Assembly: GCF_030682515.1 (NCBI RefSeq)
Contig: NZ_JAUXOD010000139.1
Location: forward strand, 1-41,507
From: Hoeflea sp.
GTDB lineage: Bacteria > Pseudomonadota > Alphaproteobacteria > Rhizobiales > Rhizobiaceae
Direction of reading: 5' to 3'
Length of the DNA: 41,507 nucleotides
Shown here piece by piece: positions 1 to 41,507 of the stretch (position 1 is its first letter; each line of letters opens with the position of its first letter). Position numbers and translations under genes: made by a program. The notes below the pieces were generated by a model. That model had not been told where the DNA came from and searched no databases. It worked only from the letters and a program-made list of their open reading frames with translations.

Positions 1-99
1 GATGGAAAGGCTGCAAAAACAGCCATCATCGCGGTTGCTCGACGATTACTGGTCCGTATCAATGCAATGATGAAGACCGGTACCAGCTACCAAACCTAA
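1..99 (+). pseudogene. IS110-family transposase, C-terminal end (partial)
   Basis: Frame 1 is open from the first base of the window to a TAA at 97-99. It encodes a 32-residue tail with the lysine/arginine-rich helix (AKTAIIAVARRLLVRINAM) that closes IS110/IS1111-type transposases, which typically end in a short stretch such as 'xxAxxAVxRKLLxxxNAMxxxGxxY'. The N-terminal DEDD catalytic domain would lie left of the window, so whether the element is intact cannot be judged. The next 250 bases hold no recognisable gene. The family call rests on one short conserved tail, so it is moderately secure. Confidence 0.6.
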
Positions 100-357
100 A
101 GACAGTTGCTCAGGTCAGCAGGAACATAAGCCGCGCGCCAACCTTCTCGATCGCCTCGCGCACGCCGCTGATCCTGTGGGATGGAGCAGGGCTGCACGAA
201 ACCAAGGTTGCGCACGTCGGTGCCGGCCTGGCGTCCACCGAGCACAAGCGTGAGGGTGCTGTTCGGCTCGGGCGTGGCCTGAACCGCTGAGGCACGCTAC
301 CACCGCTCCACATATAGGGAAGAATCCGAATGGCATCGTCACAAAACTCAGGCGTGC
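100..357. other. Intergenic stretch between two IS remnants, no gene seen
   Basis: Open frames here are short and have compositions typical of antisense or out-of-frame reading. I recognise no protein family. It probably contains the outer end of the IS110-type element and eroded DNA from earlier insertions. Confidence 0.4.
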
Positions 358-850
358 AAGGCCAACGCCGATACGTGCTCGCATCTCGACGAGGTTTTCG
401 TCCTGATCAATGGCAAACGCATGTACCTGTGGCGCGCCGTCGACAGCGAAGGCGAAGTGCTTGATATTCTGGTCCAAGCACGCCGAAACAGGAAAGCTGC
501 GCTGTAACTGATGCGCAAACTGTTGAAGAAGCAGGGATACTCGCCGGATGCCGTTGTGACAGACAAACTGCCATCCTATTCCGCCGCCCTCGGCAGTCTC
601 GGCATGCAGGCGAAACACGTCACTGGCTGACGCAGCAATAACCGAGCGGAAAATTCACACCTGCCGGTCAGGTTGAGGGAGCGACAAATGCAGCGCTTCA
701 AGTCGGCTGGATCTGCACAGAGATTTCTCTACCCGTGCCACCGTCTACAACACCTTCAACGTCCAACGCCATCTCATCTCCCGCAAGACACTTCGAAAGT
801 TCCGCGGCGAGGCAATGGCTACGTGGCAGTCAGCGGCGGCTAGCGTCTGA
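358..850 (+). pseudogene. IS6-family transposase remnant (frameshifts and internal stops)
   Basis: Reading across three frames gives recognisable pieces of an IS6-family DDE transposase in the right order. First comes HLDEVFVLINGKRMYLWRAVD with the first catalytic aspartate. After an in-frame stop near 505 comes LMRKLLKKQGYSPDAVVTDKLPSY, carrying the second aspartate. After another stop comes NNRAENSHLPVR, carrying the catalytic glutamate. After a frameshift near 700 comes a C-terminal tail (VYNTFNVQRHLISRK) ending at TGA 848-850. At least two stops and one frameshift make it non-functional. The N-terminal helix-turn-helix part is missing or unrecognisable. It is on the + strand, while another IS6-type remnant at 8954-9290 is on the - strand; together they bracket the aminotransferase-to-sugar-dehydrogenase block. 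Confidence 0.8.
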
Positions 851-1009
851 TCGGAGAGTGCGCATCGGTCCCCCGCGGGTAACGATACTTACCGTGACAA
901 GCCCCATGACAGGACCAGCGCGCGATTTCCTACATTTCTTAACGGACACGGCTATGCCAAATTCGGTATAAAGCCCCCTGATGCCACCACGGGAATCCTG
1001 AGAAACCCA

Positions 1010-2383
1010 ATGCCTGAGACCAACCCCTTGATCGGCGGTGTTCCCGTCGACCGCGTACACACGATCCGGGCCCGCGAGTCCGCTGCATTCGCGCAGTCCC
1101 GACCAAAAACGCAGGCGGCTTTGGAAAACGGGGCCGCGGCCTTTCTGGATGGCGTGCCCATGTTGTGGATGCTCGACTGGCCGCAGCCTTTTCCGATGCT
1201 GGTGGCAGAAGCCGAGGGTGCCAGACTAACCGATATTGACGGCAACCAGCTTGACGATTTCTGCCTTGGCGATACCGGCTCGATGTTCGGTCATTCGCCG
1301 CCCGCAGTGGCGGAGGCAATTGCCCGGCAGGCCGCACACGGGCTGACCTATATGCTGCCGACCCTGGATGCGCTGGCGGTGGGTCAACTCTTGCAGGAAA
1401 AGTTCGGGCCGTTCCGCTGGCAGATCGCCACAACGGCGACAGATGCCAACCGTTTTGCCATTCGGGTGGCCCGCGCGGTTACAGGGCGCCCGAAGGTTCT
1501 TTTCTTTGCCGGCTGCTATCACGGGGCGGTCGACGATGCGATGGGCCGAAACGAGGGCGGTCGTACTGTCGAAAGGCCTGGCCTGGTAGGACAGGTGGTG
1601 GATCTCGACCAGACTTCGGTGGTGGTTGAATTCAACGATTTGCCGGCCTTGGAAGCGGCGCTGGCCAAGGGCAATGTTGCAGCCGTCCTGGCCGAGCCGG
1701 TGATGACGAACTGCTGCATGGTCTTGCCCGCCGAGGGCTACCATGACGGCCTGCGCGCCTTGACGCGCAAATACGGCACGCTGCTGATCATAGATGAAAC
1801 CCACACTATCAGTTCCGGGCTTGGCGGTTATACCCGCACGCACGGTCTTGATCCGGACATGTTCGTTCTTGGAAAGCCCGTGGCTGGCGGCTTGCCTGCC
1901 TCGGTCTGGGGTATGACCGAGGAAATGGCTGCGCGCTATGCCGATTTCGAGGCGACCCGGTCGGCGGGGTTTTCCGGCATCGGCACAACCCTCTCGGCCA
2001 ATCCTCTGCAATTCGCGGCAATGAAAGCCAATCTGACCCATGTCATGACAGCTGAAAACTATGCCCATATGGAGGCTGGCGCAGAGCGGCTGGCGGCCGG
2101 GCTTTCCGAAGCGATCGCACGGCACAAGGCGCCTTGGCACTGTGTGCGCGTAGGTGCGCGCGTGGAATTCATCTGCCATCCGACACCGTTGCGGAACGGC
2201 AGCGAAAGCTACCAGGCGCACAAACCCGAGCTGGAAAAGGCAATCCACGCGGCGCTGGTCAACAAGGGCTGCCTGATTGCGCCTTTCCACAACATGATGC
2301 TGGTCAGCCCAGCAACGAGTTTCGCCCAGATCGACCGCCTGATAACCGCTTTCAACGAAATCACCCGGGAGCTGATGTCGTGA
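1010..2383 (+). CDS. Class-III (glutamate-1-semialdehyde-type) PLP aminotransferase
   Basis: A 457-residue PLP enzyme of fold type I in the aminotransferase class III family, closest in style to glutamate-1-semialdehyde 2,1-aminomutase. Visible landmarks are the N-terminal substrate region with DIDGNQLDDFCLGDTGSMFG (about 75-94), a GCYHG phosphate-binding loop (168-172), the cofactor aspartate in LLIIDETHT (D262) and the Schiff-base lysine in FVLGKPVAGG (K289). It is probably not the heme-pathway enzyme: it sits in an accessory block and its stop overlaps the start of a glutamine-synthetase-like gene by four bases (GTGA), implying coupled translation. Together they suggest handling of an amino compound (transamination plus gamma-glutamylation), but the substrate is not evident. 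The ATG at 1010 has a weak ribosome site (GAGAA). The family is secure, the reaction is not. Confidence 0.85.
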   Translation: MPETNPLIGGVPVDRVHTIRARESAAFAQSRPKTQAALENGAAAFLDGVPMLWMLDWPQPFPMLVAEAEGARLTDIDGNQLDDFCLGDTGSMFGHSPPAVAEAIARQAAHGLTYMLPTLDALAVGQLLQEKFGPFRWQIATTATDANRFAIRVARAVTGRPKVLFFAGCYHGAVDDAMGRNEGGRTVERPGLVGQVVDLDQTSVVVEFNDLPALEAALAKGNVAAVLAEPVMTNCCMVLPAEGYHDGLRALTRKYGTLLIIDETHTISSGLGGYTRTHGLDPDMFVLGKPVAGGLPASVWGMTEEMAARYADFEATRSAGFSGIGTTLSANPLQFAAMKANLTHVMTAENYAHMEAGAERLAAGLSEAIARHKAPWHCVRVGARVEFICHPTPLRNGSESYQAHKPELEKAIHAALVNKGCLIAPFHNMMLVSPATSFAQIDRLITAFNEITRELMS

Positions 2384-3774
2384 GTACCCTGACCCCAAGT
2401 CCATCGGGCTCTGTCGCCACCGAGGCGCAGGCATTTCTCGATGCCCACCCCGAGATCGAAGCCGTTGATATTGTCCTGCATGACTCGAACGGCATCGGCC
2501 GCGGCAAGATCATTCGCCGGCACGAATTGATGGCGTTGTACACCATCGGACGGCACATGCCGATTTCAATCCTAGGGCTGGATATCTGCGGCGAAGATGT
2601 GGATGAAACCGGTCTCATCTGGGACACGGGCGACCAGGATCTGCGTGCCTGGCCGATCCCCGGAACCCTGGTGCCCCTATACGGCACGACGCCGCCACGC
2701 GGCGAAGTGCTGATGTCGCTGTATACCCTGGACGGTCAACCGATGACATCAGACCCGCGCCACGCGCTGCAGCGGCAGGTCGACGCAATGGCTGCGGAAG
2801 GCCTGTATCCGGCAGGCGCCTTCGAGCTTGAGTTCTTCCTGCTGGCCAATGATCGCGATGCGGACGGCAAGATGCGCCCGGCCAATGCTGTTCTGGACGG
2901 GCGCCGGTCAGACAAGACCGAGGTGTATTCCGTCGATCACCTGCACGGCATGGAGCCCTTGTTTTCCGAGGTCTATGCCGGCGCGGCCAAGGCGGGGATC
3001 AATGCCGAAACCGTCATTTCCGAATATGCCCCCGGGCAATACGAAATGACGTTGCACTACCGCACCGATATCATGCGCGCGGCAGACGATCTGGTGCGCC
3101 TCAAGCGCATCGTCCGGCTGACCGCCCGTCGTTTTGGTGTGACGGCCTGTTTCATGTCCAAGCCAATGGAGAAGCAGGCAGGATCCGGAATGCATTTTCA
3201 TGTATCGCTGCAGAACGCGAGTGGAGCAAACCTGTTTGCGGAAACGTCGGAAGACGAATGGAACGACATGCTGTTGCACGCTATTGGCGGCATGCGCGCA
3301 ACCATGGGCGAGTCCATGCTGGTGTTTGCGCCGCATGCCAATTCGTGGCGGCGTTTTGCAAACAAGAGCTATGCGCCTATCTCTAACAGCTGGGGCGTCA
3401 ACAACCGATCAGTAGCTCTCCGCGTACCGGCGGGCCCAGTGGCGGCCCGTCGCATTGAACACCGTCTCGCCGGCGTTGACGCCAATCCCTATCTGGTCGG
3501 CGCCACTGTTCTGGCGGCCATTAGCAACGGGCTTGAACACAAGATCGATCCCGGCCCCGAGACAACCGGCAACGGCTACGAGACAGGCATCGACGGCTCC
3601 ATGCCGGGCGACTGGCACTCCGCCATCAAGGCGGCGCGGGACTCCGGATTCCTCAAGCAGGCTTTGGGTCCGGACATGCACCGCACCTTCACCGCGGTGA
3701 AAGCGGCCGAATATGCCCGCTTCGCCAACACCATTCCCGATGTCGACTACCACCTCTATCTTCACACGGTCTGA
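2380..3774 (+). CDS. Glutamine synthetase family protein (gamma-glutamyl-amine ligase type)
   Basis: A 464-residue protein starting at GTG 2380, which overlaps the aminotransferase stop; the open frame extends upstream only as a shadow. It has the complete glutamine synthetase layout: an N-terminal beta-grasp domain (about 25-115), the metal-binding ELEFFLL (149-155), EYAPGQYEM (215-223), the GSGMHFHVSL metal/glutamate loop (268-277) and the NNRSVALRVP substrate-arginine segment (341-350). Length and motifs resemble the PuuA/GlnT-like branch, which ligates glutamate to amines such as putrescine or small alkylamines, rather than housekeeping GlnA. I infer an ATP-dependent gamma-glutamylation of an amine made or consumed by the upstream aminotransferase. 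No gamma-glutamyl hydrolase or aldehyde dehydrogenase is nearby, so the pathway is incomplete here. A hairpin 17 bases downstream probably ends the transcript. Confidence 0.88.
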   Translation: MSTLTPSPSGSVATEAQAFLDAHPEIEAVDIVLHDSNGIGRGKIIRRHELMALYTIGRHMPISILGLDICGEDVDETGLIWDTGDQDLRAWPIPGTLVPLYGTTPPRGEVLMSLYTLDGQPMTSDPRHALQRQVDAMAAEGLYPAGAFELEFFLLANDRDADGKMRPANAVLDGRRSDKTEVYSVDHLHGMEPLFSEVYAGAAKAGINAETVISEYAPGQYEMTLHYRTDIMRAADDLVRLKRIVRLTARRFGVTACFMSKPMEKQAGSGMHFHVSLQNASGANLFAETSEDEWNDMLLHAIGGMRATMGESMLVFAPHANSWRRFANKSYAPISNSWGVNNRSVALRVPAGPVAARRIEHRLAGVDANPYLVGATVLAAISNGLEHKIDPGPETTGNGYETGIDGSMPGDWHSAIKAARDSGFLKQALGPDMHRTFTAVKAAEYARFANTIPDVDYHLYLHTV

Positions 3775-3790
3775 TGCGTCTGGGCGTGGT

Positions 3791-3828
3791 GGCGCTGTGG
3801 TTGAAACCGCAGCGCCTGCGCTCTTTTG
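3791..3828 (+). terminator. Hairpin terminator after the glutamine-synthetase-like gene
   Basis: A 12-base stem with one G-T pair (GGCGCTGTGGTT at 3791-3802 with AACCGCAGCGCC at 3805-3816) is followed by a T-containing stretch (CTCTTTT). It sits between convergent genes, so it could serve both, but the T tract favours the + strand. Confidence 0.5.
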
Positions 3829-3846
3829 CATGCGTGCGCGCTTCCA

Positions 3847-4623
3847 TCATGAATCAGCCTTGTATTCCTGAATGGTGTTGCCGCCATCGACAACGATGAG
3901 TTGCCCGGTCAGGTAACTGGCTTCTTCGCTCGCCAGAAAGACGGCGACATGTCCGATCTCGTCGGGTTTTCCGGGGCGTCCCACCGGGGTATGGCGACCG
4001 GCGACTATTTCGCTTTCGCTGCTTGATCCGGTTTCGATCCAACCGGGGCCGATGCTGTTCACGGTGACATTGTTTGCCCCTGCTTCGATCGCAAGCGTGC
4101 GCGTAAGTCCCAGCAATCCGGCCTTGGCCGCGCTGTAAACCGAGCTTCCGGAGATGCCGGTCACCGGACCTGTTACCGATGACATGAACACGATGCGTCC
4201 GTAGTTCCGCCCGATCATGCCGGGCAGCACCGCACGAGTGGTCAGGAATGCCGTAGTGAGGTTGATGTCGATACCGTAGTTCCAGCTCTCGGCGGTCATG
4301 TCCGCGAACTGGACGGGCGGCTCGTCGCGGGACTCCTGCACCATGCCGGCGTTGTTGATGAGGATATCTACTGGGCCTAGCCGTGAGGCAATAGCCAGAC
4401 AGAGCTCTTCAACCTCGACGGCTTTTGTCAGGTCGGCGGGTTTCGCAAAAATCGTGTCCGCACTTCCACCAAGATTTTCCAGGCGATCGAAAATCCGGGA
4501 TGTCGTCGATGTAATGGCAACCTTGGCACCGGCGGCCAGCAGCAATCGGGCTGTCGCAAAGCCGATACCATCAGGGCTTCCCGCGCCTGTCACCAACGCG
4601 ACCCGATCTCGTACTCCGGTCAT
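3847..4623 (-). CDS. Short-chain dehydrogenase/reductase (SDR)
   Basis: A 258-residue classical SDR. It shows the Rossmann motif near the N-terminus (VTGAGSPDGIGFATA, about 10-24), the NNAG motif (about 90-93), and the catalytic serine (MSSVTG) with YSAAK (Tyr and Lys). The C-terminal VNSIGPGWIETG and ASYLTGQLIVVDGG match the usual substrate-loop and tetramer regions. Such enzymes are cytosolic NAD(P)-dependent alcohol/ketone oxidoreductases; the substrate cannot be read from sequence. It faces the aminotransferase/ligase pair across a hairpin and lies upstream of the ABC ATPase in the same direction, but a 178-base gap separates them. The ATG at 4623 is preceded by a GGATGAG ribosome site. 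Confidence 0.88.
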   Translation of the reverse strand: MTGVRDRVALVTGAGSPDGIGFATARLLLAAGAKVAITSTTSRIFDRLENLGGSADTIFAKPADLTKAVEVEELCLAIASRLGPVDILINNAGMVQESRDEPPVQFADMTAESWNYGIDINLTTAFLTTRAVLPGMIGRNYGRIVFMSSVTGPVTGISGSSVYSAAKAGLLGLTRTLAIEAGANNVTVNSIGPGWIETGSSSESEIVAGRHTPVGRPGKPDEIGHVAVFLASEEASYLTGQLIVVDGGNTIQEYKADS

Positions 4624-4801
4624 AACTCATCCCAATCGACTCATGAAAAACATAACAGGGCGAAAATAGGCCATCGCTCACGGGACACCAACCACTTTGG
4701 GGCCGAAGCCAGACTATTCGGCCAGCCGGCCTATGCGTTCGGACAGGCTACATAGCGCAATTGGCAGACAGAGGGCGGAACACCAGCGTCGGGCTGCGGC
4801 C

Positions 4802-5512
4802 TCAACCGATTTTTGGGTAGGCGGCGCGAAGGTCATCGAGCAGGGCCAATACCGTGGCGGGATCGCGGGCAGTGCGCGGCACATCGACCCGGTGGATGGC
4901 GAGCAGCGTTCCGGGACGCGGGGTCATCAACACGATCTCATCGGCCAGTTCGACGGCCTCGCGTAGATTGTGAGTGACCATTAGCACCGTTGTCGGTTGG
5001 GCGCTCCAGACCTCGATCAGCAGTGTGCGAAGGCGGGCGGCAAGCGGCTCATCAAGCGACACGAAGGGTTCGTCGAGCAGCAGCAGCGACGGTTCGAGCG
5101 CAAATGCGCGTGCCAGCGCCGCGCGACGGGCAAGGCCAACGGAGAGTTCACCGGGATAGAAATTTTCAAGGCCGGTAAGTTCGAGGCTCTGGTAGAGGGC
5201 GGAGAGATCGCCGCCCGCCAGCGCATCAGGCAGGACCAGGCGGATATTCTGGTCAACAGTGCGCCAGGGCAACAGACGCGGCTCCTGGAACACGGCAGCG
5301 GTCGGGCCGTTTTCTGAGACCCTGATTTGGCCCCCATAATCCGTATCAAGGCCAAGTATCAGCCTCAGTGTCGTGGTCTTGCCGCAACCGGAGGGGCCGA
5401 CGAGACAGGTGAAGCGGCCGGTGCCGACCGAGAAGCACAAATCGCCTATTGCCTGCAGCCGGGTGCCATCCGCAGAGGTGAAACGCTTGCTGGTGATTGC
5501 GACCTCAAGCAT
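4802..5512 (-). CDS. ABC transporter ATP-binding protein, NitT/TauT (SsuB/TauB-like)
   Basis: A 236-residue ATPase if translated from ATG 5512, giving MLEVAITSKRF; the longer frame into the permease gene is a shadow. It has Walker A GPSGCGKTTT, a Q-loop (VFQEPRLLPW), a modified signature (LSVGLARRAALARA, where LSGG would be usual), Walker B LLLLDEPFVSLD and the H-loop (VTHNLREA). The RLLPW sequence after the Q-loop and the small size are typical of nitrate/sulfonate/taurine-type importers. The start overlaps the permease stop by 8 bases, so it is the last gene of a four-gene operon running leftwards. The signature serine/glycine pair reads S-V-G rather than S-G-G, which is tolerated in this family. 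Confidence 0.9.
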   Translation of the reverse strand: MLEVAITSKRFTSADGTRLQAIGDLCFSVGTGRFTCLVGPSGCGKTTTLRLILGLDTDYGGQIRVSENGPTAAVFQEPRLLPWRTVDQNIRLVLPDALAGGDLSALYQSLELTGLENFYPGELSVGLARRAALARAFALEPSLLLLDEPFVSLDEPLAARLRTLLIEVWSAQPTTVLMVTHNLREAVELADEIVLMTPRPGTLLAIHRVDVPRTARDPATVLALLDDLRAAYPKIG

Positions 5513-6290
5513 GGCCGGGCCTCCACCGTCGTGCTGCCCGCTCATAGGGCTGCAGCACGAGAAGCTCGACCGCCAGCATGACGGCAACGAAGGACAGGGT
5601 ATAGGCGAGGATGGCTGCAACGTCGAAATACTGGAAATAGAGATGGATCTGGAAGCCGACTCCGCTGGAGCGGCCGAGCAGCTCGACCACCAGGACAATT
5701 TTCCAGATCAGCGCGATGCCGGAACGGGTGGCAGCTGCCAGATATGGCTGTAATTGCGGCATAACCACATGGCGCAGCATTTTCCATCGCGAAAACCGGA
5801 AGACCTTCGCCATCTCGGTCAGGCCGGGGTCAATCGAGCGGGCGCCCTCGCGCAGCGTGATGGCCACATTAGGGATCTTGTTGACCGCAACCGCGCCGAT
5901 GGCGGCGGCTTCGTTGAGGCCGAACCAGATATAGGCGAGCACGATGGTGACCAGCGCCGGCACGTTGAGAAACAGGATCACCCAGGGATCGAAGAAGCGA
6001 TCGGCGCGGCGGTTGCGACCGAGCCCGATGCCGATGGCCGACCCGATGGCCATGGCCAGCACGAAGGCGGCGGCAACCCGCATCAAGGTCATACCGAGAT
6101 GAAAGAACAGCTCGCCGGACACGGCATCTCTGATGAGCACGGCAAGCACCTCACCTGGAGAGGGGAAGGCGCGCGAGCCGATAAGCAATGCCGCGACAAA
6201 CCAGAGCGCGAGCAGCGCCATGAGCGAGGCGAGCAGCGTCCCTGCCGAGCGAAGCGTTGCCTTGACGGCGGTCGGCCGCTTAGTCGACAT
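5505..6290 (-). CDS. ABC transporter permease, NitT/TauT (SsuC/TauC-like)
   Basis: A 261-residue inner-membrane permease of the binding-protein-dependent transport family (BPD_transp_1), with about six hydrophobic segments. The conserved EAA-type cytoplasmic loop is visible as EMAKVFRFSRWKMLRHVVMP, which contacts the ATPase. The ATG at 6290 overlaps the end of the binding-protein gene by 11 bases; an alternative TTG at 6296 is less attractive. Operon position between binding protein and ATPase fixes its role as the membrane channel of a NitT/TauT-type importer. The ligand is unknown. Confidence 0.9.
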   Translation of the reverse strand: MSTKRPTAVKATLRSAGTLLASLMALLALWFVAALLIGSRAFPSPGEVLAVLIRDAVSGELFFHLGMTLMRVAAAFVLAMAIGSAIGIGLGRNRRADRFFDPWVILFLNVPALVTIVLAYIWFGLNEAAAIGAVAVNKIPNVAITLREGARSIDPGLTEMAKVFRFSRWKMLRHVVMPQLQPYLAAATRSGIALIWKIVLVVELLGRSSGVGFQIHLYFQYFDVAAILAYTLSFVAVMLAVELLVLQPYERAARRWRPGHA

Positions 6291-7266
6291 CGTCAAGACC
6301 CGGCCAGTAGGTGCCGGGCATCATGATTGGCGACGGTCCGACGAGCTTTTCGCCGCCAAGTTCGGACAGAACGGCAAACAGCGTTTGCGCATCCAGTTCC
6401 TCCTCGGCTGCAGGACGGGCGGGAATACCTTCCCGGTACCTGTCGCGCAGTGCCTCCAGCGCCCTGCCCTCATCCTTGATGATGCCGTCAGTGAAAAGTC
6501 GCTGCCACTCGGCATCGCTGGCGCGGAGCAACAGCTTGGTCTCGCGGGAGGCCTTGATGAAGCTGACAACGGCATCGTGGTGTGAACTGGCCCAGGCGTC
6601 GTGGAATACATAGCCGAGTGCCGAGACCTGTCCCATGGCGCCCAGCGCGCGGGCGGCATCTTCGGCGGAGACCAGGCGACGAAAGCCTTCCGCCTCCAGC
6701 CTGGCGGCAAAGTGCCAGAAGGTAAGCACCGCGTCGAGTTCGCCGCTCCGGGCTTTTTCGGCAAGCAACGGCGGCGCACCATAGACGATATCATTAGCGC
6801 TTGCGAGATCTATCCCGACGTCGCGACGAACCAGCGCTTGAATCATCAACCAGCTCTTGTCGTGCGGGCCGCCGGTGACACCGATCTTTCGACCGTTGAG
6901 ATCGGCCATCGAATGCAGCGGCGAGTTTGCCGCAACCATGATGGCGCCGACCGACGCCGAATAGGGCACGAAGGTGAGATCCTCGCCCGAGGCGCGAGCA
7001 CGCGACACGTCGAGCCAGTCGGAAACGATGATGTCGACGGCGCCGGCACGGAGCGCAACATTGGTGGCGTCCTCGCCGGCGAACGGCACGATCTCGACAT
7101 TGATGTCATGTCTCGTATCGAGCCCGTGGGCCTTCAGCGTGTTGAGTTCCCAGTTGACGGTGCCGAATTTGAGAACGCCGACGCGAATGGTCTCGGCCGC
7201 CGCGGCAAGTTGCGCCGGGGCGGCCAGACATACAAGCATTAAGGTTCGGATGACGACATGTCTCAT
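6280..7266 (-). CDS. ABC transporter periplasmic substrate-binding protein (NMT1/SsuA-like)
   Basis: A 328-residue exported protein. The ATG at 7266 gives a typical signal peptide (MRHVVIRTLMLVCLAAPAQL, cut after the AAAAE region). The mature start ETIRVGVLKFGTVNWELN and the later SADLNGRKIGV-like segment (MADLNGRKIGVTGG) match NMT1/OpuAC-type binding proteins for nitrate, sulfonates, taurine or pyrimidine precursors. A TTG codon at 7296 would instead overlap the dehydrogenase stop by four bases; I prefer ATG because the signal peptide then starts normally. The ligand cannot be named. Co-transcription with a PQQ-type dehydrogenase is unusual for this transporter class and is the main clue to function. 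Confidence 0.87.
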   Translation of the reverse strand: MRHVVIRTLMLVCLAAPAQLAAAAETIRVGVLKFGTVNWELNTLKAHGLDTRHDINVEIVPFAGEDATNVALRAGAVDIIVSDWLDVSRARASGEDLTFVPYSASVGAIMVAANSPLHSMADLNGRKIGVTGGPHDKSWLMIQALVRRDVGIDLASANDIVYGAPPLLAEKARSGELDAVLTFWHFAARLEAEGFRRLVSAEDAARALGAMGQVSALGYVFHDAWASSHHDAVVSFIKASRETKLLLRASDAEWQRLFTDGIIKDEGRALEALRDRYREGIPARPAAEEELDAQTLFAVLSELGGEKLVGPSPIMMPGTYWPGLDDVD

Positions 7267-7292
7267 CGTGCTGAACCGGACGTCACGCGGGC

Positions 7293-8591
7293 TCAAGCCG
7301 CACCGGTGACCCGCCAGATGACATCGCCGACATCATCGGCGACCAGCAGCGAGTTGTCCGGGCCGATTGTGACGCCGACAGGACGACCATAGGAGACCTT
7401 CTCGTCGGGGGCGAGGAAACCAGTGAGGATGTTACGCGGCGGACCTGAAGGTCGGCCGTTTTCGAAGGGCACGAAGATGACTTTGTACCCGGCGAGCGTC
7501 GAACGGTTCCAGGAACCATGCTGGCCGATGACCATGCCCTCGGGGAAACCCGGCAAGGTGCCTTCGGGAAGCCAGCAAAGGCCTAGCGAGGCGGTGTGGC
7601 CACCAAGAGCATAGTCGGGACGGATGGCAGTCGCCACCAGCGCGGGATCCTGGTGCACGCGGTCATCTAACGTCTGGCCCCAATAGCAGAAGGGCCAGCC
7701 ATAAAAGCCGCCGTCCTTGACCGAAGTGAGGTAGTCGGGCGGCGTCTCGTCGCCGAGGCCGTCGCGCTCGTTGACCACGGTCCACAGCGAGCCGGTTTCT
7801 GGCTCCCAGGCCATGCCGACCGGGTTTCGCAGTCCGCCAGCGAAGACCCGGCTCTTGCCAGAGGCGAGATCGAGTTCATAGATGGCCGCGCGACCTTCTT
7901 CTGCCTCAAAGCCATTTTCACCTATGTTGGAGAGCGAGCCGACGCCGCAATAGAGCTTCGACCCATCCAGACTCGGCAACAGGCTGCGGGTCCAGTGGCC
8001 GCCCGGCTTGAAATCGACCAGTTTCTTGCCCGGCTCATCGATGCGGATGGCACCGTCCACATAGGGATAGGACGAGATGCCGTCAGTGGCGCCGACATAA
8101 AAGGTGCCGTCGAGCATTGCCATGCCGAAGGGATGGTTAAGCTTGTCCATGAAGACGTGACGGGTTTCGGCAACGCCATCACCATCCGTGTCGCGCAGTA
8201 GCGTAATGCGGTTGGGGCTGTTGCCGACGGCAGCGGCGCGCTTCATGGTCGAGTAGATGGCGTAGTCAAAGGGGGTCTTGATGCGTCCGCCCGGAACTCC
8301 CAGTGCCTCGGCAGTGAGCACATCGCCATTGGGCAGCACATGGATCCAGCGTGGGTGCTTGAGGTCAGCGGCGAAGGCGTTGACCTTGAGGCCGGGAGCC
8401 GCGGTTGGTGTGTGGCCATCCTTCCAGCCGCGGGCCGTCGGCATCTTCAGCGTCGGAATACCCTGGGCCTTGGCTTCCGGGATGATTGGCGCGCCGCCGA
8501 TGGCAGGTTCTTCTGGGCTCGCGCCCCAGCGTCGCATCAAGATCATGACACCGCCGATGATGGCAACGAGGCGGGCAAAAATGGCAGACAT
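7293..8591 (-). CDS. PQQ-dependent sugar dehydrogenase (sorbosone-dehydrogenase-like), membrane-anchored
   Basis: A 432-residue six-bladed beta-propeller protein of the L-sorbosone/soluble glucose dehydrogenase family. An N-terminal hydrophobic segment (residues 3-19) predicts export with a membrane anchor. Family hallmarks are the HPRWIHVLPNGDVLTAEA strand near residue 80, calcium-like loops (DTDGDGVAETRHV), NHPFGMAM, GLRNPVGMAWEPETG, VVNERDGLGD and the closing PVGVTIGPDNSLLVADD. Members oxidise aldoses or related carbonyls in the periplasm, feeding electrons to the respiratory chain. The substrate is unknown. No PQQ biosynthesis genes are in the window. It is first in an operon whose next three genes form an importer. 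The ATG has an AAGGGA ribosome site. Confidence 0.85.
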   Translation of the reverse strand: MSAIFARLVAIIGGVMILMRRWGASPEEPAIGGAPIIPEAKAQGIPTLKMPTARGWKDGHTPTAAPGLKVNAFAADLKHPRWIHVLPNGDVLTAEALGVPGGRIKTPFDYAIYSTMKRAAAVGNSPNRITLLRDTDGDGVAETRHVFMDKLNHPFGMAMLDGTFYVGATDGISSYPYVDGAIRIDEPGKKLVDFKPGGHWTRSLLPSLDGSKLYCGVGSLSNIGENGFEAEEGRAAIYELDLASGKSRVFAGGLRNPVGMAWEPETGSLWTVVNERDGLGDETPPDYLTSVKDGGFYGWPFCYWGQTLDDRVHQDPALVATAIRPDYALGGHTASLGLCWLPEGTLPGFPEGMVIGQHGSWNRSTLAGYKVIFVPFENGRPSGPPRNILTGFLAPDEKVSYGRPVGVTIGPDNSLLVADDVGDVIWRVTGAA

Positions 8592-8953
8592 GGATTTGAT
8601 CCCTTCAACTGGCGCGGCGCTTCGTGGCGGAAGCAGCCATGCTTTGGCGTGATAGCTTGATTGTCATTTCGAAGCAAAGGCTCGCGGAAGGAATGGATCG
8701 AAATGCCGGATCCCTTGCCGTATCGCCCGCGTCGTCCAATGTGGCAATCAATTGGAGTGGTTCAGATGTGATCTGAGAGTCGGCCGTTTTTCGTGCGGCG
8801 TCTGTCAGCTGAATTTCGCCGTGAAGTGCCCTTGAGCGCGTCGGTGATGTCCTTGAGACGTTTGCTGGAGGCGGTGTCGACTTCCCATGACATGGCGAAG
8901 GGCAGTGTCAGAGCAACGTGAACTCGTCTCAGCTTATCAGCAGTGGCGATACT
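8592..8953. other. Upstream region of the sugar dehydrogenase operon plus IS debris, no gene seen
   Basis: It carries the presumed promoter of the leftward operon. A short perfect palindrome lies at 8762-8776 (TCAGAT-GTG-ATCTGA), about 170 bases upstream of the dehydrogenase start, and could be an operator. The right half of the stretch may be eroded transposon DNA. I recognise no protein family in any frame. Confidence 0.35.
8762..8776. promoter_or_regulatory. Candidate operator palindrome TCAGATGTGATCTGA
   Basis: Six-base arms separated by three bases, lying upstream of the sugar dehydrogenase operon. No regulator is encoded next to it, and a palindrome of this size can occur by chance, so this is a weak call. 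Confidence 0.2.
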
Positions 8954-9290
8954 TTAGGCTGCAAGGATGCCGCGCCATTCAGCGAGAGCGGCGGCACGGT
9001 TCAGTTTGAAATTCTGTCGGCTATAGAGGGCTCGCTCCTGATTGAAATGGTTGTGTACCGAGGCATGAACGGATGCAAACTTTTGCAATGTTCGCATTCG
9101 CCTGAAACGAAGCATCACCCGTTCGCGCCTTCGGAACGGCTGGTGCGAATTCTCCGCACGATTGTTGGTCCAGCGCCCGGTTTCCTGTCGATCGCGGATG
9201 CCGAGTTCCCGAAGGGCAGCGCCATAGGAGCGGAGGCGATCCGTCACAATCTTTTCGGGGGGGCCGTGACACTTCAGGGATTTCCTTGAG
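8954..9290 (-). pseudogene. IS6-family transposase, C-terminal fragment
   Basis: An open frame of 97 residues from 9247 encodes the last third of an IS6-type transposase. It begins with the second catalytic aspartate region (VTDRLRSYGAALRELG), then NNRAENSHQPFRRRER with the catalytic glutamate, then the basic tail (MLRFRRMRTLQKFASVHA). It ends at a natural stop. Just upstream the frame is lost (RNGDVSRKSLKCHGPPEKI appears frameshifted), and the N-terminal two thirds including the first aspartate are absent. It is in the opposite orientation to the IS6 remnant at 358-850, and the sequence differs enough that the two are different elements. Confidence 0.82.
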
Positions 9291-9523
9291 ACATCGCCAT
9301 TCCGATCAGAAGGACTGTACCGCGCGGCGGCGATGCGTCTTACGGGGATGACGGCTTTGCGCCCCCATTTCGGTCGTTCAACTCGTGCACAGCCGAAACC
9401 ATAAGCTGGCGGTCTGCTTAGGTGACCAGGAGGCTGAAAGGGGTGGTCCCGACTGGCGAGGTTAAGGTTACGCCTGGCAAGGGCTGACGCGACCGCTTTA
9501 TTCGAGGCATTCCACGTGTCACT
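9291..9523. other. Short non-coding stretch, probable IS debris
   Basis: No frame shows a recognisable protein. It joins the IS6-type fragment to the end of the OsmC-like gene and probably includes the junction of an old insertion. Confidence 0.3.
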
Positions 9524-9931
9524 TCACATGGACTTGCGGCTTATGGTTCCGGCGAGGTCCGTGGCGCCGACCAAAGTGTTGAAAATGGTGCCGTATTTCT
9601 GCAGATTGCGATGTAGCAGATCAAGCCGCGCGTCGGTTTCGTCGGTGTCCACGACGATCTCATAGTCGATTCGGATCATTTTTGGCGGACTGTCCTGTCG
9701 CACCCCGCTCAGGCTGACCTCGATGCCGCGCAGATCAAAGGCGAGCATCGGGATCATCCGTTCGGCGCCCTTCAAAATGCAGGCGGCGAGGCTCGCCAGC
9801 AACATTTCGGCCGGGTTGAAGGCATCGGCCCTGCCCGCCATGTCGGTATCCAGAATAATCGTCGCATCCTTCGTCGTGGCTTCAGACCCATGGCTGTCGA
9901 TCCGGCGGGCGGAGACCCGGTATTCCAGCAT
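9524..9931 (-). CDS. OsmC/Ohr-family protein lacking the second redox cysteine
   Basis: A 135-residue protein starting at ATG 9931 with a good ribosome site (AAAGGA). It has the OsmC fold signature: an N-terminal beta region, FNPAEMLLASLAACILKG with the first redox cysteine (about C52), then a helical region and the C-terminal LLHRNLQKYGTIFNTL. In peroxidase members (OsmC, Ohr) the second cysteine lies in the equivalent of that last segment (usually YCxxxxTL). Here it is glycine-threonine, so a two-cysteine organic peroxidase mechanism is unlikely. It may be one of the many non-peroxidase OsmC-like proteins. It lies downstream of aioA in the same direction but beyond a strong hairpin, so it is probably a separate unit. 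Confidence 0.82.
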   Translation of the reverse strand: MLEYRVSARRIDSHGSEATTKDATIILDTDMAGRADAFNPAEMLLASLAACILKGAERMIPMLAFDLRGIEVSLSGVRQDSPPKMIRIDYEIVVDTDETDARLDLLHRNLQKYGTIFNTLVGATDLAGTISRKSM

Positions 9932-10209
9932 GTCCTTTCCTTTGCCAAATTGGTGCGGGTTCCTGCGGCTTGCCAGGGAAACTCGCCACCGGCTCAACGG
10001 CGACGTCAGACGCTTTTACCATACTGCGTACGATATCCTTTTTCCCTGGCCGCACGGTTGGTGAAGAATTGTGAACTCCATCCACAGACGGCTCTCGGTC
10101 CGGCAGAGTATCTGCCGGCGATCGCCGCTTCAGTGTTCATGCCAGTGGGAGATCATCATCTTTCCGGCCGCGCTTTGCCAACTTCCATGACAGGCTCCGG
10201 CGTTGAGGG
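9932..10209. other. Gap between the aioA terminator and the OsmC-like gene
   Basis: It contains the presumed OsmC promoter. Short open frames on both strands match no family I know. No cytochrome c or molybdenum-cofactor gene, which often follow aioA elsewhere, is present. Confidence 0.35.
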
Positions 10210-10237
10210 AGCCCGCCGCGACGGATCGCGGCGGGCT
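10210..10237 (-). terminator. Strong hairpin downstream of aioA
   Basis: A perfect 12-base stem (AGCCCGCCGCGA, loop CGGA, TCGCGGCGGGCT) lies 13 bases beyond the aioA stop. The following bases on the - strand are only weakly T-rich, so it may end transcription or protect the 3' end of the aio message. Confidence 0.55.
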
Positions 10238-10250
10238 GGTCTGAAAAGAG

Positions 10251-12710
10251 CTAGGCCGACTTGTATTCCTTCGACTTGAAGGAAACAGCTTTCACTCTTG
10301 GCGTCGCATTGGCTATTTTGCGGATATTGCCCCAAGTGTGCTTGTAGTCAGGAAGCACCAGCTCGTTCACACCAGGACTGACGACGTTGCCCTGGCTGCC
10401 GGCCGGAGAGCCGAACACCATCGCGACATGTCCGCGCTTTGCCGTATCGGTCGGATAGGCCATGCCCTGGGTTGCCCCGTTGCCATTGCTGATCTCGATC
10501 AGATCGCCCGCGCCGATTCCCTCTTCCGCCATGTCCTCGCTGTTCATCTCGATGAACGGATAGGGGAAGCGGTCCTGGATGAAGTCGATGTCCTGATCCA
10601 GGAACTGGTTCTGCCAGAAGATGTTGGCCCGCACATTGTTGATCCAGTACTTGTGGTTCTCCTTCTCGCGCGCCTTGCCGGCGGCCTGCCAGCCCCGCCA
10701 TTCGGCGGCGCAGAACAGCGCCTTCTTGTCCTCGCGTCCGTGCCGGGTGAACTGGCCGTCCGTGTAGAGGCGCTCGGTGCCGATCAACTTGCCGTCGGCA
10801 TAACCGCTGACCGGTTCCTGCACGCCATTGTTGCCCATGGCGCGTAGCCGCTCGTAGGTGACTTCCGGATTGCCCTTGTTGTAGCCGTCCATGAAGGCAT
10901 CTTCCTCGGTCTGCCAGTCATAGCCCTTGAACTGGTCCGCATAGGCCTCGTTGCACATCTCGCGCAGAACCCGTTCCATGTTCTGGGCGATACCGGCCGC
11001 GATCAGGCAGTCCGGCATCGAGTTGCCATAGGGGTCCATGTATTTTTCCGACAGGCGCAAACGCCGCTCGCCGTTCATCGAGGTGAGGTTCATCTCGTTG
11101 GCTTCACAGGCAGGCAGGATCACATGTGCGTTGTGTCCGATCTGGCTGTGGATGATGTCCACGTCGACCACGAACAGACCACCGCCATTGACCGCGCCGA
11201 CGATGGCGTCGACGAGTTGATCGCGGGAGCCGCCGGCAGCGGCGTCCATCGCTTCCTTGACCATGTCCGCACGGCGCTTGTGCACCCGCTTGAACTGCGA
11301 TGCATTGAGCGTGGTCTTGTGGTGATCGCAGGCCCAGATATGGTGGATCTTGCCGCCGCCGCGGATCAGCAGCTGGTCGACATATTCGGCCGGCCGGCCG
11401 ACATGGGCATCGGACGGACGATAATAGCCCTCCTGGTGACCGCCCAGACGGCAGACACCGCCGCCTTCGCGACCGATATTGCCGGTGGCCAGGGCAATGT
11501 TCACCAGGGCGCCAATGGTGCGATAGTTGTCATTGCCCCAGATAATGCCCTTCTCATAGGCGGTGACGCATTTGCGGCGCGACCCGTCTTCCTTGGGCTT
11601 GGCGATCCATTCCGCCGCCTTGGCGATGTCGGCTTCCGATACGCCGCAGGTTTCAGCGGCATCGGCCAGCGAGGTCCGGCAGGCGTCGAGTGCGTAGTCG
11701 AGGCTGCCGAGGCCTGCGGGATGGCCGTCGTCCAGGGGTGCTGCCTCGCCGCCCTGGAAGGTCGAGTTGGCGATAAAGTCCTTGTCGACCCAGCCATTGT
11801 CGACAATGTGGGTGAACAGCGCATTGAACAGCACCATGTCGGTGCCTTCGTTGATCGCCAGATGCAGGACGTTTTCCTTGCCGGCGACTTCCTCCGCGGC
11901 ATTGATGGTGACCGTGCGGCGCGGATCGACCGAGACGAAGCGGGCGCCGTTGCGCAGGCCCGGAACCATGTGATTAAGGAACAGGTTGGTCTGGGTCTCG
12001 AGCGAGTTGGCGCCGATCATGAAGATCGTGTCGGTAAGCTCGTAGTCCTTGTAGGCATAGTTCAATTCGTCGACGCCCATGTCACGGGTCGAATGGACCT
12101 CCGAATTGTAGGCCGGGCGGTTGTGGATGCGGCAGTTCTTGACCTTCATGCTCTCGAAATAGAGCTTGCCGGTGGCCCAAGTGTTCTCGTATCCGCCGGC
12201 GGAGCCGCCATGGTCGAACATCGAGACAACGAGATCGTCCTCGGAGCCCTGCGTGACGACACGGGCGGTGACGCGGGCGACGAGATCAAGCGCATCGTCC
12301 CAGGACGTGGGCTGCCAGACGCCGTTGCGCCACATCAGCGGATCGCTCAGACGCTGCTGCTGGGTGCCGGTGACATAGGACGGGCGGGCTTCCGCCATGC
12401 GCGCGCCGCGGACCGAGCCCAGCCCGGAATTGACCACGCAGTCATGGTCGGGGACCACGGCAAGATGGACATCCTTGCCGTCCTGGCGGACGATATTGTA
12501 CATCGACGGTGCGATCCAGGTGCCATCGGCGGCCTGCTGTTCGCCCAGATTGATGCCGAAGGCGTTGTCCGTGAGCGTGCCCTGCTTGTTGCGCGGCCAA
12601 GTATAGGCCTTGTAGCCGCAGCCGACGATGCAGTAATGGCAGGTGACGTTGTGGACCTTGGCATCCTTCGGGGGGATGGGCAGGCGATCGATTTGTCTCT
12701 TGTAAGCCAT
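10251..12710 (-). CDS. aioA: Arsenite oxidase large (molybdopterin) subunit AioA
   Basis: An 819-residue catalytic subunit of periplasmic arsenite oxidase, which oxidises As(III) to As(V) at a bis-MGD molybdenum centre. The N-terminus carries the 3Fe-4S motif C24-x2-C27-x3-C31 (TCHYCIVGCGYKAYTW). A serine (S99, in SGLGSVRGAR) stands where other DMSO-reductase-family enzymes have a fourth cysteine; both features typify AioA. Further marks are the GANSLETQTNLFLNHM and MFDHGGSAGGYENTW segments and the C-terminal cofactor domain (GSPAGSQGNVVSP). It lacks its own signal peptide, as expected for a subunit co-exported with the Tat-targeted Rieske partner. The length is close to characterised AioA proteins. 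The ATG is preceded by GGAGG 16 bases after the aioB stop, so the two are co-transcribed. Confidence 0.97.
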   Translation of the reverse strand: MAYKRQIDRLPIPPKDAKVHNVTCHYCIVGCGYKAYTWPRNKQGTLTDNAFGINLGEQQAADGTWIAPSMYNIVRQDGKDVHLAVVPDHDCVVNSGLGSVRGARMAEARPSYVTGTQQQRLSDPLMWRNGVWQPTSWDDALDLVARVTARVVTQGSEDDLVVSMFDHGGSAGGYENTWATGKLYFESMKVKNCRIHNRPAYNSEVHSTRDMGVDELNYAYKDYELTDTIFMIGANSLETQTNLFLNHMVPGLRNGARFVSVDPRRTVTINAAEEVAGKENVLHLAINEGTDMVLFNALFTHIVDNGWVDKDFIANSTFQGGEAAPLDDGHPAGLGSLDYALDACRTSLADAAETCGVSEADIAKAAEWIAKPKEDGSRRKCVTAYEKGIIWGNDNYRTIGALVNIALATGNIGREGGGVCRLGGHQEGYYRPSDAHVGRPAEYVDQLLIRGGGKIHHIWACDHHKTTLNASQFKRVHKRRADMVKEAMDAAAGGSRDQLVDAIVGAVNGGGLFVVDVDIIHSQIGHNAHVILPACEANEMNLTSMNGERRLRLSEKYMDPYGNSMPDCLIAAGIAQNMERVLREMCNEAYADQFKGYDWQTEEDAFMDGYNKGNPEVTYERLRAMGNNGVQEPVSGYADGKLIGTERLYTDGQFTRHGREDKKALFCAAEWRGWQAAGKAREKENHKYWINNVRANIFWQNQFLDQDIDFIQDRFPYPFIEMNSEDMAEEGIGAGDLIEISNGNGATQGMAYPTDTAKRGHVAMVFGSPAGSQGNVVSPGVNELVLPDYKHTWGNIRKIANATPRVKAVSFKSKEYKSA

Positions 12711-12726
12711 GGTTGGTTCTCCTCCC

Positions 12727-13251
12727 TCAGAGCACGTTCGACGGGCGGCCGAAAATCAGGTCGCTTGCGCCTTCGGCATAGATGTCGCCCTTGTCGTCTA
12801 CGCTGAGCGTGAATTGCGGGACATTCTGCGTGGCGTGGCCCCAGATCTGCTGGCCGCCGGCCTCGCAGTCGAACCGCGAGAAATGGCCCGGACAATTCAG
12901 TGACTTGTCTTCGGCGCGGTAGCTCATCAGCCAGCCCTTGTGCGGGCACAGCACCGAATAGGCGACGATGTCGCCATCAGGCCCGACGCCGCCCTCGACC
13001 GGTTGGCCGATCTTGAGCAGGATGCCGGGACTGTCCGCGTCTGGATAGGCGATGTCGACAGGTTCGTTCACCTTCAGATCGGCGAGATTTCCGAGCTTGT
13101 TGGCGGGGTAATCGAGCAATGCGCTTCCGGACGCGGCCCTGGCCTGGTCTGCCGGCAGGACGGCGGCGGTTGCGACTCCGGCGGCGGCAATCGCGCCACC
13201 CCTCAGGAAATGACGACGGCCGAGATCGACCATCTTGGTGCATCGAGACAT
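12727..13251 (-). CDS. aioB: Arsenite oxidase small (Rieske 2Fe-2S) subunit AioB
   Basis: A 174-residue Rieske protein with an N-terminal Tat signal (GRRHFLRGGAIAAAGVATAA, about 11-30) that exports the folded AioBA complex. The cluster ligands are C102-x-H104 and C120-x2-H123 (CPHKGW and CPGHFS). The two extra cysteines that form a disulfide in bc1-type Rieske proteins are replaced by W107 and G122, as reported for the rhizobial NT-26-type enzyme, where the lack of the disulfide affects cluster properties. It passes electrons from AioA to a c-type cytochrome or similar carrier. A GGGAGGAACGC ribosome site precedes the ATG, and a -24/-12 promoter lies just upstream. Confidence 0.96.
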   Translation of the reverse strand: MSRCTKMVDLGRRHFLRGGAIAAAGVATAAVLPADQARAASGSALLDYPANKLGNLADLKVNEPVDIAYPDADSPGILLKIGQPVEGGVGPDGDIVAYSVLCPHKGWLMSYRAEDKSLNCPGHFSRFDCEAGGQQIWGHATQNVPQFTLSVDDKGDIYAEGASDLIFGRPSNVL

Positions 13252-13287
13252 GCGTTCCTCCCATGCGTTGGTATGCAGGGACTTGTG

Positions 13288-13303
13288 AGCAAGGCTCGTG
13301 CCA
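13288..13303 (-). promoter_or_regulatory. Sigma-54 (-24/-12) promoter of aioBA
   Basis: Read on the - strand the sequence is TGGCACG-AGCC-TTGCT, an essentially perfect match to the RpoN consensus TGGCACG-N4-TTGCW. Transcription would start about 12 bases after the GC, near 13277, leaving a leader of about 25 bases before aioB. This agrees with control by the sigma-54 activator AioR encoded directly upstream. Confidence 0.88.
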
Positions 13304-13333
13304 AACTTCTAAGATACGGAAATCATTGATTTT

Positions 13334-13348
13334 TGTCCGAGAAGGACA
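13334..13348. promoter_or_regulatory. Inverted repeat TGTCC-N5-GGACA upstream of the aioBA promoter
   Basis: A palindrome with five-base arms about 30 bases upstream of the -24 element. It could be an activator or regulator site, but it is closer to the promoter than usual for sigma-54 enhancers. Confidence 0.3.
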
Positions 13349-13401
13349 GGACTTTTCGCCGACAATGATCGGCATTCCGAACATGGTGCGGCGCAGAAGG
13401 T

Positions 13402-14728
<1,327 letters not shown>

Positions 14729-14739
<11 letters not shown>

Positions 14740-16183
14740 GTCCGATCTCCCCGAATGTTCCCGGACCGAGCTTGATCCTGACGATGCTGCCGCCGCCCGG
14801 CCGTGTCGCCAGTTCCAGCCCAGCGCCGATTTCGTCGGCTATCTGACGCACCACCCACAATCCCAGCCCCTTGCCGTCGGGGAGGTTTCGCTTCGCCGGG
14901 CCGGTCAGCAGTCTGACGGCCCTGGCCGGAAGCCCGGGTCCGCGGTCGCCCACCTCAACGATGACACTATCTTCCAGCCGTGCCGACCTGAGGAACAGAT
15001 CCGCCCCCTCGGGCGAAGCTGCGCTTGCATTGAGCAGGAGATTGATCATGGCCTGCCGAACCGGGCCGGCCGGACAGCCACAGGCCGGGCCCTCCCCGGT
15101 TTCCAGAAAGAGGTCCAACACCTGTCCGCGGCTGCGCAGTTCCGGGGACAGCAGCATCTTGGCGTCGTGGAAATCGCTGAGCGACAGCGGCCTCGATTGA
15201 CGGGCGGGCCTGTAGGTGGCGAGAGCCGCGCGCACCACGTCGCCGATTCCCTGCAAACCGCGCTGCAAAAGGTCCAGGGACGCGTCGCGAACCCCGGCAT
15301 TGGCGCCATGCTTCTTCAGCGTATCGACCGCATTGAGCAGGCCACCCAGCGGATTGTTGATTTCATGGGCCATGACTGAGGACAGCCGTCCAAGACTGGC
15401 GAGCTTCTCCTCCTCCGCCAGTCTGGTTGACAGCTCCCGGCGTTCTTCATCGGCGTCAAGCAGGGTGTTGAAGGCCATGAACAGACGCCGGCTTTCGGCG
15501 TTGCCCGGCGTTTGCGGAGACACATCAATGCGCGTGGCCTTGCCCTCCGCCGCCTCGATCATGTGGTTTTCGAGGGTCTGCATGGGCCCAATCATCCGGC
15601 GCACTGTGATGATGCCGATCAGCACGAGGAGCACGGTGAAGGCGGCATTGGTGAGGATCAGTGTGGAGAGGACGTCGCGGCGTTCGGCCAAAAGCAGGCG
15701 GGCATCGAAGATGGTGTAGATGCGGCCGATCGTCGTGTTCTGATAGACGATGTCCCTTTCGAGATAGGCAAGCCCGTCATCGCTCTCGATCCTGATCTGT
15801 GTGGTGGGAAACCGTTCGGTCTGCAGATCGTCCATCTTTTCGAGGCTCGGATATGCGAGCGGATCGGTGGCGGCCAGAATGACCCGTGACGGCGTGGTGA
15901 CAATGGTCTCGACCGGAACGATGGCAGTGTTGACCGGCCTCAGTCTTTCGAGCGCGTCAAAGATCTCCCAGCTGTCCTCGCGCAGGACCGATGGGGATAT
16001 CGACGCTGTGACCCCATCCAGATAGGAGTTGGCTATGCTCTGCAGATAAGTCTCCTGGATCGAGCCGAGGCGGTCGAGAACGCGCTCTGTGATGACCGCA
16101 GAGACCAGAAACATGAGGACCGAGACGGCCAGCGGCACGCGCCAGATCAAGGGCAGGCGACGAAATCCGATCCTGCCGCTCAC
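14729..16183 (-). CDS. aioS: Arsenite-responsive sensor histidine kinase AioS
   Basis: A 484-residue inner-membrane kinase. Two transmembrane segments (about 13-33 and 175-195) enclose a periplasmic domain of about 140 residues that is expected to contact AioX. A short HAMP-like linker precedes the dimerisation domain with the phospho-accepting histidine H273 (SSVMAHEINNPLGG). The ATP-binding domain shows the N box (MINLLLNASAAS), G1 (VEVGDRGPGLP) and G2 (GKGLGLWVV). The start is GTG 16183, overlapping the aioX stop by four bases (GTGA); the stop overlaps aioR. Sensing of arsenite through AioX, with relay to AioR, is the established role in Agrobacterium-type systems. Confidence 0.94.
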
Positions 16184-17073
16184 AATACACCTCGCAGCCG
16201 GGCAACCATGTCAGCTATGCCGTCAAATTCTGCCTCGCGAGGCATTTCGAAACCGGTCAATCTGAGCAGGTCCAGGACTTCCCTGCCTTGCGGGTTGGCG
16301 GCCATTTCAAGCAGAGCCTTCTGCAGGACCCTGGTCTTTGCCGTTCCCGCCATGGCCCGGCTTGTCGCGATCGGCGGAAAACCCAGCCACTTCGACCGGC
16401 GCAGCACCCGTGTCTGGGAGACAAGCTCGGGTTCGAGTTCCAGCATGACTTCCCAGACATAGCCGTCGACGCTGCCGGACTGGGCAAGATTGGAGGCGAC
16501 CGCCCGGATGACATTGCGGTGCCCGTAGGTGAACAGCGTCTTGCGGAAGAAGTCGTCCGGAACAAGGGAGTGCTCGAACATCAGCGTGCGGGTGACGAGA
16601 AACCCGGAATTGGAATCGGGATCCGAAAAGGCATGGATGTCATCGCGCAGATCCATGATCGTCTCGGCATCCCGACCCGCCGCCACGATCAGATAGGACT
16701 GGTAGTACGGTTTTCCGTTCCACGCAGGAATGGCCACCAGTTCCAGATCGTCGCGATACTGGATATAGGGATAGCCGCAGATCCAGGCAGCATCGAGCTG
16801 CCCGGACACCAGCAGCGAAGTGACCTCCTGGTAGGTGCGTCGCGTGACCAGTTCGACGCTGTGGCCCGTTGCCGCTTCCAGAAAGACTTTCAGTGTGTCC
16901 AGCAGCTGGATGTCATTGTTGAGAAAGACCGGTGTCAGTCCAAATCTGAGAATTGGCAACCCCGTCTCGGACGCCTCGCTCGAAGTCAACGCCAAGGGAA
17001 TACAGGCCCCGCCTGCGATAAAACGCCGACGTGACAGGGCAGCGGCAAATATCGACCGGTGGCCCTCAGACAT
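16180..17073 (-). CDS. aioX: Periplasmic arsenite-binding sensor protein AioX
   Basis: A 297-residue periplasmic binding protein of the phosphate/phosphonate (PhnD-like) type. It has an N-terminal Tat-like signal (SRRRFIAGGACIPLAL, about 14-29), then ILRFGLTPVFLNNDIQ and the ligand-site segment DAAWICGYPYIQYRDD. The single cysteine there (C99) corresponds to the one shown in Agrobacterium AioX to be needed for arsenite binding. It presents As(III) to the AioS periplasmic domain. It is the first gene of aioXSRBA, with an AAGGAGGAACG ribosome site before the ATG at 17073. A diverged, truncated second copy with the same orientation lies at 26321-26740. Confidence 0.94.
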   Translation of the reverse strand: MSEGHRSIFAAALSRRRFIAGGACIPLALTSSEASETGLPILRFGLTPVFLNNDIQLLDTLKVFLEAATGHSVELVTRRTYQEVTSLLVSGQLDAAWICGYPYIQYRDDLELVAIPAWNGKPYYQSYLIVAAGRDAETIMDLRDDIHAFSDPDSNSGFLVTRTLMFEHSLVPDDFFRKTLFTYGHRNVIRAVASNLAQSGSVDGYVWEVMLELEPELVSQTRVLRRSKWLGFPPIATSRAMAGTAKTRVLQKALLEMAANPQGREVLDLLRLTGFEMPREAEFDGIADMVARLRGVL

Positions 17074-17285
17074 CGTTCCTCCTTGAGCTTTCTACCGCGA
17101 TAAGCCGTATGCATTCAAATGAAACCTTTGGCATGGCGGCAGTGAGGAGCCCGTGCGTATCACAAGACGCAGCCTGACCGCGCCGAGAGCGGCGTCCTCT
17201 TCGCGCAGATCCTGCTTCCGCAGCTCGCTAGATGTCTCTTCAAGAAGTCTGATCCACAACAGCCGACTGTCGGCTCACGGCCCCG
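16657..17285 (-). repeat. Duplicated segment, copy A (aioX 5' half plus upstream DNA)
   Basis: From codon 139 of aioX through about 210 bases upstream of its ATG, this segment aligns without large gaps to 26321-26950 (same strand). The coding part differs at about 23 of 122 residues (counted by eye). The upstream part keeps the same spacing of blocks such as CCTCC, CTTTCTACCGC and GATGTCTC. Confidence 0.75.
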
Positions 17286-17589
17286 AAGCGGAAGTCATTT
17301 CCGCTCCGTGACCTCATGTCGGTCGTTGAAGTATGATCGCACGCGCCTGAGAGCAGACATCGTTCTCAAGCGGCGTCCCGTCGTCCGGCACCGTCAAAGG
17401 AGAAACCCTCAAGGTCAGGACCGAAAGCGCAAACCGACGCGCGACCGGTGCTTGTTGCGGGGTCGCCCATGGCTGAACGCGGATCGAGTTGTCCTCAGTC
17501 TCGGCGGCACGACGCGTTGGGACTGTTCCTCCAGATTTGCGATGCCAAGTGACATTGGATCTCCTGTCCAAAGCCGTCGATGGTTCGCT
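17074..17589. other. aioX upstream region and decayed DNA, no gene seen
   Basis: The first 210 bases are shared with the region upstream of the aioX copy at 26.7 kb and should contain the aioX promoter. I see no -24/-12 element here, so aioXSR is probably read from a sigma-70-type promoter that I cannot place with confidence. The rest precedes the IS3-type remnant and has only out-of-frame open reading frames. Confidence 0.4.
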
Positions 17590-18024
17590 CTTGGCCGGAC
17601 AGGTGGAGGAAGTCACCGACGCACACGACCTGTCCCTTGCCGCCTCAGGCTGCGACAAGGTCAAGGTCGAAAACCGGGTTCGTCTGCTGTCGGGCAACGG
17701 CTTGTGTTGCGTCGCCTCCGATCTCGACGATTGGCTGGAAAATACGCCATCGAAAAGGTGCATGGCGCTCCCGACCATTCGCAGACCCAAGGCGAGATTG
17801 AGCGCTGGCACCAGACGCTCAGGAAGCGCATTCTCCTTGAAAACTTCTTCTTTCAGGAAGACCTCGAAGTCCAGGTCGCGCCTTTCGTCGAGCATTGCAA
17901 CCATTGCCGATACCACGACAGCCTCGCCAATCCAACCGCGGCCGACGTCGACTTCGGGCGCGGTCAGATCATCCTCATCGAGCAAGAAAGGATCAAAGGT
18001 GATACCATCCGACAGCGCCGCTAG
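17590..18024 (+). pseudogene. IS3-family transposase (OrfB) C-terminal remnant, frameshifted
   Basis: Two frames supply consecutive pieces of an IS3-type integrase core. The first frame (to about 17745) contains DLSLAASGCDKVKVENRVRL, LLSGNG and VASDLDDWLE, around the second catalytic aspartate. The next frame continues with HGAPDHSQTQGEIERWHQTL (catalytic glutamate), then FVEHCNHCRYHDSLANPTAA and FGRGQIILIEQERIK, ending at TAG 18022-18024. The joining frameshift near 17745, the missing N-terminus and several eroded positions make it inactive. It marks the upstream border of the aio operon. Confidence 0.78.
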
Positions 18025-18266
18025 GATCAGCCCAAGAAAGCGGCTTAATTCCATACGCAAACCGAGGCGGAAACTCCGTTCTTCGAAGCCCTAAAAAGTC
18101 TCAAATCATTCGACGACGGACAGGTGTGATTTTGGCGTCCACCAGCAAATCGCTGTGCGCCAGTTTCCACCTCGAGTGATCCGAAATTATGCTGGCATCG
18201 GGGCTACTGATTTGACAACATACGCGATTGCTAGGCTCGGATCGATCCAACCATTAGATATTGTTA
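18025..18266. other. Region upstream of the LuxR-type regulator
   Basis: No gene seen. The base composition becomes AT-richer towards 18260, consistent with a promoter for the regulator. Confidence 0.3.
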
Positions 18267-19136
18267 ATGGGAGCCATTGGACGCGGTGACCTCGGATCGA
18301 TGGAAAAAGACACCTTGAATACCCGAGTCCAGGACGAGAAGATGCTTCAGCCTGCCGCTCATCACGGAGCAGCGGGGCGCAACTGCGCGCGCGCCATACA
18401 CGCCATCAACACCGCTGATTTCTTTCCGGCGATCCTGGACTACATGCGGTCAATCGTGCCGTTCAGCGGGGCCTTCATCACGCGACTGCACAGGAACCGG
18501 CCGCCGGATCATATCTATGACAATGTCAGGGCCGAGCGGCACCGCGACGTCGTCGACCAGTATCTGGACACGGCCTACCTTCTCGATCCGGTCTATGACG
18601 TCTTCCTGTCGGGCCGAACCCATGGCGCCATGCGGTTGCGCGACGTGGCGCCGGACCAATTCATGCGGTCGACCTATTACCGTCGCTATTACCGGAACAT
18701 CGCTCTCAGGGACGAGATGGCAATCCTGGTTCCTCAGGGCGAGGGTGCGGTCTTCTTCTCGCTCGGCCGACTCGGGGATGAGCCCCGCTTCAGCACTCGG
18801 TCCGTGCAGGCGTTTCAGGCCAGGATCGATGTCATAGCCGCCCTCACCGGCAAGCATTTCGAGCGCGGCCACATAACGCCGGTCCATGCGGGGGATGCGC
18901 CGGCCGATCGCACGCTGACTGCGGCGCTCGATGCCTTTGGCGAAGGTATCCTGACTGCCCGTGAACGCGAGGTGGCTACACTCATCCTCAAGGGCCACTC
19001 GTCGGCGTCGGTTTCGACGGTGGCCGGCATCGCCGTCGGCACCGTCAAGATCCACCGCAAGAACATCTACCGGAAGCTTGAGATTTCCTCGCAATCCGAA
19101 CTGCTGTCGAACTTTCTGCGCTCGGTCCTGAGCTGA
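18267..19136 (+). CDS. LuxR-family transcriptional regulator
   Basis: A regulator of about 289 residues with a C-terminal LuxR/FixJ-type helix-turn-helix: LTAREREVATLILKGHSS followed by VAGIAVGTVKIHRKNIYRKL and the closing SQSELLSNF. The N-terminal 200 residues look like an unspecified sensory domain, without recognisable receiver aspartate or acyl-homoserine-lactone-binding motifs. It reads into the polyamine-type transporter operon that begins about 100 bases downstream, so it is its likely regulator. The start is uncertain: ATG 18267 and ATG 18300 are both possible and neither has a good ribosome site; the first about 30 residues are not conserved-looking. Confidence 0.82.
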   Translation: MGAIGRGDLGSMEKDTLNTRVQDEKMLQPAAHHGAAGRNCARAIHAINTADFFPAILDYMRSIVPFSGAFITRLHRNRPPDHIYDNVRAERHRDVVDQYLDTAYLLDPVYDVFLSGRTHGAMRLRDVAPDQFMRSTYYRRYYRNIALRDEMAILVPQGEGAVFFSLGRLGDEPRFSTRSVQAFQARIDVIAALTGKHFERGHITPVHAGDAPADRTLTAALDAFGEGILTAREREVATLILKGHSSASVSTVAGIAVGTVKIHRKNIYRKLEISSQSELLSNFLRSVLS

Positions 19137-19142
19137 ACGGCC

Positions 19143-19158
19143 TACCCCCTTCGGGGTA
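19143..19158. promoter_or_regulatory. Perfect palindrome TACCCC-CTTC-GGGGTA before the transporter operon
   Basis: It lies 7 bases after the luxR-type stop and 75 bases before the ATPase ATG. It could be a regulator operator for the transporter operon or a short hairpin ending the regulator transcript. There is no T tract, which favours an operator. Confidence 0.4.
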
Positions 19159-19232
19159 TTTACCCGCGCGCGCCCGGCTCATAGCCTCCTGGCATGGATG
19201 GTGAGCCAGATCGGCGGGGGCAGATTTAACGG

Positions 19233-20339
19233 ATGACCGGAACAGAAATCGCCAGAGACCGGAAGGCCGCGGTGTCGGTAAGGGCCCTGTCAAAGACCTT
19301 CGGACAGGGAGAGTACGCGATCACCGCGCTCGACAGCGTCGAACTCGACATCCTGGAGAACGAGTTCTTCACGCTGCTCGGTCCGTCGGGATGCGGAAAG
19401 ACAACCCTGCTGCGGCTGATCGCCGGGTTCGAACTGCCGACAAACGGATCGATCTCGCTGCAGGGTCAGGATATCACGGACAAGCCTCCGCACCGTCGGC
19501 CAATCAATACGGTTTTCCAGAACTACGCGCTGTTTCCGCACATGACGGTGGCCGAGAACATCGGCTTCGGGCTCAGGATGCTCGGCAAGCCGACCGCGGA
19601 GATCAAACAGACGACCGAGCGCATGCTGGCGCTGGTTCAGCTCGAGGCCATGGCCGGCCGCCGGACGGACCAGCTTTCGGGCGGACAGCAGCAACGCGTG
19701 GCGCTGGCCCGGGCGCTGGCGCCTGCACCCAAGGTGCTGCTGCTCGACGAGCCGCTGGCGGCCCTCGACCTGAAACTCAGAAAGAGCATGCAGATCGAAC
19801 TCAAGAGCCTGCAGGCAGAGACCGGCATCACCTTCGTGTTCGTGACACACGACCAGGAAGAAGCGCTGACCATGTCGGACCGGATCGCGGTGATGAAATC
19901 CGGCAAGATCCTGCAGATCGGCACGCCGCGCGATATCTATGACCGCCCGACGCACCGTTTCGTGGCCGATTTCATCGGCGACATCAACATTCTCGAAGGG
20001 ACCGTCGAACACACGGACGGCGATCTGGCGACGGTGAGGCTGAAAGACGGGACCAGGGTCTCCGCGCATCTCGGACCGGCCTCGGCGCGGTCCGGGGATG
20101 TCAGCGTAGCGATCAGGCCCGAGAATGTCCGGCTGGCAAGCGCCGGCGAGACCCCGACGCTCACCGGCGTTCTCGAAAACATCGTCTATTTCGGCGCGGC
20201 GACAAATCTCCACCTTCGGCTCGGCACCGGCGAGGAAATCGTGATCCGCAATCCGGGCGCCGTCGACGAGGGCCGGTACCAGCCTGGCGCCACGATCGGC
20301 GCCGTCATGCAGCCCGAGCTGATCCGGGTGCTGGAATGA
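19233..20339 (+). CDS. ABC transporter ATP-binding protein, spermidine/putrescine type (PotA-like)
   Basis: A 368-residue ATPase of the polyamine/opine importer family. Motifs are Walker A GPSGCGKTTLLR (about 50-61), Q-loop VFQNYALFPHMTV, signature LSGGQQQRVALARAL, Walker B VLLLDEPLAALD and H-loop VTHDQEEALTMSD. A C-terminal TOBE regulatory domain (about 285-368, with RPENVRL) is present, as in PotA. It powers the transporter formed by the next three genes. Its stop overlaps the next ATG by four bases (ATGA). Polyamine specificity is a family-level label and is not proven for this operon. Confidence 0.93.
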   Translation: MTGTEIARDRKAAVSVRALSKTFGQGEYAITALDSVELDILENEFFTLLGPSGCGKTTLLRLIAGFELPTNGSISLQGQDITDKPPHRRPINTVFQNYALFPHMTVAENIGFGLRMLGKPTAEIKQTTERMLALVQLEAMAGRRTDQLSGGQQQRVALARALAPAPKVLLLDEPLAALDLKLRKSMQIELKSLQAETGITFVFVTHDQEEALTMSDRIAVMKSGKILQIGTPRDIYDRPTHRFVADFIGDINILEGTVEHTDGDLATVRLKDGTRVSAHLGPASARSGDVSVAIRPENVRLASAGETPTLTGVLENIVYFGAATNLHLRLGTGEEIVIRNPGAVDEGRYQPGATIGAVMQPELIRVLE

Positions 20340-21274
20340 GCGGCCGGGAGCACCAATCGGCACTGGCCGCCGCGATCGACCAGAACCGGCGCAACGAGCG
20401 CGTCACCCGGGCCTGGCTGCTTGCACCGGCGCTGACAATCATCCTGGCCATCAGCATCCTGCCGCTCGGAATCACCGTCGTCTATTCGTTCCTGACGCCG
20501 GGCACCTATGGCGGCGTGACCTGGGAGTTCAGCACCGACAGCTACGTGCAGTTCCTGTTCCAGCGCGACATCTTCGATGACACGCTGGTGTTCAATTCCG
20601 CCTATGTGTCGATCTTTCTCAGATCAATCGGGCTTGCCCTGGGCGCCACGCTGGGCGCACTCATCCTCGGCTTTCCGACCGCCTACTTCATTGCGACGAA
20701 GCCGCGCGAGCAGCGCAACATCTGGCTGTTCCTGATCACGCTGCCGTTCTGGACCAACCTGCTGATCCGCACCTACGCCATGCTGCTGATCATCCGCGAC
20801 GAAGGCATCATCAACATCATGCTGATGAAGGCCAGCATCATCTCGTCGCCGTTGACCATCCTTTACACCGACACCGCGGTGTTCATCGGCCTGATCTACT
20901 CGTTTCTGCCGTTCATGGTGCTGCCGATCTACGCGAGCCTCGAGAAGCTCGACTTCAGCCTGGTCGAAGCCGGCTACGATCTTTACGCAAACCGGCTGAA
21001 AGTGCTGTTCCACGTTATTGTGCCGCTGGCCAAGCCCGGGATTGTCGCCGGCTGCATCCTGGTCTTCATCCCCGGTCTCGGCGCCTATATCACGCCCGAG
21101 CTCCTGGGCGGCGGCAAGAAGCTGATGATCGGCAACATGATCGCCATGCAGTTCGGCGCGTCGCGCAACTGGCCTTTCGGCTCGGCGGCCGCGCTGATCC
21201 TGATGGCGCTGGTCATCCTGGTGCTGCTGGTCAACGTGCTCGCCGCCAGAAGGGGGGCATCAGGCAATGGCTGA
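20336..21274 (+). CDS. ABC transporter permease, PotB-like
   Basis: A 312-residue inner-membrane protein with about six hydrophobic segments (first at about 27-48). It has the large early periplasmic loop typical of PotB/PotH and the EAA-type loop (SLVEAGYDLYANRLKVLFHV) that docks on the ATPase. It overlaps potA-like by 4 bases and the next permease by 8, so the proteins are made in step. It forms one half of the membrane channel. Confidence 0.92.
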   Translation: MSGREHQSALAAAIDQNRRNERVTRAWLLAPALTIILAISILPLGITVVYSFLTPGTYGGVTWEFSTDSYVQFLFQRDIFDDTLVFNSAYVSIFLRSIGLALGATLGALILGFPTAYFIATKPREQRNIWLFLITLPFWTNLLIRTYAMLLIIRDEGIINIMLMKASIISSPLTILYTDTAVFIGLIYSFLPFMVLPIYASLEKLDFSLVEAGYDLYANRLKVLFHVIVPLAKPGIVAGCILVFIPGLGAYITPELLGGGKKLMIGNMIAMQFGASRNWPFGSAAALILMALVILVLLVNVLAARRGASGNG

Positions 21275-22121
21275 CCTTTCACCCGCAACGCCGGCCTCTA
21301 CCCAACCGCGCCGCCGCGGCAGGCTGGCCCGTGATCTCAAGGCGATGCCCGGGTTCACCGCAACCGCCTGGCTCTGCATCGTCTCGCTGTACCTGCCGAT
21401 CCTGGTGCTGATCGCGTTTTCCTTCAACGAGAACCGGTCGGTGGTGCTGTGGACGGGGTTTTCGCTCGACTGGTACGCCAAGGCGCTTGAGAATGACGGG
21501 ATCCGCAATGCGGCCTGGGTGTCGGTCAAGATCGCGCTGTTTGCCACTGTCATTTCGACCATCGCCGCCACCATGGCGGCGCTGGCGACGACCCGGACGA
21601 AGAAGTTTGCCGGCCAGGGACTGGTCTACGGGATCATCAACCAGCCGCTGATGATCCCCGAGATCGTCACGGCGATCGCAACGCTGTCGCTGTTCGCGCT
21701 GGTCAAGAAGCTCACCGGGCTCACCGGCATCGGTTATCTGATGCTGGCCCATGCCGCCTTCTGCATTCCGTTTGCCTACATGCCGATCCGCGCCCGGCTC
21801 GAGACAATGACGCTGACGCTTGAGCAGGCAGCGGCGGATCTCTACGCGCCGCCGCTGAAAGTCTTCACGCTGGTGACCTTGCCGCTGCTCGGACCCGGCA
21901 TCGTCGCCGGCGCCATGCTCGCCTTCGTCGTATCGCTCGATGATGTGATCATAACGCTCATGATAGCGGGGCCCGGAGAGACCACGCTTCCCATCTACAT
22001 CCTCGGCGCCATCCGGCGCGGGATCACGCCCGAGATCAACGCCGTCTCGACCATCCTGGTCGCGGTCTCGGTTCTGCTGGTCATGCTGCTGTTCTTGGTG
22101 CAGCGGCGCATGCAGCGGTAG
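21267..22121 (+). CDS. ABC transporter permease, PotC-like
   Basis: A 284-residue inner-membrane protein with six predicted membrane segments and a basic cytoplasmic N-terminus (QPRRRGRLARD). The coupling loop reads EQAAADLYAPPLKVFTLVTL. Motifs such as FSFNENRSVVLWTGFSLDWY near the first periplasmic loop are typical of PotC/PotI. It pairs with the upstream permease. Confidence 0.92.
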   Translation: MADLSPATPASTQPRRRGRLARDLKAMPGFTATAWLCIVSLYLPILVLIAFSFNENRSVVLWTGFSLDWYAKALENDGIRNAAWVSVKIALFATVISTIAATMAALATTRTKKFAGQGLVYGIINQPLMIPEIVTAIATLSLFALVKKLTGLTGIGYLMLAHAAFCIPFAYMPIRARLETMTLTLEQAAADLYAPPLKVFTLVTLPLLGPGIVAGAMLAFVVSLDDVIITLMIAGPGETTLPIYILGAIRRGITPEINAVSTILVAVSVLLVMLLFLVQRRMQR

Positions 22122-22148
22122 GACGGAAAAGGAAAGAGAGGAACAACG

Positions 22149-23180
22149 ATGAAAACCGTATTGAGGCTTCTCGCCACCGCATCTGCCGTGGCATTCGCAT
22201 CGCCGGCGGCAATGGCCGCGGGCGAACTGAACGTCTACAACTGGGGCAACTACACCTCGCCCGAGATGATCAAGAAGTTCGAGGAAAAATTCGACGTCAA
22301 GGTCAATCTGGACGGCTACGATTCCAACGAGGCGATGCTCGCCAAGGTCAAGGCGGGCGATACCGGCTATGACATCGTCGTGCCGGGCGACTACATGATC
22401 AAGGTGATGATCGGCGAAGGGCTGCTCGAGGAAGTCAAGCCGAACGCGATGGAGAATTTCAAGAACGTCGATCCGAACTGGGTCGATGTGTGGTGGGATC
22501 CGGGCCGCAATTACTCGATCCCCTACCAGTGGGGTACCACCTCGTTCACCGTCGACACGGCCATCTATGACGGGGACGTCGATACGCTGGCCCTGCTGTT
22601 TGATCCGCCGGAAGTGCTCAAGGGCCGGATCAACATGCTCAACGACATGAACGACGTGATCAATGCCGGCCTGCGCTATCTCGGCTACGGACGCTGCAAC
22701 GGCAACCAGGATGAGTTGCGCGAAGTGCTCGCGCTGCTGTCCAAGGCCAAGCCGCACTGGCGGACGATGGACTATGCGGTGATCGAGAAGCTCACCTCCA
22801 AGGACGTCGACATCAGCCAGAGCTGGAATGGTGCTGCGATGCGGGCCCGGGCCCAGCGGCCGACGCTGAAATACGCCTATCCGAAAGAGGGATTCACCGG
22901 CTGGATGGACAATGTCGCCGTGCTCAAGGGCGCGCCCAATCTCGACAATGCCAAGCTGTTCATCAACTTCATGATGGACCCGGAAAACGCTGGTTTGACG
23001 TCGAACTTTGCCCGCTATGCCAACGGCATTCTGGGCAGCGACAAGTTCATGGAGCCGGAAATGCTCTCGGCGCCCGAGATCGTGATGCCTGCCAGTGCGC
23101 CGGCGCCCGATTTCGTCACCCCCTGCCCGCAGGAAGTCGTCGATCTGTACAACAAGATCTGGACCCAGCTGAAGCAGTAG
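22149..23180 (+). CDS. Periplasmic binding protein, polyamine type (PotD/PotF-like)
   Basis: A 343-residue exported protein with a signal peptide (MKTVLRLLATASAVAFASPA, cut after AMA). The mature part begins GELNVYNWGNYTSPEMIKKF, the diagnostic opening of PotD/PotF proteins. It continues with DIVVPGDYMIKVMI and the IPYQWGTTSFTVD segment that lines the ligand site. The ligand-contacting aspartate/tryptophan pattern around DNVAVLKGAPN is family-like, but assignment to putrescine, spermidine or another cationic amine is not possible by eye. A GAGGAACAACG ribosome site precedes the ATG. A strong hairpin follows the gene, which fits the usual higher expression of binding proteins. Confidence 0.91.
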   Translation: MKTVLRLLATASAVAFASPAAMAAGELNVYNWGNYTSPEMIKKFEEKFDVKVNLDGYDSNEAMLAKVKAGDTGYDIVVPGDYMIKVMIGEGLLEEVKPNAMENFKNVDPNWVDVWWDPGRNYSIPYQWGTTSFTVDTAIYDGDVDTLALLFDPPEVLKGRINMLNDMNDVINAGLRYLGYGRCNGNQDELREVLALLSKAKPHWRTMDYAVIEKLTSKDVDISQSWNGAAMRARAQRPTLKYAYPKEGFTGWMDNVAVLKGAPNLDNAKLFINFMMDPENAGLTSNFARYANGILGSDKFMEPEMLSAPEIVMPASAPAPDFVTPCPQEVVDLYNKIWTQLKQ

Positions 23181-23190
23181 GCCCGAACCC

Positions 23191-23213
23191 GGCGCGCGGG
23201 CAACCCGCGCGCC
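23191..23213 (+). other. Strong hairpin between binding protein and hydrolase genes
   Basis: A perfect 10-base stem (GGCGCGCGGG, loop CAA, CCCGCGCGCC) without a T tract. It probably stabilises the upstream message and reduces read-through into the hydrolase gene. Confidence 0.55.
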
Positions 23214-23238
23214 GTCCCCCATCAGAGAAAGATTGTCC

Positions 23239-24471
23239 ATGTCCGACACCGGAAAGGTTGAACCGGCTATGCCCAAGACCGCCCGGCAACTGGGGATCAT
23301 GCAGGGGTTTCCGCCCCCGCCGGAGAAACGCCCGACGCTTGCGAACTGGGATCTTCCGCCGTTTAACCGCTGGGCATTCCAGAATGTGCGAAGCCTGATT
23401 CCGACAGTGGATGTGTTCCGAGGGTTCGGACCGGCGAGTGCTCTCGAAGAAGCACCCGCCGATCTCCCCGGCGTCCGGTTCGAGCGCGAGAACGGCACGA
23501 CCGTTTCCATCGATCGCTTCCTGGGCGAAAGCTATGGCGATGCCTTCCTGGTGATGCATCGCAACCGCATTGTCTTCGAGCGCTATCTCAATGGCATGGC
23601 GCCGGAAACGCTGCATCTGTCGCAGTCCGTGGCGAAATCGGTCGTCGGTCTGCTGACCGGGATTCTCGCATCCGATGGCACTGTCGATATCCATGTGCCG
23701 CTCGCCGACATCGTGCCCGAACTGGCGCAGTGCGGCTATGGCGACGCGACGCTCGATCAGGTGCTCGACATGCGCTCGGGCGTCCGGTTCACCGAAGACT
23801 ACAACATGCCGGGCAGCGACATGACCCGGATCGACATCGCCTCGGGCTGGCGTCCTCACATGGCCAGCGCACCGCGCCCGACGATCCGCGATGTCATTCT
23901 CAGCCTGCCGAAGCTCAGGCCGCATGGCGGGGCGTTCGAATATCGCTCGATCGAGACGGATGTCGTCGCCTGGGCGCTGGAACGCGCGGCGGGCAAATCC
24001 CTTGCCGAGCTGGTCAGCCAGCATCTGTGGCAACCCATCGGCGCGGATCGCGACGCCTATTTCACCGTCGACGAAGCCGGCACCGCGCTTGCCGATGGCG
24101 GCTTCAACGCGACGCTGCGCGATTACGCGCGCATCGGGATGCTGATGCTGAACGCCGGACAGGCCAACGGACGCCAGATTGTCCCGGCAGACTGGATCAA
24201 CGGCGCCCGCAGCGGCAACCGGGGGGTTTTCGGCGATCCCTACACATCCGTCCTGCCGGGTGGAGCCTACCGTCGCTTCTGGTGGATCCGCGACGCGGAC
24301 CGAGGCGACATCTGCGCCCGCGGTGTGTTCGGTCAGCTGATCTACGCCGATCCGGCGACCGAATTTCTGGTGGTGAAGCTGTCGACCTGGCCGGATTACG
24401 TGATCCCGTCGCTGACCCGCGACACGTTCCGCGCCATCGACGCGATCCGGTCGGCGCTGAGCGACCGGTAA
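23239..24471 (+). CDS. Serine hydrolase of the class-C beta-lactamase / 6-aminohexanoate-dimer hydrolase (NylB-like) family
   Basis: A 410-residue protein translated from ATG 23239 (AGAGAAAG site). The active-site motif S130-V-A-K133 (LHLSQSVAKSVVGLLTG) fits the serine/lysine pair of class-C beta-lactamase-fold enzymes. Tyr188 (EDYNMPG) and Tyr235 (FEYRSIETD) fall where NylB has its two catalytic tyrosines. The order and spacing resemble NylB-type amide hydrolases more than true AmpC beta-lactamases, and no signal peptide is apparent, suggesting a cytosolic enzyme. It sits directly behind a polyamine-type importer and before a metal amidohydrolase, so I infer cleavage of an imported amide or ester of an amine. 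The substrate is unknown. Confidence 0.85.
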   Translation: MSDTGKVEPAMPKTARQLGIMQGFPPPPEKRPTLANWDLPPFNRWAFQNVRSLIPTVDVFRGFGPASALEEAPADLPGVRFERENGTTVSIDRFLGESYGDAFLVMHRNRIVFERYLNGMAPETLHLSQSVAKSVVGLLTGILASDGTVDIHVPLADIVPELAQCGYGDATLDQVLDMRSGVRFTEDYNMPGSDMTRIDIASGWRPHMASAPRPTIRDVILSLPKLRPHGGAFEYRSIETDVVAWALERAAGKSLAELVSQHLWQPIGADRDAYFTVDEAGTALADGGFNATLRDYARIGMLMLNAGQANGRQIVPADWINGARSGNRGVFGDPYTSVLPGGAYRRFWWIRDADRGDICARGVFGQLIYADPATEFLVVKLSTWPDYVIPSLTRDTFRAIDAIRSALSDR

Positions 24472-24520
24472 ACCGGCGGGATGTTTGACGGACAACGGTA
24501 ACAAGCAGGGGAGCAGACCA

Positions 24521-26188
24521 GTGGCAACCGCAGACATGATCATTACCAACGGGGCGGTCCTGACGATGGACCCGGATCTGCCACGGGCGGAGGCGGTGGC
24601 GGTCAAGGACGGACGTATCGTGGCGGTCGGCTCGGCTTCCGAAGTCGCCGGCCTTGCCGGGCCCGGCACACAGGTCCTGGATGCCCGCGGAGCGACCGTG
24701 CTGCCCGGCTTCATCGAAAGCCACATGCACCTGTTCATCGGCGGCGCGGAACTTCAAAACCTGCAGCTTGAGGGATGCGCCGACCCGGAACTGCTTGCCA
24801 AGGAGTTGACCGCTTTCGCGGCGGCCAGACCGGAGGCGCCGCTTCTCGTCGGGCAGGGCCCGGATTACGGCATCTTCGGCGACACCGCGCCGCGCCTGGT
24901 TCTCGACAAGATCCTGCCCGGCCGGCCGCTGGCGCTGATGGCGCATGACCACCACACGGTCTGGGCCAATACCGCGGCGCTTGAAGCCGCGGGCGTTCTG
25001 CACGGGCTCGAAACCTCCGACGGCCACGAGGTGGTGATGGGCGCCGATGGCCTTGCCACGGGCACATTGCTGGAACCGGAGGCCTACAGCCCGGTGATGC
25101 GGCTTGGCGGCCAGGAGCGGACCATGCTGGGCCTGGCAAGCGGTCGTGAGCCGGACCTCACACCATCGGCCGCCGAGCGCGCCATCGACCTGGCTCATCT
25201 CAGGCGCGGGCTGGCGCACGCGGCGAGACACGGCATCACCTCCATCGTCAACATGGACGGCAATATCTACACGCTGGAGCTGCTCGAAGAGCTCCGCTCC
25301 GCAGGGGAGCTGACTGCCCGCGTGCGGGTGCCGTTCCACTATGTCCCCGACATGACACCCGATGATTTGCAGACAGCGCTCAACATGCGTGCCCGCTGGT
25401 CGGATGAATGGCTGGCGTCGGGGTTTGTGAAATTCTTCATGGACGGCGTCATTGACAGCCGCACCGCGTTCATGAAGCACGATTACCCCGGTCAGCCCGG
25501 ATACCGCTCGCACGGGCGGTTCTCGGCAGAGACTTTCGCCGAGCTTGCGACGCGGATCGATGCGATGGGACTGCAGATCGCGGTGCATGCGATCGGTGAC
25601 GCGGCGGTGGCCCGGGTGCTGGACGGCTACGCGGCGGCGCGCGCGGCGAATGGCGCGTCGGGCCTGCGTCATCGCATCGAGCATCTCGAACTGGTCGATG
25701 ACGCCGATTTCGCCCGCATCGCGGAGCTCGGCGTGGTTGCCTCGATCCAGCCGCCGCATGCGCCGGGATGCAGCGGTCTGCCGCTGGAGCCGACCCTGAG
25801 CAATATCGGCAGAGAGCGGTGGGGCGACGCCTTTGCCTGGCAGAAGATCGCAGGTGGCGGTGCGGCGATCGCGCTGGCTTCGGACTGGCCGGTTTCGGAC
25901 ATCTCGATTCTCAAAGGGATCCATTCTGCCGTAACGAGAGAGGCCTGGGTGCCGGACGTGCCGGATCACCGGTTCTCGCTCGAGGCCGCGCTCAGGGGCT
26001 ACACGATCGGCGGCGCCTATGCCGAGCGGAGCGACAGCTACAAGGGTTCGCTGGAAACAGGCAAGGTGGCGGATCTGGTGATCCTCGACCGGGATATTGC
26101 CGGTCTCTCCAACCACGACGCAATCAGGGATGTCGATGTCATGACGACTATCTGCGGCGGCCGTGTGGTCTACCGGGCCGGAGAATGA
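24521..26188 (+). CDS. Metal-dependent amidohydrolase, YtcJ-like
   Basis: A 555-residue protein starting at GTG 24521, preceded by GGGGAG at a proper distance; the upstream TTG at 24485 has no such site. It begins with the small beta domain (MIITNGAVLTMDPDLPRAEA) and enters the barrel at the metal motif ESHMHL (HxH). Later metal and catalytic residues are visible as VKFFMDGVIDSRTAF, HAIGDAAVARVLDGY, RIEHLEL and SDWPVSD. The C-terminal ETGKVADLVILDRD closes the composite beta domain. YtcJ-type enzymes hydrolyse N-substituted formamides, carbamates or related C-N bonds. It is last in the operon and could act on the product of the NylB-like hydrolase, but this is inference. Confidence 0.88.
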   Translation: MATADMIITNGAVLTMDPDLPRAEAVAVKDGRIVAVGSASEVAGLAGPGTQVLDARGATVLPGFIESHMHLFIGGAELQNLQLEGCADPELLAKELTAFAAARPEAPLLVGQGPDYGIFGDTAPRLVLDKILPGRPLALMAHDHHTVWANTAALEAAGVLHGLETSDGHEVVMGADGLATGTLLEPEAYSPVMRLGGQERTMLGLASGREPDLTPSAAERAIDLAHLRRGLAHAARHGITSIVNMDGNIYTLELLEELRSAGELTARVRVPFHYVPDMTPDDLQTALNMRARWSDEWLASGFVKFFMDGVIDSRTAFMKHDYPGQPGYRSHGRFSAETFAELATRIDAMGLQIAVHAIGDAAVARVLDGYAAARAANGASGLRHRIEHLELVDDADFARIAELGVVASIQPPHAPGCSGLPLEPTLSNIGRERWGDAFAWQKIAGGGAAIALASDWPVSDISILKGIHSAVTREAWVPDVPDHRFSLEAALRGYTIGGAYAERSDSYKGSLETGKVADLVILDRDIAGLSNHDAIRDVDVMTTICGGRVVYRAGE

Positions 26189-26320
26189 GAGCCGACATTC
26201 CGAACGCTCAGTCCGGCCACGCATCTTTGGCGGCCCTGCTGAGGATCAGGTCTGATGCTGGCACGACTTGACCGGCGGGGTGGCTGCGTCGCTGAAATGC
26301 AAATTCCCACCTTCTTGTCA

Positions 26321-26740
26321 TTCGATGGTCTCAGCATCGCGATCCGCCACCACAATCAGATAGGATTGGTTCTAGGGCTTTCCGATCCAGGCAGCGATGG
26401 CGACCAGTTCGAGATCGTCGCGGTATTGTAAATAGGGATAGCCGCAGATCCGGGCGGCGTCGAGCTGTCCCGACACCAGCAGCGAAGTGACTTCCAGATA
26501 GGTTCGACGCGTGACCAACTCGACACTGTGGCCGGTTGCCGCTTCCAGATAGACCTTCAATGTGTCCAGCAGTTGGATGTCATTGTTGAGAAAGACCGCG
26601 TTCAGCCCAAACCTCAGCGTTGGCAAAGTGGACCCGGAAGCCGTGCTCAAACCGATTGCCACCGGTAAACATGCCCCGCCTGCAATGAAATGACTGCGGG
26701 ACAGGGCAACGGCAAAACTCGACCGGCGGCCCTCTGACAT
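26321..26740 (-). pseudogene. aioX: Truncated second aioX copy
   Basis: The frame from ATG 26740 gives 122 residues nearly collinear with residues 1-122 of AioX at 16180-17073 (about 23 differences by eye). A TAG then replaces the codon for Y123, but recognisable sequence (NQSYLIVVADRDAETI) continues in frame to about residue 139 before similarity ends. The C-terminal half of the protein is missing. The arsenite-ligand cysteine is kept (ARICGYPY), but the preceding tryptophan is arginine. The ribosome-site region and about 200 bases upstream are also conserved. It faces the amidohydrolase gene tail to tail. It is too short to fold as a binding protein, so it is a pseudogene. Confidence 0.9.
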
Positions 26741-26950
26741 CGCTCCTCCTCTGGCTTTCTACCGCAATGGGCCCTGCGCTTTCAAATGGACCATCAGGCA
26801 AGACGCTATCGAGCAGCAATCACATATCCAAGGACCGTCCTGACCCGCCGAGTGCGGCGTTCACCCCCGCATCGGTGCCGCTTCCGCGTCTCGCCGGATG
26901 TCTCCTCACCAGGTTTCATCTTCAACATCAGACCGTCAGCTTCCGGCCTC
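26321..26950 (-). repeat. Duplicated segment, copy B (truncated aioX plus upstream DNA)
   Basis: Aligns with 16657-17285 on the same strand. The two copies are in direct orientation and bracket the regulator-transporter-hydrolase module. Copy B ends abruptly inside aioX at about codon 139. Confidence 0.75.
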
Positions 26951-27178
26951 AATTCTGGGAAATAATCCACAAGAAGGTGAATAATACATTCTGTTTTCTA
27001 GGCTATTCTCCCTGAGATAGCCAATTCTATTCTATTATTTTGTCAAAAATACATCTGAATTTTCCGGATTTAATGTAATAATAAATATATTTTAAATATT
27101 CTATATTTTAATTTGAACATATATATTATTTCTATTTGAGATATTGGAAGAACGTTATTTTAAGAAGACGGGATTGAA
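26951..27178. other. AT-rich island
   Basis: About 200 bases, densest at about 27000-27170, are made up largely of A and T (runs such as AATAATAAATATATTTTAAA) in an otherwise GC-rich window. No gene is visible. It may be foreign DNA, a bent or nucleoid-protein-binding site, or the promoter region of the small ORF that follows. Confidence 0.6.
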
Positions 27179-27349
27179 ATGAGAAGCAAACCAACTCGAC
27201 ATTTAGAAAATACCAAACTGGCAAAATATCTCGAAAAGCGGATACTTCAACTTCGGCCCCGAAAGAGCCAGCTGTCGATGTTCAAGAACGTGTCCCACGT
27301 CACAAGAAACCCAAGACTCTCCCGAAAACGGGAGGGAACTCGGGTCTGA
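27179..27349 (+). pseudogene. Small ORF resembling the N-terminus of a rhizobial HTH (XRE-like) regulator, probably broken
   Basis: A 56-codon frame from ATG 27179 to TGA 27347-27349, not preceded by a clear ribosome site. Residues 12-31 (TKLAKYLEKRILQLRPRKSQ) resemble the first helix and turn of small XRE-like regulators common in Rhizobiales. The expected recognition helix is absent, and the remainder is basic and low in structure. I interpret it as a regulator gene truncated by deletion, but it could be a genuine small protein. Confidence 0.35.
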
Positions 27350-27390
27350 GATCAACATTCCTGTCTTACATGACTGTCACCAAAGCCGTG

Positions 27391-27419
27391 TTGACGGGTT
27401 CTGGCCGAAAAGCTATTGA
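27391..27419 (+). promoter_or_regulatory. Sigma-70-type promoter of the riboswitch-ribH transcript
   Basis: TTGACG at 27391-27396 and TATTGA at 27414-27419 are separated by exactly 17 bases, placing the transcription start near 27426, at the 5' boundary of the FMN riboswitch. Confidence 0.6.
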
Positions 27420-27427
27420 AACTTCAT

Positions 27428-27549
27428 TCTCAGGGCGGGGTGAAATTCCCCACCGGCGGTACAGCCCGCGAGCGCTTTCAACGTCTGAAAGGTCAGCAGA
27501 TCCGGTGTGATTCCGGAGCCGACGGTATAGTCCGGATGGTAGAGAATGG
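27428..27549 (+). ncRNA. FMN riboswitch (RFN element)
   Basis: The conserved blocks of the RFN aptamer occur in order: AGGGCGGGGTGAAATTCCCC, ACCGGCGGTA, AGCCCGCGAGCG, a variable arm, then CAGATCCGGTGTGATTCCGG, AGCCGACGGTATAGTCCGG and ATGGTAGAGAATG. This aptamer binds flavin mononucleotide and lowers expression of the gene behind it, here ribH. Confidence 0.95.
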
Positions 27550-27567
27550 TCGTTTGGCAACAGGTCT

Positions 27568-27614
27568 CAAGATCTGTTCTGAATGCTCGTGCGCTCTGGG
27601 ATCTTGTCATTTTT
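27568..27614 (+). terminator. Candidate expression platform of the FMN riboswitch
   Basis: CAAGATC (27568-27574) can pair with GATCTTG (27600-27606), followed by TCATTTTT. This could be the terminator that forms when FMN is bound. The stem is short with a long loop, so translational control through the nearby ribosome site is the alternative. Confidence 0.35.
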
Positions 27615-27629
27615 GAAAGGATCCGAGCA

Positions 27630-28103
27630 ATGACAAAATCCCTCAAATTCGCATTCATAAAGGCGCGCTGGCACGCTCAGATCGTCGATCAGGCGCTGGT
27701 CGGTTTCCTGGCGCGCGTCAAGGAACTGGACCTGGACGCCGAAGTGGTGCCCTTCGATGTCCCGGGTGCCTTTGAAATGCCGCTGCTGGCGCAGAAACTG
27801 GCCCGGACCGGCGACTATGACGTGATCATTGCCGCTGCCCTTGTCGTTGACGGCGGCATCTACAGGCACGATTTCGTCGCCCAGACCGTCGTCAACGGGC
27901 TGATGGACGTGCAGTTGAAGACCGACGTGCCGGTATTGTCCGTCTCGCTGACGCCGCATCACTTTCAGCCGAAGGGCGAACATGAGCGCTTCTTTGCCGC
28001 CCATTTCGTCGAGAAGGGCCGTGAAGCCGCCGATGCGGCAGCCCAGGTCGTCAGAATGAACGCCGCGATTTCTCAGCAACCGGACAGGGCCCACGCGGCC
28101 TGA
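27630..28103 (+). CDS. ribH: 6,7-dimethyl-8-ribityllumazine synthase (RibH2 type)
   Basis: A 157-residue lumazine synthase, which condenses 5-amino-6-ribitylamino-uracil with 3,4-dihydroxy-2-butanone 4-phosphate in the penultimate step of riboflavin synthesis. Conserved elements are the N-terminal FIKARWHAQIVDQAL, VPGAFEMPLLAQKLA, the ALVVDGGIYRHDFVAQTV loop with the active-site histidine, and the PVLSVSLTPH region. The sequence style, with HDFVA in place of the usual HFDYV order, matches the decameric RibH2 isoform of Brucella and Mesorhizobium. A second, housekeeping RibH1 would then be elsewhere. The FMN riboswitch upstream makes it flavin-responsive. The ATG follows an AAGGA site. It stands alone, with no other rib gene beside it. 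Confidence 0.93.
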   Translation: MTKSLKFAFIKARWHAQIVDQALVGFLARVKELDLDAEVVPFDVPGAFEMPLLAQKLARTGDYDVIIAAALVVDGGIYRHDFVAQTVVNGLMDVQLKTDVPVLSVSLTPHHFQPKGEHERFFAAHFVEKGREAADAAAQVVRMNAAISQQPDRAHAA

Positions 28104-28126
28104 CGGGCCAAGCCCCATCCTGGCAA

Positions 28127-28161
28127 GTCAGCCACGCGTATCAGCGAGACGTGTGGCTGAC
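28127..28161. terminator. Hairpin between ribH and the FGGY kinase (convergent)
   Basis: GTCAGCCACGCG (28127-28138) pairs with CGTGTGGCTGAC (28150-28161) with one G-T pair. The two flanking genes converge here, so it may serve both directions. No strong T tract is present. Confidence 0.4.
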
Positions 28162-28231
28162 GGTTTCCCGGGTCCCGACGGCTGATGCATCCTGTCCGCA
28201 GACGCCGAGGATCCGCAGGGCCCTGCTTCGG

Positions 28232-29683
28232 CTAGCTGCAGGCGCGACGTATGGCGTCGCGCCATGTCGCGCGGATGACGGCGGCCGCTTCCGGCGCCAT
28301 CTCCGGCTCAAACCGCGTGCTGCGCGCGTCGGGGAGCCATTCAACTCCGAGCGCGCCGAACGCCATGGCGGCGGCGCCCAGGGCGCTGATTTCCTCGACC
28401 ACCGCACTTTCGACCGGACACTGAAGCAGATCCGCCTGCAATTGCATCAAAAACGCATTCGACGAGGCGCCGCCATCGGTCCGCAGTCCTTCCAGCCGTG
28501 CTCCGATGTCCGCCTGCATGGCCTCGAAGACATCGGCGATCTGCAGCGCGATCGCTTCGAATGTGGCCCGTGCCACATGCGCAGGCCGTGTGCCATGGGT
28601 CATGCCCGCCAGTGTGCCTGTCGCGTGATCATTCCAATGTGGCGCGCCCAGCCCGGACAGGGCCGGCACAAAGGTTACCCCGTCCGCAGTCGCCACGGTT
28701 TGCGCCAGATCGGAAAGCCTGGCGGCATCCCCCACTCCGAGCAGCCCCGCGATGAAGGCGGCGGCTTGCGCGGACACCAGGATGTTGCCTTCCAGCGCAT
28801 AGGCCGTGCCGGACCTGTCGGTCCAGGCAATGGTGCCTGACAGGCCATGGCCGGATGCGACGCGGTGCGGCGTCAAGGCCATCAGCGACGAACCGGTGCC
28901 GTAGGTGGCCTTGACCGTTCCGGGTTGACGCACGCCATGGCCGTAGAGTGCAGCGTGACTGTCCCCCAGCATCGCCATGATCGGAATGCCCGCCGGAAGA
29001 GCGGTTGTTCCGGGCGCCGTCTCGCCGAACCGGCTGTCGGATGGCCGGGGATCGGGCAGGCAGGACATCGGCGTCCCGAAAATCTCCGCCAGTTCGCTGC
29101 TCCACTTGAGTTTTTCGGTGTCGAACAGCTGCGTGCGCGCGGCATTGGAATGGTCGGTTGCAAACGATGCCCCGCCGGTCAGGTTCCATAGCAGCCAGCT
29201 GTCGACCGTGCCGGCCCGCAGCCGGCCCTGATCAAACAGGTCCAGTGCCTCAGGCCGGTTTTTCAGGATCCAGGCCAGCTTTGAAGCGGGAAACATCGGG
29301 TTGATGCCCAGACCGGTGGCGGCTTCCACGGTCTCATTGTGCCCTGCCGCAATCAGCGCTGCGCATTCGGGGGCGGTGCGCCTGCATTGCCACAGGATCG
29401 CCGGGCCGACGGGGTCACCCGTTTCCGCGTCCCAGGTCACGATGGTCTCGCGCTGGTTGGAGATGGCGATGGCGTCGATCGGGCTGCCGTTCACTTGGGC
29501 CGCCACGGCGTCGATGACCGCGCGTGTGTCATTCCAGACGCGGCCTGCCGATTGTTCGGCCCAGCCGGGATGCGGGTAATCGGTGGTCGAGGGCGTCGAC
29601 GCCTGCGCATGAATCCGCCCGGTCCTGTCGACGATCAGCGCCTTTGTGTTTGTCGTTCCCTGATCGATTGCCAGGACATACAT
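28232..29683 (-). CDS. FGGY-family carbohydrate kinase
   Basis: A 483-residue sugar kinase with the two-lobed actin-like fold. The N-terminal phosphate loop reads LAIDQGTTNTKALIVD. The middle holds IAISNQRETIVTWD and ILWQCRRT. The second lobe shows TYGTGSSLMAL, FVPALSGLGAPHW and LRTDGGASSNAFLMQLQADL, which are FGGY hallmarks. Similarity to glycerol kinases is obvious, but several glycerol-contact regions differ and the operon contains an isomerase and a split transketolase, so a ketose or branched-sugar kinase (as in apulose kinase of the apiose pathway) is more likely. It is the last gene of the leftward operon, three bases after the transketolase C subunit stop. Confidence 0.88.
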   Translation of the reverse strand: MYVLAIDQGTTNTKALIVDRTGRIHAQASTPSTTDYPHPGWAEQSAGRVWNDTRAVIDAVAAQVNGSPIDAIAISNQRETIVTWDAETGDPVGPAILWQCRRTAPECAALIAAGHNETVEAATGLGINPMFPASKLAWILKNRPEALDLFDQGRLRAGTVDSWLLWNLTGGASFATDHSNAARTQLFDTEKLKWSSELAEIFGTPMSCLPDPRPSDSRFGETAPGTTALPAGIPIMAMLGDSHAALYGHGVRQPGTVKATYGTGSSLMALTPHRVASGHGLSGTIAWTDRSGTAYALEGNILVSAQAAAFIAGLLGVGDAARLSDLAQTVATADGVTFVPALSGLGAPHWNDHATGTLAGMTHGTRPAHVARATFEAIALQIADVFEAMQADIGARLEGLRTDGGASSNAFLMQLQADLLQCPVESAVVEEISALGAAAMAFGALGVEWLPDARSTRFEPEMAPEAAAVIRATWRDAIRRACS

Positions 29684-29686
29684 CGA

Positions 29687-30649
29687 TCAGTTTCCCTTGC
29701 GCCGCATGGCAATGCGGGCAGCGCTGGCGATCCCAGCCGGACTGAGGCCAAATTCCTTGAACAGGCTTTCAATCGAGCCGGTCGGCATGAAGCCGGGGAA
29801 ACCAACCCTTTGGACCGGGACAGGATGGCTGGCCGAAGTGCATTCAGCAACCGCACCGCCGAGACCGCCGCGGTCCAGCGCTTCCTCGACAGTCACGATC
29901 GCTCCGGTTTCCCGAGCCGCCGCGATGACCGCATCGGTATCGAGCGGTGTGATCGTGTGCATGTTGAGGACACGCGCGGACACGCCCTCCCCGGCCAGCA
30001 TCTCCGCCGCGGACAAGGCCAGATGAACCGTGGTGCCATTGGCGATGAGCGTCACATCGCTGCCCGGTCTTTGCAGTTCCGCCTTGCCGGCAGTGAAGCT
30101 GCGGCCGGGCAAGTCCAGCGTCGGGACCTTCATCCGTGAAAGCCGCAGGTAGACCGGCCCCTCATGGGCTGCTGCCCATTTGATCGCTTCGGCCGTTTCC
30201 CAAGCGTCGCAGGGCGCGATCAGGGTGATTGGCCCCAGCGCCCTGAGCCAGGCGAAGTCCTCGATGGAATGATGCGTGGCGCCGAGTTCGCCATAGGCAA
30301 TGCCGGAAGACTGGCCCACCAGTTTGACGTTGAAGCCGGCATAGGCGACGTCCGCCTTGAGCTGCTCCATCGCCCGCGCAGTCAGGAAGCAGGACGCGGC
30401 CGAAACAAACGGAACGCGACCGCCATTGGCCAGGCCCGCGGCAACGCCAACCATGTTCTGTTCGGCAATGCCGACATTGATCGTACGGTCGGGGAACTTC
30501 TGCTTGAACCCCCCGAGATTGGAGGAGCCGACCGAGTCGTTGACGACGACGACAATGCGCTCGTCCGCTTCCGCCAGGCTTTCCAGTGTTTCGGCCCATG
30601 CCACACGGCAATCGAGGCGGAGAGCAGTTTCTGCTGCAGCAACAGGCAT
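29687..30649 (-). CDS. Transketolase, C-terminal subunit (split transketolase)
   Basis: A 320-residue protein starting at ATG 30649, one base overlapping the N-subunit stop (TGATG). It corresponds to the pyrimidine-binding and C-terminal domains of transketolase: NVGIAEQNMVGVAAGLANGG with the thiamin-activating glutamate, then YGELGATHHSIEDFAWLRA and the closing Rossmann-like domain (VEEALDRGGLGGAVAEC). With the N subunit it forms a thiamin-diphosphate enzyme that moves a two-carbon ketol unit. Split transketolases of this kind are typical of peripheral sugar pathways such as apiose (AptA/AptB) degradation. The longer frame to 30769 is a shadow. Confidence 0.93.
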   Translation of the reverse strand: MPVAAAETALRLDCRVAWAETLESLAEADERIVVVVNDSVGSSNLGGFKQKFPDRTINVGIAEQNMVGVAAGLANGGRVPFVSAASCFLTARAMEQLKADVAYAGFNVKLVGQSSGIAYGELGATHHSIEDFAWLRALGPITLIAPCDAWETAEAIKWAAAHEGPVYLRLSRMKVPTLDLPGRSFTAGKAELQRPGSDVTLIANGTTVHLALSAAEMLAGEGVSARVLNMHTITPLDTDAVIAAARETGAIVTVEEALDRGGLGGAVAECTSASHPVPVQRVGFPGFMPTGSIESLFKEFGLSPAGIASAARIAMRRKGN

Positions 30650-31482
30650 CAGACCAGTTCCTTCATTGCTTGTGCGAATTGCTCCGCATTTGGCACGCCA
30701 TGGTGCCATTTTGTCAGATTCTCCATGAACGAGACGCCCTTGCCCTTCACCGTGTTGGCGATAACGCACAACGGTTTTTCGCGGCTGCCCACCGGCGTGC
30801 CGAGCGTGTCCAGCAGCTGGCCGTAATCATGGCCCGAGATTTCAGCAACCTCCCAGCCGAAGGCGCGGTATTTGTCATCAAGCGGGTCAAGGCCTGCAGT
30901 CTCCTCCGTTCCCGCGCCCTGCTGCAAGCGGTTGCGATCGATGATCAGCGTGAGGTTTTTCACCTTGCGGTGGCCTGCGGTCATCGCCGCTTCCCAGTTC
31001 GATCCTTCCTGCTGTTCGCCGTCGCCGGTGAGCACATAGGTCCGGTACCCGGCGCCGGTGATCTGTCCGGCGATGGCGATTCCCAGAGCGACCGGAAAGC
31101 CGTGCCCGAGCGGGCCGGTGTTGGTTTCCACGCCAGGCAGATATTGCCGGTTGGGATGGCCGTTGAGCTTGGAATGGTGCGCCATATAGGTGTCGAGCCA
31201 GTCCTCAGGAAAATAGCCAGCCGCCGAAAGCGCGGTGTAGAGCGCCCCGGTCGCATGCCCCTTGGACATCACGAAGCGGTCGCGATCGGCCCAGTCCGGA
31301 CGGGCCGGGTCGTAGCGGAGCACGCCGAAATAGAGCGTCGCCAGAATGTCGATTGCGGAGAAATCACCGCCCAGATGGCCAAGTTGCTTGTCAAACACCA
31401 TCTGAAGCGCGCGCCGCCGCATCCACAGGGCTTTGTCGCGGATCAGGCCTTCGGAATTGTCTGTTTTCAGTGCATGGCTCAT
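30649..31482 (-). CDS. Transketolase, N-terminal subunit (split transketolase)
   Basis: A 277-residue protein carrying the thiamin-diphosphate pyrophosphate-binding domain. Landmarks are GHLGGDFSAIDILATLYFG, SKGHATGALYTAL, LGHGFPVALGIAIA, the metal motif GDGEQQEGSNWEAAM and the IIDRNRLQQ strand. The length and the stop right at the C-subunit start identify it as one half of a two-polypeptide transketolase. It follows the isomerase gene with a 9-base gap in a tightly packed operon. Confidence 0.93.
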   Translation of the reverse strand: MSHALKTDNSEGLIRDKALWMRRRALQMVFDKQLGHLGGDFSAIDILATLYFGVLRYDPARPDWADRDRFVMSKGHATGALYTALSAAGYFPEDWLDTYMAHHSKLNGHPNRQYLPGVETNTGPLGHGFPVALGIAIAGQITGAGYRTYVLTGDGEQQEGSNWEAAMTAGHRKVKNLTLIIDRNRLQQGAGTEETAGLDPLDDKYRAFGWEVAEISGHDYGQLLDTLGTPVGSREKPLCVIANTVKGKGVSFMENLTKWHHGVPNAEQFAQAMKELV

Positions 31483-31491
31483 CAGCCTGCC

Positions 31492-32958
31492 TCACTTGCG
31501 GTTTGGAAAGAAGAGCTGCGGCTCGGGCGTGCCGTTGTGATGATAGGACGGCCAGCGCAGATAACGGCTGACCGCCTCATGGACGACATCGGCGTGGTGC
31601 CCGCGCACCATGGCGACATGGTGCTCGAAGCCGTTCTGCGTGACGAACCGCATGAGCTCGCGGAGACGTTCGACCCTCGTGACCGCGATCCCTCCATCCA
31701 TGCCGAAGGGATCATCGGTGAACTCGCCTTCGCCAAGGTAGCACTTGAGCATGCCGTTGCGGTCATCCGAGGACAGTCGGAAATAGGTCATGTCGCCGGG
31801 CTGGACCTTGCCCTTGACGGCGCCGAAACATTTTTCGCGGCCGATCACTTCGCCCAGCACATCGAGCTCGCCCACTTCCGGCGTCTCGCCCAGGAAGCTC
31901 TTGGGATAATTGCCGCAATGGGTGCAGACGCATTTGTCGACATGGTCGGCGTAGTTGTTGTTCCAGTCAAGAATCGCCGCCGGCGCGCCGGCGGCAAGCG
32001 TCAGCGCATACATTGAAACCGACCCCATGACGTCGACCTCACAGGCCGATGGCATCAGATCCTCGCCCATCATCGACATGGTCAGGCAGGTGGCGCAGCC
32101 GAAATTGTCCTGAAGCGAGCGCCAGCACTGGATGGCCGAGGCGTCGCATTCGTTCTCATCGATCCAGCGGTTGACCGCCAGCGTCCACTTGGCCTGTTTT
32201 TGAACCTGCTGATCGCGGATGTGGCCCGGGATCCGGCCATAGTTGCGGATGCGCTCCAGCCCGGAGACCAGATCGCCGTCATCATCCCGGATCGCTTCCG
32301 CGGCCGCCATCAGTTCGGACAGATCCGCGGTGATCACCGTAATCCCGGACTGCTGCAGCAGCTTCTCCGAAAACCGCATGGTCTGGAACGGGCCGGTGCG
32401 GGCGCCGATCGCGCCGACGCGCGCGCTGGTCAGGCCGCGCACGGTGCGGCAGACGCGGGCGAACCGGTCCAGGTCGCCGAGGAACTCGTCGCTGTCGATG
32501 TCGCAGGTGTGGTTTGTCGTTTCGGTGAAGGGAACCCCGTATTGCCAGAAATTGTTGGCGACCGAGAGCTTGCCGCAGAAGGCATCCCGGCGCGAATGCA
32601 CATCGACCTTGTCGAGTTCGTCATTGGAGGCCTGAAGCAGGATCGGCACATTCAGCCTTGTCCGGTTGATCAGCTCGGCAATGGCGATCTCGTCGCCGAA
32701 ATTGGGAAGGCAGATCACAAGGCCGTCAATCTGGTCGCGATGGGCCTTGAAGTGCTCCGCATAGAGCTTGGCATCCGGGATCGACTGGACAGCGCCGTTC
32801 TCGGTGGCATCCACCGGCAGCAGGATGGCCTCGACGCCGAGCTTTGCCAGTTGCGCTAGAATCTGCGTACGGGCATCTATGCAGGGCGCCGGATTGAAGA
32901 AGGCGCGGCTGCCGATCACGACGCCAAGTGAAATCCTCCGGTTTACGATCCGTATCAT
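31492..32958 (-). CDS. L-fucose/L-arabinose isomerase-family protein
   Basis: A 488-residue protein of the FucI/AraA-like fold. The first domain begins ISLGVVIGSRAFFN and includes LVICLPNFGDEIAIAELI and the QASNDELDKVDVHSRRDAFC segment. The metal-binding region falls around MGEDLMPSACEVDVMGSVSM (acidic ligands E and D). The C-terminal domain contains GHHADVVHEA, a histidine-rich ligand segment. Such enzymes interconvert aldoses and ketoses with Mn2+. The presence of a CxHC-like motif (CVCTHCGNYPKSF) is seen in several uncharacterised members. It is the first gene of the leftward operon, next to the intergenic operator region. The substrate aldose is unknown. Confidence 0.85.
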   Translation of the reverse strand: MIRIVNRRISLGVVIGSRAFFNPAPCIDARTQILAQLAKLGVEAILLPVDATENGAVQSIPDAKLYAEHFKAHRDQIDGLVICLPNFGDEIAIAELINRTRLNVPILLQASNDELDKVDVHSRRDAFCGKLSVANNFWQYGVPFTETTNHTCDIDSDEFLGDLDRFARVCRTVRGLTSARVGAIGARTGPFQTMRFSEKLLQQSGITVITADLSELMAAAEAIRDDDGDLVSGLERIRNYGRIPGHIRDQQVQKQAKWTLAVNRWIDENECDASAIQCWRSLQDNFGCATCLTMSMMGEDLMPSACEVDVMGSVSMYALTLAAGAPAAILDWNNNYADHVDKCVCTHCGNYPKSFLGETPEVGELDVLGEVIGREKCFGAVKGKVQPGDMTYFRLSSDDRNGMLKCYLGEGEFTDDPFGMDGGIAVTRVERLRELMRFVTQNGFEHHVAMVRGHHADVVHEAVSRYLRWPSYHHNGTPEPQLFFPNRK

Positions 32959-33023
32959 CTGGTCCTCCCATCCCTAACGGCGACACGAAGGTCACCGGGG
33001 CAAGGCGCCGGGACTTTCATATG

Positions 33024-33042
33024 CTTTCGAATGGTATCGAAT
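33024..33042. promoter_or_regulatory. Candidate DeoR operator, TCGAAT direct repeats
   Basis: TCGAAT occurs at 33027-33032 and 33037-33042, i.e. exactly 10 bases apart on the same face of the helix. It overlaps the -10 and spacer of the leftward promoter, so binding would block the isomerase operon. Confidence 0.5.
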
Positions 33043-33059
33043 AGCGTGTTTTGACGCAA
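33031..33059 (-). promoter_or_regulatory. Candidate promoter of the isomerase-transketolase-kinase operon
   Basis: On the - strand, TTGCGT (33059-33054), a 17-base spacer and TACCAT (33036-33031) give a fair sigma-70 promoter about 70 bases upstream of the isomerase ATG. Confidence 0.45.
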
Positions 33060-33148
33060 GCGACGATCTGACCTCCGGGCGAGACAATTCGACCTGATTG
33101 TGAACAGAACGCCACGGTCCGGATCAACATCCTGTTTTTATTTCCTTA

Positions 33149-33221
33149 ATTCGAAAGCCAGGGGTCATGCTTTGTTTTCGATTGCCGAGGAAATATGCGA
33201 AAAAGCGCAGCATTCGAAAAA
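33149..33221. promoter_or_regulatory. Cluster of TTTCGA-type boxes upstream of the rightward sugar operon
   Basis: ATTCGAAAG at 33149-33157, TTTTCGATT at 33175-33183, TGCGAAAAA at 33196-33204 and ATTCGAAAAA at 33212-33221. The last abuts a perfect -35 element. They share the core with the boxes near the leftward promoter. Confidence 0.5.
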
Positions 33222-33225
33222 AATA

Positions 33226-34249
<1,024 letters not shown>

Positions 34250-34265
34250 GGCGTGACCGCGCTGG

Positions 34266-34292
34266 CCGGGGCAGGGTTCGTCCATGCCCCGG
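34266..34292 (+). other. Hairpin after the ribose-type binding protein gene
   Basis: CCGGGGCA pairs with TGCCCCGG across an 11-base loop. As with other binding-protein genes, it probably stabilises the upstream message or lowers read-through. Confidence 0.45.
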
Positions 34293-34394
34293 TCTTTGCG
34301 TCTGCACGTTTCGGGCCGGTGCCCCGGACAGGGAAATGTCGTGGAGCCGTCAGTGCGCTCCCGCCGCATTTCGCATTTTAAGCCAGAGAGCATC

Positions 34395-35039
34395 ATGATC
34401 CGCATCACTTTCCTCACCGCCTGCGTCGTGGCAGCCCTAAGCCTTTCCGGGTGCAAGCTTGTCAAGAATACGCCCGACGACGAGAAGGCGGTCGCTGCCG
34501 ACGCCAGCGGCGATGACGCCCGGACTGACCAACGCATTGCCGACACCTTCGAACCGACGCTGTTGCCGTTTGTGCGGGAGAAAGCGCTCGAAGTGCCCGT
34601 CCTGCGGTCGCTGCTGTCTCGGGGGCTGGACGCGGCGGGCCAGGCGCACGGAAACCGCGGGGCCGGCCAAGGGGCCGCCTGGAACTTCGCCCTCACCGGC
34701 ACGGGCACGGTCGTTTCGGCCAAGCTCGACACGCGAGCGCGCGTGGCCGATCTTGATACCGACGCCGACGGTGTGGCGGACCTGACCATCCAGCTTGGTC
34801 CGGTGATCCGCGGAACCGCCCTGCGCGACTTTGCGCCTTTCTACAAATTCGACGATTTCCGGGACCAGATCGAGTTCGCCAAGCTCGGGCGCGCGCTCAA
34901 CGACCGGATCTCCGGCGCCATTGTCCTGCCCGAGGGCGATCTGATCGGCCGGACCATGACATTCACCGGCGTCGTTGCGCTCAAGAGCGCTGACGAAGTG
35001 CTGGTGATGACCCCGATCAGCGTCGGCGTGACGCCATGA
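34395..35039 (+). CDS. DUF2291-family lipoprotein
   Basis: A 214-residue predicted lipoprotein: the signal peptide ends in a lipobox (LSLSGC, cysteine about 20), followed by a charged linker. The body shows the DUF2291 features AWNFALTGTGTVVSAKLDTR, a D-rich turn (ADLDTDADGVADLTIQLGPV), IRGTALRDFAPFYKFDDF and a final FTGVVAL segment. DUF2291 genes usually lie in ribose-type sugar ABC operons; their role is not known. Here it sits between binding protein and ATPase, and its stop overlaps the ATPase ATG by four bases. An accessory role in ligand capture or permease assembly is an inference. Confidence 0.8.
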   Translation: MIRITFLTACVVAALSLSGCKLVKNTPDDEKAVAADASGDDARTDQRIADTFEPTLLPFVREKALEVPVLRSLLSRGLDAAGQAHGNRGAGQGAAWNFALTGTGTVVSAKLDTRARVADLDTDADGVADLTIQLGPVIRGTALRDFAPFYKFDDFRDQIEFAKLGRALNDRISGAIVLPEGDLIGRTMTFTGVVALKSADEVLVMTPISVGVTP

Positions 35040-36592
35040 GCCCGGCGCACAGCGACGCCGCCCATCCGATAGGCCTGAGCATCCGCCGTGCGGTCAAGGT
35101 CTATCCGGGAACCGTCGCTCTCAAGAATGTCGATTTTGATATCCGCATGGGCGCGGTGAACGTGCTCGTAGGCGAGAACGGCGCGGGCAAATCCACGCTG
35201 ATGAAAGTCATCGCCGGCGTCGAGTCCCTGACCGAAGGCGAGATCACGCTCGACGGACGCAAGGTGGCATTCCGCAGCAAGGATGACGCGGTCGCCAACG
35301 GGATCGGCATCGTGTTCCAGGAACTCAACCTGTTTCCCGACATGACGGTCGGCGAGAACGTGTTCATCGCCAGGGAGCCGCTGCGGTTCGGAATCAGCAT
35401 CGATCAGAGGGCCGTCACGGAGCGCACCCGCGCCTTGATGCAGCGGCTTGAGCAGGACATCGATCCCGACACGCCGCTCGGGCTCCTGCGCATCGGCCAG
35501 CAGCAGATTGTCGAGATCGCCAAGGCGCTGGCGCAGGACGCCAGGATCCTCATCCTCGACGAGCCGACTTCGGCGCTCTCCGCCGCGGAGGTCGAGGTGC
35601 TGTTTCGCATTATCGATGAACTCAAGACGCAGGGCGTCGGCATCGTCTACATCTCGCACCGGCTCGAGGAGCTGATCCGGGTCGGCGACTACATCACTGT
35701 TTTGCGCGACGGCGAAATCACCGGGTCGCGCACCATGGAGGGCGTCGACATTGCCTGGATCGTCCAGGCGATGATTGGCGGCAAGTCCAAGGACTTTTCG
35801 CAGACCCAGGCCCATGAATTCGGCCGGGAAGTGTTTCGCGCCGAGGACATCACGCTGCCCAAGGCGGGCGGCGGTTTCACGGTCGATCGCCTGTCCCTTT
35901 CGGTTCGGGCGGGAGAGATCGTCGGTCTTTACGGACTCATGGGGGCCGGCAGGTCCGAGTTTCTCGAATGCATCATGGCGCAGCACCCCGATTCCAGGGG
36001 CCATTTCTTCATGGATGGCAAGGAGATGCGGGAAAGGCACGTCGCCGGCCGGATCGCGCGCGGCATCGCCCTCGTGCCCGAGGACCGCAAGCGTGACGGG
36101 CTGATACAGATCATGTCGGTCCGCGAGAACATCACCCTGTCTTCCCTCGCCCAGTTCGCCACGGGCTTTCACCTCAGCCTGCGCAAGGAAGCGGCCCGCG
36201 CTGCCGAATTCATCAAGCGGATGACGGTGAAAGTCGCAAGCCCGGACAACCCGATCTCGTCCCTGTCCGGAGGCAACCAGCAAAAGGTGGTGATCGGCAA
36301 GGCGCTGATGACAGGCCCGAAGGTGCTGCTGATGGATGAGCCCTCACGCGGAATCGACATCGGCGCCAAGGCGGAAATCTACCAGAAGATGCGGACGCTC
36401 GCGGCGGAAGGGATCGCGATCATCTTCGTCACATCCGATCTGGAGGAGGTGCTGGCGCTGTCCGACCGGATCATCGTGATGGCCAATGGACGCCTCAGCG
36501 GCGAGTTCGGACCGGATGCGGACCCCGCCAGTGTGATTGCCGCTGCTTCCCCCGCCAAGCCCGCCAACAAGAACAAGGAAACAGCACTATGA
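35036..36592 (+). CDS. Ribose-type sugar ABC transporter ATP-binding protein (RbsA-like)
   Basis: A 518-residue protein with two ATPase domains in tandem. The first has Walker A GENGAGKSTLMK (about 43-54), signature LRIGQQQIVEIAKAL and Walker B ILILDEPTSAL. The second (from about 260) has a degenerate Walker A (GLMGAGRSEFLE), signature LSGGNQQKVVIGKAL and Walker B LLMDEPSRGID. This layout is characteristic of RbsA/MglA/XylG. It overlaps both neighbours by 4 bases (ATGA), so DUF2291, ATPase and permease are translationally coupled. Confidence 0.94.
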   Translation: MSPAHSDAAHPIGLSIRRAVKVYPGTVALKNVDFDIRMGAVNVLVGENGAGKSTLMKVIAGVESLTEGEITLDGRKVAFRSKDDAVANGIGIVFQELNLFPDMTVGENVFIAREPLRFGISIDQRAVTERTRALMQRLEQDIDPDTPLGLLRIGQQQIVEIAKALAQDARILILDEPTSALSAAEVEVLFRIIDELKTQGVGIVYISHRLEELIRVGDYITVLRDGEITGSRTMEGVDIAWIVQAMIGGKSKDFSQTQAHEFGREVFRAEDITLPKAGGGFTVDRLSLSVRAGEIVGLYGLMGAGRSEFLECIMAQHPDSRGHFFMDGKEMRERHVAGRIARGIALVPEDRKRDGLIQIMSVRENITLSSLAQFATGFHLSLRKEAARAAEFIKRMTVKVASPDNPISSLSGGNQQKVVIGKALMTGPKVLLMDEPSRGIDIGAKAEIYQKMRTLAAEGIAIIFVTSDLEEVLALSDRIIVMANGRLSGEFGPDADPASVIAAASPAKPANKNKETAL

Positions 36593-37656
36593 CGTCAATC
36601 ACTGAAAGGGCGGCGGTCAGACCCCGGAGCAAACACGACTGGCTGTTGCTACTGCTCAAGGCGCGCACCCTTGTCGCACTGTTGCTCGTGCTGGCGTTCT
36701 TCTCGTTCGCGGCGCCGAATTTCCTCAGCACCGCCAACGCCATCCTGATCTCCAAGCATGTGGCGATCAATGCCTTCCTGGCGATCGGCCTGACCTTTGT
36801 CATCATCACCGGGGGCATCGACCTGTCCGTGGGCTCGGTGGTTGGCCTGACCGGCATGATCGCCGGCTGGCTGGTGCTCAACGGCATCGATATCGGGTTC
36901 GGCTGGTCGATCCAGTTCAACACGCTGGAGATCGCCGCCATTGTCTGTCTCGCGGGAATCCTGGTCGGCGGGATCAACGGGATACTGATAACGCGGTTCA
37001 ACGTCGCGCCGTTCATCGCGACGCTGGGCATGCTCTACGTCGCCCGTGGCGCGGCACTGCTGTTTTCCGAAGGCCGCACATTCCCCAACCTCAACGGCAA
37101 TCCGGACTATGGATCGGACAGTTTCCCGTTGATCGGCACCGGAAACTTCCTGGGCCTTCCTGTCATGATCTGGATGCTGATCGCCGTCACATTGGGCGCA
37201 GCCTGTATTGCCAACCGGACCCCGCTCGGAAGGCACATCTACGCCACCGGCGGCAATGAGCGCGGCGCGGCGCTTTCGGGTGTGCGTGTCGCCAGGGTCA
37301 AGATGTTCGTCTACATGTTCTCGGGCCTGATGGCCGCGATCGTCGGCCTGATCATTGCCTCGCAACTCAGGGCCGCCCATCCTGCCACGGGCGAATTCTT
37401 CGAACTGAACGCCATTGCGGCCGCGGTCCTGGGGGGAACCTCGATGTCCGGCGGGCGCGGGCGCATCATCGGCACGATCATCGGCGCCTTCGTGATCGGC
37501 ATTCTTTCTGACGGCCTTGTCATGATGGGGGTCTCGTCATTCTGGCAGATGGTTGTCAAAGGCCTTGTCATTATCGCCGCCGTGGTCATTGATCAGGCTC
37601 AAAGCCGGCTTCAGGCGCGGGTGGCGCTTGCACAGGAAGTTACCCAAAGCCGGTAG
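36589..37656 (+). CDS. Ribose-type sugar ABC transporter permease (RbsC-like)
   Basis: A 355-residue inner-membrane protein with about 8-10 hydrophobic segments. The family motif ITGGIDLSVGSVVGLTGMIA is present near residue 75, GILVGGINGILITRFNVAPF in the middle, YATGGNERGAALSGVRV in the cytoplasmic loop, and AAAVLGGTSMSGGRGRIIGT towards the C-terminus. It forms the channel for the transporter encoded upstream. Confidence 0.94.
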   Translation: MTSITERAAVRPRSKHDWLLLLLKARTLVALLLVLAFFSFAAPNFLSTANAILISKHVAINAFLAIGLTFVIITGGIDLSVGSVVGLTGMIAGWLVLNGIDIGFGWSIQFNTLEIAAIVCLAGILVGGINGILITRFNVAPFIATLGMLYVARGAALLFSEGRTFPNLNGNPDYGSDSFPLIGTGNFLGLPVMIWMLIAVTLGAACIANRTPLGRHIYATGGNERGAALSGVRVARVKMFVYMFSGLMAAIVGLIIASQLRAAHPATGEFFELNAIAAAVLGGTSMSGGRGRIIGTIIGAFVIGILSDGLVMMGVSSFWQMVVKGLVIIAAVVIDQAQSRLQARVALAQEVTQSR

Positions 37657-37767
37657 GGCCGGGCTGCGGGGGATTGAGGTAGGTGTTGCTCTTGCAGGTG
37701 TTAGAAACTAAGTGAAGTAGTGATTGCCGTCATTCGGCACGAATGGCCGGAGTCGAGGAGTTAAGGC

Positions 37768-38577
37768 TTGCAAGAGCAACCGGATACCGAGCGCAATGGA
37801 AGCATGGCGGGCCTGCTGTCCGAGCCACGCCGCCGCCGTATCCTTGAATGGATCGAGGAAGAGGGTTCGGCCCGCGTCCGCGATCTCTCCTCGGCATTCC
37901 AGGTGTCGGAAGCGACCATACGCCAGGATCTGGAGCGACTGGAAAAAGAGGGACACATCACCCGCGAGCATGGCGGCGCTTTTCTCAACGCCATGCGCAG
38001 CCAGGTGCAGGGCTTCGTGCTTCACCATCAGGTCAACATGGACAGGAAGAGAAAGATCGGCGCCTATGGCGCCAATCTGGTCAGTGACGGCGAAACACTG
38101 ATCCTCGACGCCGGGACCACGACGACCGAAGTGGCGACCCGGCTTGTAACGCGCAAGAACCTCACGATCATCACCAATGCGCTCAACATTGCCGTGATCC
38201 TTGGCACCGTTCCGGGCTTTGCCGTGCATATGCCCGGCGGTCAGTTCAAGGCGCCGACCCTGTCGCTGTCCGGCGACAAATCGGTCGAATATTTCCGAAG
38301 CATCTTCGCCGGAAAACTGTTTCTTGCAACAGCCGGGGTCGCAGCCGACGCGGGCCTGACCTATCCGAGTTTTGCCGATCTCCAGCTCAAGGAGGCCATG
38401 ATCAAGGCGGCAAGCCACGTGTACCTCGTTGCGGATTCGACCAAGATCAACCGCACCTCATTCACCCGGCTTGGCGCGCTTGAACTGGTGCATTCCTTCA
38501 TCACCGATGACGGCATATCCGATGCCGACGCCAAGGAATTCGAACGCCGCGGCGTGGAAGTGCTGATCGCCCAGTGA
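37768..38577 (+). CDS. DeoR-family transcriptional regulator of the sugar regulon
   Basis: A 269-residue regulator. An N-terminal winged helix-turn-helix (RRRRILEWIEEEGSARVRDL, then VSEATIRQDLERLEKEGHI, about 21-65) precedes a DeoR sensor domain with ILDAGTTTTEVATRL, ITNALNIAVIL and MPGGQFKAPTLSLSG. The sensor normally binds a phosphorylated sugar intermediate. TTG 37768 is favoured as start because GAGGAG lies 7 bases before it; ATG 37804 is the alternative. It is 111 bases after the permease, in the same direction, and is the only regulator in the regulon. It likely recognises the TTTCGAAT-type boxes at 33.0-33.2 kb. Confidence 0.9.
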   Translation: MQEQPDTERNGSMAGLLSEPRRRRILEWIEEEGSARVRDLSSAFQVSEATIRQDLERLEKEGHITREHGGAFLNAMRSQVQGFVLHHQVNMDRKRKIGAYGANLVSDGETLILDAGTTTTEVATRLVTRKNLTIITNALNIAVILGTVPGFAVHMPGGQFKAPTLSLSGDKSVEYFRSIFAGKLFLATAGVAADAGLTYPSFADLQLKEAMIKAASHVYLVADSTKINRTSFTRLGALELVHSFITDDGISDADAKEFERRGVEVLIAQ

Positions 38578-38943
38578 GGGGCGTTCCTTGGTTGTCTGAT
38601 ATCTCGAATTGAAGCCCAAGGGCGAGACTGGGCTGGCCAAAGTCAGGCCGGGTTTTCTTCATGTGTACCATCTGCAGCGTTTGGTTCGGACGCCATGACA
38701 GTGCGCAATTCACGAACGGTCCGCCGTATCGCCGAGGAAGATCTGGTTGACCAGTGCCCGGTCGCCTCGGCATGCGAACGCGCCAACGCCGGCAGTTCCG
38801 TTGCAGCCTGCCCGATCTCGGAGAGGTGCGTTTCCGGCAGAATATTGGCAAGGCAGGGCATGATCTGATCCGGCCCGTGGGGGCCTGCCCGCGGGGGCCC
38901 CGGACTTTCCGGCGGCACCTGAAAATAGGTCCAGCTCCCTCGT
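38578..38943. other. Decayed intergenic DNA downstream of the regulator
   Basis: No intact gene. A 57-codon frame at 38695-38868 (+) and a 91-codon frame at 38643-38918 (-) match nothing I know. The latter may be a shadow of the eroded dehydrogenase remnant to the right. A possible weak terminator hairpin (AGCCCA/TGGGCT, 38611-38632) follows the regulator gene. Confidence 0.35.
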
Positions 38944-39103
38944 TAGCCGGCCAAGGTCTTCGGCGGCTTTTGCCCGTGAGTCTTCAGAAAGACATCGACA
39001 GGACCGGGGCTGCGGTTCCAGACGGTCACTTGATGGCCGGCGCGAACCCCATTTGCGGCCATGCGACGTCCCATCCGCCCTAACCGGCGAAGCCGAGCTT
39101 CAT
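38944..39103 (-). pseudogene. 3-hydroxyisobutyrate-dehydrogenase-family gene, N-terminal fragment with frameshift
   Basis: An ATG at 39103, one base after the ATPase stop (TGAGATG), starts MKLGFAG and hits TAG. Moving the frame restores GRMGRRMAANGVRAGHQVTV and WNRSPGPVDVFLKTHG, the NAD-binding opening of beta-hydroxyacid dehydrogenases (HIBADH/tartronate-semialdehyde reductase type). It ends at a TAA near 38944 after about 50 residues instead of the usual about 290. So the third gene of this operon is broken by a frameshift in the GxGxxG loop and a later deletion. The call rests on one motif and the operon position. Confidence 0.62.
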
Positions 39104-39104
39104 C

Positions 39105-40634
39105 TCAAGCAGCCTTCCCGTCGCTTGAGACGATGCCCGAAATCGCCTGGATCAGGCTATCCTCTGTAACCTCCTCCGAGGTGAATTCACGCATGATCCG
39201 CCCGCTGTACATCGCGATGATGCGATCGGAAACATGCAGCACTTCCGGCATTTCCGATGAGATGACGATGATGGCGTAGCCCTGCGATGCGAGATCCCTG
39301 ATGAGTTTGTGGATTTCGGCCTTGGAGCCGACATCGATGCCGCGCGTCGGTTCGTCGACGATCAGCACTTTCGGATGCATGGACAGCCATTTGCCGATAA
39401 CGATCTTCTGCTGGTTCCCGCCAGAAAGATTGCCCGCCTGCTGCTTCCAGCTCGGGGTCTTGATCTTCAGCTTGTCGTGGTAGAGGTCGAAGATCGCTAT
39501 CTCCGCGCCGTCCGACACGAAGGGTCCGGCGGTCAAGTCGCTCACCTGCGGAAGTGTCATGTTGTCCCGGCAGTTCATGCCAAGGATGAGCCCCTGTTCC
39601 TTCCGGTTTTCCGGAACCAGAGAGATGCCAAGATTGATGGCGTCCACCGGAGAGGTGATTTCCACCTGCTCACCGTCCAGGACAATGCTTCCACCGGTCG
39701 GCGTTCTCAGGCCGAACAGGGTTTCGGCAATTTCCGTGCGTCCGGCCCCGACAAGGCCATAGAAGCCAACCACCTCACCGGCGCGAACCTTGAAGCTGAC
39801 ATCCTGGTAGAGTGAGCCACAGGAAAGGCCTTTCACCTCCAGCGCAACCTCGCCAAATTCATGGTCATTGACGTGACGCGTCAGGTCAAGCTTGCGCCCG
39901 ATCATCAGGTGGGTGACGTCCTCTTCGGTCGTCTTTGCGGTTTCCAGCGTGCCGCGATACTGACCATCGCGCAGGACCGAAATGCGATCGGTGATCTTGA
40001 AGATTTCTTCCATCCGGTGAGAGATGTAGATGATGCCGACGCCATGAGATTTCAGATCCTCGATCACCTCGAAGAGCACGGATTTTTCGGCGTCGGTGAG
40101 CGAGGCAGTCGGTTCGTCGAAGATGACCGCCTTGGCTTCATGGGTAAGCGCCCGCGCAATCTCCACCATCTGCTGGTTGGCGATCGACAGGTCCCCAACC
40201 TGGGTCCGGGCACTAAAGCCCACCTTGAGGCGCTGCAAGATCGTGTTGGTCTTGTTGAACAGGGCTTGCCAGTCCACCAGCCCAAAACGCTTGCGCGGCA
40301 GTTCGCCCAGGTAGATGTTTTCGGCAACCGTCAGTTCCTTGGCGAGGCTGAGTTCCTGGTGAATGAAGACAATGCCCTTGTGCTTGGCCTCAAGCGGCGA
40401 GCTCATCTTCACGGGTGTTTCATTGACAATGATCCGGCCGCTGTCGGGCTGATGAATACCGCCAAGGACCTTCATCAGCGTTGACTTGCCTGCGCCGTTT
40501 TCTCCCATGAGGGCATGCACCTCGCCAGGCATGACGTCGAAAGACACATCGTCGAGTGCCCGGACACCGGGAAAGGTCTTGACGATGCCTTCAAGGCGAA
40601 GCGCAGGGACCGATACAGGAGCTTGCTTGCTCAT
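39105..40634 (-). CDS. Ribose/xylose-type sugar ABC transporter ATP-binding protein
   Basis: A 509-residue tandem ATPase. ATG 40634 overlaps the permease stop (ATGA); the upstream extension of the frame is a shadow. Domain 1 has Walker A GENGAGKSTLMK (about 41-52), signature LSIANQQMVEIARAL and Walker B AVIFDEPTASLTD. Domain 2 has GLVGAGRTEIAE, LSGGNQQKIVIGKWL and VLIVDEPTRGID. It is intact although its permease is frameshifted and truncated, so it probably no longer has its own channel unless it serves another permease. It is a distinct paralogue of the ATPase at 35036-36592. Confidence 0.93.
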   Translation of the reverse strand: MSKQAPVSVPALRLEGIVKTFPGVRALDDVSFDVMPGEVHALMGENGAGKSTLMKVLGGIHQPDSGRIIVNETPVKMSSPLEAKHKGIVFIHQELSLAKELTVAENIYLGELPRKRFGLVDWQALFNKTNTILQRLKVGFSARTQVGDLSIANQQMVEIARALTHEAKAVIFDEPTASLTDAEKSVLFEVIEDLKSHGVGIIYISHRMEEIFKITDRISVLRDGQYRGTLETAKTTEEDVTHLMIGRKLDLTRHVNDHEFGEVALEVKGLSCGSLYQDVSFKVRAGEVVGFYGLVGAGRTEIAETLFGLRTPTGGSIVLDGEQVEITSPVDAINLGISLVPENRKEQGLILGMNCRDNMTLPQVSDLTAGPFVSDGAEIAIFDLYHDKLKIKTPSWKQQAGNLSGGNQQKIVIGKWLSMHPKVLIVDEPTRGIDVGSKAEIHKLIRDLASQGYAIIVISSEMPEVLHVSDRIIAMYSGRIMREFTSEEVTEDSLIQAISGIVSSDGKAA

Positions 40635-41424
40635 ACCTTCAACTCCTCCTTGGCCTTGATGTTGAGTTGGCGATCGAGGAACAACACCGCGATCAGGATC
40701 AGGCCGATGACCAGATTTACCGTCTCGGTGCCCGCCCCGATATAACCCAGCCCCTTGCGCAAGAGCTGGATGGCAATGACACCGCCAAGCGTGGAAACAA
40801 TCGATCCGGCCCCGCCGGCCAGCTTGGTTCCGCCCAGCACCACGGCCGTGATAGCCCAAAGTTCGAACAGCGAGCCATCATTGGGATTGACCGACCCGCT
40901 TTCCGAATAGAACACGGCAGCAGAGAGTGCTGCCAAAAACCCGATCAGCATGAAATTGATCATCATGTGCGGTCCGACGCGAATGCCCGCGTTGACCGCA
41001 GCCTCCCGATTGTCGCCAATGGCGTAGGATTGCGACCGTGAACCGTGCGGTTCATCAGGAACCACAGGGCGGCTGCGACCGTCAGCAGGAACCACGTTGC
41101 CGTGTGCAGACCCAGAAACTGCGCTTCGGCAAAATCGACAAGGGTCCAGTTGAGTTGTGACGTGGGCTGTTCGCCATTGTAGATGAACACCAGCCCGCGG
41201 TAGCCGAGCATGGACCCCAATGTAACAATGAAGGCATCGACTCCGGTTTTCCAGACAATGAGCCCATTGACCGCGCCAAGCACCACACCGGTGAGCAGAG
41301 CCAGGATCCACGATATCGGGATCACCCAGTCGCCAAACCCGGCGAAGACCGGCCAGGTCATGCTGTCGAGCATCACGATTGCCGCAAGCGCATAGGTTGC
41401 CCCAACACTAATACCAGTCCTCAT
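40631..41424 (-). pseudogene. Sugar ABC transporter permease, truncated and frameshifted
   Basis: The frame from ATG 41424 begins MRTGISVGATYALAAIVMLD, i.e. at the ribose-type permease motif IDLSVG with two residues lost and everything N-terminal missing. It continues through FGDWVIPISWILALLTGVVL and GVDAFIVTLGSMLGYRGLVF to LMNRTVHGR near 41038. There one base appears to be missing: the sequence resumes in the next frame with QSYAIGDNREAAVNAGIR and runs to the natural end RQLNIKAKEELKV. The frameshift could be a sequencing error, but the lost N-terminus next to a probable IS end argues for real decay. Overall about 265 residues remain of the usual about 330-400. Confidence 0.82.
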
Positions 41425-41507
41425 AGTTTCTGACTCACGGGATTCCCAAAAGTGATCGAATCTGAATCGATGGTGCAAACGGGAGGTTTGCGATGGGTTC
41501 AGCGGTT
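41425..41507 (+). mobile_element. Probable left end of an insertion sequence (IS630-like?), cut by the window edge
   Basis: Sequence unlike the permease begins right beyond its truncated start. It contains related short blocks (GATTCCC, GATCGAATCTGAATCGAT), then a strong ribosome site GGGAGG and ATG 41493 starting MGSAV on the + strand. That opening recalls IS630-family transposases of Rhizobiales, but five residues are not enough for a firm call. The insertion would explain loss of the permease N-terminus. Confidence 0.35.

Follow-up and report, generated by a model that had tools for sequence, protein, structure and literature searches.

The transketolase pathway for D-apiose, ApsI-AplK-AptA-AptB, and its chemistry were reportedly described by Carter and colleagues in 2018. 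The ApsI pathway has a split transketolase, an FGGY kinase and a CUT2 importer with a DUF2291 protein, in one operon or divergon, and its first enzyme is a PF01261 barrel. The Pectobacterium cluster is the reference for apsI (PMC13001218). The pathway has also been reported in pandemic E. coli clones, and cluster-positive strains of the ST131/SE15 type grow on D-apiose (PMC13001218). Their cluster encodes AplK, AptA, AptB and an importer with DUF2291, and no apsI (PMC13001218); two SDR oxidoreductases replace any isomerase. Here we examine a locus from Hoeflea sp., within the 41,507-nucleotide stretch of DNA that was analysed (the window), which has these parts in common with the ApsI pathway but whose first enzyme belongs to the L-fucose isomerase (FucI) superfamily. 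Like the ST131/SE15 cluster it lacks apsI, but it carries the FucI-like isomerase in place of the SDR pair, and it encodes a DeoR regulator where enteric clusters have one of SorC type. Its features are:

31492..32958, minus strand: FucI/AraA-superfamily isomerase in the ApsI slot, proposed non-orthologous D-apiose isomerase (Pfam Fucose_iso_C only, E 5.6e-29)
30649..31482, minus strand: AptA-like transketolase subunit, thiamine-diphosphate binding half (N half) (PF00456, E 5.8e-43)
29687..30649, minus strand: AptB-like transketolase subunit, Pyr and C-terminal domains (PF02779, PF02780; start set at 30649)
28232..29683, minus strand: AplK-like FGGY kinase, proposed D-apulose kinase (PF00370/PF02782)
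32959..33307, no strand: shared divergent control region (conserved motif, inverted repeats)
33308 (ATG) or 33284 (GTG)..34249, plus strand: CUT2 solute-binding protein (SBP), proposed D-apiose binder (best PDB matches 5ibq/4ry0)
34395..35039, plus strand: DUF2291 lipoprotein, importer accessory of unknown function (PF10054, E 1.5e-46)
35036..36592, plus strand: CUT2 ABC ATPase, RbsA type (PF00005, two stretches)
36589..37656, plus strand: CUT2 permease, RbsC type (PF02653)
37768 or 37804..38577, plus strand: DeoR-family regulator, presumed cluster repressor (PF08220, PF00455)

The preliminary description had placed four leftward and five rightward genes around one control region and had named protein families; all nine open reading frames are present, and profile searches agree with the family calls. 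The leftward genes (isomerase, AptA, AptB, kinase) are separated by 9, -1 and 3 bases, and in the rightward arm 4-base overlaps join the DUF2291 gene to the ATPase gene and the ATPase gene to the permease gene. The DUF2291 protein, rightly counted as part of the unit, matches PF10054, and DUF2291 is also found in the known clusters, including that of E. coli SE15; a lipobox-like LSGC can be read from its sequence, and a PDB sequence search returned no relative at E 1. The FGGY kinase scores below the glycerol-kinase and xylulokinase cut-offs in profile searches.

Rhizobium SL42 has the same cluster in the same divergent layout, except that a TIM-barrel gene takes the place of the FucI-like one, and identity between the two is 84% for the SBP, 80% for the DeoR protein, 76% for AptA, 70% for AptB, 60% for the kinase and 48% for the DUF2291 protein. 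The AptA and AptB orthologues, encoded by adjacent genes, fall in one tree with the known clusters and are 44% and 42% identical to the E. coli SE15 subunits; the AplK-type FGGY kinase gene adjoins them, and its product is 43% identical to SE15 AplK. The earlier view that the architecture of the locus follows the transketolase route for apiose holds. Its suggestion of an undescribed catabolic system is not supported and was rejected: the kinase, both transketolase subunits, the importer and the regulator are orthologous to those of clusters with a barrel isomerase in the same slot, and because only the first enzyme differs from the known clusters, we regard the locus as a known pathway with a different first enzyme. 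Two options had been offered, a variant apiose route and a route for another branched or rare aldose; the evidence favours the former over the latter. As judged from sequence, the locus is probably a D-apiose uptake and catabolic regulon with a FucI-type isomerase as first enzyme, and on the best reading this isomerase would be a second, non-homologous D-apiose isomerase within a known pathway. The SBP/DUF2291/ABC system would import D-apiose, which the FucI-superfamily enzyme, in place of the unrelated ApsI barrel and using a bound divalent metal, would convert to D-apulose. The FGGY kinase would then form D-apulose 4-phosphate, and AptA/AptB would transfer a two-carbon unit onto glyceraldehyde 3-phosphate, yielding D-xylulose 5-phosphate and dihydroxyacetone phosphate.

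The isomerase has 488 residues and, as had been recognised at the outset, is not of the type usual for the apiose route, being a PF02952 protein and not a PF01261 barrel. PF02952 (Fucose_iso_C) is its only Pfam match (101 bits against a gathering cut-off of 29.3) and places it in the L-fucose/L-arabinose isomerase superfamily. It shares this C-terminal domain family with E. coli FucI, but Fucose_iso_N1 and N2 are without a match and FucI is longer (591 residues). Copies from Klebsiella, Rahnella and Sodalis are 46-47% identical to it, and the records that we read name the family only "L-fucose/L-arabinose isomerase family protein" or "fucose isomerase". Across 32 aligned isomerase sequences, residues E307, D331 and H447 are conserved without exception. 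The spacing between E307 and D331 is 24, the same as between E337 and D361 of E. coli FucI (letters checked), which we take to be metal ligands of that enzyme. Comparison of the family with FucI by hhalign, run with twelve distant homologues of which L105 and L108 are disregarded as evidently translated in a wrong frame, yielded weak local alignments that covered the proteins in part (E 0.014-0.028); global mode gave nothing usable, and for this reason the mapping of the metal site relies on PF02952 and the spacing. Sequence searches of the PDB, with the single sequence or a 32-row profile, returned no relative of the isomerase. The sole NCBIfam match is to the sulfoquinovose isomerase SftI (NF048012), at 91 bits far under the cut-off of 700, which leaves the protein outside that family. 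This isolated match in a diverse superfamily, together with the presence of some isomerase copies in clusters for other sugars, would fit FucI-type clusters that serve some other rare or branched aldose, the specificity of kinase, transketolase and importer having shifted with the isomerase; we hold this to be unlikely, because similarity among the remaining proteins does not follow isomerase type.

What the sequences show directly is the gene content and order, the orthology of the other parts, the exchange of barrel and FucI-like genes in a single slot and their mutual absence from loci. The order in Enterobacteriaceae is SBP-DUF2291-ATPase-permease-AptA-AptB-kinase-X, where X is a barrel (L188, L189, L182) or a FucI-like gene (L183, L186, L191, L198). 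The other eight proteins of L186 (FucI) and L188 (barrel) are 47-89% identical, seven of them at 72-89%, and these two clusters are closer to each other than L186 is to L191, also of FucI type, in 8/8 shared families (AptA 87 vs 80%, kinase 72 vs 61%). The L188 barrel is near-identical to PDB 3ktc. Its source genome is apparently a Pectobacterium: alone among 14 genomes searched, it has an exact site for primer Y1, presented as Pectobacterium-specific in the part of PMC9503840 available to us. The same search did not bear out G258, G316 and G606 as Pectobacterium. A barrel and a FucI-like gene occurred together in none of 114 loci with AptA and AptB (all but one no longer than 20 kb; collected with isomerase, AptA or barrel queries), where labels within clusters follow score thresholds that we set. 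An AptAB tree of 113 of these loci, one being left out for too short a subunit, has the isomerase types alternating, and the barrel label must change 5 times on it, every change being forced by starred branches (quick method). Moreover, a single barrel clade is rejected in 23 Enterobacteriaceae clusters (p-AU 3.5e-5, LG+G4). These are the Enterobacterales clusters of FucI or barrel type that yielded all six proteins, minus the Sodalis duplicate L176, which was removed by hand because its AptAB is identical to that of L003. Plasmid-borne Pantoea barrel relatives, 61-63% identical and outside any apt cluster in three records, were left out of the trees.

The exactness of the exchange and the 0/114 co-occurrence also speak against a scenario in which the FucI-like protein performs another step, for example as an epimerase, and an unlinked enzyme supplies the apiose isomerase activity. 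FucI-like genes can indeed be unlinked from AptAB, and the window cluster has no PF01261 barrel while its own genome holds a distant TIM-barrel relative (G000:C88:69926-70822; E 5e-57, 194 bits). This barrel, however, shares only 34-36% identity with three apt-cluster barrels, which among themselves are 58-85% identical to the Pectobacterium-type one; we rejected it as a hidden ApsI and find the scenario highly improbable.

The window SBP shares 77% identity with the p42f-encoded R. etli protein of PDB 5ibq, whose gene adjoins oiaX of the oxidative apiose route. At 13 positions that we take to contact the ligand, two FucI-type SBPs, three barrel-type SBPs and the R. etli protein are identical throughout, and this sameness across isomerase types in six proteins further argues against an aldose other than D-apiose in the FucI-type clusters; the E. 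coli SE15 SBP, 46% identical to that of the window, differs at 6 of the 13. PDB 4ry0, the same protein as 5ibq, is presumably a ribose complex, and the SBP may thus not be exclusive to apiose. The ABC parts score as ribose/arabinose/xylose type, and SBPs of relatives are annotated as D-ribose binding. An ordinary operon for import and catabolism of ribose or another common pentose seems very doubtful nevertheless, and was rejected: ribokinase and RbsD are absent among the nine genes, ribose needs no isomerase plus split transketolase, and the SBP shares just 32% identity with E. coli RbsB and has Trp in place of Phe at what we take to be pocket position 164.

Neighbourhood analysis of isomerase homologues, as proposed in the preliminary description, bears out the association with the transketolase route. 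Among the best 80 of 565 confirmed relatives from a genome contig search, 62 loci have both transketolase halves, 57 also the kinase and 36 the full complement of enzymes and importer. Adjacent AptAB is absent at the other 18 of these best 80, on contigs some of which are short (4.9-9.1 kb) and others not. A search of their genomes with the window AptA gave a match at 37-61% identity in 15/18 and none in 3; the 52-61% matches overlap with AptA copies that adjoin the isomerase (52-56% in L026, L028 and L031), so the search does not discriminate. Isomerase copies from Spirochaetes, Bacteroidetes and Chloroflexi adjoin other kinases and dehydrogenases, so apiose specificity need not extend to the whole family. 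In the window's genus, 7/18 genomes (its own included) have the isomerase, each time beside AptA, AptB and the SBP (L089-L095). Across 246 genomes from a single GTDB family, sampled evenly out of a larger group, AptA is found in 24/25 isomerase carriers against 21/221 others (Fisher p 7e-20, kinship ignored); in Enterobacteriaceae the FucI-type isomerase is not beside AptA in 4/25 carriers. First steps in 40 AptA regions of an Enterobacteriaceae-level sample (40 of 46 places were read; G660, G638, G434, G679, G677 and G585 were left out) were FucI-like in 19, an SDR pair in 15, a barrel in 3 and none of these types in 3. With AptAB, the FucI-like isomerase reaches Thermodesulfobacteriota and Planctomycetota.

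Bacteria probably have, in our view, a second D-apiose isomerase, unrelated to ApsI in sequence and Pfam family and exchanged with it several times on one transporter-kinase-transketolase backbone, which would be the commonest first step in the Enterobacteriaceae-level sample and would extend with AptAB into Thermodesulfobacteriota and Planctomycetota. If so, searches for apsI would have under-called or mis-called apiose use. A widely spread family, named in the records that we read only after its isomerase superfamily or as fucose isomerase, would gain a concrete, testable function, and the exchange would be a clear example of one pathway step replaced repeatedly by a non-orthologous enzyme with eight neighbour genes unmoved. 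Apiose, a rare plant sugar, is present in pectin and in the walls of seagrasses, and the finding may improve the prediction of its users among marine, plant-associated and enteric bacteria. It also sets apart three first-step modules for the pathway: barrel, FucI-like and SDR pair.

Possibly, the DeoR protein acts at the shared region to keep both arms repressed as long as no sugar phosphate is present. The intergenic span between the arms is 349 bases (to the 33308 start) and contains the motif TTTCGATT/AATCGAAA; TTTCGATT lies at 33176-33183 and TTGACA at 33226, with inverted repeats, all within 32959..33307. In 31 orthologous divergent regions, which are related and not independent, TTTCGATT/AATCGAAA occurs in 23, whereas 100 dinucleotide shuffles gave 1.8 on average.

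The nine genes of the window cluster diverge from a 349-base region, and their families were confirmed with both Pfam and NCBIfam. The arms and the control region are laid out as follows:

31492-32958 (-), FucI-like isomerase, the proposed D-apiose isomerase, heading the leftward arm; then the transketolase N half (AptA), the transketolase C half (AptB) and an FGGY kinase, at spacings of 9, -1 and 3 bases
33176-33183, window copy of the 8-mer TTTCGATT/AATCGAAA
33226, TTGACA
33308-34249 (+), CUT2 solute-binding protein (SBP), heading the rightward arm; then a DUF2291 lipoprotein, an ATPase, a permease and a DeoR regulator

Judged by sequence, the backbone of this cluster is the apiose transketolase route. 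Klebsiella, Rahnella and Sodalis plasmid records hold together the SBP, DUF2291, ATPase, permease, regulator, both transketolase halves, FucI-like isomerase and kinase. In Rhizobium sp. SL42 the divergent cluster of the window recurs, its FucI-like gene replaced by a 'TIM barrel protein', and the apiose cluster of E. coli SE15 has two SDR genes in place of the isomerase. In PMC13001218, the cluster type of SE15 is named D-apiose degradation, strains bearing it are reported to grow on D-apiose, and apsI is said to be present in the Pectobacterium reference cluster. Transketolase and kinase genes also adjoin pectinesterase, GH28 and GH95 genes on Streptomyces and Croceibacterium plasmids (L211, L006), which fits a pectin-derived sugar.

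Work on the apiose route goes back to Carter et al. 2018 (Nat Chem Biol). Outside that paper, a literature search on apiose isomerase, apulose kinase and D-apiose catabolism yielded one relevant paper (PMC13001218), in whose passages on the cluster no FucI-type isomerase is mentioned; an isoapionate intermediate is named in PMC6302742. Of 246 genomes in an Enterobacteriaceae-level sample, 45 have AptA, at 46 places in all; the 40 places read for first-step type, under thresholds that we set, comprise 19 FucI-like, 15 with an SDR pair, three with a PF01261 barrel and three with none of these. One barrel genome, G392, matches the Pectobacterium-specific Y1 primer exactly. No exact match was found in 13 other genomes tested, including G258, G316 and G606, for which a suspected Pectobacterium identity was dropped on this ground. 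The barrel also occurs in G281, outside the primer test and of the same genus as G392 by group code. Over 332 residues the G392 barrel protein is nearly identical to PDB 3ktc, which we take to be a Pectobacterium atrosepticum sugar isomerase. ApsI is thus most likely the PF01261 barrel. The window isomerase matches PF02952 only and, by the domain libraries used, is judged not homologous to ApsI.

Barrel and FucI-like clusters share their gene order, and the isomerase type differs within the same slot. Between L186 (FucI) and L188 (barrel), identity is 72-89% for seven shared proteins and 47% for DUF2291; between L191 (FucI) and L182 (barrel) it is 62-88% for eight. Most proteins of these four clusters are nearer to the other-type partner than to the compared own-type cluster. 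Both genes together were found in none of 114 loci with AptA and AptB. A quick-method tree of AptA+AptB (113 rows, with SH-aLRT as sole support) requires the barrel label to change five times, each change being forced by starred branches; the program warned of long branches meeting, so that the deepest joins and the placement of the two Streptomyces barrel rows are unsure. The four Rhizobium/Sinorhizobium barrel clusters fall inside the starred 33-row clade that contains the window. A more careful tree (LG+G4), built on six proteins of 23 Enterobacterales clusters, loses 311 log-likelihood units when the three barrel rows are forced into one group (p-AU 3.5e-5). The two isomerases would do the same job, unless specificity switched back and forth in step.

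The source genome (G000, 4.67 Mb in 144 contigs), probably a Hoeflea, is one of seven among 18 of its genus that carry the isomerase, and AptA, AptB and the SBP adjoin it in all seven (L089-L095). Among the best 80 of 565 confirmed relatives, the isomerase is found at 89% identity in two Hoeflea loci, which are also the nearest rows to the window on the AptAB tree. A distant protein of the isomerase superfamily (G000:C27:6050-6883), sharing 26-29% identity with the window isomerase across the loci compared, has counterparts in 12 of the 18 genomes, its own included. A second CUT2 (ribose-type) importer, made up of an ATPase and a permease, adjoins the cluster at 39105-41311 (-).

Of 31 orthologous divergent regions, 23 contain the 8-mer, where 1.8 would be expected and 10 is the maximum for any 8-mer in 100 shuffles; the exact 8-mer is absent from L064, L005 and L205. 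It fits a putative DeoR-type operator.

The window SBP is 77% identical to an R. etli p42f protein that contains the 5ibq stretch exactly and is encoded in one gene run with oiaX, which belongs to an oxidative apiose route. We take 5ibq to be an apiose complex, and 4ry0 presumably is a ribose complex of the same protein. The single paper found to name the structure terms 5IBQ a probable ribose transporter protein. At 13 pocket positions taken from RbsB, no residue differs among the SBPs of the window, of R. etli, of two enteric clusters and one Rhizobium cluster of barrel type, and of one Klebsiella cluster of FucI type; the SE15 SBP differs from these at six. The latter, from an SDR-type cluster (L008:17009-17944), is 46% identical to the window SBP, and both differences suggest that it may naturally bind some other form, such as apiitol, a sugar alcohol that two dehydrogenases could convert to apulose.

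Loci that have the SBP, ATPase and permease also have DUF2291 in 62 of 65 FucI cases, all seven barrel cases and 13 of 16 SDR cases. No other part of the cluster is less conserved (44-68% identity in comparisons that give 77-88% for the SBP); a PDB search gave no relative at E 1, and a literature search by name found no paper. Our guess is a lipoprotein aiding SBP docking.

The best 80 of the 565 relatives, a sample that more distant members fall outside, include 62 with AptAB in the same locus and 18 without, some of the latter on short contigs. With window AptA as query, the genomes of these 18 loci gave a match at E <= 1e-40 in 15 and none in three; the best matches per genome are 37-61% identical, the 52-61% range overlapping isomerase-adjacent AptA copies (52-56%; L026, L028, L031), so that the matches are compatible with an unlinked pathway as well as with none. 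L019 and L020, for example, have the isomerase and lack apt genes across 17 kb, and in Spirochaete, Bacteroidetes and Chloroflexi loci it adjoins xylulokinase-like kinases and dehydrogenases; the family may thus include other substrates too. In 21 of 25 Enterobacteriaceae carriers the isomerase lies about 5 kb or less from AptA; in G521, G638 and G237 it is distant or lies on a separate contig, and in G477 (49% complete) no AptA passes the cut-off. For the apt clusters L202 (G237) and L203 (G521), the genome's FucI-like isomerase lies hundreds of kilobases off, and L203 itself contains an SDR pair. Rhodocyclaceae and Propionivibrio loci (L066:294-9428, L063) combine an importer and DUF2291 with a FucI-like isomerase; L066 further holds two E. 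coli-like SDR genes, so that its first-step arrangement is mixed.

Directly next to the end of the FGGY kinase lies a RibH-type lumazine synthase (27633-28103), preceded by an FMN riboswitch (27422-27551, 126.6 bits). Riboflavin genes adjoin apiose clusters in eight of the loci searched, several of them close kin, so that independent cases are fewer: RibH in the window, L044, L021 and L043, RibB in L005, L205, L206 and L082. No such neighbour is present in the Hoeflea loci L009 and L064. The riboswitch recurs in six of the other seven, being absent in L082, and the riboflavin genes lie at either cluster end, with both isomerase types, a possible sign that riboflavin supply is linked to pentose use.
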